This document shows positions 1 to 64,000 of a stretch of DNA of 64,000 nucleotides, piece by piece. The stretch comes from Thuidium tamariscinum. Lineage: Eukaryota; Streptophyta; Bryopsida; Hypnales; Thuidiaceae. Under the pieces are notes generated by a model that ran no database searches, had not been told where the DNA came from, and worked only from the letters and a program-made list of their open reading frames with translations. How positions within the stretch are numbered: the stretch's first letter is position 1; every line of letters starts with the position of its first letter. Both the position numbers and the translations under genes were made by a program. The stretch lies in contig OX344749.2 of assembly GCA_947034885.2 (NCBI GenBank), positions 35,149,182 to 35,213,181 on the forward strand, read 5' to 3'.

Positions 1-2952
1 ATAATATTTAAAAAACAATTTTGAAGCGAAACAAAGCCACTTCAAGAATGAAGAATAAAACCCAGAAAAATTACAACCGGATAGATTTTCACTTTGAAGG
101 AAAATTTCTGGTTGGAATAGGACAATGGCGGCAATGCAACCGGGAGAAAAAAATATTTTAGGAAATTGGCCAGCAAATTCTACAACCTCCCGGCACACTT
201 CCGCCCAATTTTTGAAAAAACCGAGATGGATGAAGTTCTAATGGAAATCTACCATTTGGCTCACAGAACTCCCCTGACTGTGCTCTAAGGTCCAAAAATA
301 GGTACAGGGACGGAAATGGGTGTTTCTCCCTTACAAAAATAATTTTGCCAACATATGGCGGAGCCTCTTGTCTCATGATACCCTGGCTGGGTATCAATAA
401 CCTTCTTCTGTACATAGGCTGTGCAGCCTAATTAAATGATCCTCAAATAATTTCTCAGTCCCTCCAGCTCATGTGTTAGCTAGGAAAATCCATAATCAGA
501 TCTCTGTATTAGCCAGGAGAAGAGTAATTGGGGTCCATTCAGTTGATATCAACTGACCAATCCAATCAACATCAACCCATTAGAGGATCAGGCATTCAGC
601 CATGTTGAATACCTCAGCCCCATTGGGGTCCCCAAAATTATTTCATCAATTATTTCATCAATCTAAGTTCATGTAACTAAGCATGTCTGGTTATTAAGTT
701 AGAGTTTGCATTGATACACACTTTATATTGTGTAAAATGAAAAACTATCAAAATTAAGTTGTAATGAATGGTCAAATATTTGATGAAACTAAACTGTAAC
801 AAGGCAGTTAGTTTTACTCATTGTACCCAATCATTGTCCAATGGTTTATCATTATGAGTTTTTTGGAAAAAATATCCTTCTTGTATTGATTTGTATCTAT
901 TTATTCATAGAGAAAACAAGAATAATTAATAGGGCAAAAATAATATTCCAAGTAGTAACAAGGACTATATCATTGTGTGTGTGGACAAGAAAAAGAGTGA
1001 AAACAAATGGATAAAGACTAAGAACAACTAAGAACTTGTTGAGATAAACATAGAACTATATCTAGAGGTTTAACTCTTTACATACATACATACATAATTA
1101 TATGAATATCATAGCAAAGTACTACTTAGCCCACTAATGTAAGGGATATAAGAATCTCACTATTTTAGCCATTGTGTAACTTATCACTTCCTCAAGATAT
1201 AGTTCTAATTATCTTTCTTGTGACTACCATTTAAAATAGGAATCTAAAAAAAAAGAAGGGAGGAAGAGGTCGCCCCTATCCGAGGTTATCCCATACCCCT
1301 AGTTGCCCATCTTTGTTAGATCCACATGCGCCCCAAAATATAACATGTGGATGCCACATGGCATGCAAATGGCATTATTTATTGCGTGGTAAATTTTTTG
1401 AAAGTCAAAGGTAAATTTGACTTTTGAGGACGTCATGGGGGTGTATTAGATGTTGCATGATGTCTTGATGTCACGATGTTGTGCTGTCTGACAGAACAAC
1501 CCTACTTTAAAGGGTTAGTTTTATACATTAGTGATTTAGTGATTAGCAGAGAACAATCTCAAAAGTAGAATTTTTGGCTAGACATTAAATCCTACTATGG
1601 AAGGGGGCCATGAAGATAAATTTTTCGGTTCTCTGGGTAAAAGTGAAAAGAAGACCCTTACATTAGAGAAAATTTCAGCCTAAGTGTGGGCCTAATGGAT
1701 GAATGAGAATGAGCAATTACGGGTCATTGCAAGAAACATAGGTCATGTTTGTTATCACAATCGAAACGACTTTCTTCTTTTGTAGTATAACTTTTGAATC
1801 CAAACTAAGCTTTGACCTTGAAATTTTTTTAAGTATCTAGCGGTTGGTGCTTGCTATGCTATGCAATCATCATTAGAATTTAGAAAATTTATATCATGAA
1901 AGCTCAAATGTCACAAAAGCACTAAATCATAGAAGCGCAAAGAAACATTAAGCCAAGAAAACCAATGGATTTGCTACCTCTATTATATCTTCTTGGGGAT
2001 CCTCTTTAATATCACCTTCATTGCAACAACTACATTATTTTTATAATATCACTCTTCGTAAAAGTGATATTACAAAAGTGATTGCAAATTGCTACTTCTT
2101 TTCTGTAATATTACATTGGGTGACAATAAGATTTTCATGTATTCATGATTGAAAACATTTTTATAAAATATTTAGTAAAATTATTTTAAGGACTTATTGA
2201 AATCAATATCATGCATTCTATTCAAATATATCAATTTTTTTTATTAATATGTGATACAATGAATGCATAGTATACCAAGCACCAGCCCCTAGTATTAATG
2301 GTAGCATTTGTGGCATTAGAGAGGGAGTTATGATTTTAGTAGTATGATAACTAACTTCATGCTAAAGGATTCTATATTTTTTCCAAATTCTAGAAAAAAC
2401 TTTTTGTATTTAAGAATTAATTCTTTCCTCTTGTCACAAATTGGTTTAATAAGGATTTACTACTGATGTTCATAGTAATAAAAAAGAATGCTTAAATTAA
2501 ATTGATATTTTGGTGGTGTGTTCCTCCACTTAGTAGACTTATAAATATGGTTTGGAATCCAATTTTTAGTTATTTTTGGATGATGTACAAGCTATATAAT
2601 ATAGCTCAGTGGCACGTACATTTACAAATTTTAATTTTTAAATACTTTGACTCTAATTTCTTTTGGATGAAAGTGACCACAAGGAGCTTTGGAAAAATGG
2701 ACATAATTAAAAATAAATAAAAAAGTCATTTTTTATTTTTTATGAATAAAAATTAGATCCTTGTATTTTTTGAAGGAAACTATAGTCTTGTATTCCTAAA
2801 TATTGTTGCATAGATGTAATAGTGTATAGTACTCCCACATCCAACTTTAATCCTACATTTGTCTACTTGTCAAACTTTTAAAATGATGTAATATGTAAGA
2901 TAATGTCATTCAATGGCCACATTAACTTCTAACTCCAATATAGGTGTAAAAA

Positions 2953-3196
2953 CATAGTACATTGGCAGTTTGCTGATAGTTATTGTAATACTGGTAGTAC
3001 TACGCATCAAAAGCATAGTACATTAGTAGTTTGTTGATAGTTATTGTAGTATTGGCAGTACTACAAGTCAAAAGTATAGTACATTGGCAGTTTGTTGATA
3101 GTTACCGTAGTACTAGTAGTACTACGAGTCAAAAGCATAGTACATTGGCAGTTTGCTGATTGTACTTGTAGTACTAGCAATACTATGTGTCAAAAA
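2953..3196. repeat. 61-bp minisatellite, four units
   Basis: Four consecutive units start at 2953, 3014, 3075 and 3136, each 61 bases and each beginning with (C/T)ATAGTACATT, followed by a GTAGTACTAC-like core. Units differ from each other at several positions. The same array is present in the right copy of block D at 10642-10885, so it predates the duplication. Confidence 0.9.
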
Positions 3197-3730
3197 TGCA
3201 ATCCCGTTAAAACGGTACGAAAAGTGAACAGTGTTTTTTACAGCCAATTGGCTACCCTTACAATAAAAATCAACCCAAATTGGCAGTCAGAGAATCTGTA
3301 AGGTGAGCAGTTAGCTCATGTGCCCTCATTAGATTTCCGATCAAAATTTTATTTTTGAAAAAAAAGTGATTTTTGAAAATTTTCTGTGTAATGGCACATT
3401 CATTGAAACTGAAATAGCCCTTTACAAAGTCCAGATTTTTTGTAATGATTGTGGCTATGTCTAGAGTATGTTTGTAAACCCCGTCAAGCTAATTTGGCAT
3501 TTGGGAGTCTTTGATTGCAAATATGAATTCAGAATTTACAAAAAAAAAATTTGCAAAAAATAAAAAATATCAACGTTTATCCCTGGGGTAAATCCAGCCT
3601 GGTGGCCTATCACTTTGTGGGATGGGTTAACCCTCAAACGTCTCAATCCTTTTTTGAATTTTTGCTCATTTTCGCTTACAGCTTTGTACAAATATTTCAT
3701 TTTCCAGAAGTTAATGAATTTGATCATTAA

Positions 3731-4691
3731 CCCCTCACCGCCCAAGAGGACTAAAAGTGTCCATCAAGTCAGACTCAAAGTGCTGTAACTTTTGCATCCA
3801 ATGTCCAAATTCATTGAAACTTGTTGGAAAAGTTGCGCATTCTAATCTAGTTCTTATAGAACAAATTTCAAATCAATATAAGACATATTGAGTTTTTGAG
3901 AGCCATTCAAAGTTCATAGGTTCATTTGGATGTAGCACACTGCATTGTGACTGCTGCAACTTTGGGGGATTGTATCTTTTTCATAAAATCTTTTTTTTTG
4001 ATAAAATTTGTTGTTATTTGTTCCCCTCAAGGTCTAGTTATTGTGCTAAAATTTTCATGCCAATCCAAGTTGTTTTGAATGTTTGGGAGCAATTCGAAGT
4101 TCAAAATCTAGACATTTTTGCATTTCAGTCAACTTTGGCGGCTCATAACTTCTTCATACACGATTGCTTTTCAATAATATTTGTTGGAAAAGTTTCACTT
4201 ACTAATCTATTTTGTGTGGCTAAAATTTCAGATCCATCGAAGACGTTTTGAGTGACTGAGAAGCATTTTGGTAGAAGGAGCTTCAGCCACAATTGTGATT
4301 TTTTCATCTTTTTTCACTGTTTTTTGACATTTCAAATCCATTTTTCAAACAAAATGAGTGATTTTTATGAATTTTTTTTCCACCTCAGTGTTTATATTAT
4401 GGTTTTCAATCACTTTGTAGTTTAATGTTTTTTCATTTGAGTTGGTTTAGAAATCCAATTTCACCTCCAAATGTGTTTTTAAGAAAATTTCAGCACCTTT
4501 TTTGAACACTAAAACATTATAATCTTTCAATTTATACGGTCAAATGACCCCAAATTTGTTCCACACCATCTAAAACATGCACACTACAAAATTGTACGGT
4601 TGAGATCTTCATACCTTACTCTAATTTTGACTTTTCAGACTTGCAAAGGCAAGCAGTTTTTAAGCATGGTTGGACCTTGGGCGGTGAGGGG
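3731..4691. mobile_element. TTAA-flanked non-autonomous element (piggyBac-like MITE), 961 bp
   Basis: The ends are a perfect 16-base inverted repeat: CCCCTCACCGCCCAAG at 3731-3746 and its reverse complement at 4676-4691. Both ends abut TTAA (3727-3730 and 4692-4695). The homologous place in the duplicate block, near 11392, reads straight through with one TTAA, which gives an exact empty site. TTAA duplication with termini beginning in CCC is the hallmark of the piggyBac superfamily; that assignment is an inference because no transposase is present. The inside holds about three diverged units of roughly 180 bases (about 3783-4280) and no coding region. Confidence 0.85.
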
Positions 4692-6145
4692 TTAAGGAAG
4701 GTTGTCTTCTCTAGATTCAAGTGTTATATTTGATAAATGAGAAGTTAATTGGATGAAACAGTGCCTTGAAGGCCTCTGTTCATCGTCCAGAATATGGACG
4801 TTGGAGAGCTTCAGGGTTAACGTTCCGCGATATGAAGTGTGAGGTATAAGATAAAAAAGATAGTTGAAAAGCTTGCAAATGAAGGCTAAATTGTATTTAA
4901 TTGTACGTTAATTCAGAAGTCCCAACTGACCCTCGTTGAGTGAATCTTTTAATCAATTGGAGCGAAAAACGGTGCACCACTGAGCCAATGAGCCTTCGCC
5001 ACATCAGGAGCGCGCACATGAACGAGACTTCCAAAAAATCCTGCTGAAAATTTGATCTCCCTGGCTTGCGGTACGAAAATGATGCATGTAATGTAACAAT
5101 GAAAGCTTTCACACAATTCAATGAAAGTAAACGTTATGTCTGAAACTGGGAGTGGAAGGCACCACAAACCCAGCTCACATGTTGAATCCCCTGCATACGT
5201 GTGTTGCTTCTCTGTCCAGCCCCTGGGGCTTGGATCGGCTGCTGTTTCTGAGTTTTTTTCTTTGCAAAGAATTGCATTTAATTTGTTTCATGAAAGAAGA
5301 AGAAGAAAAGAATCCCCTACATGACAAATGTTCACAGTGCGTACATGGTCCCACATATGCATGCACTCGCACAAGTGGTTCAGTTGTACATCAGTTTCAA
5401 ATGCCTTTCATGGAATTCAAGCAAGGAAAATGAACTCCTGAATGTACTTGATTGCTTAATGCTAATTTCGACTTTCTCTGAGAAGGCAAGCACTCGATCA
5501 AGTTACACGTGGGTAGCTTTCATCGAAATAAATCACCAAGCCTTTGCAAGCTGGGTAGTTCAATGAATTCTGGGCTTAAGTAATTAACATCAATTTCGTT
5601 AGTTTGACGATATTATGTTCACAAAGGATTTCAGGTCACAAACTAGCACAGGCCGCGTGGCTGAACCGGACCAATGGCCAATTTAACGGAATTGACACTG
5701 CCTATTTTCTTACACCAGTCTGTGTCAGTTTCAGGTACCGTTAATATACGAAGACCACTGCTTTATTGAAATGGACGAAACTCACGACCTGTGCTACAAC
5801 ATGACACCACACAGTAACCAAGAGCAGTGACATCAATTTTCTGCCCTTACGGCTGGGGAGCATGCAAACGTCGCGATCAGGATCCACCCAAAAACGGAAA
5901 CAGCTCTGCACTCTAGCTGTCACCGTCCGGCCTCATCCGATTATTTGCAGTCACAACTGAAGCATCGATCTGCTAACATACATATAAGCTCACACGTTCA
6001 AACAACTAGACCCATACAAGTATATATCATCTAGATGTCAAATCTAGATACACCAATACAGATATTTATATCGACATTATTTTGTACATCTAGACCTGAT
6101 ATCTAGACACCTTGCTGATATAATCTAAACATAAAGCGGAATCAA

Positions 6146-6753
6146 TATGTAATTTCTATAGATTTCCAAAGTGTTGGCTCCCTAGACCACTGGAACTGTC
6201 CTGTAGGTGTACCTTTAACTGAACACTTGCTGAAACCAGCTGTCAGTGAATGAAAACTATACATGTGTCTTACAACTGTGTCAATGAATTAGAATTAAAC
6301 ATTTGTCGAACACTTTAATGAATGTTTATGGACAGATATAGTGGTACTCTAGGGTCCAAGAATAGGTCTAGGGACGGAAATGGGTGTTTCTCCTTCAGAA
6401 TAGTAGTTACGGTGAAAACACCCAAAATTGTCCAAATAAGGAATTCAGCATAGTTGAAGGCATCTTTTTCTAAAAATGATATTTTTCTAGTATTAGTGAG
6501 TGAAAACCGTGAATATTAAAAAATAAAAATAATTTTTTTGAATTAGTATGTAATTTCTATAAATTTTCAAAGTGTTGGCTCCCTAAATCACTGGAACCGT
6601 CCTATGGGTGTACCTTTAATTGAACTCTGCTGAAATCAGTTGTCAGTGAATGCAAATTATACATGTGTCTTACAACTGCGTCAGCAAATTAGAATTAAAC
6701 ATTTGTCGGATACTTTAATGAATGCTTATAAACAGATTTAGTGATACTCTAAG
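6146..6753. repeat. Two 207-bp direct repeats, 401-bp period
   Basis: The segments 6146-6353 and 6547-6753 are direct repeats with clear but imperfect identity. Both start TATGTAATTTCTATA and end near a TACTCTA motif. Between them, 6354-6400 matches part of block D near 288-330, so the spacer between the two large duplicates is itself built of repeat fragments. No gene is seen here. Confidence 0.8.
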
Positions 6754-7378
6754 GCAACGAACGGGGAGTACCAGCATTTAGTAGCATTGTAGTTGGTTGA
6801 TTTTGAAGATTTCCAATTGAGATAGAAAAGTTTCGGCAGAAGTTCCGGATGAAAAAAAAGATTTTTGGAAATGGACCGGATAGTAAAATAAAATGTCAGC
6901 TTTTTGCCGTTTATTCTAGGAACATGTTGGAAAATTACTGATTCAAAATACATGATTCCGGTTCTTAGCCTGCTAGGATTATACTTTGAAGGAAATTTTT
7001 TATATAGTAAACTAGGTCCTAAGGTACATACAAATCTATCATATTACATAGACTGATAGACAGTTAGACACATAGTATTCTACCTTAGGAATTTACAGTC
7101 ATTACAGACCATAACTTCAATAATTAGTACTTCACTAACTCACTAATTAAGACTGTAAGAGTATAAGACATATACCAAGACATCCAGGCACTAAGGCACT
7201 TAGCTATCCCAGACCCAGACTTCCAACAAGATAGTATTCAGAGAGTCACAGTCAGCAGGGGACACCATTGTCTTGACTACTTTTTATAACTTGTATGCAT
7301 TTGTTGCCTTCTTTGTTGCACATTTTTTTCATTATCTTCAATGGCATTGTGTATGTATGTTGGTTGGTATGTTACTCA

Positions 7379-7545
7379 CCCCATTTTTTGGTCTTAAGGT
7401 GTTTTGATTCTTGTAAATGTTGGCTTGTTCTCACTAATCTCCCCATTTTTTTTGTCTCATGCTGTTTGATTCTTGTAAATGTTGGCTTGTTCTCACTAAT
7501 TTGCCCATTTTTTTGTCTCATGTTGTTTGATTCTTGTAAATGTGA
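7379..7545. repeat. 62-bp tandem repeat, about 2.7 units
   Basis: Units starting near 7379, 7441 and 7503 each carry CCCATTTTTT, then TGATTCTTGTAAATG. The first two also carry GGCTTGTTCTCACTAAT; the third is partial. A similar layout, CCCATTTTTTTT about every 50 bases, recurs in the intron of the hAT-like gene at 59.3-59.5 kb. Confidence 0.8.
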
Positions 7546-7632
7546 ATGTTGAGGGCATGTCGTACTAACCAACCTCTTGAAAATGTATGGACCCTCTTTT
7601 GGATTTGTGCATTTTCGGAAGGCTGAATCTTT

Positions 7633-7678
7633 GGCCCTAAGTTGGTAGGGGCAATGCCAGGTTCAAATCCTGCGAGGG
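7633..7678 (+). other. tRNA-like fragment (box A and box B), possible SINE head
   Basis: The sequence has a box-A-like GGCCCTAAGTTGGTAG and a box-B-like GGTTCAAATCC at 7660-7670, the latter inside a T-arm in which four of five stem pairs form. The boxes are too close for an intact tRNA because the anticodon arm is missing. It could be a decayed tRNA or the head of a tRNA-derived SINE. It lies exactly where the right D copy starts to match the window's first base, so the left copy may have carried the same sequence just outside the window. Confidence 0.35.
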
Positions 7679-7679
7679 A

Positions 7680-10600
7680 TAATATTTAAAAAACAATTTT
7701 GAAGTGAAACAAAGCCACTTCAAGAATGAAGAATAATACCCAGAAAAATTACAACCAGATAGATTTTTACTTTGAAGGAAAATTTCTGGTTGGAATAGGA
7801 CAATGGTGGCAATGCAACTGGGAGAAAAAAATATTTTAGGAAATTGGTCGGCCAATTCTACAACCTCCCGGCACACTTCCGTCCAATTTTTGAAAAAAGT
7901 GAGATGGATGAAGTTCTAACGGAAATCTACCATTTGGCTCACAAAACTCCCTGGACTGTGCTCTAAGGTCCAAAAATAGGTACAGGGACGGAAATGGATG
8001 TTTCTCCCTTACAAAAATAACTTTGCCAGCATATGGCGGCTCTTGTCTCATGATACCCTGGGTATCAATAACCTTCTGTACATAGGCTGCGCAGCCTAGT
8101 TAAATGATCCTCAAATAATTTCTCAGTCCCTCCAACTCATGTGTTAGCCGGCTAGGAAAATCCATAATCAGATCTCTGTATTAGCCAGGAGAAGAGTAAT
8201 TGGGGTCCATTCAGTTGATATCAACTGACTAATCCAATCAACACCCTGAGTGATCAACCCATTAAGTTAGAGGATCCGGCATTCAGCCATGTTGAATACC
8301 TCAGCCCCATTGGGGTCCCCAAAACAATTTCTTCTGAAATTATTTCCTCAATCTGAGTTCATGTAAACTAAGCATGTCTGGGCATTCGAGTTTGCATATA
8401 CACACTTTATATTGTGTAAAATGAAAAACTATCAAAATTAAGTTGTAATGAACGGTCAAGTATTTGATGAAACTAAATTGTAATAAAGCAGTTAGTTTTA
8501 CTCATTGTACCCAATCATTGTCCAATGGTTTATCATTATGAGTTTTTTAGAAAAAATATCCTTATTGTATTAATTTGTGTCTATTTATTCATAGAGAAAA
8601 CAAGAATAATTAATAGGGCAAAAATAATATTCCAAGTAGTAACAAGGACTATATCACTGCGTGTGTGGACAAGAAAAAGAGTGAAAACAAATGGATAAAG
8701 ACTAAGAACAACTAAGAACTTGTTGAGATAAACATAGAACTATGTCTAGAGGTTTAACTCTTTACATACATACATACATACATAATTATACGAATATTAT
8801 AGCAAAGTACTACTTAGCCCACTCATGTAAGGGATATAAGAATCTCACTATTTTAGCCATTGTGTAACTTACCACTTCCTCAAGATATAGTTCTAATTAT
8901 CTTTCTTGTGACTACCATTTAAAATAGGAATCTAAAAAAAAAAAGGGAGGAAGAGGTCGCCCCTATCCGAGGTTGCCCCATACCCCTAGTTGCCCATCTT
9001 TGTTAGATCCACATGCACCCCAAAATATAACATGTGGATGCCACATGGCATGCAAATGGCATTATTTATTGCATGGTAAATTTTTTGAAAGTCAAAGATA
9101 AATTTGACTTTTGAGGACGTCGTGGGGGTGTATTGGATGTTGCATGATGTCTTGATGTCACGATGTTGTGCTGTCTGACAGAACAACCCTACTTTAAAGG
9201 GTTAGTTTTATACATTAGTGATTTAGTGATTAGCAGAGAACAATCTCAAAAGTAGAATTTTTGGCTAGACATTAAATCCTACTATAGAAAGGGGCCATGA
9301 AGATAAATTTTTCGGTTCTCTGGGTAAAAGTGAAAAGAAGACCCTTACATTAGAGAAAATTTCAGCCTAAGTGTGGGCCTAATGGATGAATGAGAATGAG
9401 CAATTACAGGTCATTGCAAGAAACATAGGTCATGTTTGTTATCACAATCGAAACGACTTTCTTCTTTTGTAGTATAACTTTTGAATCCAAACTAAGCTTT
9501 GACCTTGAAATTTTTTTAAGATACTAGCGTTTGGTGCTTACTATGCTATGCAATCATCATTAGAATTTAGAAAATTTATATCATGAAAGCTCAAATGTTA
9601 CAAAAGCACTAAATCATAGAAGCGCAAAGAAACATTAAGCCAAGAAAACCAATGGATTTGCTACCTCTATTATATCTTCTTGGGGATCCTCTTTAATATT
9701 ACCTTCATTGCAACAACTACATTATTTTTATAATATCACTCTTCGTAAAAGTGATATTACAAAAGTGATTGCAAATTGCTACTTCTTTTCTGTAATATTA
9801 CATTGGGTGACAATAAGATTTTCATGTATTCATGATTGAAAACATTCTTATAAAATACTTAAAATAATTATTTTAATGATTTATTGAAATCAATATCATG
9901 AATTCTATTCAAATATATCAATTTTTTTATTAATATGTGATACAATGAATGCATAGTATACCAAGCACCAGCCCCTAGTATTAATGGTAGCATTTGTGGC
10001 ATTAGAGAGGGAGTTATGATTTTAGTAGTATGATAACTAACTTCATGTTGAAGGGTTCTATATTTTTTCCAAATTCTAGAAAAAACTTTTTGTATTTAAG
10101 AATTAATTCTTTCCTTTTGTCACAAATTGGTTTAATAAGGATTTACTACCGACGTTTGTAGTAATAAAAAAGAATGCTTAAATTAAATTGATATTTTGGT
10201 GGTGTGTTCCTCCACTTAGTAGACTTATAAATATGGTTTGGAATCCAATTTTTGGTTATTTTTGGATGATGTACATGCTATATAATATAGCTCAATGGCA
10301 CGTACATTTACAAATTCTAATTTAAATACTTTGACTCTAATTTTTTTTGGATGCCGAAAGTGACCACAAGGAGCTTTGGAAAAATGGACATAATTAAAAA
10401 TAAATAAATAAGTCATTTTTTTTGTTTTTTATGAATAAAAATTAGATCCTTGTATTTTTTGAAGGAAACTGTAGTCTTGTATTCCTAAATATTGTTGCAT
10501 AGATGTAATAGTGTATAGTACTCCCACATCCAACTTTAATCCTACATTTGTCTACTTGTCAAACTTTTAAAATGATGTAATATGTAAGATAATGTCATTC

Positions 10601-12833
10601 AATGGCCACATTAACTTCTAACTCCAATATAGGTGTAAAAACATAGTACATTGGCAGTTTGCTGATAGTTATTGTAATACTGGTAGTACTACGCATCAAA
10701 AGCATAGTACATTAGTAGTTTGTTGATAGTTATTGTAGTATTGGCAGTACTACAAGTCAAAAGTATAGTACATTGGCACTTTGTTGATAGTTACCGTAGT
10801 ACTGGTAGTACTACGAGTCAAAAGCATAGTACATTGGCAGTTTGCTGATTGTACTTGTAGTACTAGCAATACTATGTGTCAAAAATGCAATCCCGTTAAA
10901 ACGGTACGAAAAGTGAACAATGTTTTTTACAGCCAATTGGCTACCCTTACAATAAAAATCAACCCAAATTGGCAGTCAGAGAATCTGTAAGGTGAGTAGT
11001 CCAATCAGAATTTTATTTTTGAAAAGAAAGTGATTTTTGAAAATTTTCTGTGTAATGGCACATTCATTGAAACTGAAATAGCCCTTTACAAAGTCCAGAT
11101 TTTTTGTAATGATTGTGGCTATGTCTAGAGTATGTTTGTAAACCCCGTCAAGCTAATTTGGCATTTGGGAGTCTTTGATTGCAAATATGAATTCAGAATT
11201 TACAAAAAATAAATTTCGAAAAAAATAAAAATATCAGCGTTTATCCCTAGGGTAAATCCAGCTTGGTGGCCTATCACTTTGTGGGATGGGTTAACCCTCA
11301 AACATCTCAATCCTTTTTTGAATTTTTGCTCATTTTCGCTTATAGCTTTGTACAAATATTTCATTTTCCAGAAGTTAATGAATTTGGTCATTAAGGAAGG
11401 TTGTCTTCTCTAGATTCAAGTGTTACATTTGATAAATGAGAAGTTAATTGGATGAAACAGTGCCTTGAAGACCTCTGTTCATCGTCCTGAATATGGACGT
11501 CGGAGCGCTTCAGGGTTAACATTCCGCGATATGAAGTGTGAGGTACAAGATAAAAAAGAAGATTGAAAAGCTTGCAAATGAAGGCTAAATTGTATTTAAT
11601 TGTACTTTAATTCAGAAGTCCCAACTGACCCTCGTTGAGTGAATCTTTTAATCGATTGGAGCGAAAAAACGGTGCACCACTGAGCCAATGAGCCTTCGCC
11701 ACATCGGGAGCGTGCACATGAACAAGACTTCAAAAAATCTGCTGAAAATTTAGTCTCACTGGCTTGTGGTACGAAAATGATGCATGTAATGTAACAATGA
11801 AAGCTAGCTTTCACACAATTCAATGAAAGTAAACATTAACTTATGTCTGAAACTGGGAGTGGAAGGCACCACAAACCCAGCTCACATGTTGAATCCCCTG
11901 CATACGTGTGTTGCTTCTCTGTCCAGCCCCTGGGGCTTGGTGTGGCTGCTGTTTCTGAGTTTTTTTCTTTGCAAAGAATTTCATTTGTTTCATAAAAGAA
12001 GAAGAAGAAAAGAATCCCCTAGGTGACAAATGTCCACAGTGCGTACATGGTCCCACATATGCATGCACTCGCACATGTGGTTCAGTTGTACATCAGTTTC
12101 AAATGCCTTTCATGGAATTCAAGCAAGGAAAATGTACTCCTGAATGTACTTGATTGCTTAATGCTAATTTCGACTTTCTCTGAGAAGGCAAGCACTCGAT
12201 CAAGTTACATGTGGGTAGCTTTCATCGAAGTAAATCACCACGCCTTTGCAAGCTGGATAGTTCAATGAATTCCGGGCTTAAGTAATTAACATCAATTTCG
12301 TTAGTTTGACGCTATTATGTTCACAAAGGATTTCAGGTCACAAACTAGCACAGGCCGCGTGGCTAAACCGGACCAATGGCCGATTTAACGGAATTGACAC
12401 TGCCTATTTTCTTACACCAGTCTGTGTCAGTTTCACCGTTAATATACGAAGACCACTGCTTTATTGAAATGGACGAAACTCACGACCGCCTGTGCTACAA
12501 CATGACACCACACAGTAACCAAGAGCAGTGACATCAATTTTCTGCCCTTACGGCTGGGGAGCATGCAAACGTCGCGATCAGGATCCACCCAAAAACGGAA
12601 ACAGCTCTGCACTCTAGCTGTCACCGTCCGGCCTCATCCGATTATTTGCAGTCACAACTGAAGCATCGATCTGCTAACATACATATAAGCTCACACGTTC
12701 AAACAACTAGACACATACAAGTATATATCATCTAGATGTCAAATCTAGATACACCAATACAGATATTTATATCGACATTATTCTGTACATCTAGACCTGA
12801 TATCTCGACACCTTGCTGATATAATCTAAACAC
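7680..12833. repeat. Right copy of the large direct duplication (block D)
   Basis: This block matches 1-6135. It lacks the TTAA element, showing an empty TTAA near 11392, and has smaller indels (for example about 25 bases lost near 11000). Homology ends near 12833, where this copy runs into the decayed 3' end of the secreted-protein gene instead of the sequence found after 6135. Its match to the window begins at the very first base, so the true unit is probably longer than what is visible. I see no supported gene inside. Confidence 0.9.
10642..10885. repeat. 61-bp minisatellite, copy in right D block
   Basis: The same four-unit array as at 2953-3196, offset by 7689 bases and nearly identical in sequence. 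Confidence 0.9.
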
Positions 12834-12851
12834 AAGGTGGGTGGGGGGGGA

Positions 12852-13165
12852 GAAAGTCTGTTCCGCTTGCTTCAAGGTGATTCCGACACTCCTGAACTGG
12901 GCTTCTGCGGTGGGCTTCTGCGAGGGCAGGAGTTTCATCAAGCGGGACGCGAACGTATCCACCGACGTACGCCTCCAACGTCGCCAGCGACACTCGGATG
13001 GGTTCAAGCAAGGTCACCAGCGTACGTGGTAATCCCGTGATTGCCAATCAAGACGTTCAGCAACTCCTGCTGCGCTTGCAGAAACGTCGTCAGAGCCTCC
13101 TGCAGCAGGGAACCCGGCATGCATTTCGTGACACGAAGGTTAGCTTCATCGCTAGCTAGATCAAG
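12852..13165 (-). pseudogene. Decayed extra domain of the HsbA-like secreted protein
   Basis: Three successive minus-strand frames each continue a protein-like helical sequence resembling the end of the first and the whole of the second coding exon of the gene at 13711-14613. Frame one, at 13165 down to about 13020, contains EALTTFLQAQQELLNVLIG. Frame two, from about 13047 to 12950, contains TLVTLLEPIRVSLATLEAY. Frame three, from 12941 to 12852, contains QKPTAEAQF. The intact gene has the counterparts EALTKFLE, SLRRLKSAFTSFETALLKV and QKPAAKKQF in the same order. The simplest reading is a duplicated domain with two frameshifts. It ends within about 20 bases of the right D block, so the original 3' end has probably been lost at that junction. 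If the frameshifts were assembly errors, this would be a real third exon. Confidence 0.5.
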
Positions 13166-13710
13166 AAAAATTCTTAACATTCCTGAATAATTATGCAGAG
13201 AAGGGATCATAGTGTCAGTGTCACGAGAAATATTGTGTTACAGACCTGGCCTACAAATCACGGTCAACATTGGCTCGATTCAAGATTTTGAGATCTGAAG
13301 GAAGCTAAGCGTCCCCTTCCTTGCTTGAAGTTCAAGAATGTTATGTTCTTAGAACTCTGTAGAATTTGTTACTTCAGAAAATTGTGAGTATGGACTATAT
13401 ATATCAGGTCTAAAAAGTATTTGTTAAAGTGGTGGCACACAATCCCTGCCTACTTTGGGTGAAAGATTCTCTACAGTGACGTACAGGAGCCTTGATTCTT
13501 GGGAAACAAAGCGTCCCGGGCTGCCTTGGAAGTTCAAGAGTGTTAGTAGTTCGTGGAACTATGGTCGATTAACTAAGAAAATGTAAGCATGGACCACACA
13601 TTTGCCAAAATAATTAACAAAGTACATCCATGTATATTTATGGAAGTCAAAGTTATGCAGAGGTTTTGCGATATTGGGGCAGAAACTAACAGAATGGTAA
13701 TGTTACTGAC

Positions 13711-14613
13711 CTGGATGGCTTCCACTGGGGAATCTCCGTGCGGGGTGAGGGGAATCTTCGTCTCGTAGATCTTGATGGTTTCATCGATTAATTTCTTGAT
13801 AGTGTCGAATTGCTTTTTGGCAGCTGGTTTTTGAGTGTCAATCACTTTGAGCAATGCGGTTTCAAAGGACGTAAATGCAGACTTCAGTCTCCGAAGCGAC
13901 GCGATAATTTGCGGGAAGAACTTGGAGAGCGTGCGGATCTTGTGCTTGCCTTGCACCACCTTGATCAATTGCTTCCATTGCCCCTGGAGATCAGCCATAC
14001 AACCTTCTTACAGAATTAAGTAACTGTGCACCAGTAGAATTAATTAATGGACTCCACCCACATACATACATAATCAACACGTACCTAGATTAATCTCATC
14101 AGATGCCGACAAATTCAACATCGTTCGAGCTACAGCTATCTAGCTACATTTCAATGACAGATTGATGTTATTAAAACGTCAGAAATGGTGCACTGCTACA
14201 CAAGTAGCGACATACATGGCCGATACAGAACCCAAGCGGAAATTGAAATACACTATTTAAACTGACGAGCTGACCTCGAGGAATTTCGTCAGAGCTTCCA
14301 CAACGAGCTTGTCGTCCTTGTCACTGAGAGTGGTGTTTCTGGCGCTCGTTATGACTTTAGTCCCTTCATTGACCTTGGTGCCGATTCCGTCAAGCCCACG
14401 AGGAATTAAGAGTCCCTTAATGCCCGCATTGCCCTCGTTGAGGCTCTCGGTCTCTTTTCGGAGGTTGTCCGACGCGGTGCTGATTTCCTTGATCCCCTTC
14501 ACAATTTTCTCTGCAAATTTCTCGTCCTTCAAGCTAGGCTCCGCTGCGGTTATCTGGCAGAGCGCCAGCGATAGGAGGAGGACGGTGACGAAGGCCTTGG
14601 AGGTGGGCGCCAT
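13711..14613 (-). CDS. Secreted helical protein, HsbA-like (two exons supported)
   Basis: The start is the ATG at 14611-14613. It begins MAPTSKAFVTVLLLSLALCQ, a clear signal peptide with likely cleavage after Ala24, so the product should enter the secretory pathway. Exon 1 is 14275-14613 and ends CTCGAG before GTCAGC. Exon 2 is 13711-13983, opening after an AG at 13984-13985 and ending before GTCAGT. Both junctions are phase 0 and give 204 residues. The mature part is predicted to be all helical and polar, with the pattern of the fungal HsbA/cell-wall mannoprotein family (an N-terminal helical stretch, then LSDKDDKLVVEALTKFLE, then two more helix pairs). That family match is from memory and weak; no catalytic residues are visible. 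The exon 2 acceptor has a poor pyrimidine tract and was chosen to keep frame. The 3' end is uncertain because the following domain is frameshifted. Confidence 0.55.
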
Positions 14614-15300
14614 GGTGGATTGAAAGAGCTGAAGGGACCTGTCGAACCGCACATCCAAATCTCAAAGTTTCAGAAAAGCAGTCGGAAACTCGATGGAACT
14701 CAGCTTCATCAAATAGTCAATGAATAATGCGATATAACTAGCAACAATCACGAGGTATGAGTATGTACTGCTTAAAGGAATTGCGCAAAAGTCTCAAATT
14801 TTGCGTTAAAACAGTGAATTTGAAGACGAAACGAATTAGTTAAACAGTGAAATCAGTAGCTAATGAATGTGATGAAGCAACAATCCCAGGGTAGCCTAGC
14901 TTGTGTACTAGCTAAGGAAGGGTAGCACAAGTCTGAGAACTTCAGAAAAACAGACGGGAATTGAACGCAGCTAAATCGACAACTAATCAGTGATCGAATG
15001 AGGTGACGTGATAAGCTTGCTCAAGGCTCGACTGCATTTCAGAACTTTAACGGAAGAAGCATAAGTATAGCTTGGTCTCAATTTCGATTCAAAAAAAAAC
15101 AGACGTTGAGCGAAATCAAGTAATCAGTAGCTAGATACTTGTAACGCAGTAGCAAATCCTGCTCGGGAGCTTATGTGATCGATGGTGCTGACCTGTCTGC
15201 AGTGAAAATCCTGTCCAGAGGTCAATGAGACTGATAAAGCTCGAGGGGGATGGACTGGGATCAGGATCTCGATCATGCTGGTCCGAGTTTCGACAGATCG

Positions 15301-15308
15301 TATATATA
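15301..15308 (-). promoter_or_regulatory. TATA box and 5' leader of the secreted-protein gene
   Basis: The minus strand reads TATATATA here. A strong donor, GCAGACAG before GTCAGC at 15192-15193, lies about 110 bases downstream. It uses the same GTCAGC donor form as coding exon 1, which suggests a noncoding leader exon and a 5'-UTR intron running to just above the ATG at 14613. This is inference from position and splice-site style only. Confidence 0.35.
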
Positions 15309-15744
15309 GGACGTGGGCGGTCCGCCCCGTCCAATCAATTCCAGGGTAGGCTAGCTAGGATTGCAGAAGGTGGCGATGCCCTTGGTTCCTTATCTCTGGT
15401 TTAATTTTTAATTTTTCTTTGGAAAAAAATGGACTATTTCAGGAAAAAACGTACACCGAATCAAAGGACAAATTCCCTGAGGGAATTTTTTATTTTTTAT
15501 TTTTGCTTCGCTCAACTACCAAGTACTGTACCAACCAAGCATATATCTTACTCCTTTTAGCAACTCCGGAATTGAAAACACTACCTTAAAGGTACGTTCG
15601 CACCTATTGTTAGTAAAAATTTAGGTGTCATTGTAGGGGGCATGGTTTGACTCAATGTCTCTATTGAGCGTTTGTTGGGGGCAGGGATGGGATGCGGGCA
15701 GATCAAGGGGCTACTCCACAATCCTCACAGGACCCATCAATCTA

Positions 15745-16027
15745 AGGTAGACTGCTCCAAAAGTGAGCTGATTGCCTTCTGGGGGAAGTTGAACTCCTTG
15801 AATCAATTCTTAGTAAATTTTCATAGGAAGGAAAATAGAATTGGCATGTAACCCAAGTTGTTTCATCTTTTTTGGACTTGTGTAGAATTAGTTATGAATT
15901 TTCAAAGTTCAAACACAATGTCGCAATGTATACTAAAAGCAACCACTTGTTGAAATATATAGCTGTAGTACATTGTAGAAACCAAAATCTACCATTGTAG
16001 CACGGTCGCTTTTAGAGCATCCTACCT
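15745..16027. mobile_element. 283-bp TA-duplicating MITE (pogo/Tc1-like)
   Basis: The ends are AGGTAGACTGCTCCAAAAG and, inverted, AGGTAGGATGCTCTAAAAGC. TA flanks both sides (15743-15744 and 16028-16029). The matching place in the opposite arm of the 7-kb element has a single TA at the homologous position, which gives a clean empty site. The termini resemble those of the Tigger-like element at 24804-30487 (AGGTAGG then CCAAAAGC), so it may have been moved by that type of transposase. Confidence 0.8.
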
Positions 16028-16676
16028 TACTTCTGATTTTGGTTTAAATTTGATTTTTCTAACACATTAGAAGAGAATGCAATAGCATACAAGACTTTTA
16101 ATAAGAAAATTGAAGCAATGATGAGGATTTTGTGCTACATATTCATGTGAGTCTCCTAGCTAATCTTGTGTTTAAGAATTGGAGGAGAAAAACTCTTTAA
16201 ACTAGGGGAGTAGTGGTGGGTGAAACAACCCATGTAGGATATGTGAATTAGGACAAAAAAGAGCTCATCCATTCATGGTTATGTGGAAACATAGGATTGT
16301 GATCAAAGTCAAATTTACGACCTCATTTAAATATAGTAGACTATGTTTTTTCAAAGAACTTCAAACTAAGAAAAGATGGGGAATCAAGTACACTTTTACC
16401 TTCAAAAATTCGTTTGAGATTTCAATACTCCACCTAAAAGTTACAGACAAATTTCAAAAGAGGTGTTTGAAAATGTCCCTAAAAATGTCTTTTCCACATA
16501 CATATCTAGAATTTGTCAAGAGCTCTTACATCAAGCTTCAAAATTTCAAGTGAATTTTTAGAGATATATGTTAGCTTGCTTCTTCTACCAGTAGTGTTAT
16601 TTTGTGAGCTTGTGAACGTGAGCCTATGAGCATAGAGTAAGGATTCTATGAGTGCAAAGTTTAGAATTTTGAAGAA

Positions 16677-17409
16677 GGGTCATTGCAAGAAAGACCGACC
16701 GATTTATGTAGCGTTTTCCACAATACTGTTGAAATTTTCGGGAGTATTGTATAATTAGAAAAACAATTTCTTAAAAATGTGAAAAATATGTTTTATGTAT
16801 ATACCTCTAAGAACAAGGTACCCTAGGAAGGAAAAGTGTAGAAAAATTCTCTAAGTAGGAGAACTAGAAAAGTGCAAATTTTCATGAAAATAGGTACTTT
16901 GACATTTTAATTTGTAAGAAATAGAAAAAATAATTTATAAAAAAACTAAAAATTAAAAATTTGGGAGAACTTTATGATGAAGAGATTTCACCAAAAGAAT
17001 GATCTCAAAACTATCTTAAATGTTCAAAAGTATGCGCGCAAGGGAGGTCTGTTCGCACATGTGTAGAAGAAAGAGAATAATGATTTTTGAAATTTCCTTC
17101 GATAGAAAAATGCCTACCTAGTATAGGAATAGGCCACCAAAATTTCAGCTTTAGATCATTAATTTTGGATGCTCCCTAGTACTAAAAACCCCTAAACCGC
17201 AAAGTGTGACAAATTAGCTTAATTGAAATTTAATTATAAAATGATTTTTGAAAATTTCTGAAAAATAAGGAATTTGATTTTTGTCATATCAGAAATCTTT
17301 AGTCAAAATTTCAAGTGAATATGGTTCATACTCTAAAAGTTATAATCAATAACAACTCCGTCATTCAAAGTCTAACGCAAAATAGTACCAGTCTTTCTTG
17401 CAATCACCC
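16677..17409. mobile_element. MITE of the GGGTSATTGCAAGAAA family, 733 bp
   Basis: It begins GGGTCATTGCAAGAAAGACC and ends with the inverted form GGTCTTTCTTGCAATCACCC. The 4-base flanks AGAA (16673-16676 and 17410-17413) are identical, as expected for a target duplication. Its left part (ACAATACT..., then CTCTAAGTAGGAGAACT) recurs in the copies at 18.6-19.6 kb and at 31.5 kb. It has no coding capacity. Confidence 0.75.
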
Positions 17410-17844
17410 AGAAGCATTAAAAAAAACTTAATTTTATTCATTAAAATTGATTCCATCTTAAAATTTGGATGAAATTTTTTTAATTTCTAATAAGCTTTAG
17501 TACCTATTTTTGTGAACCTATTATCGTGTACCTATTATTGTGGTTATGTTGAATTCAAATTTTAATTTTAATTTTTAATCTTACTTAAAAGTATACATTA
17601 CAAAAATGAAGAACTCAATTGATATAAAAGATGAATGAAGATAGAATTAAGTTTATATAGAATATTAGTTGACCATTATCCTATGATAATGTAAAGTTTC
17701 TTGACGCGTAGCGGAAGGTATCAATAATTTTTTTATTGATGTATTGTTATTACAACTGTTTAGGTTTTTAAAAAAATTTGTTGATAAAGATGTTTGCTAC
17801 ATTAAATTTTATTTTAATTGATGATGTCTCGTAGCATTATAAGT

Positions 17845-19993
17845 GGGTGATTGCAAGAAACACTTGTCCTATTTTTTGTCCCCTTGACCTCCAACAGGTA
17901 GTTTTTGGCTCATAACTTTTGCATCGTTTGCCCTATCAACTTGAAATTTGGAATGAAGGTGCATACAAAAGTTTTATATGTTGTATAATTTGGGTGTCTA
18001 CCTTGGCCATTTTGGGGGGTTTTAGTCCTAATTTTGACTCAAAATCCGAATTTGAAGCCAAAAATTGGACAAGTTGGAGTTCTACTAACATTTCAAGGAT
18101 TGACGGTGAGTTTTTATGAAAATAGTGAAATGTCTATTGTCCACATGGGGTCAAAGTGACCTTCCTTTGCACAAACTCTACAAAGAGGGAAAAAAAAATT
18201 TAGAGGAATTTTTTCTTGCAATGTGTGCACAATTTTGTTTAGAAAAATGGATTTTTTTTAAAATAATTTTTTGATTTTTTTTTAATTATAAAAAATAAAA
18301 AGGCCCACAGACCCTTTTTCTGCTATTTTCTGCTCCTTGTGGCCTGTGAAGTACTTGTAGTAGTCCATAGTGCTGTATAATACTGCATAATACTGCATAG
18401 TACTAGACTGACGGCCCAGATTTGAAAGTGACCGGAATCGACAGCTGAGATTTGCAGGCACGCGTCAGACACGCTGTAGTGTCAGGATCGCGTAGTACTG
18501 CCAGTACTAAACCAAAAAACAGCATTTTGAGCCAAAAATGTGAAGTATTTCTTGCAATCACCCTACAATACTCGTGATTTTTTTCTGGAGTACTTTAAAA
18601 TTAGAAGATTAATTTGAAAAAAAATTGAAAAATATGAATAATGTATACACCTCTAAGATGAAGGTTTTCACCAAAGGAAATTGATAGAAGAGTTCTCTAA
18701 GTAGGAGAACTTAAAAAGCGCCAAATCTCAAGAAAATACATACTTTCATGTTTTTATTTGGGAAAATTAGTAAAAATAAGTAAATACAAAAAATAAAAAG
18801 TGGCCATTTGCAAAAATATTTTGGAGATGGTCATTCATCAAAAAAATCACTAAAATAATACTTTATATGGGTCATTGCAAGAAACACCTGTACTATTTTA
18901 TGTCACATGTTGCATGCTGATCAGTTTTTTGGCCATGACTTTTGTGTTTTAACTCCAAATGACTCAAGATTTATAGGAAACGAGTACTCATAACTATTAT
19001 ACACCTTCCTTGATTTTTTCATAATTTTTAAAAATACTTTACTATCCAAAAATAGCCCCCAATTGGATGTCACACTTGGCAGTTTAGGGGTTTTTAGTAC
19101 CTGAGCTATACCTTTTTTTAATGATTTTGAGATGAAATTTGGATGAGATGGTCTTCTAGTAGATTTCTAGCTCTCCAGGGAAGGATTTTAAAAAAAAGTT
19201 AATTTTATGAGGTGTGGAGGTCTACAAAGTGAACTCCCTTCTGTTTGTATTTTGAAACATATAAAATATTATTTTCGAGGATTTTTTTGTGAATGACCAT
19301 CTCTATAAAGTTGTTTTAAATGGTCACTTTTTATTTTTTGAAAATACTTATTTTTACTATTTTCCCTAATTTTTGAATCAAAGTACCTATTTTCTTGAGA
19401 TTTGGCACTTTTCAAGTTCTCCTACTTAGAGAATTTTTGTATCAATTTCCTTCGGTGAAAACCTTCATTTTAGAGGTATATACATTATTCCTATTTTTTT
19501 TTAAATTTAAAATTAGTTTTCTAATTTTATAGTACTACTGAAAAAATCATGAGTATTGTTGTAAAACGCAACAAATAGGACAAGTGTTTCTTGCAATGCC
19601 CCATATGTTTAAAAATGCAACCAGAAGGAAGCTCACTTTGTGGACTTCCACACAACATAAAAATAACCTCTTTCAAGATCCCTCATGTGGAGAGATGTAA
19701 GTCTACTAGAAGAACATTTCATCCAAATTTCATCTCAAAATCTTTGAAAAAGGTACTCCTTAGTGACTAAAAACCCCTAAACTGCCAAGTGTGACATTCA
19801 ATCACTAGTACTATTTTGAAATCAAACTATTTTTGAAAATTATGAAAAAATTAGAGAATATATATGGTACCTATGAGTATCTTTCCTATAAATATTGAGT
19901 CATTTGGAGCCAAAACATAGAAGTCATGGCCAAAAAACAAATCAGCACATGAAGTATGACACAAAATACGACAAGTGTTTCTTGCAATTGCCC
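17845..19993. mobile_element. Composite of GGGTSATTGCAAGAAACA elements, 2.15 kb
   Basis: The outer ends are GGGTGATTGCAAGAAACACT at 17845 and the inverted ...CTTGCAATTGCCC ending at 19993. Both are flanked by AAGT (17841-17844 and 19994-19997). Inside, another terminus of the same family ends at 18563 and a complete element sits at 18868-19602. The segment 17845-18563 by itself looks like one element, and 18564-19993 like a second whose left end is missing. The shared AAGT flank suggests that the pair behaved as one unit. No protein is encoded. Confidence 0.6.
18868..19602. mobile_element. Nested MITE of the same family, 735 bp
   Basis: It opens GGGTCATTGCAAGAAACACC and closes with the complement of GGGGCATTGCAAG. 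ATAT flanks both sides (18864-18867 and 19603-19606). The arms diverge after about 30 bases, so the TIR is short. It sits inside the composite at 17845-19993 and is therefore the younger insertion. Confidence 0.75.
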
Positions 19994-20159
19994 AAGTCCT
20001 CTCAAGGCCAATAGGAGGGTATCAAATATTCCCACTTCATTTGTAAATCAATGAACTTGTTTAAATTTTTGAAAAAAATTTGTTCATATGATTACATTAT
20101 ATGTAGAAAGAGCTTAGCTACACCAAATTTCATTTTGTTCATGACTATCTTCTAGTAGT

Positions 20160-20865
20160 GGGTGATTGCAAGAAACACTTCACGTTTTTGGCTCAAAAAC
20201 ATTGTTTTTAGACATAGTACTGGTAGAACTACACGATCATGATAGTACGACACACCTAATGCGCATCTAAAAATCTCAATTGTTGATTTTGAGCGCCCGA
20301 AAATATGTGCCGTTAGTGCAATACTGTAGACTACTACAAAGTACTTCACAGGGCACAAGGAGCAAAAAAATAGGAGAAAAAGAGTCTGAGGACCTTTTAA
20401 TTTTTAAAAATTCCATTTTTCTAAACAAAATTATGCTCACATTGCAACAAAAAATTCTTCTAAAAAACTTTCTCCCTTGTCGTAGCGTTTGTGTAAAGGA
20501 AGGTCACTTTGACCCCATGTGGACAATAGACATTTTACTATTTTCATAAAAACTCACAATCAATCTTTGAAATGTTAGTAGACCTCCAACTTGTCCGATT
20601 TGTGGCTTCAAATTCAAATTTTTGAGTAAAAAATAAGACTAAAAACACTCAAAATAGCTAAGATAGACACCCAATTGGAAGCAATTTAAAAATAAAATTA
20701 AAAAATTGAAAAAATTAAAAAAATTATACAATACATAAAAATTTTGTATGCACCTTCATCCAATTTTCAAGTTGATAGGGTAAAAGATGCAAAAGTTATG
20801 AGCAAAAAACTACCTAGTAGAGGTCAAGGGGGGAAAAAAAGGACAAGTGTTTCTTGCAATCACCC
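20160..20865. mobile_element. MITE of the same family, inverted copy, 706 bp
   Basis: It runs from GGGTGATTGCAAGAAACACT to the complement ending at 20865, with TAGT on both sides (20156-20159 and 20866-20869). Its right arm matches the left arm of the element at 17845-18563 in reverse, including the CATAACTTTTGCAT motif, so the two form a large inverted repeat. Confidence 0.75.
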
Positions 20866-22632
20866 TAGTGTAGGTCTTCTCAAATGCCAATGTGGGAACC
20901 CACACTTTTGTCTTAATGCATCAATAGTGGAACTTATTAAAATTTTAACATTAGACTAATTTTTAGTTGTGAAAACAACTATGATAAAGTGTAGTAATGC
21001 ACCACATGTTGAAACAAACAATGAAACAAGGGGGGAGGACAATTTGAGGTGTAACTATGAATGGCTTCATTTTCTATAAAAAAAAAATTTTAAGTGTTGA
21101 ATATGGTACAATTGTTAGTGGTGGAGTATTATCAATTCACACCGAACCTACATGTGCTATTAATAATACGTAACATTGTACAGTTTTTTTGACATTTATA
21201 CTTTGTTTGATGTTCAAATTTATGATTAGAAAATATTCATATCAAGCTTCTAATATCTTTAATGATTAGTATTTGTCAAATCAATTAAAAAAACACATAA
21301 CTTTTGAGTACTTCAAAAGTACAATATTTATTTCATTCCTTGAATGAAAGTTTGTTGTGATTGACAAAACTTATGCATTATATATATATGTATATATCTG
21401 TGTGTGTGAAACAAATATTTACAATGGAGAGTTGAGAATAAAAACATCACTACTTAGATTCTCATAAAGTAACTATGCATATATATGATTGAATATGCAA
21501 TTGCACATTGTTTGTATAAAGAAACTACCAACTCTTGTAGGATTTTAGTAGAAGTCAGTAGAGTACTCTAATATCTATGAAAATGCATTTTTTTACACAA
21601 CATATGAATAAATTATGAATTTTCACAATGCCAAAAAATTAGTGTTCCTACAACAATACTGTACAAATTTGATAGGAGTTTGTAAAGACTATCACCTTAA
21701 AAAAAGGATCACAATGAGATTCACTTATTCAAATAGAAAATTATGCACCTCTAAGATTTTCAACACTTTTCAATATTGTCATAAAATTGAAAATGAAGGT
21801 GCTAATGGCTAAGTAGAAACACAATAATTATGCTTGAAGTTGAATTTTAAACTTCATTAGGGCATCATATACAAGATAATATAATAGCTTCTTTAAAAAA
21901 AACTAGAACTAAAAGAAGTGGGAGAAGCAAGCTAACATTTATTGCTAAAAACCCACTTGAAATTTTGAAGCCTCATGAAGAGTTCTTGACAAATTCTAGA
22001 TGTGTACGTGTGGAAAGGACATTTTTTGGAGACATTTTCAAACACCTCCTCTGAAATTTGTCCATAACTTTTAGTTGGAGTATTGAAATCTCAAACGGAT
22101 TTTCGGAAGTAAAATTGTACTTGATTTCCAACCTTTTATTAGTTTGAAGTTTTTTGAAAAAATATAGTATACTATGTCTAAATGAGGTCGGAAATTTGAC
22201 TTTTATCACAATTCCTGCGTTTCCACATAATCATGAATGGAGGAGCTCATTTTTGTCCTAATTCACATATCCCACATGGGTTGTTTCACCCACCACTACT
22301 CTACAAGTATAAAGAGTTTCTCTTCTATGTTTCTTCATCTCAAGATTGGCTATGAGACTCACATGAATAAGTGGCACAAAATTCTCATCATTGCTCCAAT
22401 TTTCTTATTAAAAATCTTGTGTGCTATTGCATTTACTTCTACTTTGTTAGAAAAATGAAATTTAAACCAAAATTGGAAGTAGATTGATGGGTCCTCGAGG
22501 TTGTGGAGCAGCCCTTTGATGTGCCCGCACCCCATCCCTGCCCCCAACAAACGCTCAATAGAGACATTCAGTCAAACCATGCCCTCTATAATGACACCTA
22601 AATTTTTTATAACAACAGGTGCGAACGTACCC

Positions 22633-24803
22633 TTAGTCTTGAATTTTTTTTTTCTTCTTTTGGGCACGCACCAAGCAAAATGAACTAGCATCATGCATTT
22701 GTGACGTGCCCAGAATCATGCTGTCCATGATGTGACCACACTAAAGTCACAAAGTGAAGAGACAATGATGTCTCCAAAACATTAGAGGATTTTCTTTAAT
22801 GCAATGGTTCTCCATTTGTTAAAAAAAAATATAAAAAATTAGAGGATTTTTGAACCCTCAAAGAGGCCTTTAAAATGGTTTCAATTGAAGACCTTAAGTA
22901 GATTTAAATGTATACATGTCAAGGAAGGTACAATTTTTTTTCCTATTTTCACCCATTTTTGACATCATGATGTTGACAAAAGTACATGCCTTTATTTGGA
23001 CAAAGGGACACTAGGTATTTCTTGTCATTTAATTCTTAAGTACATTGGGGGATTATTTTTAATGGAAAAGGATAAATTTAGTGCAACTAACTACTAATGG
23101 TTCTTGAGTCTTTAGTACTATGAATGAACCTTTTTATTTTTAAAAGATCATTCAAGGATATTTCATGCTCATTAGGAAAAATTTTGGCCCTAGAAGGAAG
23201 GAAGTGTTGCTCAAAAGGAGGAAGAAAGGAGCCTAAGTTGGCAAATTGAAACCACGTTCCTGAATAGTTCGAAGAAAACCTACTCCATATTCTTTAGAAA
23301 TTAAATCAGAATGCATGGCTTTTAAGAAACAAAGGAAGTCCGTTAATATTTGGTTTGTTTGCATCGGTACTTCATTCTTGTGATGTTTGCACATTGAAAC
23401 GCATCTTATTGGACAATAAGACATTAAGTACTTTTTGTCATTCAAGTCTTTGGTATTATAAGTGAATTCTTTATTTTGACAAATTTATATGTACTTGATG
23501 AATATTCATACAAGGTAACAACACATATTATGTACTTAGACTATTGTATCTAACCTTGAATAATTAGCTTTACATGTCAATTTCTAAGGGTCTCTTTGAG
23601 GGTTCAAAAATCTTTTAATGTTTAGTTCCCTTGAAAACCTTGTTTTTCCACTTTTTGATTTCACTGGTTTGGATGGAATACTTACCAGGGCTTAACCGAA
23701 GTCTGGCTTCTATGGAATGCACACTCAACTCGTAGATTGCAAGGGCTGGGGTGAACTAACCCCCTCGCTCAGCCACTAGCTTGAAAAAATGCTAGAATTT
23801 TTAAATTTTTGCAAATAATATTTTTTGCAAATTTTGACTTCATATTTGTAATCAAAGGCCCCAAATTAGCTAAGAAGAATGTTCAAAGTAAATTAGTTTA
23901 GTACAAAATAGGGTTTTTTAATTGTACTTGTACCCCTAGAATTACTTGGAATGCCCGAACAAGGCCGGTTCAAGGCTAGTTCACCCTAACCCTTGGAGAA
24001 ACCTCCAAATATATTTTTGAATTTTCCACACACGATAAAATTTGCAAATTTTGAAGTGAATTCATATTTTGCAATCACAACCATCAAATTAAGGTCAGGG
24101 TGAATCCATTGTTCCATGCCATTTTAATGAAATCCTACAATATCACCATTTTAACAATATTTTTGACATGGGGGAAGATGTCACCTGCATTGAGGTCTAA
24201 ACAAGGTAATAGGAGCCAATTTTGACGTAACCATTGCTTTTTTGGACAATTATTGATTTTAAAGCTCAAATTTGAATAGATTTTTCTTAACAAATGATAC
24301 TTTAAGAATCATAGATGTTATAGTCTCATGATAAAGCACTTTATAGTCTATTATGTCATCATTTTATTTTGATTAAGCATAAAAAACCTCATATAACTAG
24401 TGCTCTTTAGTCCTTTGGAGAAATTCAAAATAGAGGATTTAAAAACTTTTCTATTGAAAGTTATAATATTTTGAATAGAATTTGTCAATATTAAAACCTT
24501 TGAACAATTTTGAGATTCAATTTTGATGAAATTGATGAAGTTTTTGAACAAAATATTCCTTCAAAATTTCAAAAGGACCTCCAAAAGGACCCATAAGCAT
24601 GTCAAAATTGGCTACTATTACCTTATTTTGACCCATTGAAGAATTCCAATATGGAAATTGGGTCAAGGTCTTTTTCTATCAAAATTTCATTTCTAGTGTA
24701 TACTACATTGCTATGTGATATATTCAATAATCATTGGACATTCACTATGGAATTCTTCAAAAATTTCAGAGATAGAAATTTTGTGTATTTCTTTTGTTGT
24801 GTA
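22633..24803. other. AT-rich intergenic DNA, no gene seen
   Basis: I see no gene, clear tandem repeat or element ends here. Short pyrimidine and purine runs and several low-complexity stretches are present. Confidence 0.5.
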
Positions 24804-27800
24804 AGGTAGGTACACCAAAAATCGCGCGGTGCCTGAAGGCGCCAGCTAGAAAGAGCCCTGAAATCCTTTTACATTTGGTGGAACTTGTCAGATTGCAGTA
24901 TTTGGCAGTTACTGACAGAAAAAGGGTATTTACTCATTAGTAATCTCATTTTAAAGTACATCATGAAATTGGTTTGAATGTTGGCTGCACAATTACCAGG
25001 GACTGAGGAGAAATGAACATGTGTTAAAAGAAGCTAAATTTCTGATGCATCCTGGGGATTAAGCAAAAATGATAGGACAATTTAAATGGTTTATAAAATT
25101 CCATACAAGACTAAAATGGTACACCTTCTTAATTATGGGAAGACCCTACACGGAAGTGTAGCCGGCGGTTTACCTCACCCAAGTAAATGTACACGTTATA
25201 GACAAGATATTGAAGAAATTATCTCAGGAATGGAAAGAAGACGAAGTTCTTCATTCGTGAACACAATCTGCAAGAGAGAGTGACGATTGCAGAGCTTAGA
25301 ATCAAGCATTTTGTCATTTCAGTGCATTTGTGGAAGTCGCTTCATTGTAGAAAGAAGGCAGAAAGAGCGTAGCTAGAGATGGCTGGTGAGAAGCAGAATT
25401 TGCATATGGAGAAGAGAGGCAGCAGTGACGACGGTAGTGTCCAAATTCTAGGTAGACGTATCATTCCCCGTCCAAAAGCTGTAGTGGGCGGAGTAGATTT
25501 AGTGGCATCAATTCGTGACAGAGAAGCTGCAGACAAATTTCATGACTTGCGGGTTCTGTGGTATAAAGATGGCGCACCAAGTGTACATGGACCTAGCTTC
25601 AGGAGTTTCAAAGATGGAGAACGCAAGGAAGTTTTACCCAAGCTTGAGCGACCTGATGTGCCGTACAACGCAGTGGAACATGCCAAGAAGAGTAGAGAAG
25701 GTATGGGCAGTCTGAACAATGATGCTGACTTCACAGTGGGTGATGGTGAGAAGTCAAAGAGGTACCTCCGACCACGACAGAAGAAACAGGAGCATCCCCA
25801 AGTGCAGCTGTGGCAGTTACAAAATGGCCAGAAGATGGACCAACCAAAACCCCACAGAAAAGTTGCTATCCACGAAGGAGCTCATACGCTGGACGGTGCT
25901 GAAGAGAATAGAGAGAGGCCAGCAGAGGCAGGTATGGAAAACATCCCTAAAGTAGCTAAGAAGGACTTGAAAAAAAATGGTAACTGGACTGATGCTCAGC
26001 TGAAGGCAGCTCTCAAAGTTATTGACAAAGGAGCAGGGATTTCTGCTGCTGCTAATTACTACCACATTCCTAGAACAAGTTTGAGAGGGCAGTTGCATGG
26101 TAGGACACTGTCTAGGAAGAGGGGAGGTCATACAGTGCTCTCAAGTACAAAAGAGGAGGAGCTCGTGCAATATTTATTGGACATGGCTGATAGAGGATTT
26201 CCAGTGACTTGACTGTCTCTACGAATTAAGGTAGCACTGCTGACACAAACACGGTGCACAGCTTTCAAGAATGACATCCCAGATAACGGGTGGGTAAGGT
26301 GGCTTCAAAAGAGGCATCCTGAAGTATCTCTAAGAAAAGCACAACCCCTATCTGTTGCAAGAGCGAAAGAACTATGTCCTAAGAATGTGCGGACACTCTA
26401 CAGTAATTTACAGGTTCTCTATGAGAGGAATGCTTACAGTGACAGCCACATTTGGAACGCGGACGAGAGTGGCGCACAAGCTGGCCAGAGTGGGGGGGCT
26501 AAGGTCTTAACAAGAACAGGTGTGAGAAATGTGGACATCATCACACCTAACGAACGTGAACATGTGACAGCACTGTCTTGCATAAATGCTGCAGGGGACA
26601 ACATCCCTAACTACTACATTTTTAAAGGGAAACAACACCTACAAGCACATATAGCAAAATGTGAAGACGGAGCTCGCATGGGGATGCAGGAGAATGCTTG
26701 GATGACTGCATTTTTATTTGACAAATGGCTGGATCATTTCGTGGCATATCTGGAAAGTCATGGAGGTGTATCATCTACTAATCGACATTTACTTATTGTA
26801 GATGGACACAACTCTCATGTTACTATACAGGTCATAGAGAAATGTAGATCTCGAGGGATTGATCTGGTACACTACCTTCTCACACATCTCATGAATTGCA
26901 ACCTCTGGATGTGAGTTGCTTTAAAACTTTAAAACTAGCCTTCCGCATCTATCGAGACATCTGGTGTCAGCGAAATAGAGGTGGAAAAGTGACTAAGCGT
27001 ATTCTAGGCGAATGGGTGTGACTTTCACTTAGAAGGGCTTTGACCTGCAATAACATCAAAAGCGGTTTTCGCACTACAGAGATTTTTCCTTAAAATAGTC
27101 ATGCCATGGACTCTAAGTTCGGACCTTCTAAGCTCTTGGTGGACATGCAAGATGATGACGATGAGGAGCAGCAATACAGGGAGATGAAGGAAAACGTTCT
27201 ACAAGAGCCAGACCTTCCTACAGTTGATGTTACATCTGTGGACTTCGAAGCTGATGGGAATGCTTCCCAGAATGACACAATCACTGAAGACAGTGAATGC
27301 AAGTATACCGAAAAACACAACGGCAGTGATGTCGCAAGCAGAGAGCCACCGGCAGAGGATGAGATGCAGCACTATCCCAACAGAAGATGCAACCATACAT
27401 TGACTACTCTGTCTCGTTATTGCTTACAGATGACAGTCACTTGGAGAAAGTTAAGGAACTCCAAGAGAAGCGGGAAGCTGCTGCGAAGGAGAAAGAAGCT
27501 AAGCGATTGGAGATGGAGGCCAAGCGGAAAGAGAGGGATGAACTGAAGAAACGGAAGGCACATGCGCTGCAAGTTAAAAACGACGAACGGGCTAATGAAA
27601 AACGTCTGAAGACCTATTACGACCAGCAAAAGAAGCTTGGGTGGGGAAACAAACTTCAAGAATTAGTACACAGCGGGCGCACTCTACCCTCTTCCATGTA
27701 CCATGCTCCATACTGCAGCAATGTTTCACCACTGTGCATCTGGAATCAGAGGGTGGCAGCTTTGAGACTAAAATTCAAGAGAGAAGGTAAGAATCCTAGA

Positions 27801-30487
27801 AGCGTTATTTCGTGCTCACCTTTGCCTTGGGTCACATAGAGGTTCAGTAATTACCTCGCACTGCAGTAGTGCTGAAGATAATGCTTTCACGCATGTCATA
27901 TGCGACACAGCACTTCTGATCACCTCTGGACAGCTTCAGCAGAGCTCTCTGTTACTGTTGTACCTTGAACCTGTGTATAATTAGGGTAGCAGCAGTGATC
28001 GCTTCTGCGATAGTATTCTACAGACTTCAACGTCAAAGCACTTGCACAGTTTTGTTGTGTATATTCGGTACATCTGTTTTAGGACTTACGGACTTCTATA
28101 AGATGCAGACAACTAATTAGTGCAACAATACAAGTTATAGTTACATGAGTCATATAAAAACACATGCCTACTCTTCAAATGCGGATCTTGATCATGAGAC
28201 AGAGCATGTGCTACTGTCTATCCAACACTTCTGTAAATGAAGGTGCAAATGGTAATAGACTTGTATTGGGAAGTAGACATATGGAGCAAGCTGCAGGTCT
28301 TCCAATTCAGATTTCTGTCCTCCATGAACATGACTACGAATGAGGAACTGAAGTACGACAACGTTGCAATGCTATTTCATGAACATCAGTCCTACACAGA
28401 AGAATTACACAATGCTTTCATCATGCACAGGAGATTATTTGGACAACAGCTTTCTCTTAAGAGAAGAACGCCCTCATCCGGCAATTCACTTGAGAACATT
28501 CCAATGCCTGGACTAGTCACGTGACACTGAAAACGGAGCAATGATTGCAAACTTGAACGTGCATGAAGATTGCACGACTACCATAGGCTATCCACTTCAT
28601 AAGTCTTCCTATTACATCAAAAGTGAACTGTATATGAAGATTGCAGGACTGCCAGACAAACGGACCATGCACAGTATTAGAGCTGCTATGGAATGAAGAA
28701 TTGACACGGAGCAGGCACGAGCGAAGTCACCGACGTCTGTTGGTTGACAAGCAGTTGCAGCCTGTGCAAAGACAGGAAATGTGTCACGGAGAAGACAAGC
28801 AGCGCTCATTGACGGACAAGAACTAACGCAGCAGGTTTTCATTCAACAAGCAACATGCTTTGAGAACTGAAGCACATGGTTGAATTGAAACTTACCGAGC
28901 AAGCGCCGGCAGCACACAAGCCTCACAGCCGACCACACCTCTATCATCGAGTACTGGATGATGCACTCGTGCTGTACCCCTGCCACTAAGAGCCCCGAAC
29001 TATGTCATTCACTGTCGCAGATGTACAGAAGAAAACGCTGAAAGAGAAGTGTAGCCAGACGCACACGAAGCGAAGCACTAAAGTGGGCAGAGCTTACCAA
29101 GGAGGGGGAGGAGGCCAACGCCCTCTTCTGTAACTCCACTGTAGATGAAGTCTGCCACGATCTCCTGTATTGCACAAACTCGAAATGAGCATCACTCACA
29201 GTGTCCATCACTTGCCTACCTGCTGCACAACATCGTCTACAGAGCAAAGAACTCAAACACCGAAAATAGCCACAACCTTTCAGCGCGGCAGTTGCATGAT
29301 TCAAGGCTGACTTTCATTAAGAAACAAAGAAAAAAAAGACAAACATGAACTGCCTCAGTGGAAAACCCTAAAGCGCTCCGCATTGCTCGCCTCTTCTCCA
29401 AATCAAGCAGTATGAGCGACTCACTAAGTACAGGCAACAGAAACTCCTGGGATACAAAACGACGATGAGAACGCATGAGCGGCGGACTTACGATGCAGGG
29501 GGAGAAACTGAGTCGGCAGCACAAGCAGGCGCCGCGGATGAAATGCCTCCCGCCGCAGCGACCGTCCTCCAAAACGCCGCACACCCTCCTCACAGACACT
29601 GCGGCGCTGGCGTAAACCCTAACTTTGGAATGGGCTATCGAGCAGACTGCCGCCGGATATCCTTGTCGTCAAGGGCCCTCCTCACATTCGAATACAGCCT
29701 TTGCAGCGCGGAATTCCATGGGAAAACAAGAGCATGAAGGACGAACTCAGTGCTCGTAGGTGATGAACTTCGCTTGCGGAAAAGCAAGCGCCCAAAGAAG
29801 GCACAGCAGGCCCCACAACAAGGAGCGCTACCTCCGAAATGCGACCGCCGTTCCTGAAGACTGCTTTTATTCATGAGCATTTTCAAATGCGGTAGAGTCA
29901 GGATGCGCGCGAAGCTCAAACGAACGGACAGAACTACCAGTCATCCTCGTATGTCATCGGATTCGCTCTCTCCATTCGAATGTCGACATTGGAAACGGTT
30001 CTTTCTGTGATGTGCATTCATGGGCACTTCCGTCAGGGTTCTCAGGAGAGCGCAAAACGGCACTCTCTGAACATTTTTTGACACATGCGACGGCGCTTTC
30101 AAGACATCTAAGCCGCTTTACAACTCGATGAAGAAGACGACTCCAACTGTAACAAGCTTTTCTCCTGCCAGTTGTCGTCTGCAGCACTGACCTTACTGAA
30201 AGTACTTTAAACAGCTCCTACCTTGCTGTCAGTCGCTCTTGCCACATGTAACATACGACTACTTCAATGACGCTGCTCCATTTCAGGGCAGCCTACGAGC
30301 ACTTTCAGTCACTCTACTATCTCAACTTTCTGACCCTACTGCACTGTCATTTTTTGAAAATTCAAAAAAACTTCTGCACTTCCATTCTCTGCCTGCTCTC
30401 CTCTTTCACCACTTCCATTCAGTTTTCACTGTACAGCTTCTTAAATACCCTAAGCCCAATTCCTGGAGCTTTTGGGTGCACCCACCT
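24804..30487 (+). mobile_element. Pogo/Tigger-like DNA transposon, 5.7 kb, inactive
   Basis: The left end, AGGTAGGTACACCAAAAA at 24804, and the right end, whose complement begins AGGTGGGTGCACCCAAAAGC, form an imperfect terminal inverted repeat. TA flanks both sides (24802-24803 and 30488-30489), as in the Tc1/mariner superfamily. The transposase remnant lies at 25379-27839. The remaining 2.6 kb to the right end is less AT-rich than its surroundings and contains several short reading frames I do not recognise (for example plus strand 28237-28524). Similar but shorter TIR elements occur at 33525-33796 and 52244-52516. Confidence 0.8.
25379..27839 (+). pseudogene. Tigger-like transposase, broken by stops and frameshifts
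   Basis: The frame opens MAGEKQNLHMEKRG. Residues about 200-245 form a pipsqueak/CENP-B type helix-turn-helix (GNWTDAQLKAALKVIDKGAG). A DDE_1 endonuclease core follows, with the first acidic residue in NADESG (Asp codon at 26462), the second in IVDGHNSH (26799-26801) and the third in QPLDVSCF (26908-26910). The C-terminal tail is a Lys/Glu-rich coiled coil ending about 27700. Such proteins cut and paste DNA at TA sites. Damage seen: an in-frame TGA at 26210-26212, a frameshift near 26870, TGA at about 27019, TAA at about 27091, and another frame change near 27390. The element cannot make a full protein, so it is a relic. Confidence 0.85.
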
Positions 30488-31460
30488 TAATATCAAATTG
30501 GAAGCTCTCGTCACATTCCCATGCATGGCAATTCACAAAAAACTACTCTATAATATGATGTAAGTAATGGCCAACGAATAAAAGTAGAATTTAGTTAGCA
30601 ATTATTCATGGACTATTTTCATCCTCAAGGTTTTGAAAAATATAGTCTTGAATCAACAATTTTACAACTTTGTAAGTTTCATCGACATTTTTACAACTTC
30701 TTAAGTTATAGGCTTTATGAAATGTCTATGATTTTTTGAATTTATTTATTTATTTAGATATTATTTTCTATATGTTCCTAAAGTTTGTTAATTTTTAGAA
30801 TTAGGGGACTTACTAAAAGGAGCCCTTTCAAAAGCTTTTCATACTTACTAAAATATAAAAATGTAGCAAAAAAATCAAATTTTAGTACTAGAATTCATTC
30901 ATCTACATGTAAAGGAAAACAAAAATATCTATTTAACCCTTGAATGCCGCTATAGACGTTTAGCATCTTTTGAATGATAAAGAATCTTTCCTTCCACGAT
31001 TGAAATACAACTTTTCATCTTTGGTATTGGAGGTGGAAAGGGAAGATCTTCTACAATACTTTGACTTCCAATGAATATATTTGGCTTTTTCAAAGTAGAT
31101 GATGTCATACAATATCAAAATGCATGATTTCCACAGCCACCGGTCCGTCCTTCAAGGATTTATTCATAAATTTAAAATTAATTTTTAATCCTTTAATATA
31201 TAATTAAAATACAAAAACTAAAAAAAAATGACACTTTGATTCTATATTTAGATTTTTCAATAAATTGAATCTAAAAATAATGTCATAATGCAAAATCTAC
31301 TATACATGTAATAAATCTCACCTTCTATACCACATCTTCCCTACTTATTTGTGATTTGATTCACTTTCAACTTATAACTGTTATAAGGTTGAAGCACCTA
31401 TAATAGATCACATCCAATAGCCAAGCTATAGGAGTTTAGTATTTACAATCAAGGCTTGGA
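30488..31460. other. AT-rich intergenic DNA, no gene seen
   Basis: I see no coding signal. At 30937 a CCCTTGAATGCCGC sequence directly follows TTAA and resembles the ends of the TTAA family, but I found no partner end. A stretch near 31050 (GATCTTCTACAATACTTTG) recurs near 55310. Confidence 0.45.
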
Positions 31461-32536
31461 GGATCATTGCAAGAAACACTAAGTATTTTGTAAACACTTT
31501 GGCCGTACGACATATGAATTTTCAGGATTACTTTAAAAATAGAAAAAAAAATTTAATATGAAAAATATGTTTAATGTATATTCTTTTAAGAAAGTATCCT
31601 AAAAAGGAAAAGTGTAGAGAAAGTCTCTAAGTAGGTGAACTAGAAAAGTGCAAAATCTCATGAAAATAGGCACTTTGACATTTTTATTTGTAAAAAATAG
31701 GAAAAGGAACTTTTTGAAAAATTAAAAATTGGCCATTTGGAAAAAGTTTAGGATGACAAGATTTCACCAAAAGAATAATCTAAAAACCATCTTCAATCTT
31801 TAAAAATTGTGTGTAATGCATAAGAGGAGTTTTAGGCTTTTGGAAGACTGTTTTAGGGTTGTTTCCTGAAACTGTTCCCACTACTGTAGACCAGCCTCTA
31901 TTGGTCTAAATTTTTGAATTTTGAAAAAATAATTCTAAAATTTCTAAAATTTCTAAATGTATAAAAAATAAGAAAATGATTTAAAAAAATTTCCCATTCT
32001 TTTTTTCCATTTAATAATTAATTAGTGAGTCAATTAATTAATATTATATGATGTGGCAATTGCCCAACCAGGTTAACTTGCTAATGTGGTAAAGTTTCCA
32101 ATGTTCCCATAGAGTTCCTAGTGTTTGGAAACTCAGAGTCTTCTAAAATGGCTAGAAAGTTTCTTAAATGAGAGTATTGTTTATACTTTGTGGTGGACTT
32201 AAAATAATAAATTTTCAAATTTTCTTTGGTAGACACATGATTCCCTACTATGCAAATAGACTATGAAATTTTGAACTTTAGATCATTAAATTTGGGGACT
32301 CCTAACATAGTAAAACCCCTAAAACTACTATTTGTGACAAATTAGCTAAATTAAAAGTAAAATATAAAATTGTTTTTTAAAATATTCAAAAATAAGGTAT
32401 CTGATTAACATAAAATTAGGCATCTCTAATAAAAGTTTCAAATTTATAGGGTTCATACTTCAAAAGTTATAGCAAGAAACAAGAATGTCACTTCAATCAT
32501 GATTTGAAATAGGACTGGTGTTTCTTGCAATGTCCC
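31461..32536. mobile_element. MITE of the GGGTSATTGCAAGAAACA family, 1.08 kb
   Basis: It begins GGATCATTGCAAGAAACACT and ends with the complement of GGGACATTGCAAGAAACACC. The 4-base flanks are TGGA and TAGA, three of four matching. Its left half matches the left part of the element at 16677, including CTCTAAGTAGG. It has no coding capacity. Confidence 0.7.
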
Positions 32537-33524
32537 TAGAATGATTTTTTTTTTTTTTTTTGAGGTTGGGTTTAACAAGGTTATGACACATGTTCTAAAT
32601 TAGTGACCAAGAAAATAGGAGGTAGTGAGCAAGACAATAATTCTTGAATGATTGGAATTAGAAAACTCTAGACATTGGCTATTGGTTGAGAGTACTTTTC
32701 CTAGTACTTTTTGGCTCCTAAAATTAATAGTAAATTAAATTTTGGGAATTAAATTCTGAAAAATTTTAGAATCTCCATGTATCCTATCTATCTACTTATG
32801 AAACTGAATTTCCACCACCTCATATTGCACAATCTGCTCCAAAATTGCTTAAACGATTGATTGTTGGTGCCTCAATCTTAGTTGGTGGTTATTTTAAAAT
32901 AGTTTTGAGAGAGGGGTTCTAAATTCCTATTTAATCTTTTGCAATAAAATATTTTTTCAATTTAAATCAACAAATTAACTTATTGAGTGAAGCAAATTTA
33001 CTTGGTCAATGCTTTGGAGTGTTACGTAGCTCTTAATGAGCTTTAAGGGAGCCAACCTCTTTCCAATCACCTCCCCTCCATTTTCAAAGCCACGTAGGTT
33101 GTTCTATTTTTCAAGTAGAGGAAGTGGGAGTAACTTACCCATTATAATGCATTATGAATTGTTGATTTCCTTTGGATTTCTTGACCACCCTATGGTCAAA
33201 AGTAGTCATAATTATATGTCAAGAATAGGTTGCATAGAATCTTAATGAAAGAAATTTATTGTATTTTCGATTTCGGGCAGGAAAATATGAAAAAATTTCA
33301 AATCCTTCTCAAATATACTTCTCCATACAGGAATAATCCGTCACTCCACCCCACTCCACCAGGAGCTAAGCTTAGGTGATAGGAGACGGGTTGTAAGCCG
33401 CTTCTAAATTCTAATTCAAAGTTTTTTTTGTTTTTTTTCTCATTTCCATTGGGAAAAGGAAACAATACTCTAATCCAAAGTTTCAGTACCATGCAGTGGT
33501 CTCTCCATGTGTTAAAAAAGTTTC

Positions 33525-33796
33525 AGTAGGTACACCCAAAATGGCACCTGACCTTAAAGCGCCCTGTACAACATGCATACATTTTCAAAATCAGTCATGT
33601 ACCCAGAATGTAGATGGCGCTTTCAGAAACACACTTTGACTGTTAATAACTTTTGCATACGGTATCCAAATCCACTGTTCTTTGGTGCGTTGGAACATGC
33701 TTTCACTCACCAACAAGACTGTAAGAAAATCTGAACAACATAATAACAGGAACTAGGCACAGTATGAAAAACTGACGCTTTTGGGTGTACCTACCT
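33525..33796. mobile_element. 272-bp MITE with pogo/Tigger-type ends
   Basis: The right end complement reads AGGTAGGTACACCCAAAAGC and is followed by TA (33797-33798). The left end GTAGGTACACCCAAAA has lost a base or two. The interior (GTAGATGGCGC, TAATAACTTTTGCATAC, GTGCGTTGGAACATGC) matches the MITE at 52244-52516 closely. It is probably a non-autonomous relative of the 24804-30487 transposon. Confidence 0.8.
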
Positions 33797-33939
33797 TATA
33801 TGAAAAAGTGGAGGAGCTCGCCAACCATACACGTCAGTTGCATTGTATCTGGAAAAGCAAACAAATGTCACAACACCCACGGTGAACCATACAGACTTCT
33901 TTCTTTTCTTCTTTTCTTAAACTAATGAAACCAGAATTT

Positions 33940-34503
33940 TATTTTTTAAACAAATGGGAGACCCATTGCATTAAAAAGAGAAAGAATACTAAGACCAGAC
34001 AAACAAGCCTGGTCAGGAAAAGAGACAAGAGAGCACTTGGCATCAGAGCCAAAGACCACCCCTACAAAAACGTACATTTTCGAGGATGAACGGTGTTCCA
34101 AAGAATCTCATCCCCTTCTAATCTACTACTCCCTCTGTCCTACTAAAAGCTTCCTAATTAGGCTGATTTACAATCTTTGCAGGAAGAATTTGGGAAGCTT
34201 TTAGTGGGACAAAGGGAGTAGCAAGGATAGGTGATTGAAGCCAAAATTAATGTCTCAAACTTCGTGCAAATGTTGGCCACCAAATGAGGATGGAATCTAG
34301 CTACACTTTGGGCTTTCATTAGGGCAACTCTCCTGGGGTCTAGTAGCTACCCATAGTGTTTTGTGAATAATGTCTCGAGGCCAAGAAGAATTAGCAAAGA
34401 CTAGATTATTATGAGCTATCCAAATAATCCAAAGTACTTGGCTTCAAAGCAAGGGCCATATAAGCCGGAGATTATTGAGTCTCCATGGGATTGGGTCGCC
34501 AAA
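33940..34503 (-). pseudogene. LINE relic: end of ORF2 (zf-RVT region) and 3' UTR
   Basis: On the minus strand, 34503-34297 reads 69 codons with one internal stop and contains PWRLNNLRLIWPLL and WIIWIAHNNLVFAN. This is the pattern of the C-terminal zinc-binding region that follows reverse transcriptase in plant LINE elements. It is followed by a T-rich 3' UTR-like stretch with CTTTTTAATGCAATGGGTC, like plant LINE 3' ends, finishing near 33940. A 90-bp MITE (34129-34218) sits inside it. The rest of the LINE is absent. Confidence 0.6.
34129..34218. mobile_element. Stowaway-like MITE, 90 bp
   Basis: It starts CTCCCTCTGTCCTACTAAAA and ends with the near-complement ...TTTTAGTGGGACAAAGGGAG. TA flanks both sides (34127-34128 and 34219-34220). 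CTCCCTCYGTCC ends and TA duplication define Stowaway MITEs of the Tc1/mariner group. It is inserted in the LINE relic, so it is younger. Confidence 0.85.
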
Positions 34504-34998
34504 GATACATTACGTAAATGTTAAATGAAAGTGTGGGCCCAAAACTCATTGAATACCTCTAAGATGATGTAGAATTGACTTGGCATAGTCCTAGACCACT
34601 TGCACTTGGGGGCGACCGTAGAATATGTGAAATGGAGTTTCAAAATTTCATTTCCAGAAAATCATCAAATGAATTGAATTTACCATTTTTTAAAGAAGGG
34701 CAAAATATCATACCGGGGTGAAATGACCCGTGGCTTGCTCATCCCCTAGGGAAAACAGTGAAATTTTTTGAATTTTTTGCTTATGGTGAAATTTGCAAAT
34801 TTAAATTCATGTTTCCAATTAAAAGTCTCAAATTAACTACACAAGGTGCACCAAAAAAAAATTTCAAGTACAAAATAGGGTGTCATTTTATTTACCTGCA
34901 TCCTTGGAATGACTTAGAATGATTTAGGGAGGATGAGCAAAGAATTAGCTCATCTGATCAAATTTCATCAAATGTCGATGAAATTGGCAGCACATTAA

Positions 34999-35805
34999 CC
35001 TCTAAGTGCCTAAGTCTTGGCAAGTGTATTTTTCTTATAAAAAAAGCATTGGCTTCTAGTAATCTTCAATGAAGCAAATTTTTCTTTTTTAAGAATCCAA
35101 CCACATAGATGTTTTAAGAGCTTGCATATTAGTCTATAAACCAATTTTAAGTGCAAAATTGCAAAGGAGTTGTGAGATTATAACAAGAAAAAAAAAAAAA
35201 TTCTATTTTTAGTATGTTGCCTCTCCCTACAATGTTTTAGAAATTTGTATATTAAATATTTTTGGGATTGATGGTGACATGAATAAATACAAAGTGTTAG
35301 CACACTAAAATGTACTTTCAAAAAACTTAATTTCACTTGAAAAGCTATCAAATTTATTGCACAATTTACCTTGCAATTGTGGTAATACAAATTTTTTTTA
35401 ATAACTAAAAATCGCAAAAAACTTCAAATCAACACTTTCATGTTGAAATTTTCAATGGTGAAAATCATAAAAATACTAACTCTTTCTACTAGGAACATTT
35501 TCAAAATATTTGAATAAGTACAATTTCTTAGATCTCAAATCAAGTGAAATTGGCAAGTTGTGCATTAGAGCGCAAAATGAACTAAAATTGGCAAGCTTTA
35601 CTCTCCACTAATGTTTACATACCTTTGAAGACCCTTAAATAATCATATATTTACTTTTTTTCTGTGAAAAATGAAAGTTTTCAACAATTAACACTAAAAA
35701 CTGCTCAAAAAAAATTTCAAAATAGTGAAAGAAAATTAATTGCCCATTCAAATTTGAGCTGAAATTTTCTGTATGACCATATATGGTTGCTCAAGCAATT
35801 AGGGG
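34999..35805. mobile_element. TTAA-flanked element, 807 bp, diverged
   Basis: The left end CCTCTAAGTGCCTAAG and right end complement CCCCTAATTGCTTGAG match at most positions. TTAA flanks both ends (34995-34998 and 35806-35809). The termini fit a CCCCTAAAYGCCCAAG consensus shared with the elements at 3731 and 52681. It has no coding capacity. Confidence 0.65.
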
Positions 35806-36111
35806 TTAAGTTATACTTGTTTCACAAAGTTGGATCAATAGGGTAAAATTTGCATTTTGTAATGATAAATAAACAAAAACAAAAAACCTTGTTTTATACC
35901 ATGTTTAGGGTATGTTCATCTTAAGATATCCTCGTTAATTTGGGGCCTTTTATTGCAAATATGACTTCCAAATCTACAAATTTTATCATATGTGAATATA
36001 AAAAATTTGAGTGTTTTTTCTTAAAGTAAATCCAACCTCATAATTCTACTTCATGGTTGGAAATGGGAGTTAGTGCCAATTTTGAGTGCATAGTGAGGCA
36101 GTGACTGCCTC

Positions 36112-36160
36112 TTTTGAGCTCATTGTCATTGTGACAAACTATGTCACAATGAGCTCAAAA
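36112..36160. repeat. Perfect hairpin, 15-bp arms
   Basis: TTTTGAGCTCATTGT at 36112-36126 is the exact complement of 36146-36160, with a 19-base loop that itself repeats part of the stem. A related inverted motif (GTCACATTGTGACATAGTGAC) lies near 36710. It may be the end of an undefined element. Confidence 0.7.
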
Positions 36161-36399
36161 ACTAAAAAAATTTAAAATTAAAAAAATAAATTTGCACCTC
36201 CCCCTCAACCCCTCCCAATCTGATTTAATGATTTAAACATTAAATTTTAAATATTAATATTTTCAAGCCCCCTCCCCTCCCAAATTGTTATAAATATTCA
36301 ATTTTCAATTTTCAAATTTTTTTAATTTGTAAATCCCCCCTCCCCCCACCCCCTCTTATAATTCTCAGAGGGTGGGGTTGGAGACAAAGGATATGGGAT

Positions 36400-36590
36400 A
36401 AAGGATTCAGTATACAATATTTTGTATTTGTATATCCGTATATCATATTTGTATTCATCATATCTGTATTCAGTACTAGTATCCGTATTCTGTATTAGTA
36501 CTTTGTATCCATATACAGTATACATATACTGTATCCGTATTCAATTTCCGTATTCAGTATTTGTATCGGTATGCGATATCAGTATCTGAT
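36400..36590. repeat. Degenerate GTATNN array
   Basis: The sequence is a run of six-base units such as GTATTC, GTATCC and GTATAT with drift. A looser version (TTTGTATTTTTGTAT) continues at about 36965-37060. It looks like an old hexanucleotide microsatellite. Confidence 0.7.
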
Positions 36591-37198
36591 GGTTGTTGAT
36601 TTTTCGTGGAGGGGGGTTGGGATTTTCTTAATTCAAATCCAACGGCTACTGATTTTTTTGATGAGGGGGGGTGGGAAAATTAATCACATCACAGTGACTG
36701 ACTCTTTTCGTCACATTGTGACATAGTGACAAAAGGTGAGCTTTCAATTAATTATTGATTAATTTTTAAGTAAATATATTGGTTGTACACATGGCATATA
36801 TTGATTGAACATCAAATTTAATTAAAGACAATACCCTAACCATGAACTAATGTCAAAGCTTTAGCATTAGACGGTACACTTTGAGTTTGTGAGGTTTGTG
36901 AAGTTACCCCCCCTCTCCCTAAACTTCAAAATTTGATCTCAAGAAAATACAATATGGGTTAATGCTTTGTATTTTTGTATCGATATTGTATAATGATATT
37001 TGTATTTGTATTTTTGTAATTATACCTATATTTGTATTCATATTTTTGTGAATGTGACCATGTTTGTATGTACACATATACATATCTATAATTAGTATTC
37101 ATGAGTTGTGTATGTACTAATTGTATTTCAATCAATGAGAAGGAAAAGGGGTGCTTAATTTCTTCCCAAATTAATCAATGGTTGTCTTTTTCCATGCC

Positions 37199-37220
37199 GG
37201 GAGGGGAGGGGGAGGGGGGG
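37199..37220 (+). other. Candidate G-quadruplex tract
   Basis: Four G runs of 3, 4, 5 and 7 bases are separated by single A residues, a canonical pattern for a G-quadruplex. The surroundings (36.2-37.0 kb) have several C-rich runs on the same strand. Folding and function are unproven. Confidence 0.6.
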
Positions 37221-37429
37221 AGACATAGTCATAGTGAAATTGATGGGTTAGCCCTTGACATAATTATAATAACATTGTGGAGAACATTCAATTACCAATG
37301 AAGCTAGTTGAGGTGTATAAAATCTCACCTTATACACATTTTTCCTTAATTCTTTGTCATTTGATTCACTTTCAATTTGGTGGTTATTTTGAAACAATTT
37401 TGTGAAAGGGGTTCAAAATTCCTTATTAA

Positions 37430-38575
37430 CCCCTAAACGCCCAAACTACGTTTTTTGGCAACATAGCAATTTTGGGCAACTCACTATAAATGGATATTTT
37501 ATTTTATTTTATTGAAATTTTTACACAATATGTGTCCAAAGAGTAGCTTCAAGGCCCAATAGTTTTCATAGCTTTTGACTACACGGTTAAGAAGTTATGG
37601 CATGATATGTCACTTTCTTTCTTGAGTGGGCAGTCCCAAGTCCCAACAAAAAAAAACTTCTTTAAAATTTACTTTTTTAAGAAATAAACATTTGAAATTC
37701 ATTTATTAGATTTTTACCTAAGTGAAAAGCTTTGAATCATTTGATTTTGATCAATGAGTCAAAAGTTATGAGGAATTTTAGTTTGGACTAGTTTGTGACT
37801 AGTTATAGATCTCTATACTACAAAAAAAAGGTTTGAAATACTTTATTTAATTCAATTTTTAATATTTCTAAGAAAAAAAAGTAAAAAAAAATAGATGTAG
37901 ATTGTTTATTAAAACATTTTAACCATTGGGATTGGTATTTTTCTATTCCATAATTAATTGTTTATAATTTAGTGTTTTAGCTCATTTTCTACTTTTATCT
38001 ACTTACTATTTTTTTCCTATATGTTGTACAATTTTAAATTATTTCCAAGTTTTTGAGCATGTAGTCAACTTGCCTTTAAGAATGAATCCAAAGGATAGCA
38101 ACAAATTTGAAATTTTCTTCATACAAATGTGACCTTGTGAAGTGCAGTTGCCCAAATTTTTGCAGTGGTAAAAAAAGGATTTTTGTAACTTCAAACGCTA
38201 ATCTACATAGTGGAAAATTTTGAAATTTTTTCTACATCTTTTTAAACAAGATTACTACAAGATCCTATGTTCACATGTGTCCAAATTTTCTTTTTGTCTA
38301 AGTTTTGGTACATGTATTAGAAATGACAACTTTGGAGCAGGCTTGGTGAAAATATAGTCAAAACCATTTAGGGTTAAATCTTGTGCAAAGAAACTATTTT
38401 CCAGTTTTTGGAAAAAAGGCATAGCTTGTATATACATCAAAGTTTTTTATGTAACAATTATTATGCTCTTAATTTTGTAAAAATTTATTACAAAATATAT
38501 TTCAAAATGATCATTTTAGTAATGATTTCTATGTGAGCACTATATGTACAAAAAAATGCAATCCTAGTTCAAAGG
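37430..38575. mobile_element. TTAA-flanked element, about 1.15 kb, tentative
   Basis: The left end CCCCTAAACGCCCAAAC follows TTAA (37426-37429), and a weaker right end complement CCTTTGAACTAGG precedes TTAA (38576-38579). The sequences outside the two ends (GGTTATTTTGAAAC left, CAATGCTTTCGATCGTTATG right) are similar to 32886-33040, which lacks the element and may represent an old, rearranged empty site. It has no coding capacity. Confidence 0.5.
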
Positions 38576-39649
38576 TTAAAGAAATTAGTGGAGACAATGC
38601 TTTCGATCGTTATGGAGCTCTTGATCAATTGTTGTGATTCAAAGTTTTAATATAAAATTGAGGTAACTACACCTAAAATTGATCCCTTTCTATAATCGCC
38701 TTGTGCATATTCTTGTTTAGAATGTAATCCCACCATTCATGAGAGTTTAGGATTGATTTTAGAAATACCTATTTTCAACACTTTGAATATTTATAGTTTA
38801 TTCATACTCTGTTCAAAAATTACATTTTAAGGAAATCTAGAATTCTCTTTTGACTACCAATAGGACCCTGAAAAAGTTTTTCAATCCAATAATGAAAACC
38901 ATGCACAATTGCTTACACTGCACAACTTCATTAAGTACCAAGTGACCCTTTTTCAATGTAGCAAAATGAGGTAGTGTTTGGGAAACTTTTTTTAAGTTTT
39001 ATCGGTCAGTTTCCTTTAATTCTCCAATACGAAGTCTAGATATTTTTTCTATTTTTACTTAAAGTATAAATTTCATAGATTATTTCACCAAATTTTTGCA
39101 AAGGATGTCAAATTACAATCACTTTTTTTCCAGTTCCACAAGTTAACTTAGAACTAGGCGTTGGTCTTCTCCAATATTGAGCAAAACATTGTTAGATGGT
39201 GAAATTGATGAATTCTTTGACATACATAAAGTTAACATTATTGGAAACATTGTTTGATAATGAAATAGGGGTCTATTTTTCATCCTTAAAAAGGCCCTTA
39301 AATGATGAAAAAGAGTCTTATTGATGGCTCTACAATCAACATCTATCCTTGAATTTACTAATAAATTCCTTAGCTTCTTCAAGGCATCTAGCAAAGCATA
39401 AACCTTTTGAATTTGGAGGCAACAATTGCTTGATTTTATAATGTTACTTATAGATAGAACTAAAAGATTGAAAGAAAAAATGGCATTGCATTGACAAAAA
39501 AATGAACTACTTGTGAGAAGAATCAATGAATAGGACTTTATCTGACTAGCAAGCTAGTAGGAGCATTTCATACATAGGTCATTGCAAGAAACATTTGCAA
39601 TTACATACTTTACAAGTAGTTACTTTAAAAACAATGTAAGACCTACTAT

Positions 39650-40314
39650 CACTACTAGAAAATGGATGTTTTATGAGTACAAAATACGACTACATTGACT
39701 CATAAAATCTCAAAATATGACTAAGGCCAAAATCATTGTAGATGATTTCAGAACATGATTAGGTCCACTCATTACTGACATGTCGCATTGGACATCAACC
39801 ATATTAGTAGTCATATACGTTTTGGGACATAATTAGTCATAATTAGCCATTTTTTTTGCCAAAGTAGTGTACAAGTTGTCTATCTTCAAAGGCTTGACTT
39901 CTTATAGATCTACTTGGGAAAAAAGGAAAAAAAATCTACATGGCATATGAATCCATCTACTCATATTTTTGGTTGATGTGGAATATGACTACATAGAGTC
40001 ATTTTTTGGCTAATGTGGCATATGACTTTGTGCAATCATATTTTTTTTGGACTAAGAAAGAAAACTCTTCTAAGTCATATTTTCAACATTGTAGAAAATG
40101 ACTAAAGAATGACCTTTTACTTGTCATAATATAGAATCCAACAACAACAAGGGTTCATAAAGGTCCCCTATACAAATTAAAATTCTCTTGGGTCAAGGTC
40201 GAATCTACAAGCCCCACGCCTTTACATCTCTAACTATAGTGTTGTTGAAGATTGAATTTCATTTGGCGGCTCCAACCATCTTGAAAATCCATTGGCACAA
40301 CTCTTTTAGTAGTG
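39650..40314. mobile_element. CACTA-like element, tentative
   Basis: The left end CACTACTAGAAAATGG and the right end ...TTTTAGTAGTG share only the first eight bases. ATGACTA and its complement recur many times between about 39700 and 40110, as in subterminal repeats of CACTA elements. The flanking triplets are TAT and TAC, an imperfect 3-bp duplication. A lone end of the GGGTSATTGCAAG family lies just left at 39576. No transposase is seen. Confidence 0.4.
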
Positions 40315-43300
40315 TACATAAGATGCTTTGAGTCTACATCTTTTCAACCTCTAAAGCTTGTAATCACTACCTCCTTTCAACTTAGCCTTTCTACTTTCAC
40401 CTCGTATTCTCCATCCTAAGGTTTGGTAGATAGACTAACAATGTCCGCTTCAATGGCACGTGGACCTTTCCGTCTGCCCTGCCTAACTGCCTACTTGACC
40501 CTTGTCCACCCCAACCTTGTCTAGGAGACTCCATTCACCATAGTGTCTGTTCCAATGCTCCAGCAATATTCAACGTCATAAGGACTATCCTATACTTGTT
40601 AAAGATCTAGTATCTTTAGCTAAGAACAATGAACTTTGTACCTTTTCTTAGACCTTCTAGCTTAGCCATTGTTTTTTTTAAAATTTTGCAATGGATTTTT
40701 ATTGTTTAAGAAAAAAGTTTGAATATCTATAATTTAACGTGTTTGTTAATGATTGAGATTTGCTTAAATTTTGCAAGTTGTGGAGAGTGGGAAAGGTAGC
40801 AAGGTGAAAATGATCTATACAAGAAGAGTGGTCTCTTTGGTGTTGATCATATTTGTACTCTTCGGTAGTCTATCCACACAACTCCAGATTCATTCCCCGC
40901 ACCTTTTGTGAGGATTAAAATCCTATTGGTGTTCTTGTAATAATGAAGATTCATGTATTTCTAGTAATTTTTTTGTTGAAAATTGCCTTAGAGGTCATCA
41001 CTTATAATCTTATGTCTAGGACTATATTTAAAAACTTACTTAAGACATCCCTCTTTCTTGTAGTACTTACTCACCCCCACAATGAGCATAACCTTTCAAG
41101 ATTTTGTTTGCCATCACCTCAAGTGGCCAGAGTATTAGATTTGAGGGTTTATAGTGGATGTAGTTCTAAAACATCAACACAGAACAAATTTCGATTTGGT
41201 TGATGTGGACATGACAAGAATGGCAAGCGTAGTGCTATTTCTTGCTAGGCTTCTTGAATTTTTGCAAGATGCTTTCCAAGTTGTTTAAGGGCACAAAAAA
41301 CAAAGAGATTTATTTTGGATTTAGCAAGGGTTATATAGCTTAAGATTGTTCATTACTAAAATATGTGTAGATTACTGTATATTGAGATGGAAAAAAGTAG
41401 CTTCTAGCTAGATACTAGAAGTTCAAAACAAGTCTAGTGCATATTAGATTCATTGTTATTTTTTACTATTGAAACTTGTAGTAAATAATTACTCGGAAAA
41501 CAAAACCCAAAGAATCCCCTAGTGGTGGTTCTTTCACTTGAAAAATGTCAAATAGTGTATCGTTTTATATCTAAAGTCATTTTTATGTAGGATTATCACT
41601 CATTTATGTAAACAAGAGATTAAAAACTAAAAGAATTAGTTTTCTATAGGAATTTCCTATCCTATCCTATTTTAATTTCTGTCCATTATCCATGGAAACT
41701 AACCATTGACTTATTGTCATAGTCTTAGAGTAGAACTCTAATGTTAGATAGTCATGGGAATGTCAAATATTCTTGGCTCTTGTTCTTTTGACTTAATCAA
41801 ATCCACAATATTTATAAATATAGGTGTGTAAATACACCATTGTAATTCTTTAATTATTTCCTCAATTTATATGTGTGGTTGAATAGTCTAGTCACTATCT
41901 TTACTAGCCTGATTACTTTATTTGCAAAATTCACAAATTGTTTTATCAATTTGACCAATATACCACAATAAATAGTATTGATTCATTTACTTGATTAATG
42001 ATATATTTAGTCAAATAGTCTTAGTAACTTTGTCTTTGAAGTTTCAATAACAGGTCCATTGGTGCAAGCCCACATTCCCACAGGTTAGCTATTACAATTG
42101 CATAAACTAGCTAATTGGTCGAATAGTCTTGCTATGCTATCCAACTAGCTAATTCTAATTACTTTGATCTCAATATCAATTTGTCAATTTGTCCAGATAT
42201 TCATACACATTAGGTTCCATCAACATTTACAAAGATTCTATTAACCAACAAAAGATTTTACTCCCTAACTTCCCTGCACAAACAACTTGTCACACAATAT
42301 TAAATTTGATTTGTCAACACCATTTCAAATGCAAGACAATTTGACTGTATTGAAATCTTATAATTGTTTCATTTAAATTTTCAACATAATAAAACATACA
42401 TATAGCTTTGGTTCATTTAATTTAAATTTCTATGTTAAAGTCTAATGAACCAGTTTGTTATACTCAAGAAAAATAATCTACCCAAATATTTTATTATAGA
42501 AATTATCATTCACAAATATTCCCAAAAGACAACATACACTTATACTTATTGTGAATAGTCAATTAGTCAATTGACTTCAATAGATTTTGAAGTAAGTTAC
42601 TCACTTGTAAAGTTAATAGTAATATATATATTAATAATGTTTATTCACTTGGACAATTAGATCAACAATATTAAGAACAATATAGGGATTTTAAGATCAA
42701 GATCACTTTTTCTTATTGATTGGCTAATAGATTGTATATAAATAAAGATAGAATACCAATCAATGGTAACTGAATTGAATTTTAATATGGCCAATCCCTA
42801 GCTAATAACATGCACAATTTTAGCAGTCGATTTGTCTTTACAAAATAAATCTTCTTTATATAATTATAATAGGAAAGATTGGCATTACTATCACAGCTTT
42901 GTCTACTTGACTACAATTATCTATTTGTCTATTAATCAACTTCATGCGATAGTCAACTGATAATATAAACAAAGAAAATTGTCAATCACTAGCTTCTTAA
43001 TTTCTTCCCTTCAAGCTATTTGACTCTGAATACCAATCATTGGTGATTCAACAAATATATATATATAACTTCATTTTATAAAGAACAAAATTATTTGGTA
43101 CTTTCTTGATACTTTGTCAATTTGTCAAGTTCAAGAAATCAACTTACACTGATAATGGATAAATGAAAACTTACAGACTAATTGTCTTATTGAACGACAC
43201 ACCTACAACTTTATTCCTTGGCTCCTCAGCTCCTCATCTAGCTTGCAATGCCTCCATTAGCAACTCTGTACTTAGAGAATTTGACTTATATACTGATTAA

Positions 43301-46300
43301 ATTGCAAAGGAACCTCCCATCACTCATTGACTAATAGTCTTTTACAACAATTGCCAATCACTGGCTTGACCATACTCTAATTTAACATATATTGTCTATT
43401 CAAATTTTAAGCAAGCTCTTACAAAGACAAATTGTCCAAACAACAATTCTATCAATGAACGTACTGCAAACAACACGCACCCATCAATACTCTTTGTCCA
43501 ATGTACTATAACCTCCAAAAAACAAACAAACAAGAAATGGAACAACACCAATCATTGGCTAATTGTCCAAACAACAAACTTTGCTAATCTTTGGTTACAA
43601 AAAATTACACAAAAACAAATAGATGAATCGACAAAATTTCATTGAAGGATTGCACAAGTACAACAAAGGTAGCAATCATTGCAAACAATGAAAAAGAGAA
43701 AAAAAACAAGGTTGATTAGTCCTTATGTTCTTGGCCTAACAAACTAACCGCAAGTCAATTGGTCTAACCACCCTAACTCCTTCCTCACTAGTAGTCTATT
43801 TGTCCTTTTTACGTCTACATAACTATCAGTCTTCAATCTCATTCTATGTTATTTTTAATTAATTCTAAGTGGTCTATTAATCTTTTATCTTTAAAAATTT
43901 TAAAAATGTCCAAAAAATTGCATCCACAAAACTCTAATGTGAAGGACCTATACATTGTCATGAAGAGCAAAGGTGCTATGAATTGAATGTATTAACCTTT
44001 ATGGAAGAGATGCGTTGCTAATTCTTGAAGCATTATGCCTAAGCTAAATGTAACATTTTATATCATGTTCAAATATCAACACTTTTTTTATTAATTACTT
44101 GAAACTATGAATTGTAAATGATTCTAAGATATTCAAATTTTTTTACATGGAATTGTAATTGAAATCATTTTTGTTGCAAAAACTGAAAACAAATAAGTAA
44201 AAATAAAAATACCTATTTTCTAAAGAGGTACTAGCAGTGGAGATTAGTATCAAAATTTCTCAATTGGTTACTTTGTTTCTTGCATCCAAAACAACCACAA
44301 CAAAGAGTTAAAAGATCTTGAAGTCAAATTAACCTACCAAACAAACTTATCATTTTATTTAATTGATGTATAAAATAAAATCTAGTTTTACTAATTTCAT
44401 AAAAAATGAAGTTTGCTAATCACCTCATGTTGAATTATTTGCCTCCACTTGTTTTTTTTCCCTTCTCAAAAACTAAAGAGACTCCACAATGTCAATACAT
44501 ATTTTTCCAATTATTTGTAAATCAATCTTTCTACAAATGTTCTAAAGAGATGCATATTGAAATAATACAATATTCAGGTGAATAATTATTATTATTATCC
44601 ACATACATCTACCAAAAAAATCTTGTATAAAAATTGATAGAAAGAAAGGCACAAATATATATAGGTCTTTAGAGAAAGAAAAAGAAAAAAATGACTTGCA
44701 AATGAGTTAAAAATATACAAAGTATCTTCCTTCTATACTAACTTTATACACAGAGTAAAAATAAAAATGTGTTATGTTTAAAGAAAATAAAAATAAAATA
44801 GACATGAAAATAGTAATAAACATTTGAAGTAAAAATAAAATAATAAAAATAGAAATTGTACTAGTTATTTTAAAATTTTCATCGACTATGATATGGTATG
44901 ATCATTTATTGAACAACCATTTCTAGACTTTCGAATGTCAAATGTCACTTGTTCTTGGGCTCATTTGCAAGAAAATAAAGCTAGCTAGGAAGTGGTATAT
45001 TTATATTTAGAAGAAGATTTTCTATCAAATTTATAAGGATTCCCAAAACGTAGGTGGTCTATAGGTAAAGAGTCAAGAAGTCTAATCGAAGAAGGAATTA
45101 TAGCCAATGAAGTGGAGGTAGTCTTTTTTTCCTCTTCTAGGCCTATACCTAGTGACAACCACTCTAGAATGCACATTTTGAACTTCGATGCCAACTTTCT
45201 AAAATGTTATATTTTCAAAAGAACCAATTAGAGCGCAATTTTAGTTATACTAAAATATAGATTTCCTTGACTGAATAACCTTCACCTTTATATTATAATC
45301 TTACAATTTATGAATTTGACTTAACACATTTTGTAGAGATAAAAGGACTTGGCTTTTGGGAAGATTATACAGATAATTTTGCCTAGAAATGACTCATTGC
45401 CCTTTGAGCTTCAATTTTTTGTAATTTACAAAATTTGAATCCAAAACACCTTGAAACTGTTGAAAGTTGATGAAAACTTCAAGGGTTAATTCCAAAAAAC
45501 TTATACAGAAAATTTTGGTTTAATTTTCTTCAAATAAATTAACATCACTTAATTTTAAGGAAATGAATTACTCTTTGCTAAGCTCTTTTGTTTTTAATTA
45601 CATTAGTAAACTTCAAATGTATTGAACATACAGCTGTATATTTTCTAATCATTTGCAAATCTTAAAAGATAGCTATATAATTATGCAATATTATTTCTCA
45701 AATATTTAAAAATACTAATTACAAGACTAATTATAATTCTATACTAAATATGAAGTAGCTTCAAATAAACACATTGGCCCCTTATTGTCAAACTTTGTCA
45801 AACTCTTAGTTCTAAAGAGTAGTGGAAAGCTCAAAAGGGAGAAAAAATAAAAATATACAATTGAAGTTATTTCTTAAATTTTTTTAGAAGAATTCTAAAG
45901 AAAATTGTCATTCCATTAGCCAAAGAATGTTGAAAAGAATTACATGTATTAGAAGTCATTTTTTACTATCATTTCGATTCAATTATACCAAAAATCAAGA
46001 AATGTTATTGAAATTTTGAACTTTAAATTTATATTTTTTTCTTATCTAAGCCATAGCATATTCAAATGTTGATTAAAAACTCTAATTCTTCAATTAGAGA
46101 TGAGAATTTTTAGAATTTTATAAAACATTTGTGGAAGCCATTGCAGGTTTTGGATTTCCTTGTACTAACAAACTAAGTCTTTATTCTTTTTCAATCTTCA
46201 AGAAAAAATTGTTTTAGAACTTTTTTTCCTAACGAGGTAGGTTAATTGATGAGCTCTAATGGGAAAGCGTATTTAAAAAATGTTGTTTTGTTTGACTTAT

Positions 46301-47109
46301 CTCTTCATTACAAATTCCAAAATATGTCCCTAGTCTTTATCTACCAAGGTAGGGTGCTCTAAGAGCAACCCTTTCTTGAAGCGACCAACTTCAAAAAAAT
46401 CATAAGTAATTCCACAAAGGTCTGAAACAATTTGAGTTAGATGCCAATTTCATTTTTCTTCTTGTATAAATTAATTGAAAATTGTTTCAAGGACTTTATC
46501 TTTCTTAAAAATGCAAGCAACTTTTAGAAGGTCACTGGAAGATTAGGGAACCTTCAACCAGTACAGCAAATAATCCCAACCATCCGATTTTAGATGGTAA
46601 ATTGACACATATTCTCCATCTAGAATTCTAGATTGCTGCAAAGATTCAGAGCTGTCAATGACAAAATGCTGAAAGTGACCACAAAATTGCTTTTGTGTTG
46701 TAAATTCTTCAGTTAGCAACAATGGAACCACTAGTTTCCCATCCCAATTGCAGAAGACAGCAGCTTAAACTACATAAAAAACAAAGAATCATCAAATTTT
46801 TAACCCAAAAATTGGGATCATTCAATGAATGCCTCAGTTTGAATACTTTTATTTCAATTGAAGAAGGTTGAAATGAATTCTAACATTGATGACCAAACCT
46901 ACAAGCAACATTGTTATCTAATAAAAATGATAAGATTAAAGCTACCCAAAGTGTAATGCAACTGGTACTCTAAACCCAACCATCTCCTTGCAAATTCTAG
47001 AGGTGGTCCATAACATCATTGGGCAATGTATAAATGTGTATGCCTGTTCTCGAGCTTACAAGTGTTAACATTGAGGTTGTAAATGTTAAGACCCATTGTT
47101 TCCCACCAC
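40315..47109. other. Long AT-rich intergenic stretch, no supported gene
   Basis: The region is strongly AT-rich with no convincing coding frame. Between about 41.9 and 43.8 kb, short motifs such as AATTGTC, its complement and CAATCATTGG recur irregularly. A minus-strand frame at about 46543-46770 (contains GKLVVPLLLTEEFTTQKQF) is open for about 70 codons and could be a fragment of a lost gene, but I do not recognise it. Confidence 0.4.
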
Positions 47110-48533
47110 TAACAATGTCTCGCTAAAATATAGGCTCTAAGTCTTTACCTTGGTCATCTTCTTGTACAAGATGATACAATACATCATGATGTCATTGATT
47201 TGTCTAAATTCCACTGATGGCATGGATTCTTCACAATCTTCCATTAGGCTTGCAATATAATATTACTACAAGAGAAAGGGGTGTTTTAAGTATAGTTCTA
47301 CTAGTATAGTCTTTTTATTTTTTATTTTATTAATATATGAATGCTCAATACTTCACCTTGGTAGTGTAAAATTGAAACAATGTCTTTTAAGAAATGACCT
47401 TTAAGTAAAATTTTACTAAATTTTTTACTAATAAGACAATGTTTTCAATAAATTTGTATTAAATATCCTATTTAAAGGTCATTACATAAGAGACTATACT
47501 ACTAGGACTATATTTAAAATACTCCTTTCTCTTATAGTGACTCCAAATGCATATTCCACATCTATGTGGGCAATAGAGTGTAGTTTGGTATAGTGCTCCC
47601 TTTTTCACCTTGAGGCACATGGATAGGTTGCAAAAAGCAAAACTATGGTGACTCAGTATTGTCTGTCAACAAATAATAGCATTGACACAAGTGACCATTA
47701 ACCTCAAAAATAATGTCATTTTCTTCACCTTGTAATAGATTGTGTATACTAAGAGTGAGTAGTTTAAGACATGGAGGTTATTGTTGCCCCTAGCAATCTA
47801 AAGAAAGCCTGCCAAATGCAAAGGAATTGGTCAACTAAAGCTTCTAGAATTATGCTTCAAAACTCATCTTTGTCATTGTATTGTCCTTGCCAAGAAATTG
47901 GATAAGTCTTCTAAGTCCAATGCATACAATCTAATCTACCAAACATATCCAAAAATTAAAGACAAGAATAATATTGATGACTATTCGCTTATGTAAATCA
48001 TCCAAGGTTGGTTGCCTCAACACTATAGACTAGAAGCCACCACAGATAGCAACTACAAAACGTTTCATGGTCTCATTTATAGTACTCTCCCCCATATGAC
48101 AATACTCATCTATGGCATTTGTTGAAATACTATAGGCAAGCATTTTTATAGCTATAGAGCATTTTGGTAACAAAGATAACCCTTATTGTCTTATCGTATC
48201 ACACTTTTGGACAAACCAAGGGTCAAAAGTGCATACCTTTTGCACAATGTGCAAGAATAATTTCCTCTTCATGTGAAAACGTCCAAATATGAATGCATCA
48301 AAAGTGCAACCTTGTGCGAAGTAATCTTGAAACAAGTGCTCATAACCAACCTCCCTCTCTCATAGCACCTTCTCCCAACTGTGCTACCTCCATGTGTAGG
48401 TCTTGATGAAGATGAAGCCTCTCAAGCCCTTGGGAGAACAAATTTTGGAAAAGCTCTTGCTCATGTTTGCTAACTTATTAGAGGATGACTCTTGAAGCCC
48501 TTGCTGTTCAAGTTCCCTACGCCACTGATCCAT
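47110..48533 (-). pseudogene. PIF/Harbinger (HARBI1-like) transposase, decayed
   Basis: Reading the minus strand from an ATG at 48533 gives MDQWRRELEQQGLQ, then after frame changes FGRFHMKRKLFLHIVQKV, LPKCSIAIKMLAYSISTNAI and GESTINETMKRFV, the characteristic N-terminal blocks of plant Harbinger nucleases. Farther on come GEENDIIFEVNGHLCQCYYL, HVPQGEKGS and IAHIDVEYAFGV, followed after an insertion by IVKNPCHQWNLDQINDIMM. The order and spacing match the family, whose DDE nuclease cuts at 3-bp targets. There are several stops and frameshifts, and the coding sequence is split by the small CACTA-like element at 47264-47539 between AFGV and the next block. It is not functional. Confidence 0.8.
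47264..47539. mobile_element. CACTA-like MITE inside the Harbinger pseudogene, 276 bp
   Basis: The arms ACTACAAGAGAAAGGGGTGT (left) and, inverted, CACTATAAGAGAAAGGAGTA (right) are near-complements, and the inverted symmetry continues inward (CTACTAGTATAGTC). The transposase reading resumes on the other side, so this is an insertion into the former gene. No clear 3-bp duplication is visible. Confidence 0.7.
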
Positions 48534-49422
48534 CAACACCCAAACAGCACAAACCTAAAAAATCAGCCACTAACGTATTTTATGTTTGAAATTTCAAATC
48601 GTACTGTTCTCCTGTCCCAGGCACACGATCGAAATTCTCACGACTCTCACGACTCCCAGTGACTACTCGAGACTCCCTGAGAGGCGTATGTGGAAAAAAT
48701 TTGTGCCTTGTGGAATTCACAGATGTTTGGGATCCTGACCTTGTCGTTTCATGCATTCGGTGTGATTGAGTTTCCATTAGGTCATTGGATCATTGCTCCC
48801 ATTCGTAAGCCCCTGCGGCAAGAAATGCCCGTTTCCAAAGTGGGGCAGATTATTTTCCGTGATCACCTTCTAACGCTCTCAGATCTGTCTGAGATGAAGT
48901 TGGTATAGGAAAGAACATGACTGAATGCCCAAATTCTTAGGTAAGTTAAGATAGTGTCTAATCGTTCAGAGGACGAGAGATAAAGCCAGGAGAGAGCCAC
49001 GTGCCAACATCATGCCTTCTTGAAATCATATCAAAAACATATATCTGAAAACGAACTCATTTTTATAACTGCTTAGTCTGAAAATGAAGTTAATTGACTT
49101 GGGCCAAAACATTTTTCAAGTATTCAGTACCTTAACCACCTTATGGATACTCAAACTCCAAACTCCAAACTCTAATGAGTTTGAAACTCCGAACCTTCAA
49201 ACCTTCAATGAAGAATTTACAGTGTCCAATCCTACAAAAAGATGTAATATCAAAGATGGCCCTTAGGAACCTACCAAGTACAGATGGTCAAAATCCGGAA
49301 ATCCTTTGCACTCTTGAACTTTGAACTCGTCTGCTGGCGAGGTGATTCTCCTCATCTCAACTTACCCTAAACCCTAAATCCTGAAAATCCTAGACTAGAC
49401 ATACTGGTACAAAAGGAACTGG
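48534..49422. other. Intergenic region upstream of a pseudogene and downstream of PRP18
   Basis: No gene is seen. A telomere-like CCCTAAACCCTAAA lies at 49365-49378, close after the PRP18 stop codon; a related AAACCCTAAA also lies in PRP18 intron 1. A short CTCACGACTC direct repeat lies near 48640. Confidence 0.4.
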
Positions 49423-51938
49423 CTAATGACTCTCTTCGTCCCTAGCAGCCATAAGCCGTAACCTCTCATCAGCAGCAGCACTGCCCGTGCGGGCTCTTTC
49501 CTCCATTAGCAAGGACTGAAGATCACTCCCATTTGCAAGGCTATTGAACTCCACGGACTTGGATGGCATGGATGGATATCGCCTCTGACACAGGGTCATC
49601 AACCTCTTGATGGATTGCAGATATTTCCTTGTGGTCTCATCGTTCATGATATGCGCAACACTGTTGGTGTAAATCTTCTCACGAGCTGAACGCTCGTGGA
49701 TGCCCACCATAGTGACTCCAATGGGCCACGGTGCATTTCCGATAGCCAGTTTGATGTATTGATCCATTGCTGTCAAATAATCTCGCTCCAAGCACTTATT
49801 GACAACGATCATAAGCGCAATTCGAATATCATCAGGTAGCATCTGTAACAAAACCAACTCCGGATGTTTAAAATCTCCAGATGAGAAGCTCCCACTAGAC
49901 GTGCTCTCACAGATTTTTGCCATTCCAAAACCTTACAACATGATTCATAGCAAGACAACATTATTCTCTACCTCAGGTATTGGACCTACTCTAGTACAGA
50001 TATCTTGACTACTCTAAATAAGTAAAGGCATTCAACCCGATGGTCGTAGACGTTCTAGCAGCGGTGGCCGGGAATGCAGGAGTGATATAACACAAAGACT
50101 ACAGTTACTATATATGTATCATTTTACTTGCAGAAACGCAATTATGAACTGGCCATGACATAATGGATTACGGCATAGTGGACGTGACCCAGCCTAAGTA
50201 AACAAAGAGAGGACGCACAAATGATGAAATGGTTCTTACTTTTTTGCGGCACATCTTAAAAAGAGGCTTCAGATATCGAGCACACTGCTTAAAAGTAGCC
50301 ACGCTCGACTTGCCGCGTCCAGTTCTTCGCTCAGCTTCAGGCCGATTTGCTAGCTCCTCCTCCCACTCCAGAAGCAACCGCTTAAAGAACACCAAAATCT
50401 TATCTTCATCCGAAAGTTCATCAAAGTTGGCTCTCAACCTCTGCAGTGTTCAACGTGATAATTTAATGTAAATGTCTGGAGACGATATAATCAAACAACC
50501 AGCTCGTTACACTCAAAACCCTGCATAAAGAAAGCTTACGAAACTCCATATTTCAAAATGAGACTCCCCAGCGGAAAAGCAAAACCCAAATCACTCCTCT
50601 GGACTACGGGTTGACATGCCGCGACAGTGCACTTCCCCATCTCCATACATTAAACCCTAAAATAACACCCACAATAACCCCACGGACTGTTTGCAAGAGA
50701 ATTCCTGAATACTGTAATAAAGTAAGTTCCATTCTTGCGCACTTTATCAAAACAGTAATCGATTGCAAAATTGCCATAATCTCTATTGTATAGCAACTTC
50801 ACTCTTTAGATAAGTGAAAATAACTATGGGCGGTAAAAGCGTGGTGAAGAGAAAGCACATCTTTTCAGTGAAAATTAGAGACTCATTAATAAATGCATCA
50901 TAAACCGCAAAATATTCAAGATTCATGAACCAAATTTCTGTGGAAGGTTTAAGACTCAGTTGCAAGAAGTTTCAATCATGTAGCGTAGATTTGTATTTGC
51001 AAAGACAATTAAAACTAAGGGTCTGTGCGGTCAACAACATGATTTCCTTGATAATTCGAGAATTCGAGTTTTCAAGCACACAGAACTCCATACTTCAAAA
51101 TGAGATTCCCAGCCAGAAAAGCAAAACCTAAGTTCACATCCTTTGCTTAAGTAAGAAGTTTTAATTCATTCACCACAATTTTGATTCTGTTAAAACATTT
51201 AAACCTTGAGATCAATGGCATTTGACTATACTCATTAGAGATTTGCTAGCTTACGAAACTCAAAACTTCAAAATGAAATTCACCAGCAGAAAATCAAACC
51301 CTAAATTCCTCCTTTGCTCTACAATTGATACATACCTTCACATCCTTGTCATTTTCAATCCCAGAAGAGAACCCTCCCTCGCCAGTAATATTCTCCTCCC
51401 CACCGCCACCACCGTCCTTGTCGCCATCAACGCCCTCCTTCTCTTTGTTCTTCTCTTTCCGCGGCTCCAATCGCCCGTGCTTCTGGAGCATCCGAAGCTC
51501 CGCCATATCCGCGAGAAAATCGTTCCGCTGGCCTTCCATGAGCTCGCTGTCGATCTCACCCGTCTTCATGAGTGCTTTCAATCTCGCCGCCCGCGCGTCG
51601 TCATCTTCCCCGAATAGCGTGATTGGTTGCTTCAAGTACCGCAGCCTCTTAATCACTTCCTCCTTTGACAAACCAATTTCAATCGCCTCTACTTCCTTAC
51701 CGCTCTCCTTGGATTGCGACGCAAGCTCGGGCTGTGAAGCATTAGCTTCGGGTCCCGGATCCTGCGAACCCGGGGCGCCCTTCCGCTTGGCCTTCTCGAG
51801 CAACACCTTCTTCTCTTCGTCTTTCCGACGCTCCAACTCCCGCTGGTCGATCTCCCCCCGGCGAACGAACTTGCGCCCTCCAAAGTCCTCTTTCACAGCT
51901 TTCCTCTTTCGTTCCAGCTCGGCCTTCAGCGCATCCAT
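49423..51938 (-). CDS. PRP18: Pre-mRNA-splicing factor PRP18, three exons
   Basis: PRP18 associates with the U5 snRNP and acts at the second catalytic step of splicing in the nucleus. Three exons, all phase 0, give 407 residues: 51336-51938 (ends GTGAAG before GTATGT), 50240-50440 (opens after CTGCAG, ends before GTAAGA) and 49423-49842 (opens after TTACAG). I start at the ATG at 51936-51938, giving MDALKAELERKRK as in plant homologues. Residues about 88-123 are the SFM/PRP4-like motif (SKEEVIKRLRYLKQPITLFG). The Prp18 domain starts about residue 250; its conserved loop, GNAPWPIGVTMVGIHERS, is at 302-319. The plant-type tail EFNSLANGSDLQSLL follows. Length and order fit the family. A basic Lys/Glu-rich linker lies at 150-180. 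No damage is seen. Intron 1 is unusual in carrying three copies of a 65-base repeat. Confidence 0.95.
50534..51319. repeat. Three dispersed 65-bp repeats in PRP18 intron 1
   Basis: Copies at about 50534-50600, 51075-51147 and 51248-51319 share ACTCCATAYTTCAAAATGA, then CAGC.GAAAAGCAAAACC, then a TCCTTTGC-like tail. The third copy lies just inside the intron's 5' splice site. They look like duplications of the start of the intron. Confidence 0.75.
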
Positions 51939-52243
51939 CTCTGTCAAAATTACCCAAAACTACGAGTTCTGCGCACTATGGAAAGGCTCTGAAGCGACAG
52001 CGTCATTACCCACAAGCTATTCTACACAAGCGTGATATCGCGATGTAATGAGGCTCCCTGTGTTTCAATTCGCAAGCACCCACGCTGGCTGTGGGGGAAC
52101 CCTAAATTGCTTCCGTGACGTTCCATCGACCTGCTCCCGAGACGTTCCCATGACGTTCTCATTGATTGCTGAGCTAGCCACGTCATCTGATTACATTGGC
52201 ATGAACACAAGCAATTTTTCTTCAAAATCCAACATCCCAAATA

Positions 52244-52516
52244 AGGTAGGTACACCCAAAAGCGCCCTGTTCCTAAAAGCGCCATCTACAGTGCACATAC
52301 ATTTCCAAAATCAGTCATGTTCAGAGGTTGTAGATGGCGCTTTCAGAAATAGACTTTGACTGTTAATAACTTCTGCATACAGTATCCAAATCCTGCATCC
52401 TTTGGTGCGTTGGAACATGCTTTCTCTTGCCAACAAGACTACATAAAAATCTAAACTACCTAATAACAGGAACTAGGCACGATATGAATAAGTGGCGCTT
52501 TTGGATGTACCTATCT
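52244..52516. mobile_element. 273-bp MITE with pogo/Tigger-type ends
   Basis: It starts AGGTAGGTACACCCAAAAGC and ends with the near-complement ...GCTTTTGGATGTACCTATCT, with TA on both sides (52242-52243 and 52517-52518). It is closely similar to 33525-33796 throughout. It lies about 300 bases upstream of the PRP18 start, possibly within its promoter. Confidence 0.85.
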
Positions 52517-52680
52517 TAAACTGGCATGGGAGAAATTTTCAAAACATGGCTCCTATTTCAAAATTTGAAAAATACTTGTATTCTCTGAAATTTGTTGCTA
52601 AAGATAGAGAAAGGCCAAAAATTGCAAGGAAAGTATAGAAAATGTACAAAATGAAGGACACCACGAGGAAGTGCTTTTAA

Positions 52681-53581
52681 CTCCTAAATGCCCAAGGCAT
52701 CAAAACTTGGTGTTTGCAAAACTTTGAAACTTAATCAAGTTGCTATTTTTAGTGCTTTTACATTTTTTGAAAACTTTTTTTAAAGTCTACTTTTAGCATC
52801 AAAAATCCAGTTTTGAAAATGATTGATTATAATTTTTCTATTCAAGATTTTGTGTAAGGATGTCCATTGCAATCACTATAAGAAACCTCTGTCTTTGGTG
52901 ACGAGCCTTAATTTTTTATAACGGATTCTAGGTGATGTCGATGCTGACAACTCAAAAACTTTATGTTAACAAAAATGTCCAATGTAACATCAATGTTAAC
53001 ATAAAAACATTGGACTATCAACATTCATGTTACATTGGACATTTTTGTTGACATAAATTTTTTGGGTTGTAAGCATTGACATCACCTAAAATCCGTCATA
53101 AAAAATTAGGGCTTGTCACCCAAAACATGGGTTTCTTATAGTGAATCTTGGCTTATTGTAGTATTGAAGGTTGTTGGAAATAAGCCCCAAACACAATAAA
53201 TCTTAGAGAAAAAAATACTTTAGAAAATCATTTTAAGAAATTGTAGAAAAGATTTTAAGAAGTTATAGATTGATTGGGATTATACATGATAGGTCCTATA
53301 ACCTCATAATTTTTTGGTGACCAAATTTTTAGATTTGACATGTGAAAAGAGGATCAAAAGACTTTGCAATTTAAACACCCTCATGATGAAATATTATAAT
53401 CTTTCAATTTTCTAAGTAACATTGTTACATTTTCTTTTTCTAGATGATCTCTAACATGTCTAGTTTGAATTTGTAGAGTTATATTTCTAAAAAAGTTGAT
53501 AAAGCACATCAAAATGTTGGCTTTTTGTTCAAATTAGAGTAAATTCCTAGAAGCTCCAAAGAGGCCTTAAGCATTTAGGGG
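52681..53581. mobile_element. TTAA-flanked element, 901 bp
   Basis: The left end CTCCTAAATGCCCAAGGC and right end complement CCCCTAAATGCTTAAGGC agree at 15 of 18 positions. TTAA flanks both (52677-52680 and 53582-53585). It hosts the CACTA-like MITE at 52874-53143. It belongs with the elements at 3731 and 34999. No coding region is seen. Confidence 0.75.
52874..53143. mobile_element. CACTA-like MITE nested in a TTAA element, 270 bp
   Basis: It starts CACTATAAGAAACCTCTGTC and ends ...GGGTTTCTTATAGTG. The 3-base flank AAT is present on both sides (52871-52873 and 53144-53146), the size expected for CACTA transposition. The interior is largely palindromic (for example AAAAATGTCCAATGTAAC and its complement). 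It is younger than its host element. Confidence 0.85.
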
Positions 53582-56500
53582 TTAAGGTCCCAAATTCTTT
53601 CTTCTCAAGAGAACTGCTTGTAGTTAAAGTATTTTTCAAGTTCATAGATGCAAATAATTAAGATCTCATTGAATATGATAAAATTCTTACCAAATGGTAT
53701 TTACTACTAAATTACAATAAATTTAATTTTAAATGCCCTTTTTTAATGACTTAAAGGGAAAAGAGAGAATAAGAGGCTTTGAATGGACTTGAAAAATATA
53801 CTTGTATCCCTTTGCTTTGTTTGAATTTTAGCCAAAGAAATAATTCTTATTTGAATTTGAGCTCAACTAATGAAATGAAGTTAGCCAAATCTAATTTCTA
53901 TCCTAACTTGAAATTTTACAATAATACACTTTGATGTTTTACACTTGGGCATTCTACACTATAATATACATGTATAATGGATTAAAAAAAAAATTTCAAG
54001 CATATATTGTATTTTTCTTGAAATTTCTTCACTCTTAATTGAAATAATACTAGTAATTCGAGTATTACTAGTAGTTTAAAATTTTGATTAAAAAATTAAA
54101 ACTTTTAAAACTTTTAAAACTTTTAGCAATATGTAATTTTACCTTTTGAAAATAAAACAAAGATCAAAGAACAAGATCAAGGAATTTTTATGCTTATGTT
54201 GATTGACAATTCCAAATTGAATATATCATATGAAGTGAATTTCATGATGAAAAATAGTGAGGTGTCAATGATTTTAGAAAGCAAATGAAAATTTGAGAAT
54301 TAGGTAGCAATAATAATGAATTTTAGTGTAAGTTGGTTTTAGATTGGAACAAATCCACTGTTTTAGATTAGAGGCTAAAACAAAATGACAGAATTATTAT
54401 TTTGGAGGTGTATTTTTTCATTCTTTCATTTTTATTATTCTCAAAAACACTTTGAAATTTGAAATCTCACACTTTTTCGTCAAAATGGTATAGATATAAG
54501 AGGAGTTCTAGCCATTTTAAAAGATTGTAAGTTCCCAAATATTGGGAATATTGTAAAAATTGTGTGAACATTGTGGGAGCGTTGTGAACGTTGACACATC
54601 AGCATATTGATGTAGTTGGGCAATTGCCATGTTAGAAAACATTAATTAAATTTTAATTATTTTAGTAAATTAATTAAAATATTTAAATTCCAAGGGCCCC
54701 AAAAATCTAAAATAATTAAAATAAATAAATTATTACTGATATTTACTAATTATTATTTTAGTTAATAACAATAATTAATAAATTATTACTAAATTATTAT
54801 TTTAGTTAATTTAATTCCAAGGGCCCCAAAAATCTTCTTATTAATAGTTTTGTTTGCAATCCTTTTTCAAGGACTCTACAACAATGTTCTCCTTTACACC
54901 AATAATTGTAGATTTTTGTAATCTACGACTAACAAAATAAACCAAAAGATATATTAAAATAAAATAAAATCAAAATTTATAGTATGAATTTGATGAGGTA
55001 AATAATATAACTAAACAAAGATGTAAAAACAAGTATATTAAGATTTGAAAAAAGATACTCTTCTATCCCAAAATATACAAATACATGTACATATATCAAG
55101 TGAAGGGCTTTATATGAAAGTACATAGGATGCAATAGGGAGAATTACAATAAAAAGAGCTTCAATTCAATGAGTTTTCTAAATTGCATATAATAACAAAT
55201 TAGAAGTTTAATCCAAATAGAACACCACACTCATTTAGTGTTTCATACATACTCTTATATAAGACAAAAACGCAACTATTCATCCTTAGAATTAGAATTA
55301 GAAAGAGAAAATCTTCTACAATACTTTGTCTTCAAATTTTTTTTTGGTTTTTTTATACCAGTGATTTCCGCACTTTTACAAAGGATGATTTCCAGAGAGA
55401 CCCCTACATCATTCTATAGTACACCAAACCTATAGCCACTAGTTTTAGGCCTCAATGCTTGTTAATCAGGTTGTTGCCATTTTTAAAGTAGATAAATATG
55501 AAAAAATTTATATTTATTTTTCAAAGATGAAGCTACATGTTTTCTGTACTTGATAAAGAAATTAGATTTTTTACAGAAAATTTGATTTTCTTGAGAGTTT
55601 TTGAAGGAATAGTGAAGAAAAAATCACATCAAATAGAAATTATTTCAAATTTTTTGAAAACTTCACCATATGTGTACATTATAGTGAAAAACATCATGGT
55701 GCAAATTTAATCTCCGTGTCCTTCTATAATTAGAGTTAAATGGACATTAAAAATACATCTAAAGTTCAAATTCCAATAAAATATTTGATATTACGAATTT
55801 TTCAAAAATTCCAATTGGATTAGAAACTAGAGTAGATGGTCTTCATTTTGTTAGTTGGGCTTAAACTCAAAAAATGTCATTTTCAAGGAGAAATTTTAGA
55901 TTTAGAGCAAGGAGCAAAATACACTACAACAGCAAATTTTGTCATCCTTTTTTTTACACACACCACATGCAAACTCCATGTGCAACTAGGGCAGAAATCG
56001 ACATGCTTACATTGGGAGCTGGGCCGTTGTGAAGACAAATACTAGCAAAAGTACAAAATCAATTATGTATTCTTCATAATCCTCCATAGAAAGTCAACAA
56101 GCAAAAAATAGATGAAAAAATGCTTCCAAGTTCCAATCTCTGTCCAAACTCTTTTTGGATCAGCCACCGGCACTTAGGGTTAAAGACTCATTGAACTTTG
56201 TTCTCCACTCAAAATGGTGATCGGCAGCGTTCTCAAAACTGGCTAAAATGCGCAGTTTTTCTACCAAAAAAAGACATGTGCGAAATGTACAAAGGAGAAA
56301 TGTCTCTCCTCAGCAGATTTTGAGCCAAATCTCCGAGGTGCGGGGATCGCTCATCGCAAATGTTCCTAATCATCCAGCTGATGGATAGCGTCGGAGGGCT
56401 ACCAACTTTTCATCCAATCACCGTGGAGCTCCCCTGTCCGTCGATGCTGGAGCACGGCGGCTGCATCGAACGGTCTTCTTTCGCGAGCCTAGGGTTTGGG

Positions 56501-57313
56501 GGAGCCTGCCAAAACCCTGGTGCAGTAGCAGAAAGTTCTGAAGCTGCAGTTTGTTGTTTAGCTTAATTACTCTTGTTGATGCTCCTCGTTAGCCTTAATG
56601 GTGATTAGCGCTCCTTTGCAATCGCTGCCGTTCCTTCGTTGTTGTCGCTCTCGAGATCAGTGCCTCGGATTTCATGAGTGCATGCTGAGTTTTGAAAACT
56701 CTTTCCCTCCTTCGAGGTGTTTGAATGTGCTACGCCAAATTTGGCCAATTCTTCACTGCACTCCGATCTGCACATGCAGTCTGCACTCTGGAGAGTCAGG
56801 CTTCTGATTTTGGCGACCGCTTGATTGTTAATTGCTTGAACAGTCCTTCTCGATTGTCTGGACTTCAGGCCTTCATGATCGACAATATAACGAGTGCAGG
56901 TTTTTGATCCTGCGCCCTTGCATTGTCATGCGCATTTCGTTGTTCTTGTATCGCCATTGTGTTTGCTGCTGCTTGGATACTTGGAGACTCGGAGTGCTCA
57001 ATTGCTGATGTTTCTCAGTTGGTGCCTTGGTGACTTTCCCAATCGAACTCCTCCATCGACGTGTTGTCAATTGCATTTCCTGCTTTGTGTTGCTTGATTG
57101 TCAATTGCTTGTGTTTACCTGTGCTTTAGATCTGGGGAGTTGTGGTGCGGTCTTTGGCTGCAGGTTGTGGTATTGCGGTGGGGTGTTTCGGGTGCAAGTT
57201 GTCGACTTGGGGACTTGGAGTGCTGTTTGTCTGCATTGCTGCCCATTTTGGAGTTGGGGTGGGGTGTTTGGGTGCAGGATCAAGCTCAAGCGACGAGACC
57301 TCCGATCTGATCA
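53582..57313. other. Intergenic: AT-rich to 56.1 kb, then GC-richer 5' flank
   Basis: From 53.6 to about 56.1 kb I see only AT-rich DNA with short TTAATTA-type tandem stretches near 54.65-54.85 kb and no gene. From about 56.2 kb the composition changes to GC-richer sequence leading into the hAT-like gene, with several near-repeats of GTCAATTGC. This part may be promoter and leader, but no transcript boundary can be fixed. Confidence 0.45.
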
Positions 57314-60300
57314 ATGGCCCCCCGGTTGAAATTGCCGGACAACTTTCGTGTCCGGACTTTCGGATCGAGCCGCAACAGCAGTGGCGCGGGAAAGTATTTG
57401 ATGCCGCCGTTGCCGAGCGATACTTACATTTCTGAAACTTGCTTGGAGAATTCACTTCCGATGCCGCCTCTTACTCTTCCTCCGTCGGAAGCAACTGTGA
57501 CATCTCCGATCCCAGCAAGCGCGAGCGTGTGCGAGGGCCCTGCGTCGGGGAAGAGGACGAAATCGGTGGCAGCGGGAGGGCGGAAGAAAAGTAAGACTGC
57601 ACCGAGTACTATCACGCGGCGCTGGCAACAAGTATGGGCCTGCAAATTTGCTTGGGCGGAAGGAGAATTCAACGCTAATGGCGATCTGGTGGGCGTCGTT
57701 TGTCGAAGCTGCACGACCGTAACTGGGAGACGGAAAATTATAGTTCCAAAACTGGATAACCTGGAGAAACATGAAGGCAAACGTAGCTGCCAAGAGGATG
57801 GGGTCCCAGAACCTCATCTCAAGAAGGGTGATGTTTACATTAAGCGTGACTGTCAACACTTGAAGCTTTGCCGACTCTGGGTCGGCCAGAAGAACGCTAG
57901 ATCTGTGGCCGAGCAACTGCTTGGTCGATTGGAGGGCGACTTCAAGAAAAAGGGAGTACAATTCTCAACCCTCTTGCACATTCTTTCTCATGGTCGTCCA
58001 ATGTGTGATTATGAGCAACAGCAACAGCTACTCAAACAGCTTAAGGTAAAAAATCTTCCTAGAAAACACTGGTCCGAAACTACAGGCTGGGAGATGAGTG
58101 AACACTTGCATGCATCTGTTCTTACTACTCTGAAAGGTATTGTCCAGGCTGCAAAGGTAATTTCAATTAGTGCTGATGAAGTCACAGCTGTGGACAATAC
58201 AAGTTGGGTTGGTGTCCATGTTTATGCCATGCAGAGTTGGGAGAGAGTGCTTCATCTGCTGCACCTCTCTTGTGTTTCTGACAATAGAACTGCAACTCAT
58301 TTGACTGATGTTATCATGCACGCATGGTTGGGTGAGGGTGGCTTAACTCGTGAAGAAATTGCTTGTAAGTTGGTCTGTTTCGGTGCTGATGGAGTGAGTA
58401 CATTCCAAGGCACAAAAACGGGTGTGACCACCCAGATCCGGGAAAAATGGGCCCCGTTTCTCATCGGTGCTAGTTGCGTAAGTCACCGTTTGAACCTTGT
58501 TGTTGAGACGTTGTCGAAATTTCCGATGATCGCCCGACTTGAGACTTTGTTTCAGTCTGTCTATGCTTACTTCTGCCGCAGTAACCGCCGTCACGTTGAG
58601 CTGCAAAGACTCGCTGATCTCATGGAAACTAAAGGTAACAAGATGTTACGGAACGTTGAAACCAGATGGATTTCTATGAAGAGCCCTGCTACTCGGATCA
58701 TGTCTGAGTATCGCACGCTCTTAATCAAGATGGGGATCGATATGACCTCCGCCCCTGGTCACAAGCCGCAACCTGGGGCTGCTGATAATTTTGATTTGCT
58801 ATCTGATGTGGAGTTGCTCCTCTCCCTAGCTTGCTTCATTCCCTTGGTGAATACTGTGCACAGCTTGATGAAGTTGTCCCAATCCCGTGATATTTTCATT
58901 TGTGATTTTTTGGAGGCTGTGAAACTCTGCCAGGGAGAACTGGCTCGCATGTTTCTAGACTCTGCAACAGCTTACTCCAAAGCTGACTTTCAGAGTTATA
59001 GTGAGCTTGTCTCACTGTCTTGCCCTGATGTTCCTTTGTCTTGGCGGCCACTAAACGGGGTCTCAGGCATCTCACACTTGCTGTTTAATTTTGAGAAATC
59101 TTAAGTGTATGGCCGCAGCCATGACAAGCAGACAGGGAATCACATCTTTGTGACTCAAGAAGAATTCAATAGAATTCAAGACAATGTTGAGCGCCAATTT
59201 ACAGGTCAGTTTTTTCATTTCCAATCGTCTTTCATCATTTGTTTTGTAATGTTTGAATGTTCAATCTTTTTGGAAAACCTTGCAATGCTGGATCGACATT
59301 CAGCTTCCAATTTTTTTTATTTATGTGATTGTATAAAGCTGAATTGACATTAAGTTCCCCATTTTTTTTTGGGTATTATGAGTGTATGAAACTAAATTCA
59401 TATTAAGCTTCCCATTTTTTTTCTTAGTGTGTTTCACATCTGTTAACTTCAATTTCCCATTTTTTTTTGCCGTAAACTGTGGCTTTAGTTCACTGCGGCA
59501 GATCGTAACAGTGGCGGAGATCGACCTGAATAAGTGAATCCACAATTAATTGCGGCAGATGGAGCTGATTAGCTGAAATAGTTACCGAAGTGGAATTCTA
59601 ACTTCGTTTGGGTTCTTTGATATGCGTGCAGTACTCTTCTTTTGCACTGTTCGATGTGGCCTCGCCTGTTGGGGATTCCGACTGCCTTTGAGTGGTATGA
59701 ATGTGTGAATTTGTCGTTCATTTTTACTGACTTCCTGGATTTTGCAGAGATGGCTCAATGCTTGTGTGATGAGCTGGACCGGAGGTTCCCCCAGCAAGAC
59801 CTTCTGGACGCATTTGGGATAATCTATCCCCAGTACTGGCGCCAAGAAGGTGCAGATGAGAGTTTTCCCCACCATTTGGCGGTGCTCAAGAAATTTTATG
59901 CTTCATCTAAAGTCCTTGACAAAGGGCAACCATTGGGTCAAGGAAGCCCATTTACTGTACCTGAAATGCTTTCAGCATCCAATCTTGACAATCAGGCCGG
60001 ATTGTTTAAGGTAACCATGAAAGCTCATGCTGAGGCAGCATGTGGCCCCCCCTTTCAGGTGAATCCAGTGATCAAGCTATGGCGGAAATTAGGCTTATCC
60101 TTGCATCTACGTAAGCTAATCTCGGAGTACTTTAGACTTGCTGAAATTGGATGTTGTTTGGTGTTGGGGTCAGTTGAGGATGAGAGATGCTTCTCTACTC
60201 TCAAATTTCTCAAATCTTGCCATAGAAATAGGTTAGGGAAGCATTTGCCCCTTGTTGTGCGCATGTTTGGCCAACAGTATTTTTCTCTCGAAAATTTCCC

Positions 60301-60364
60301 TTATCAGGAGGCAATTGAGTCGTGGAAAGGTGCTGTTAAGCTTGGACGGCAAGGGGATGCTTAA
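57314..60364 (+). CDS. hAT-superfamily transposase-derived protein, one in-frame stop
   Basis: Exon 1 (57314-59204) and exon 2 (59748-60364) join in phase 1 at ACAG before GTCAGT and TTTGCAG before AG. The start MAPRLKLPDN has a good ATG context (ATCAATGG). Residues about 130-160 form a BED/TTF-like zinc finger (CRSC...H...C). The RNase-H-like core shows SISADEV (Asp288), CFGADG (Asp359) and SCVSHRLNL. Exon 2 ends with the hAT dimerisation block (GSVEDERCFSTLKF, then NRLGKHLPLVVRMF). The protein most resembles the ZNF862/DUF4371-type hAT group. An in-frame TAA at 59102-59104 interrupts exon 1; reading resumes in the same frame after it. A 69-base intron, 59060-59128, would remove the stop and keep frame, but its acceptor is poor. 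No hAT termini or 8-bp duplication were found, so a domesticated gene or a recent pseudogene are both possible. Confidence 0.7.
59297..59470. repeat. T-rich tandem repeat in the hAT-gene intron
   Basis: Four units of about 46-55 bases each end in CC(C/A)ATTTTTTTT, preceded by a CATTAAG- or CTTCAAT-like stretch. The spacing motif resembles that of the 7379-7545 repeat. Confidence 0.6.
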
Positions 60365-61534
60365 CTAGGAGTGACAGCGATGGGGAAGCAGTATCCTTCA
60401 TGCTTTTCAGTGAATCTTAGATTCTTTAGTTTTCATGAGATTAGATAGTCTTGCAGTTCAAATTAGTTACTCAGTGCTCTGTGGTTGGCCTTCACCGAAG
60501 ATCTAAATTCAGCAACTTGGCACGGTTTGCAACTTGCCGCTTTGAAGTGCGGCCGTGGAGGAGAGCCAGCAGAACGTGGACGTGAACTGGCTGGCGCTAA
60601 GGTTGGCCCATTGGGCGTTAGGTGGAGGTGCGATGGGTCCCTGACTACAGCTGCGGTGGTATGCTGGTTGGAGCTGCGGTGGGTCCGCTGCCTGGAGCTG
60701 CGGTGGACAACATCAACACGGTGGTCTGAATTTTTATGTACTAACCCCTCTAATGTGGCTTGTGCTTTGTTTTGTGCAGATCATTGACACTGCAAATCGG
60801 GCAGTTCAAGAGGGTTCGATTCCCTCGTCAGTGGAATCTTAGGATTGTAGTTTAGTCTTTTAGTGTACTTGATCTTTGCTTATGTAATCTGTAAGCAATT
60901 GTAATATATGACATTTTGGAAATTTCAGAGTTCAAATTCACAGCCTTGTACACCGATTTCGCAATTTTGCCAAACTTTGTCGCAACATTGAGCACTTTGA
61001 TCTATGAATGCAAGTAGATATAGCTTTCTGTGCTGTACAGAAGTTTGCAACTTGTCGCAACTTGTACCTTACTGCAAAAAGTCCAAGTATACAAAAAACT
61101 ACATTTAAATATGCTTTTTATGGCGCTGCTTCTACGTACAAATATACGGGTCGAAAAATACACTAAAACATATCGTATACATGAGCCTTCTGGCGAAATA
61201 CCCCATTTCCGTTCTGGGATCGCTGGTGATCGGTGAACTCCTGACGAATGCTACCGAAAGTGATATTACGGAAGGTGATATTAAAGAATTTTATGGATGG
61301 ATGGATGGCTTGAACAGAGTCATCCAGCCCTGTCCGGCCGGGGTCCGAGAGATCAGCAAATGCGGGGCAAATTGCGGAGAGCGAAGCGAATACGAAGTCA
61401 CCCGACATTTCTTGTTGCTATGCAGCTGCGTCTTCATCGTCTTCTTCGTAGCAGTTGCAACAACAGTTTTTCTTTGCGCATGCTCCTCACAGTCGCCATC
61501 TTCTTCTCCACCTCATTACTCTACTTTCCTTAAG
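60365..61534. other. Intergenic between the hAT-like gene and the BPA1-like gene
   Basis: A GC-richer patch at 60530-60720 contains three copies of GAGCTGCGGTGG. A tRNA T-arm-like GAGGGTTCGATTCCCTC lies near 60812 without the rest of a tRNA. The stretch from 61160 is the likely promoter and leader region of the next gene; the long open frame there is not supported as coding. Confidence 0.4.
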
Positions 61535-61640
61535 CTTCTCCTCGTCTTCTCACATTTTCTTCTCTCACACTCTAGATCTCCTCTTCTCCCCTTCTCCTTT
61601 CACATCTGTTTGCACTTCTTCCAACCTCCATCTCCCACTC
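61535..61640 (+). promoter_or_regulatory. Pyrimidine-rich 5' leader of the BPA1-like gene
   Basis: About 105 bases of nearly continuous C and T (CTTCTC, CTCTTCTCCCC) lead directly to ATGGCGG at 61641. CT-rich leaders are common just upstream of plant start codons, which supports this ATG as the start. Confidence 0.45.
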
Positions 61641-64000
61641 ATGGCGGTAGACTTTCCTTCGTCCTTCTCAAATCCAAGTTTCTTCACCTACTGTTCTTGA
61701 GTTTTGCGAATTTTGAGAAAATATTTGTTCAGTTTGAATTTTGGGAGTTGGGATTGTTTGAATCATTGGGATGGGATTCGGGATTCGGTGGATTTGGGGG
61801 GATGGAGTATTTTAGGGTTTGGAGGTGAGATACGGGTGCTTTGTGTGTGGGATGGGTAGAAAGAAGGGGTGCATACGGTTCGAGTGAGTAACGTGTCTGC
61901 GAAGGCGACGGAGCACGACATTCAAGATTTCTTTTCGTTTTCAGGGGAGATTGAGCACATCGAGCTACTCAAGTGAGTGGTTTTGGGCTTGATAGATCGT
62001 TCTGAGGAAGGGAACCGAGATGTGGTTGGATCTGGAATAGAGTGTAGCTTCTGTTGCTGCCTCTGAATTTTGTGATTTTGATGGATCTTTAATCTCGGGA
62101 GAATTAATCGGAGCTTTGTAATTTAGGACAGATCGAAAGGAATTGACGTCAGGAGTGAGATCTCTGGGGTAATACATGTAATTTTAGTTGATCGGATGTA
62201 GCATTTCGCTTAAGTCGCATGCTGCGTTCGACACATTGAGTCTAGGAAGAATTGGAAACTCGGCGAGCTCTTGAATTGCATTGTTTCTTCAGGGAGTTTC
62301 TTTTCAGGGTTTCCTCTGCAATTCTGATTCGACAATGGCGTTTGTAGGGATGGTGAATTATCGCAGACCGCGTTTGTTACGTTCAAGGAAGCGCAGGCTC
62401 TAGAAACAGCTCTTCTACTCTCCGTAAGTCTTGAGCTTTTAACTCTAGTGTGTCCAATAGTAAAATAGAAAATGTTCCTTGGAAGGTTTTAGTTGATTAT
62501 AGTAACTTCCAAAATATATTTCTGTAGTTTAAAAATGTAAGACATGGTGGCTTCCTTGCCAATGATACATTCTGTCACCATCTTGAAGCTTGCTAAATGA
62601 GTCATTTCACTCCTATAGATATGGAAGAGGCCACATGTGACCAGTTGAGCACTTAGCTGTTTGGAATGTCAAGATTTGAATTCGAGTCGCTTTTGAAATA
62701 TGATTTAATTTGGAATTGTCTTGGCTTAATTCTGCCATGGCCCATTTCATCTTTGCATTTATTAAACTAAATTGAATTTAAAAAAAGAAGAAGAGATCGG
62801 ATGCTTTTTGCTTTGGCAGGGAGCTACTGTGGTGGATCAAGCAGTGACTATTGCTCCTGCGGATGAGTCGGAGAGGCTTGCAAGAAGTGTGGACGCCGTC
62901 TCATTGCAAGATCCGAGCACAGCAGAGCCTACAGTATGGCCTCTGAAATTGTTGTCTTTTGTCTTATTGTTTAACTTGTTCACTTTCGGAGTATTCATGG
63001 GCTTTTCAGAGAATAAGAGTGAGGTAGTTCCTCCTAAAAGGTTGAGTTAGCTCACCTATTATAGCACCTTCAGTCATGATCAGTTTTTATTTTACTTGGA
63101 ATTATATTAATCGGTGTAATGTGGACCCTGATTTTATTGACAAATTGGATATCACATGCCTTGGAGATCAGTTCCTCGTTATTATATTATTGAGGTGTAC
63201 CTTCATGCATGTTAAGGATGCCACCTCCACCAACCCAGCCACGAAGAGCGCACAGGAAGTCTTCCAAAGTATGCTGGCAAAAGGCTACGTGCTTGGAAGC
63301 AACACAATGTCCAAGGCCAAGTCTTTTGATGAGAAGCACCAACTGACAGCCAACGCTTCCCAATTAGCAGCGAACGCCCAGGCCAAGGTTGTTTCTCTCG
63401 ACAACAAGATTGGCATAACCCAGAAATTCAGTGCAGGCACTGCAGCGATCAACCAGCAGGTGAAGGCTGTGGATGAAAAGTTCCAAGTTTCAGAGAAGAC
63501 ACGAACGGCCATGCAGGTCAGTGGCTGGGTTTATGCAACATCCTTCTATTTTTGCCTAAGGGCATCCAGCAATTTACACTCTACAACTTGGCACACGTAC
63601 AAATTATTGACAAATTGCCTGACAAATTGACAAATTCAATCGGCTAAATGGCAATTTTCATTGGACTACCATGTAACTGGGCCGTCCGCGTGCATTGTGC
63701 AGGTTGCTGAACAGAAACTCAACGCCGCGGGTACGGCCATTGCAAAGAATAAGTACATTCTGACAGGCACAACATGGGTAGTGGGTGCGTATGCCAAGGT
63801 TGCCAAAACGGCTGAGGAGGTGGGTCAGAAGACTTTAGAAAGAGTGGCTACTTTGGGGTCAGGGGACCAGAAATCATCTGCAGGAGCTAGCTCACCAAGT
63901 GCACCATCACCACATGCAGCTGATGATGTAGACTTGAGTCCAAAAGTTTCTCCTCCAACTGAGGTGGATTCTAAGGATCTTTCACAACCAGAGCCTGTTT
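61641..64000 (+). CDS. BPA1-like RRM protein (binding partner of ACD11), 3' end outside window
   Basis: In Arabidopsis, BPA1 binds the ceramide-1-phosphate transfer protein ACD11 and restrains cell death and defence. The first clear exon is 61860-61972 with VHTVRVSNVSAKATEHDIQ and FFSFSGEIEHIELLK. Next are 62348-62423 (DGELSQTAFVTFKEAQALET), 62820-62933 (GATVVDQAVTIAPADE), 63217-63516 and 63703 onward; all junctions keep frame. Together the first three form one RRM. The rest is the Ala-rich helical tail typical of the family (SMLAKGYVLGSNTMSKAKSF, KFQVSEKTRTAMQ, ILTGTTWVVGAYAKVAKTAE). The first coding exon has no ATG in frame; I propose a six-base start exon ATGGCG at 61641-61646 before GTAGAC, joined to AAAGAAGGG at 61860, which is tentative. 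The protein is cut at residue 297 or so by the window end. Confidence 0.85.

Follow-up and report, generated by a model that had tools for sequence, protein, structure and literature searches.

The 961-bp element in the left of two duplicated blocks of the window (the whole 64,000-bp stretch of Thuidium tamariscinum DNA analysed here, C1:35149182-35213181) is very probably a MITE of the piggyBac superfamily, moved in trans by a lineage with nearly identical ends and inserted at a TTAA after the duplication. Its TTAA flanks, the family to which it belongs, its relative age and the existence of an element with matching ends around a piggyBac frame were established by the comparisons below, and it represents a new MITE family of this superfamily in a plant. 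In the mechanism proposed, a piggyBac transposase would be supplied in trans by the element lineage with nearly identical ends, and this end-matched lineage would have done the moving: a source copy would have been cut out, seamlessly as with moth piggyBac, and inserted after the duplication at a TTAA within an older 229-bp TTAA element of the left block, the TTAA being duplicated through the insertion of the 961-bp element.

A self-BLAST of the window matched the blocks in two halves, 1-3730 with 7679-11394 and 4692-6131 with 11391-12832, whose overlap in the right block was exactly the TTAA. The 20-nt arms 3727-3746 and 4676-4695, i.e., the 16-base inverted repeats plus the TTAAs, were 100% complementary. 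Both comparisons bore out the preliminary description of a 961-bp element with perfect 16-base ends and TTAA on both sides, coordinates included, and the self-BLAST likewise placed a single TTAA at the same site of the right block (11391-11394). The 16-base end CCCCTCACCGCCCAAG, which starts with CCC, had two exact matches in the window, and six when up to 3 mismatches were allowed, versus 0.04 expected from 100 shuffles. Without its TTAAs the element had a GC content of 33.8%, and it contained diverged direct repeats at a spacing of 173-187. No substantial ORF was present in it, the longest overlapping one having 93 codons (ATG, GTG or TTG starts), and no ORF of 150 codons occurred within window positions 1-12832.

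Table 1 Features of the duplicated blocks and the nested elements (window coordinates)
Feature	Position	Strand	Basis
Duplicated block, left copy; runs to the window edge	1..6131		self-BLAST
Outer TTAA-bounded element, left-block copy; 229 bp, not counting the 961-bp element that interrupts it	3627..4820		
Left TTAA target site duplication of the 961-bp element	3727..3730		
Non-autonomous piggyBac-type element (MITE-like, subfamily A), 961 bp	3731..4691	+	self-BLAST, arm comparison, copy alignment
Left terminal inverted repeat CCCCTCACCGCCCAAG	3731..3746	+	
Right terminal inverted repeat, exactly complementary to the left one	4676..4691	-	
Right TTAA target site duplication of the 961-bp element	4692..4695		
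Duplicated block, right copy	7679..12832		self-BLAST
Outer 229-bp TTAA-bounded element, right-block copy, uninterrupted	11291..11519		
Single TTAA (empty site), right block	11391..11394		

Four other stretches of the window were noted. Positions 34995-35809 form an 815-bp TTAA-ended stretch whose own ends are 16/20 alike, perhaps an older piggyBac-type MITE, and the 272 bp at 52873-53144 are MITE-like, with an 85% match to their own reverse complement. A fragment of a DDE_1 transposase domain lies at 26387-26914. The minus strand at 49423-51947 carries a Prp18 domain and a PRP4-like motif, probably a splicing-factor gene.

The 961-bp element is one of a large non-coding family. When the assembly (363 Mb in 19 contigs) was searched with it, all 40 scored copies of 3,404 candidates were full length, at 96-100% identity. 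We surveyed the flanks of 28 of these 40, the window copy among them: 27 were bounded by TTAA on both sides, and the 28th by TTAA on one side and TAAA on the other. The adjoining 16 bases on either side varied between copies, and the first T and last A of the tetranucleotide were invariant in all 28, so that the target is the whole TTAA. Further copies, which the preliminary description had proposed to seek with the element's end, proved abundant, the 20-base end TTAACCCCTCACCGCCCAAG matching the genome 1,036 times at up to 2 mismatches (510 forward, 526 reverse) and its reversed control not once. Among 100 end matches listed there were 34 facing pairs within 3 kb, 23 of them measuring 969 bp with TTAA at both ends. 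A second MITE subfamily (B) measured 969-991 bp in copies with both ends located; its best matches were 75.9-82.3% identical, some of them partial. Places where the end was followed by variant subterminal sequence numbered at least 39 in one listing and at least 4 in another; 29 of the 30 such loci that we read belonged to subfamily B. The remaining one (L062) was a non-coding 1,075-bp TTAA stretch with only its first 38 bp in common with the MITE, so similar ends serve different interiors.

The comparison of the blocks gives the order of events. The preliminary description had left both routes open, mobility after the duplication or precise excision since, which no longer holds. Left and right blocks showed 150 substitutions across 5,105 aligned bases (2.9%) and 24 gap events. 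A single base separated the window copy of the element from an unlinked one on another chromosome (L002), and the window copy had one private change among the 28 copies. Had it dated back to the split of the blocks, some 14 private changes would be expected (P of 1 or fewer about 1e-5), provided that substitution rates are alike in element and flank and that gene conversion played no part. It is quite improbable that the element predates the duplication and that the right-block copy was removed precisely by piggyBac-type excision. Such excision restores a single TTAA (PMC10905368) and would leave the right block as we see it, but the left copy is far too similar to L002 for that age, and a third block copy, C1:35091525-35091772, is also empty, so two independent losses would be needed. 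The single difference to L002 against 2.9% between the blocks and the empty third copy thus speak strongly for insertion after the duplication rather than for excision in the right block. Such an insertion accounts for the empty site, and no excision event came to light in these comparisons.

The insertion site lies within another repeat, the 229-bp outer element. We located this outer element in at least 42 places, one of them the right block, all spanning 226-248 bp and hence without the insert; the list (40 scored of 1,556 candidates) is biased towards uninterrupted copies, and the left block is absent from it. The match at C1:35091525-35091772 extended past the outer element into the block (95% there, 89% further right) and therefore represents a third block copy. 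In three other block copies the match started at query base 115, a few bases from the right TTAA of the outer element, which suggests that these also lack the 229-bp element. Further, partly fragmentary block copies with 80-91% identity form a local array at C1:34.7-35.16 Mb, and one lies on C5. The array offers a clean relative stratigraphy: the blocks are oldest, the 229-bp element came next, and the 961-bp element arrived last, in the left block alone.

The genome contains many piggyBac transposase genes. A profile search with PF13843 (DDE_Tnp_1_7) gave 658 candidates, and all 116 that were scored lay above the curated cut-off; the same profile had no match in 14 control genomes, a weak control. 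The LEAFY SAM domain profile (PF01698) had 6 matches above its cut-off in this genome and none in 14 control genomes, which points to the land-plant lineage, LEAFY not being known outside streptophytes. Two TTAA-bounded elements, L060 (5,090 bp) and L059 (5,946 bp), had facing ends around a piggyBac transposase, and the 5' end of L060 matched the MITE end at 19/20 positions. A search with the L060 transposase protein listed 119 places of 708 candidates. In the 30 transposase loci examined for ends, L031 and L037 matched the MITE at 14/16 bases beyond the TTAA, and the other TTAA sites of these loci (188, both strands) reached at most 9/16 with one exception, a 16/16 site beside L011 which marks where a neighbouring element ends.

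The element that ties the MITE to a transposase is C2:44857676-44862855, 5.18 kb long with TTAA at both ends and read at its ends. Its transposase frame (C2:44858804-44859826, minus strand) is 60% identical to the L060 transposase and is decayed, with one TGA and three TAG, i.e., four stops within a 340-residue match. An exact 20-base end (20/20) sits 3.0 kb upstream of this frame, and 37 bp at the 5' end of the element aligned with the MITE left end at 89%. On the other side, 1.1 kb downstream of the frame, the 3' end TTAACCCCTCACCACCCAAGGTCCGACAGCATG has 19/20 of the end sequence, and 27 bp there aligned with the MITE right end at 93%. A comparison of 185 listed ends of the 1,036 matches with 118 transposase places yielded two enclosing cases within 6 kb: this one, verified, and C2:45075061, with an unusual distance. 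The probability that two ends enclose a transposase within 6 kb by chance is low but not negligible, so it matters that the second end was predicted: TTAACCCCTCACCACCCAAGGTCCGACAGCATG turned up in the single 500-bp stretch predicted from L060. The frame is in the orientation that fits the ends. The element resembles the MITE in both its left and its right end, with the same polarity, and differs from it in carrying the decayed frame; the homology observed between the two is limited to 37 and 27 bp close to their ends. The conserved left/right polarity argues for descent rather than a mere common end motif. A genome search with the 3' subterminal sequence of this partner (up to 3 mismatches) found only the element itself, and neither end variants nor the comparison of listed ends with transposase places revealed an intact partner with exactly the MITE ends. 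An 8.8-kb end pair on C8, considered as a partner element, consists of two subfamily-B MITEs. The partner foreseen by the preliminary description was therefore found as an end-sharing element with a DDE_Tnp_1_7-type frame, though as a decayed copy and not an intact one.

The same observations bear on the superfamily. Sola3 elements also target TTAA, and TA and TTA are both contained in TTAA, so that Sola3, Tc1/mariner or PIF/Harbinger could be considered as the source; we regard this as very improbable, since the outer T and A are present in 28/28 copies and the end-matched element combines a piggyBac transposase frame with ends of conserved polarity. A Tc1/mariner or PIF/Harbinger MITE in particular (TA, or TTA/TAA duplication) would have free outer bases, and we rejected it on the invariance of these bases (28/28). 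The piggyBac assignment of the preliminary description accordingly holds, with TTAA at 27/28 copies and a piggyBac (DDE_Tnp_1_7-type) frame in the one end-sharing element found. An artefact of assembly, or a simple deletion from the right block, can be practically dismissed as the source of the block difference: DNA between two TTAAs is removable by chance deletion, but the boundaries are identical in 28 copies despite differing flanks, and in 41 other copies listed the outer element passes through the site without a break (in a list that favours uninterrupted copies).

A second piggyBac lineage of this genome appears young. Ten PF13843 matches shared one common score; adding L020 brings the copies to 11 (L020-L030), all of which have an open frame of 1,023 codons uninterrupted by stops. 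They differed from L020 by at most 2 bases over 3,984 compared, ended at TTAA and diverged beyond it; in a DNA search these 11 matched at 100% across 1,200 bp, and the closest relative after them reached 69%. The two copies read whole (L091+L024 on C2, L092+L027 on C8) were 5,096 bp long, TTAA-ended and without a single difference. The frame of the C2 copy, counted from the first ATG, has 1,009 codons. Its protein matched piggyBat (9c0f, 3e-27) and moth piggyBac (6x67, 1e-22), with three aspartates aligned with D268, D346 and D447 of 6x67, which are the catalytic residues of the moth enzyme (PMC2533014), and it ends in a C-terminal cysteine-rich stretch, a domain described for piggyBac relatives (PMC8086355). 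This transposase belongs to a lineage other than that of the MITE partner. The ends of the L024 family matched the MITE ends at 14/20 and 12/20 positions; because of this difference the family is probably not the partner of the MITE.

The near identity of the 11 copies points to very recent transposition, and this genome contains full piggyBac elements that look recently active. Internal TTAAs were scarce in the L024, L060 and L059 elements (1, 2 and 2 versus 11.6, 16.4 and 29.3 expected from dinucleotides, a depletion of about 8- to 15-fold); the whole window had 500 versus 663 expected on the same basis. Avoidance of self-insertion would explain this scarcity, and autointegration of piggyBac is the topic of PMC3952818. 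We consider it possible, at somewhat less than even chances, that the 5,096-bp autonomous family, with its open 1,009-residue frame and 11 nearly identical copies at different sites, constitutes a native, currently active, footprint-free plant piggyBac system, accompanied by large populations of piggyBac MITEs whose layers of insertion differ in age. If so, the plant would offer its own candidate for footprint-free excision, with open copies that multiplied recently and abundant MITEs, and a setting in which tolerance or silencing of such an element by a plant could be studied. Additions to the preliminary description are the partner, the direction of the event, the nesting of one element in another and the young autonomous family.

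The view that piggyBac is unusual in land plants, also held in that description, is only partly right. piggyBac-like elements are mentioned for plants in general (PMC8086355), PiggyBac is one of seven MITE superfamilies in angiosperms (PMC10004981), and a fern repeat table has a PiggyBac class (PMC6890710). For mosses, no paper on piggyBac was among the matches listed by a literature search that left most subscription journals outside; in one moss genome paper (PMC10619864) the matching word was "piggybacking".

Among known systems, moth piggyBac (IFP2 of Trichoplusia ni) shares with the MITE the TTAA target, its duplication and ends starting with CCC. Unlike moth piggyBac, the 961-bp element encodes nothing of note; the related full elements of this genome, like the moth element, encode a DDE_Tnp_1_7 transposase. 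A length of 961 bp is long for a MITE. The full elements here measure 5.1-5.9 kb versus 2,472 bp for moth piggyBac, and CCC ends with TTAA are described as the common case among piggyBac-like elements (PMC10813416). The piggyBac MITEs reported elsewhere, such as those of corals (PMC2872659), are likewise described as short, non-coding and assigned to piggyBac; the 961-bp element is set apart from them by its length and its diverged internal direct repeats.
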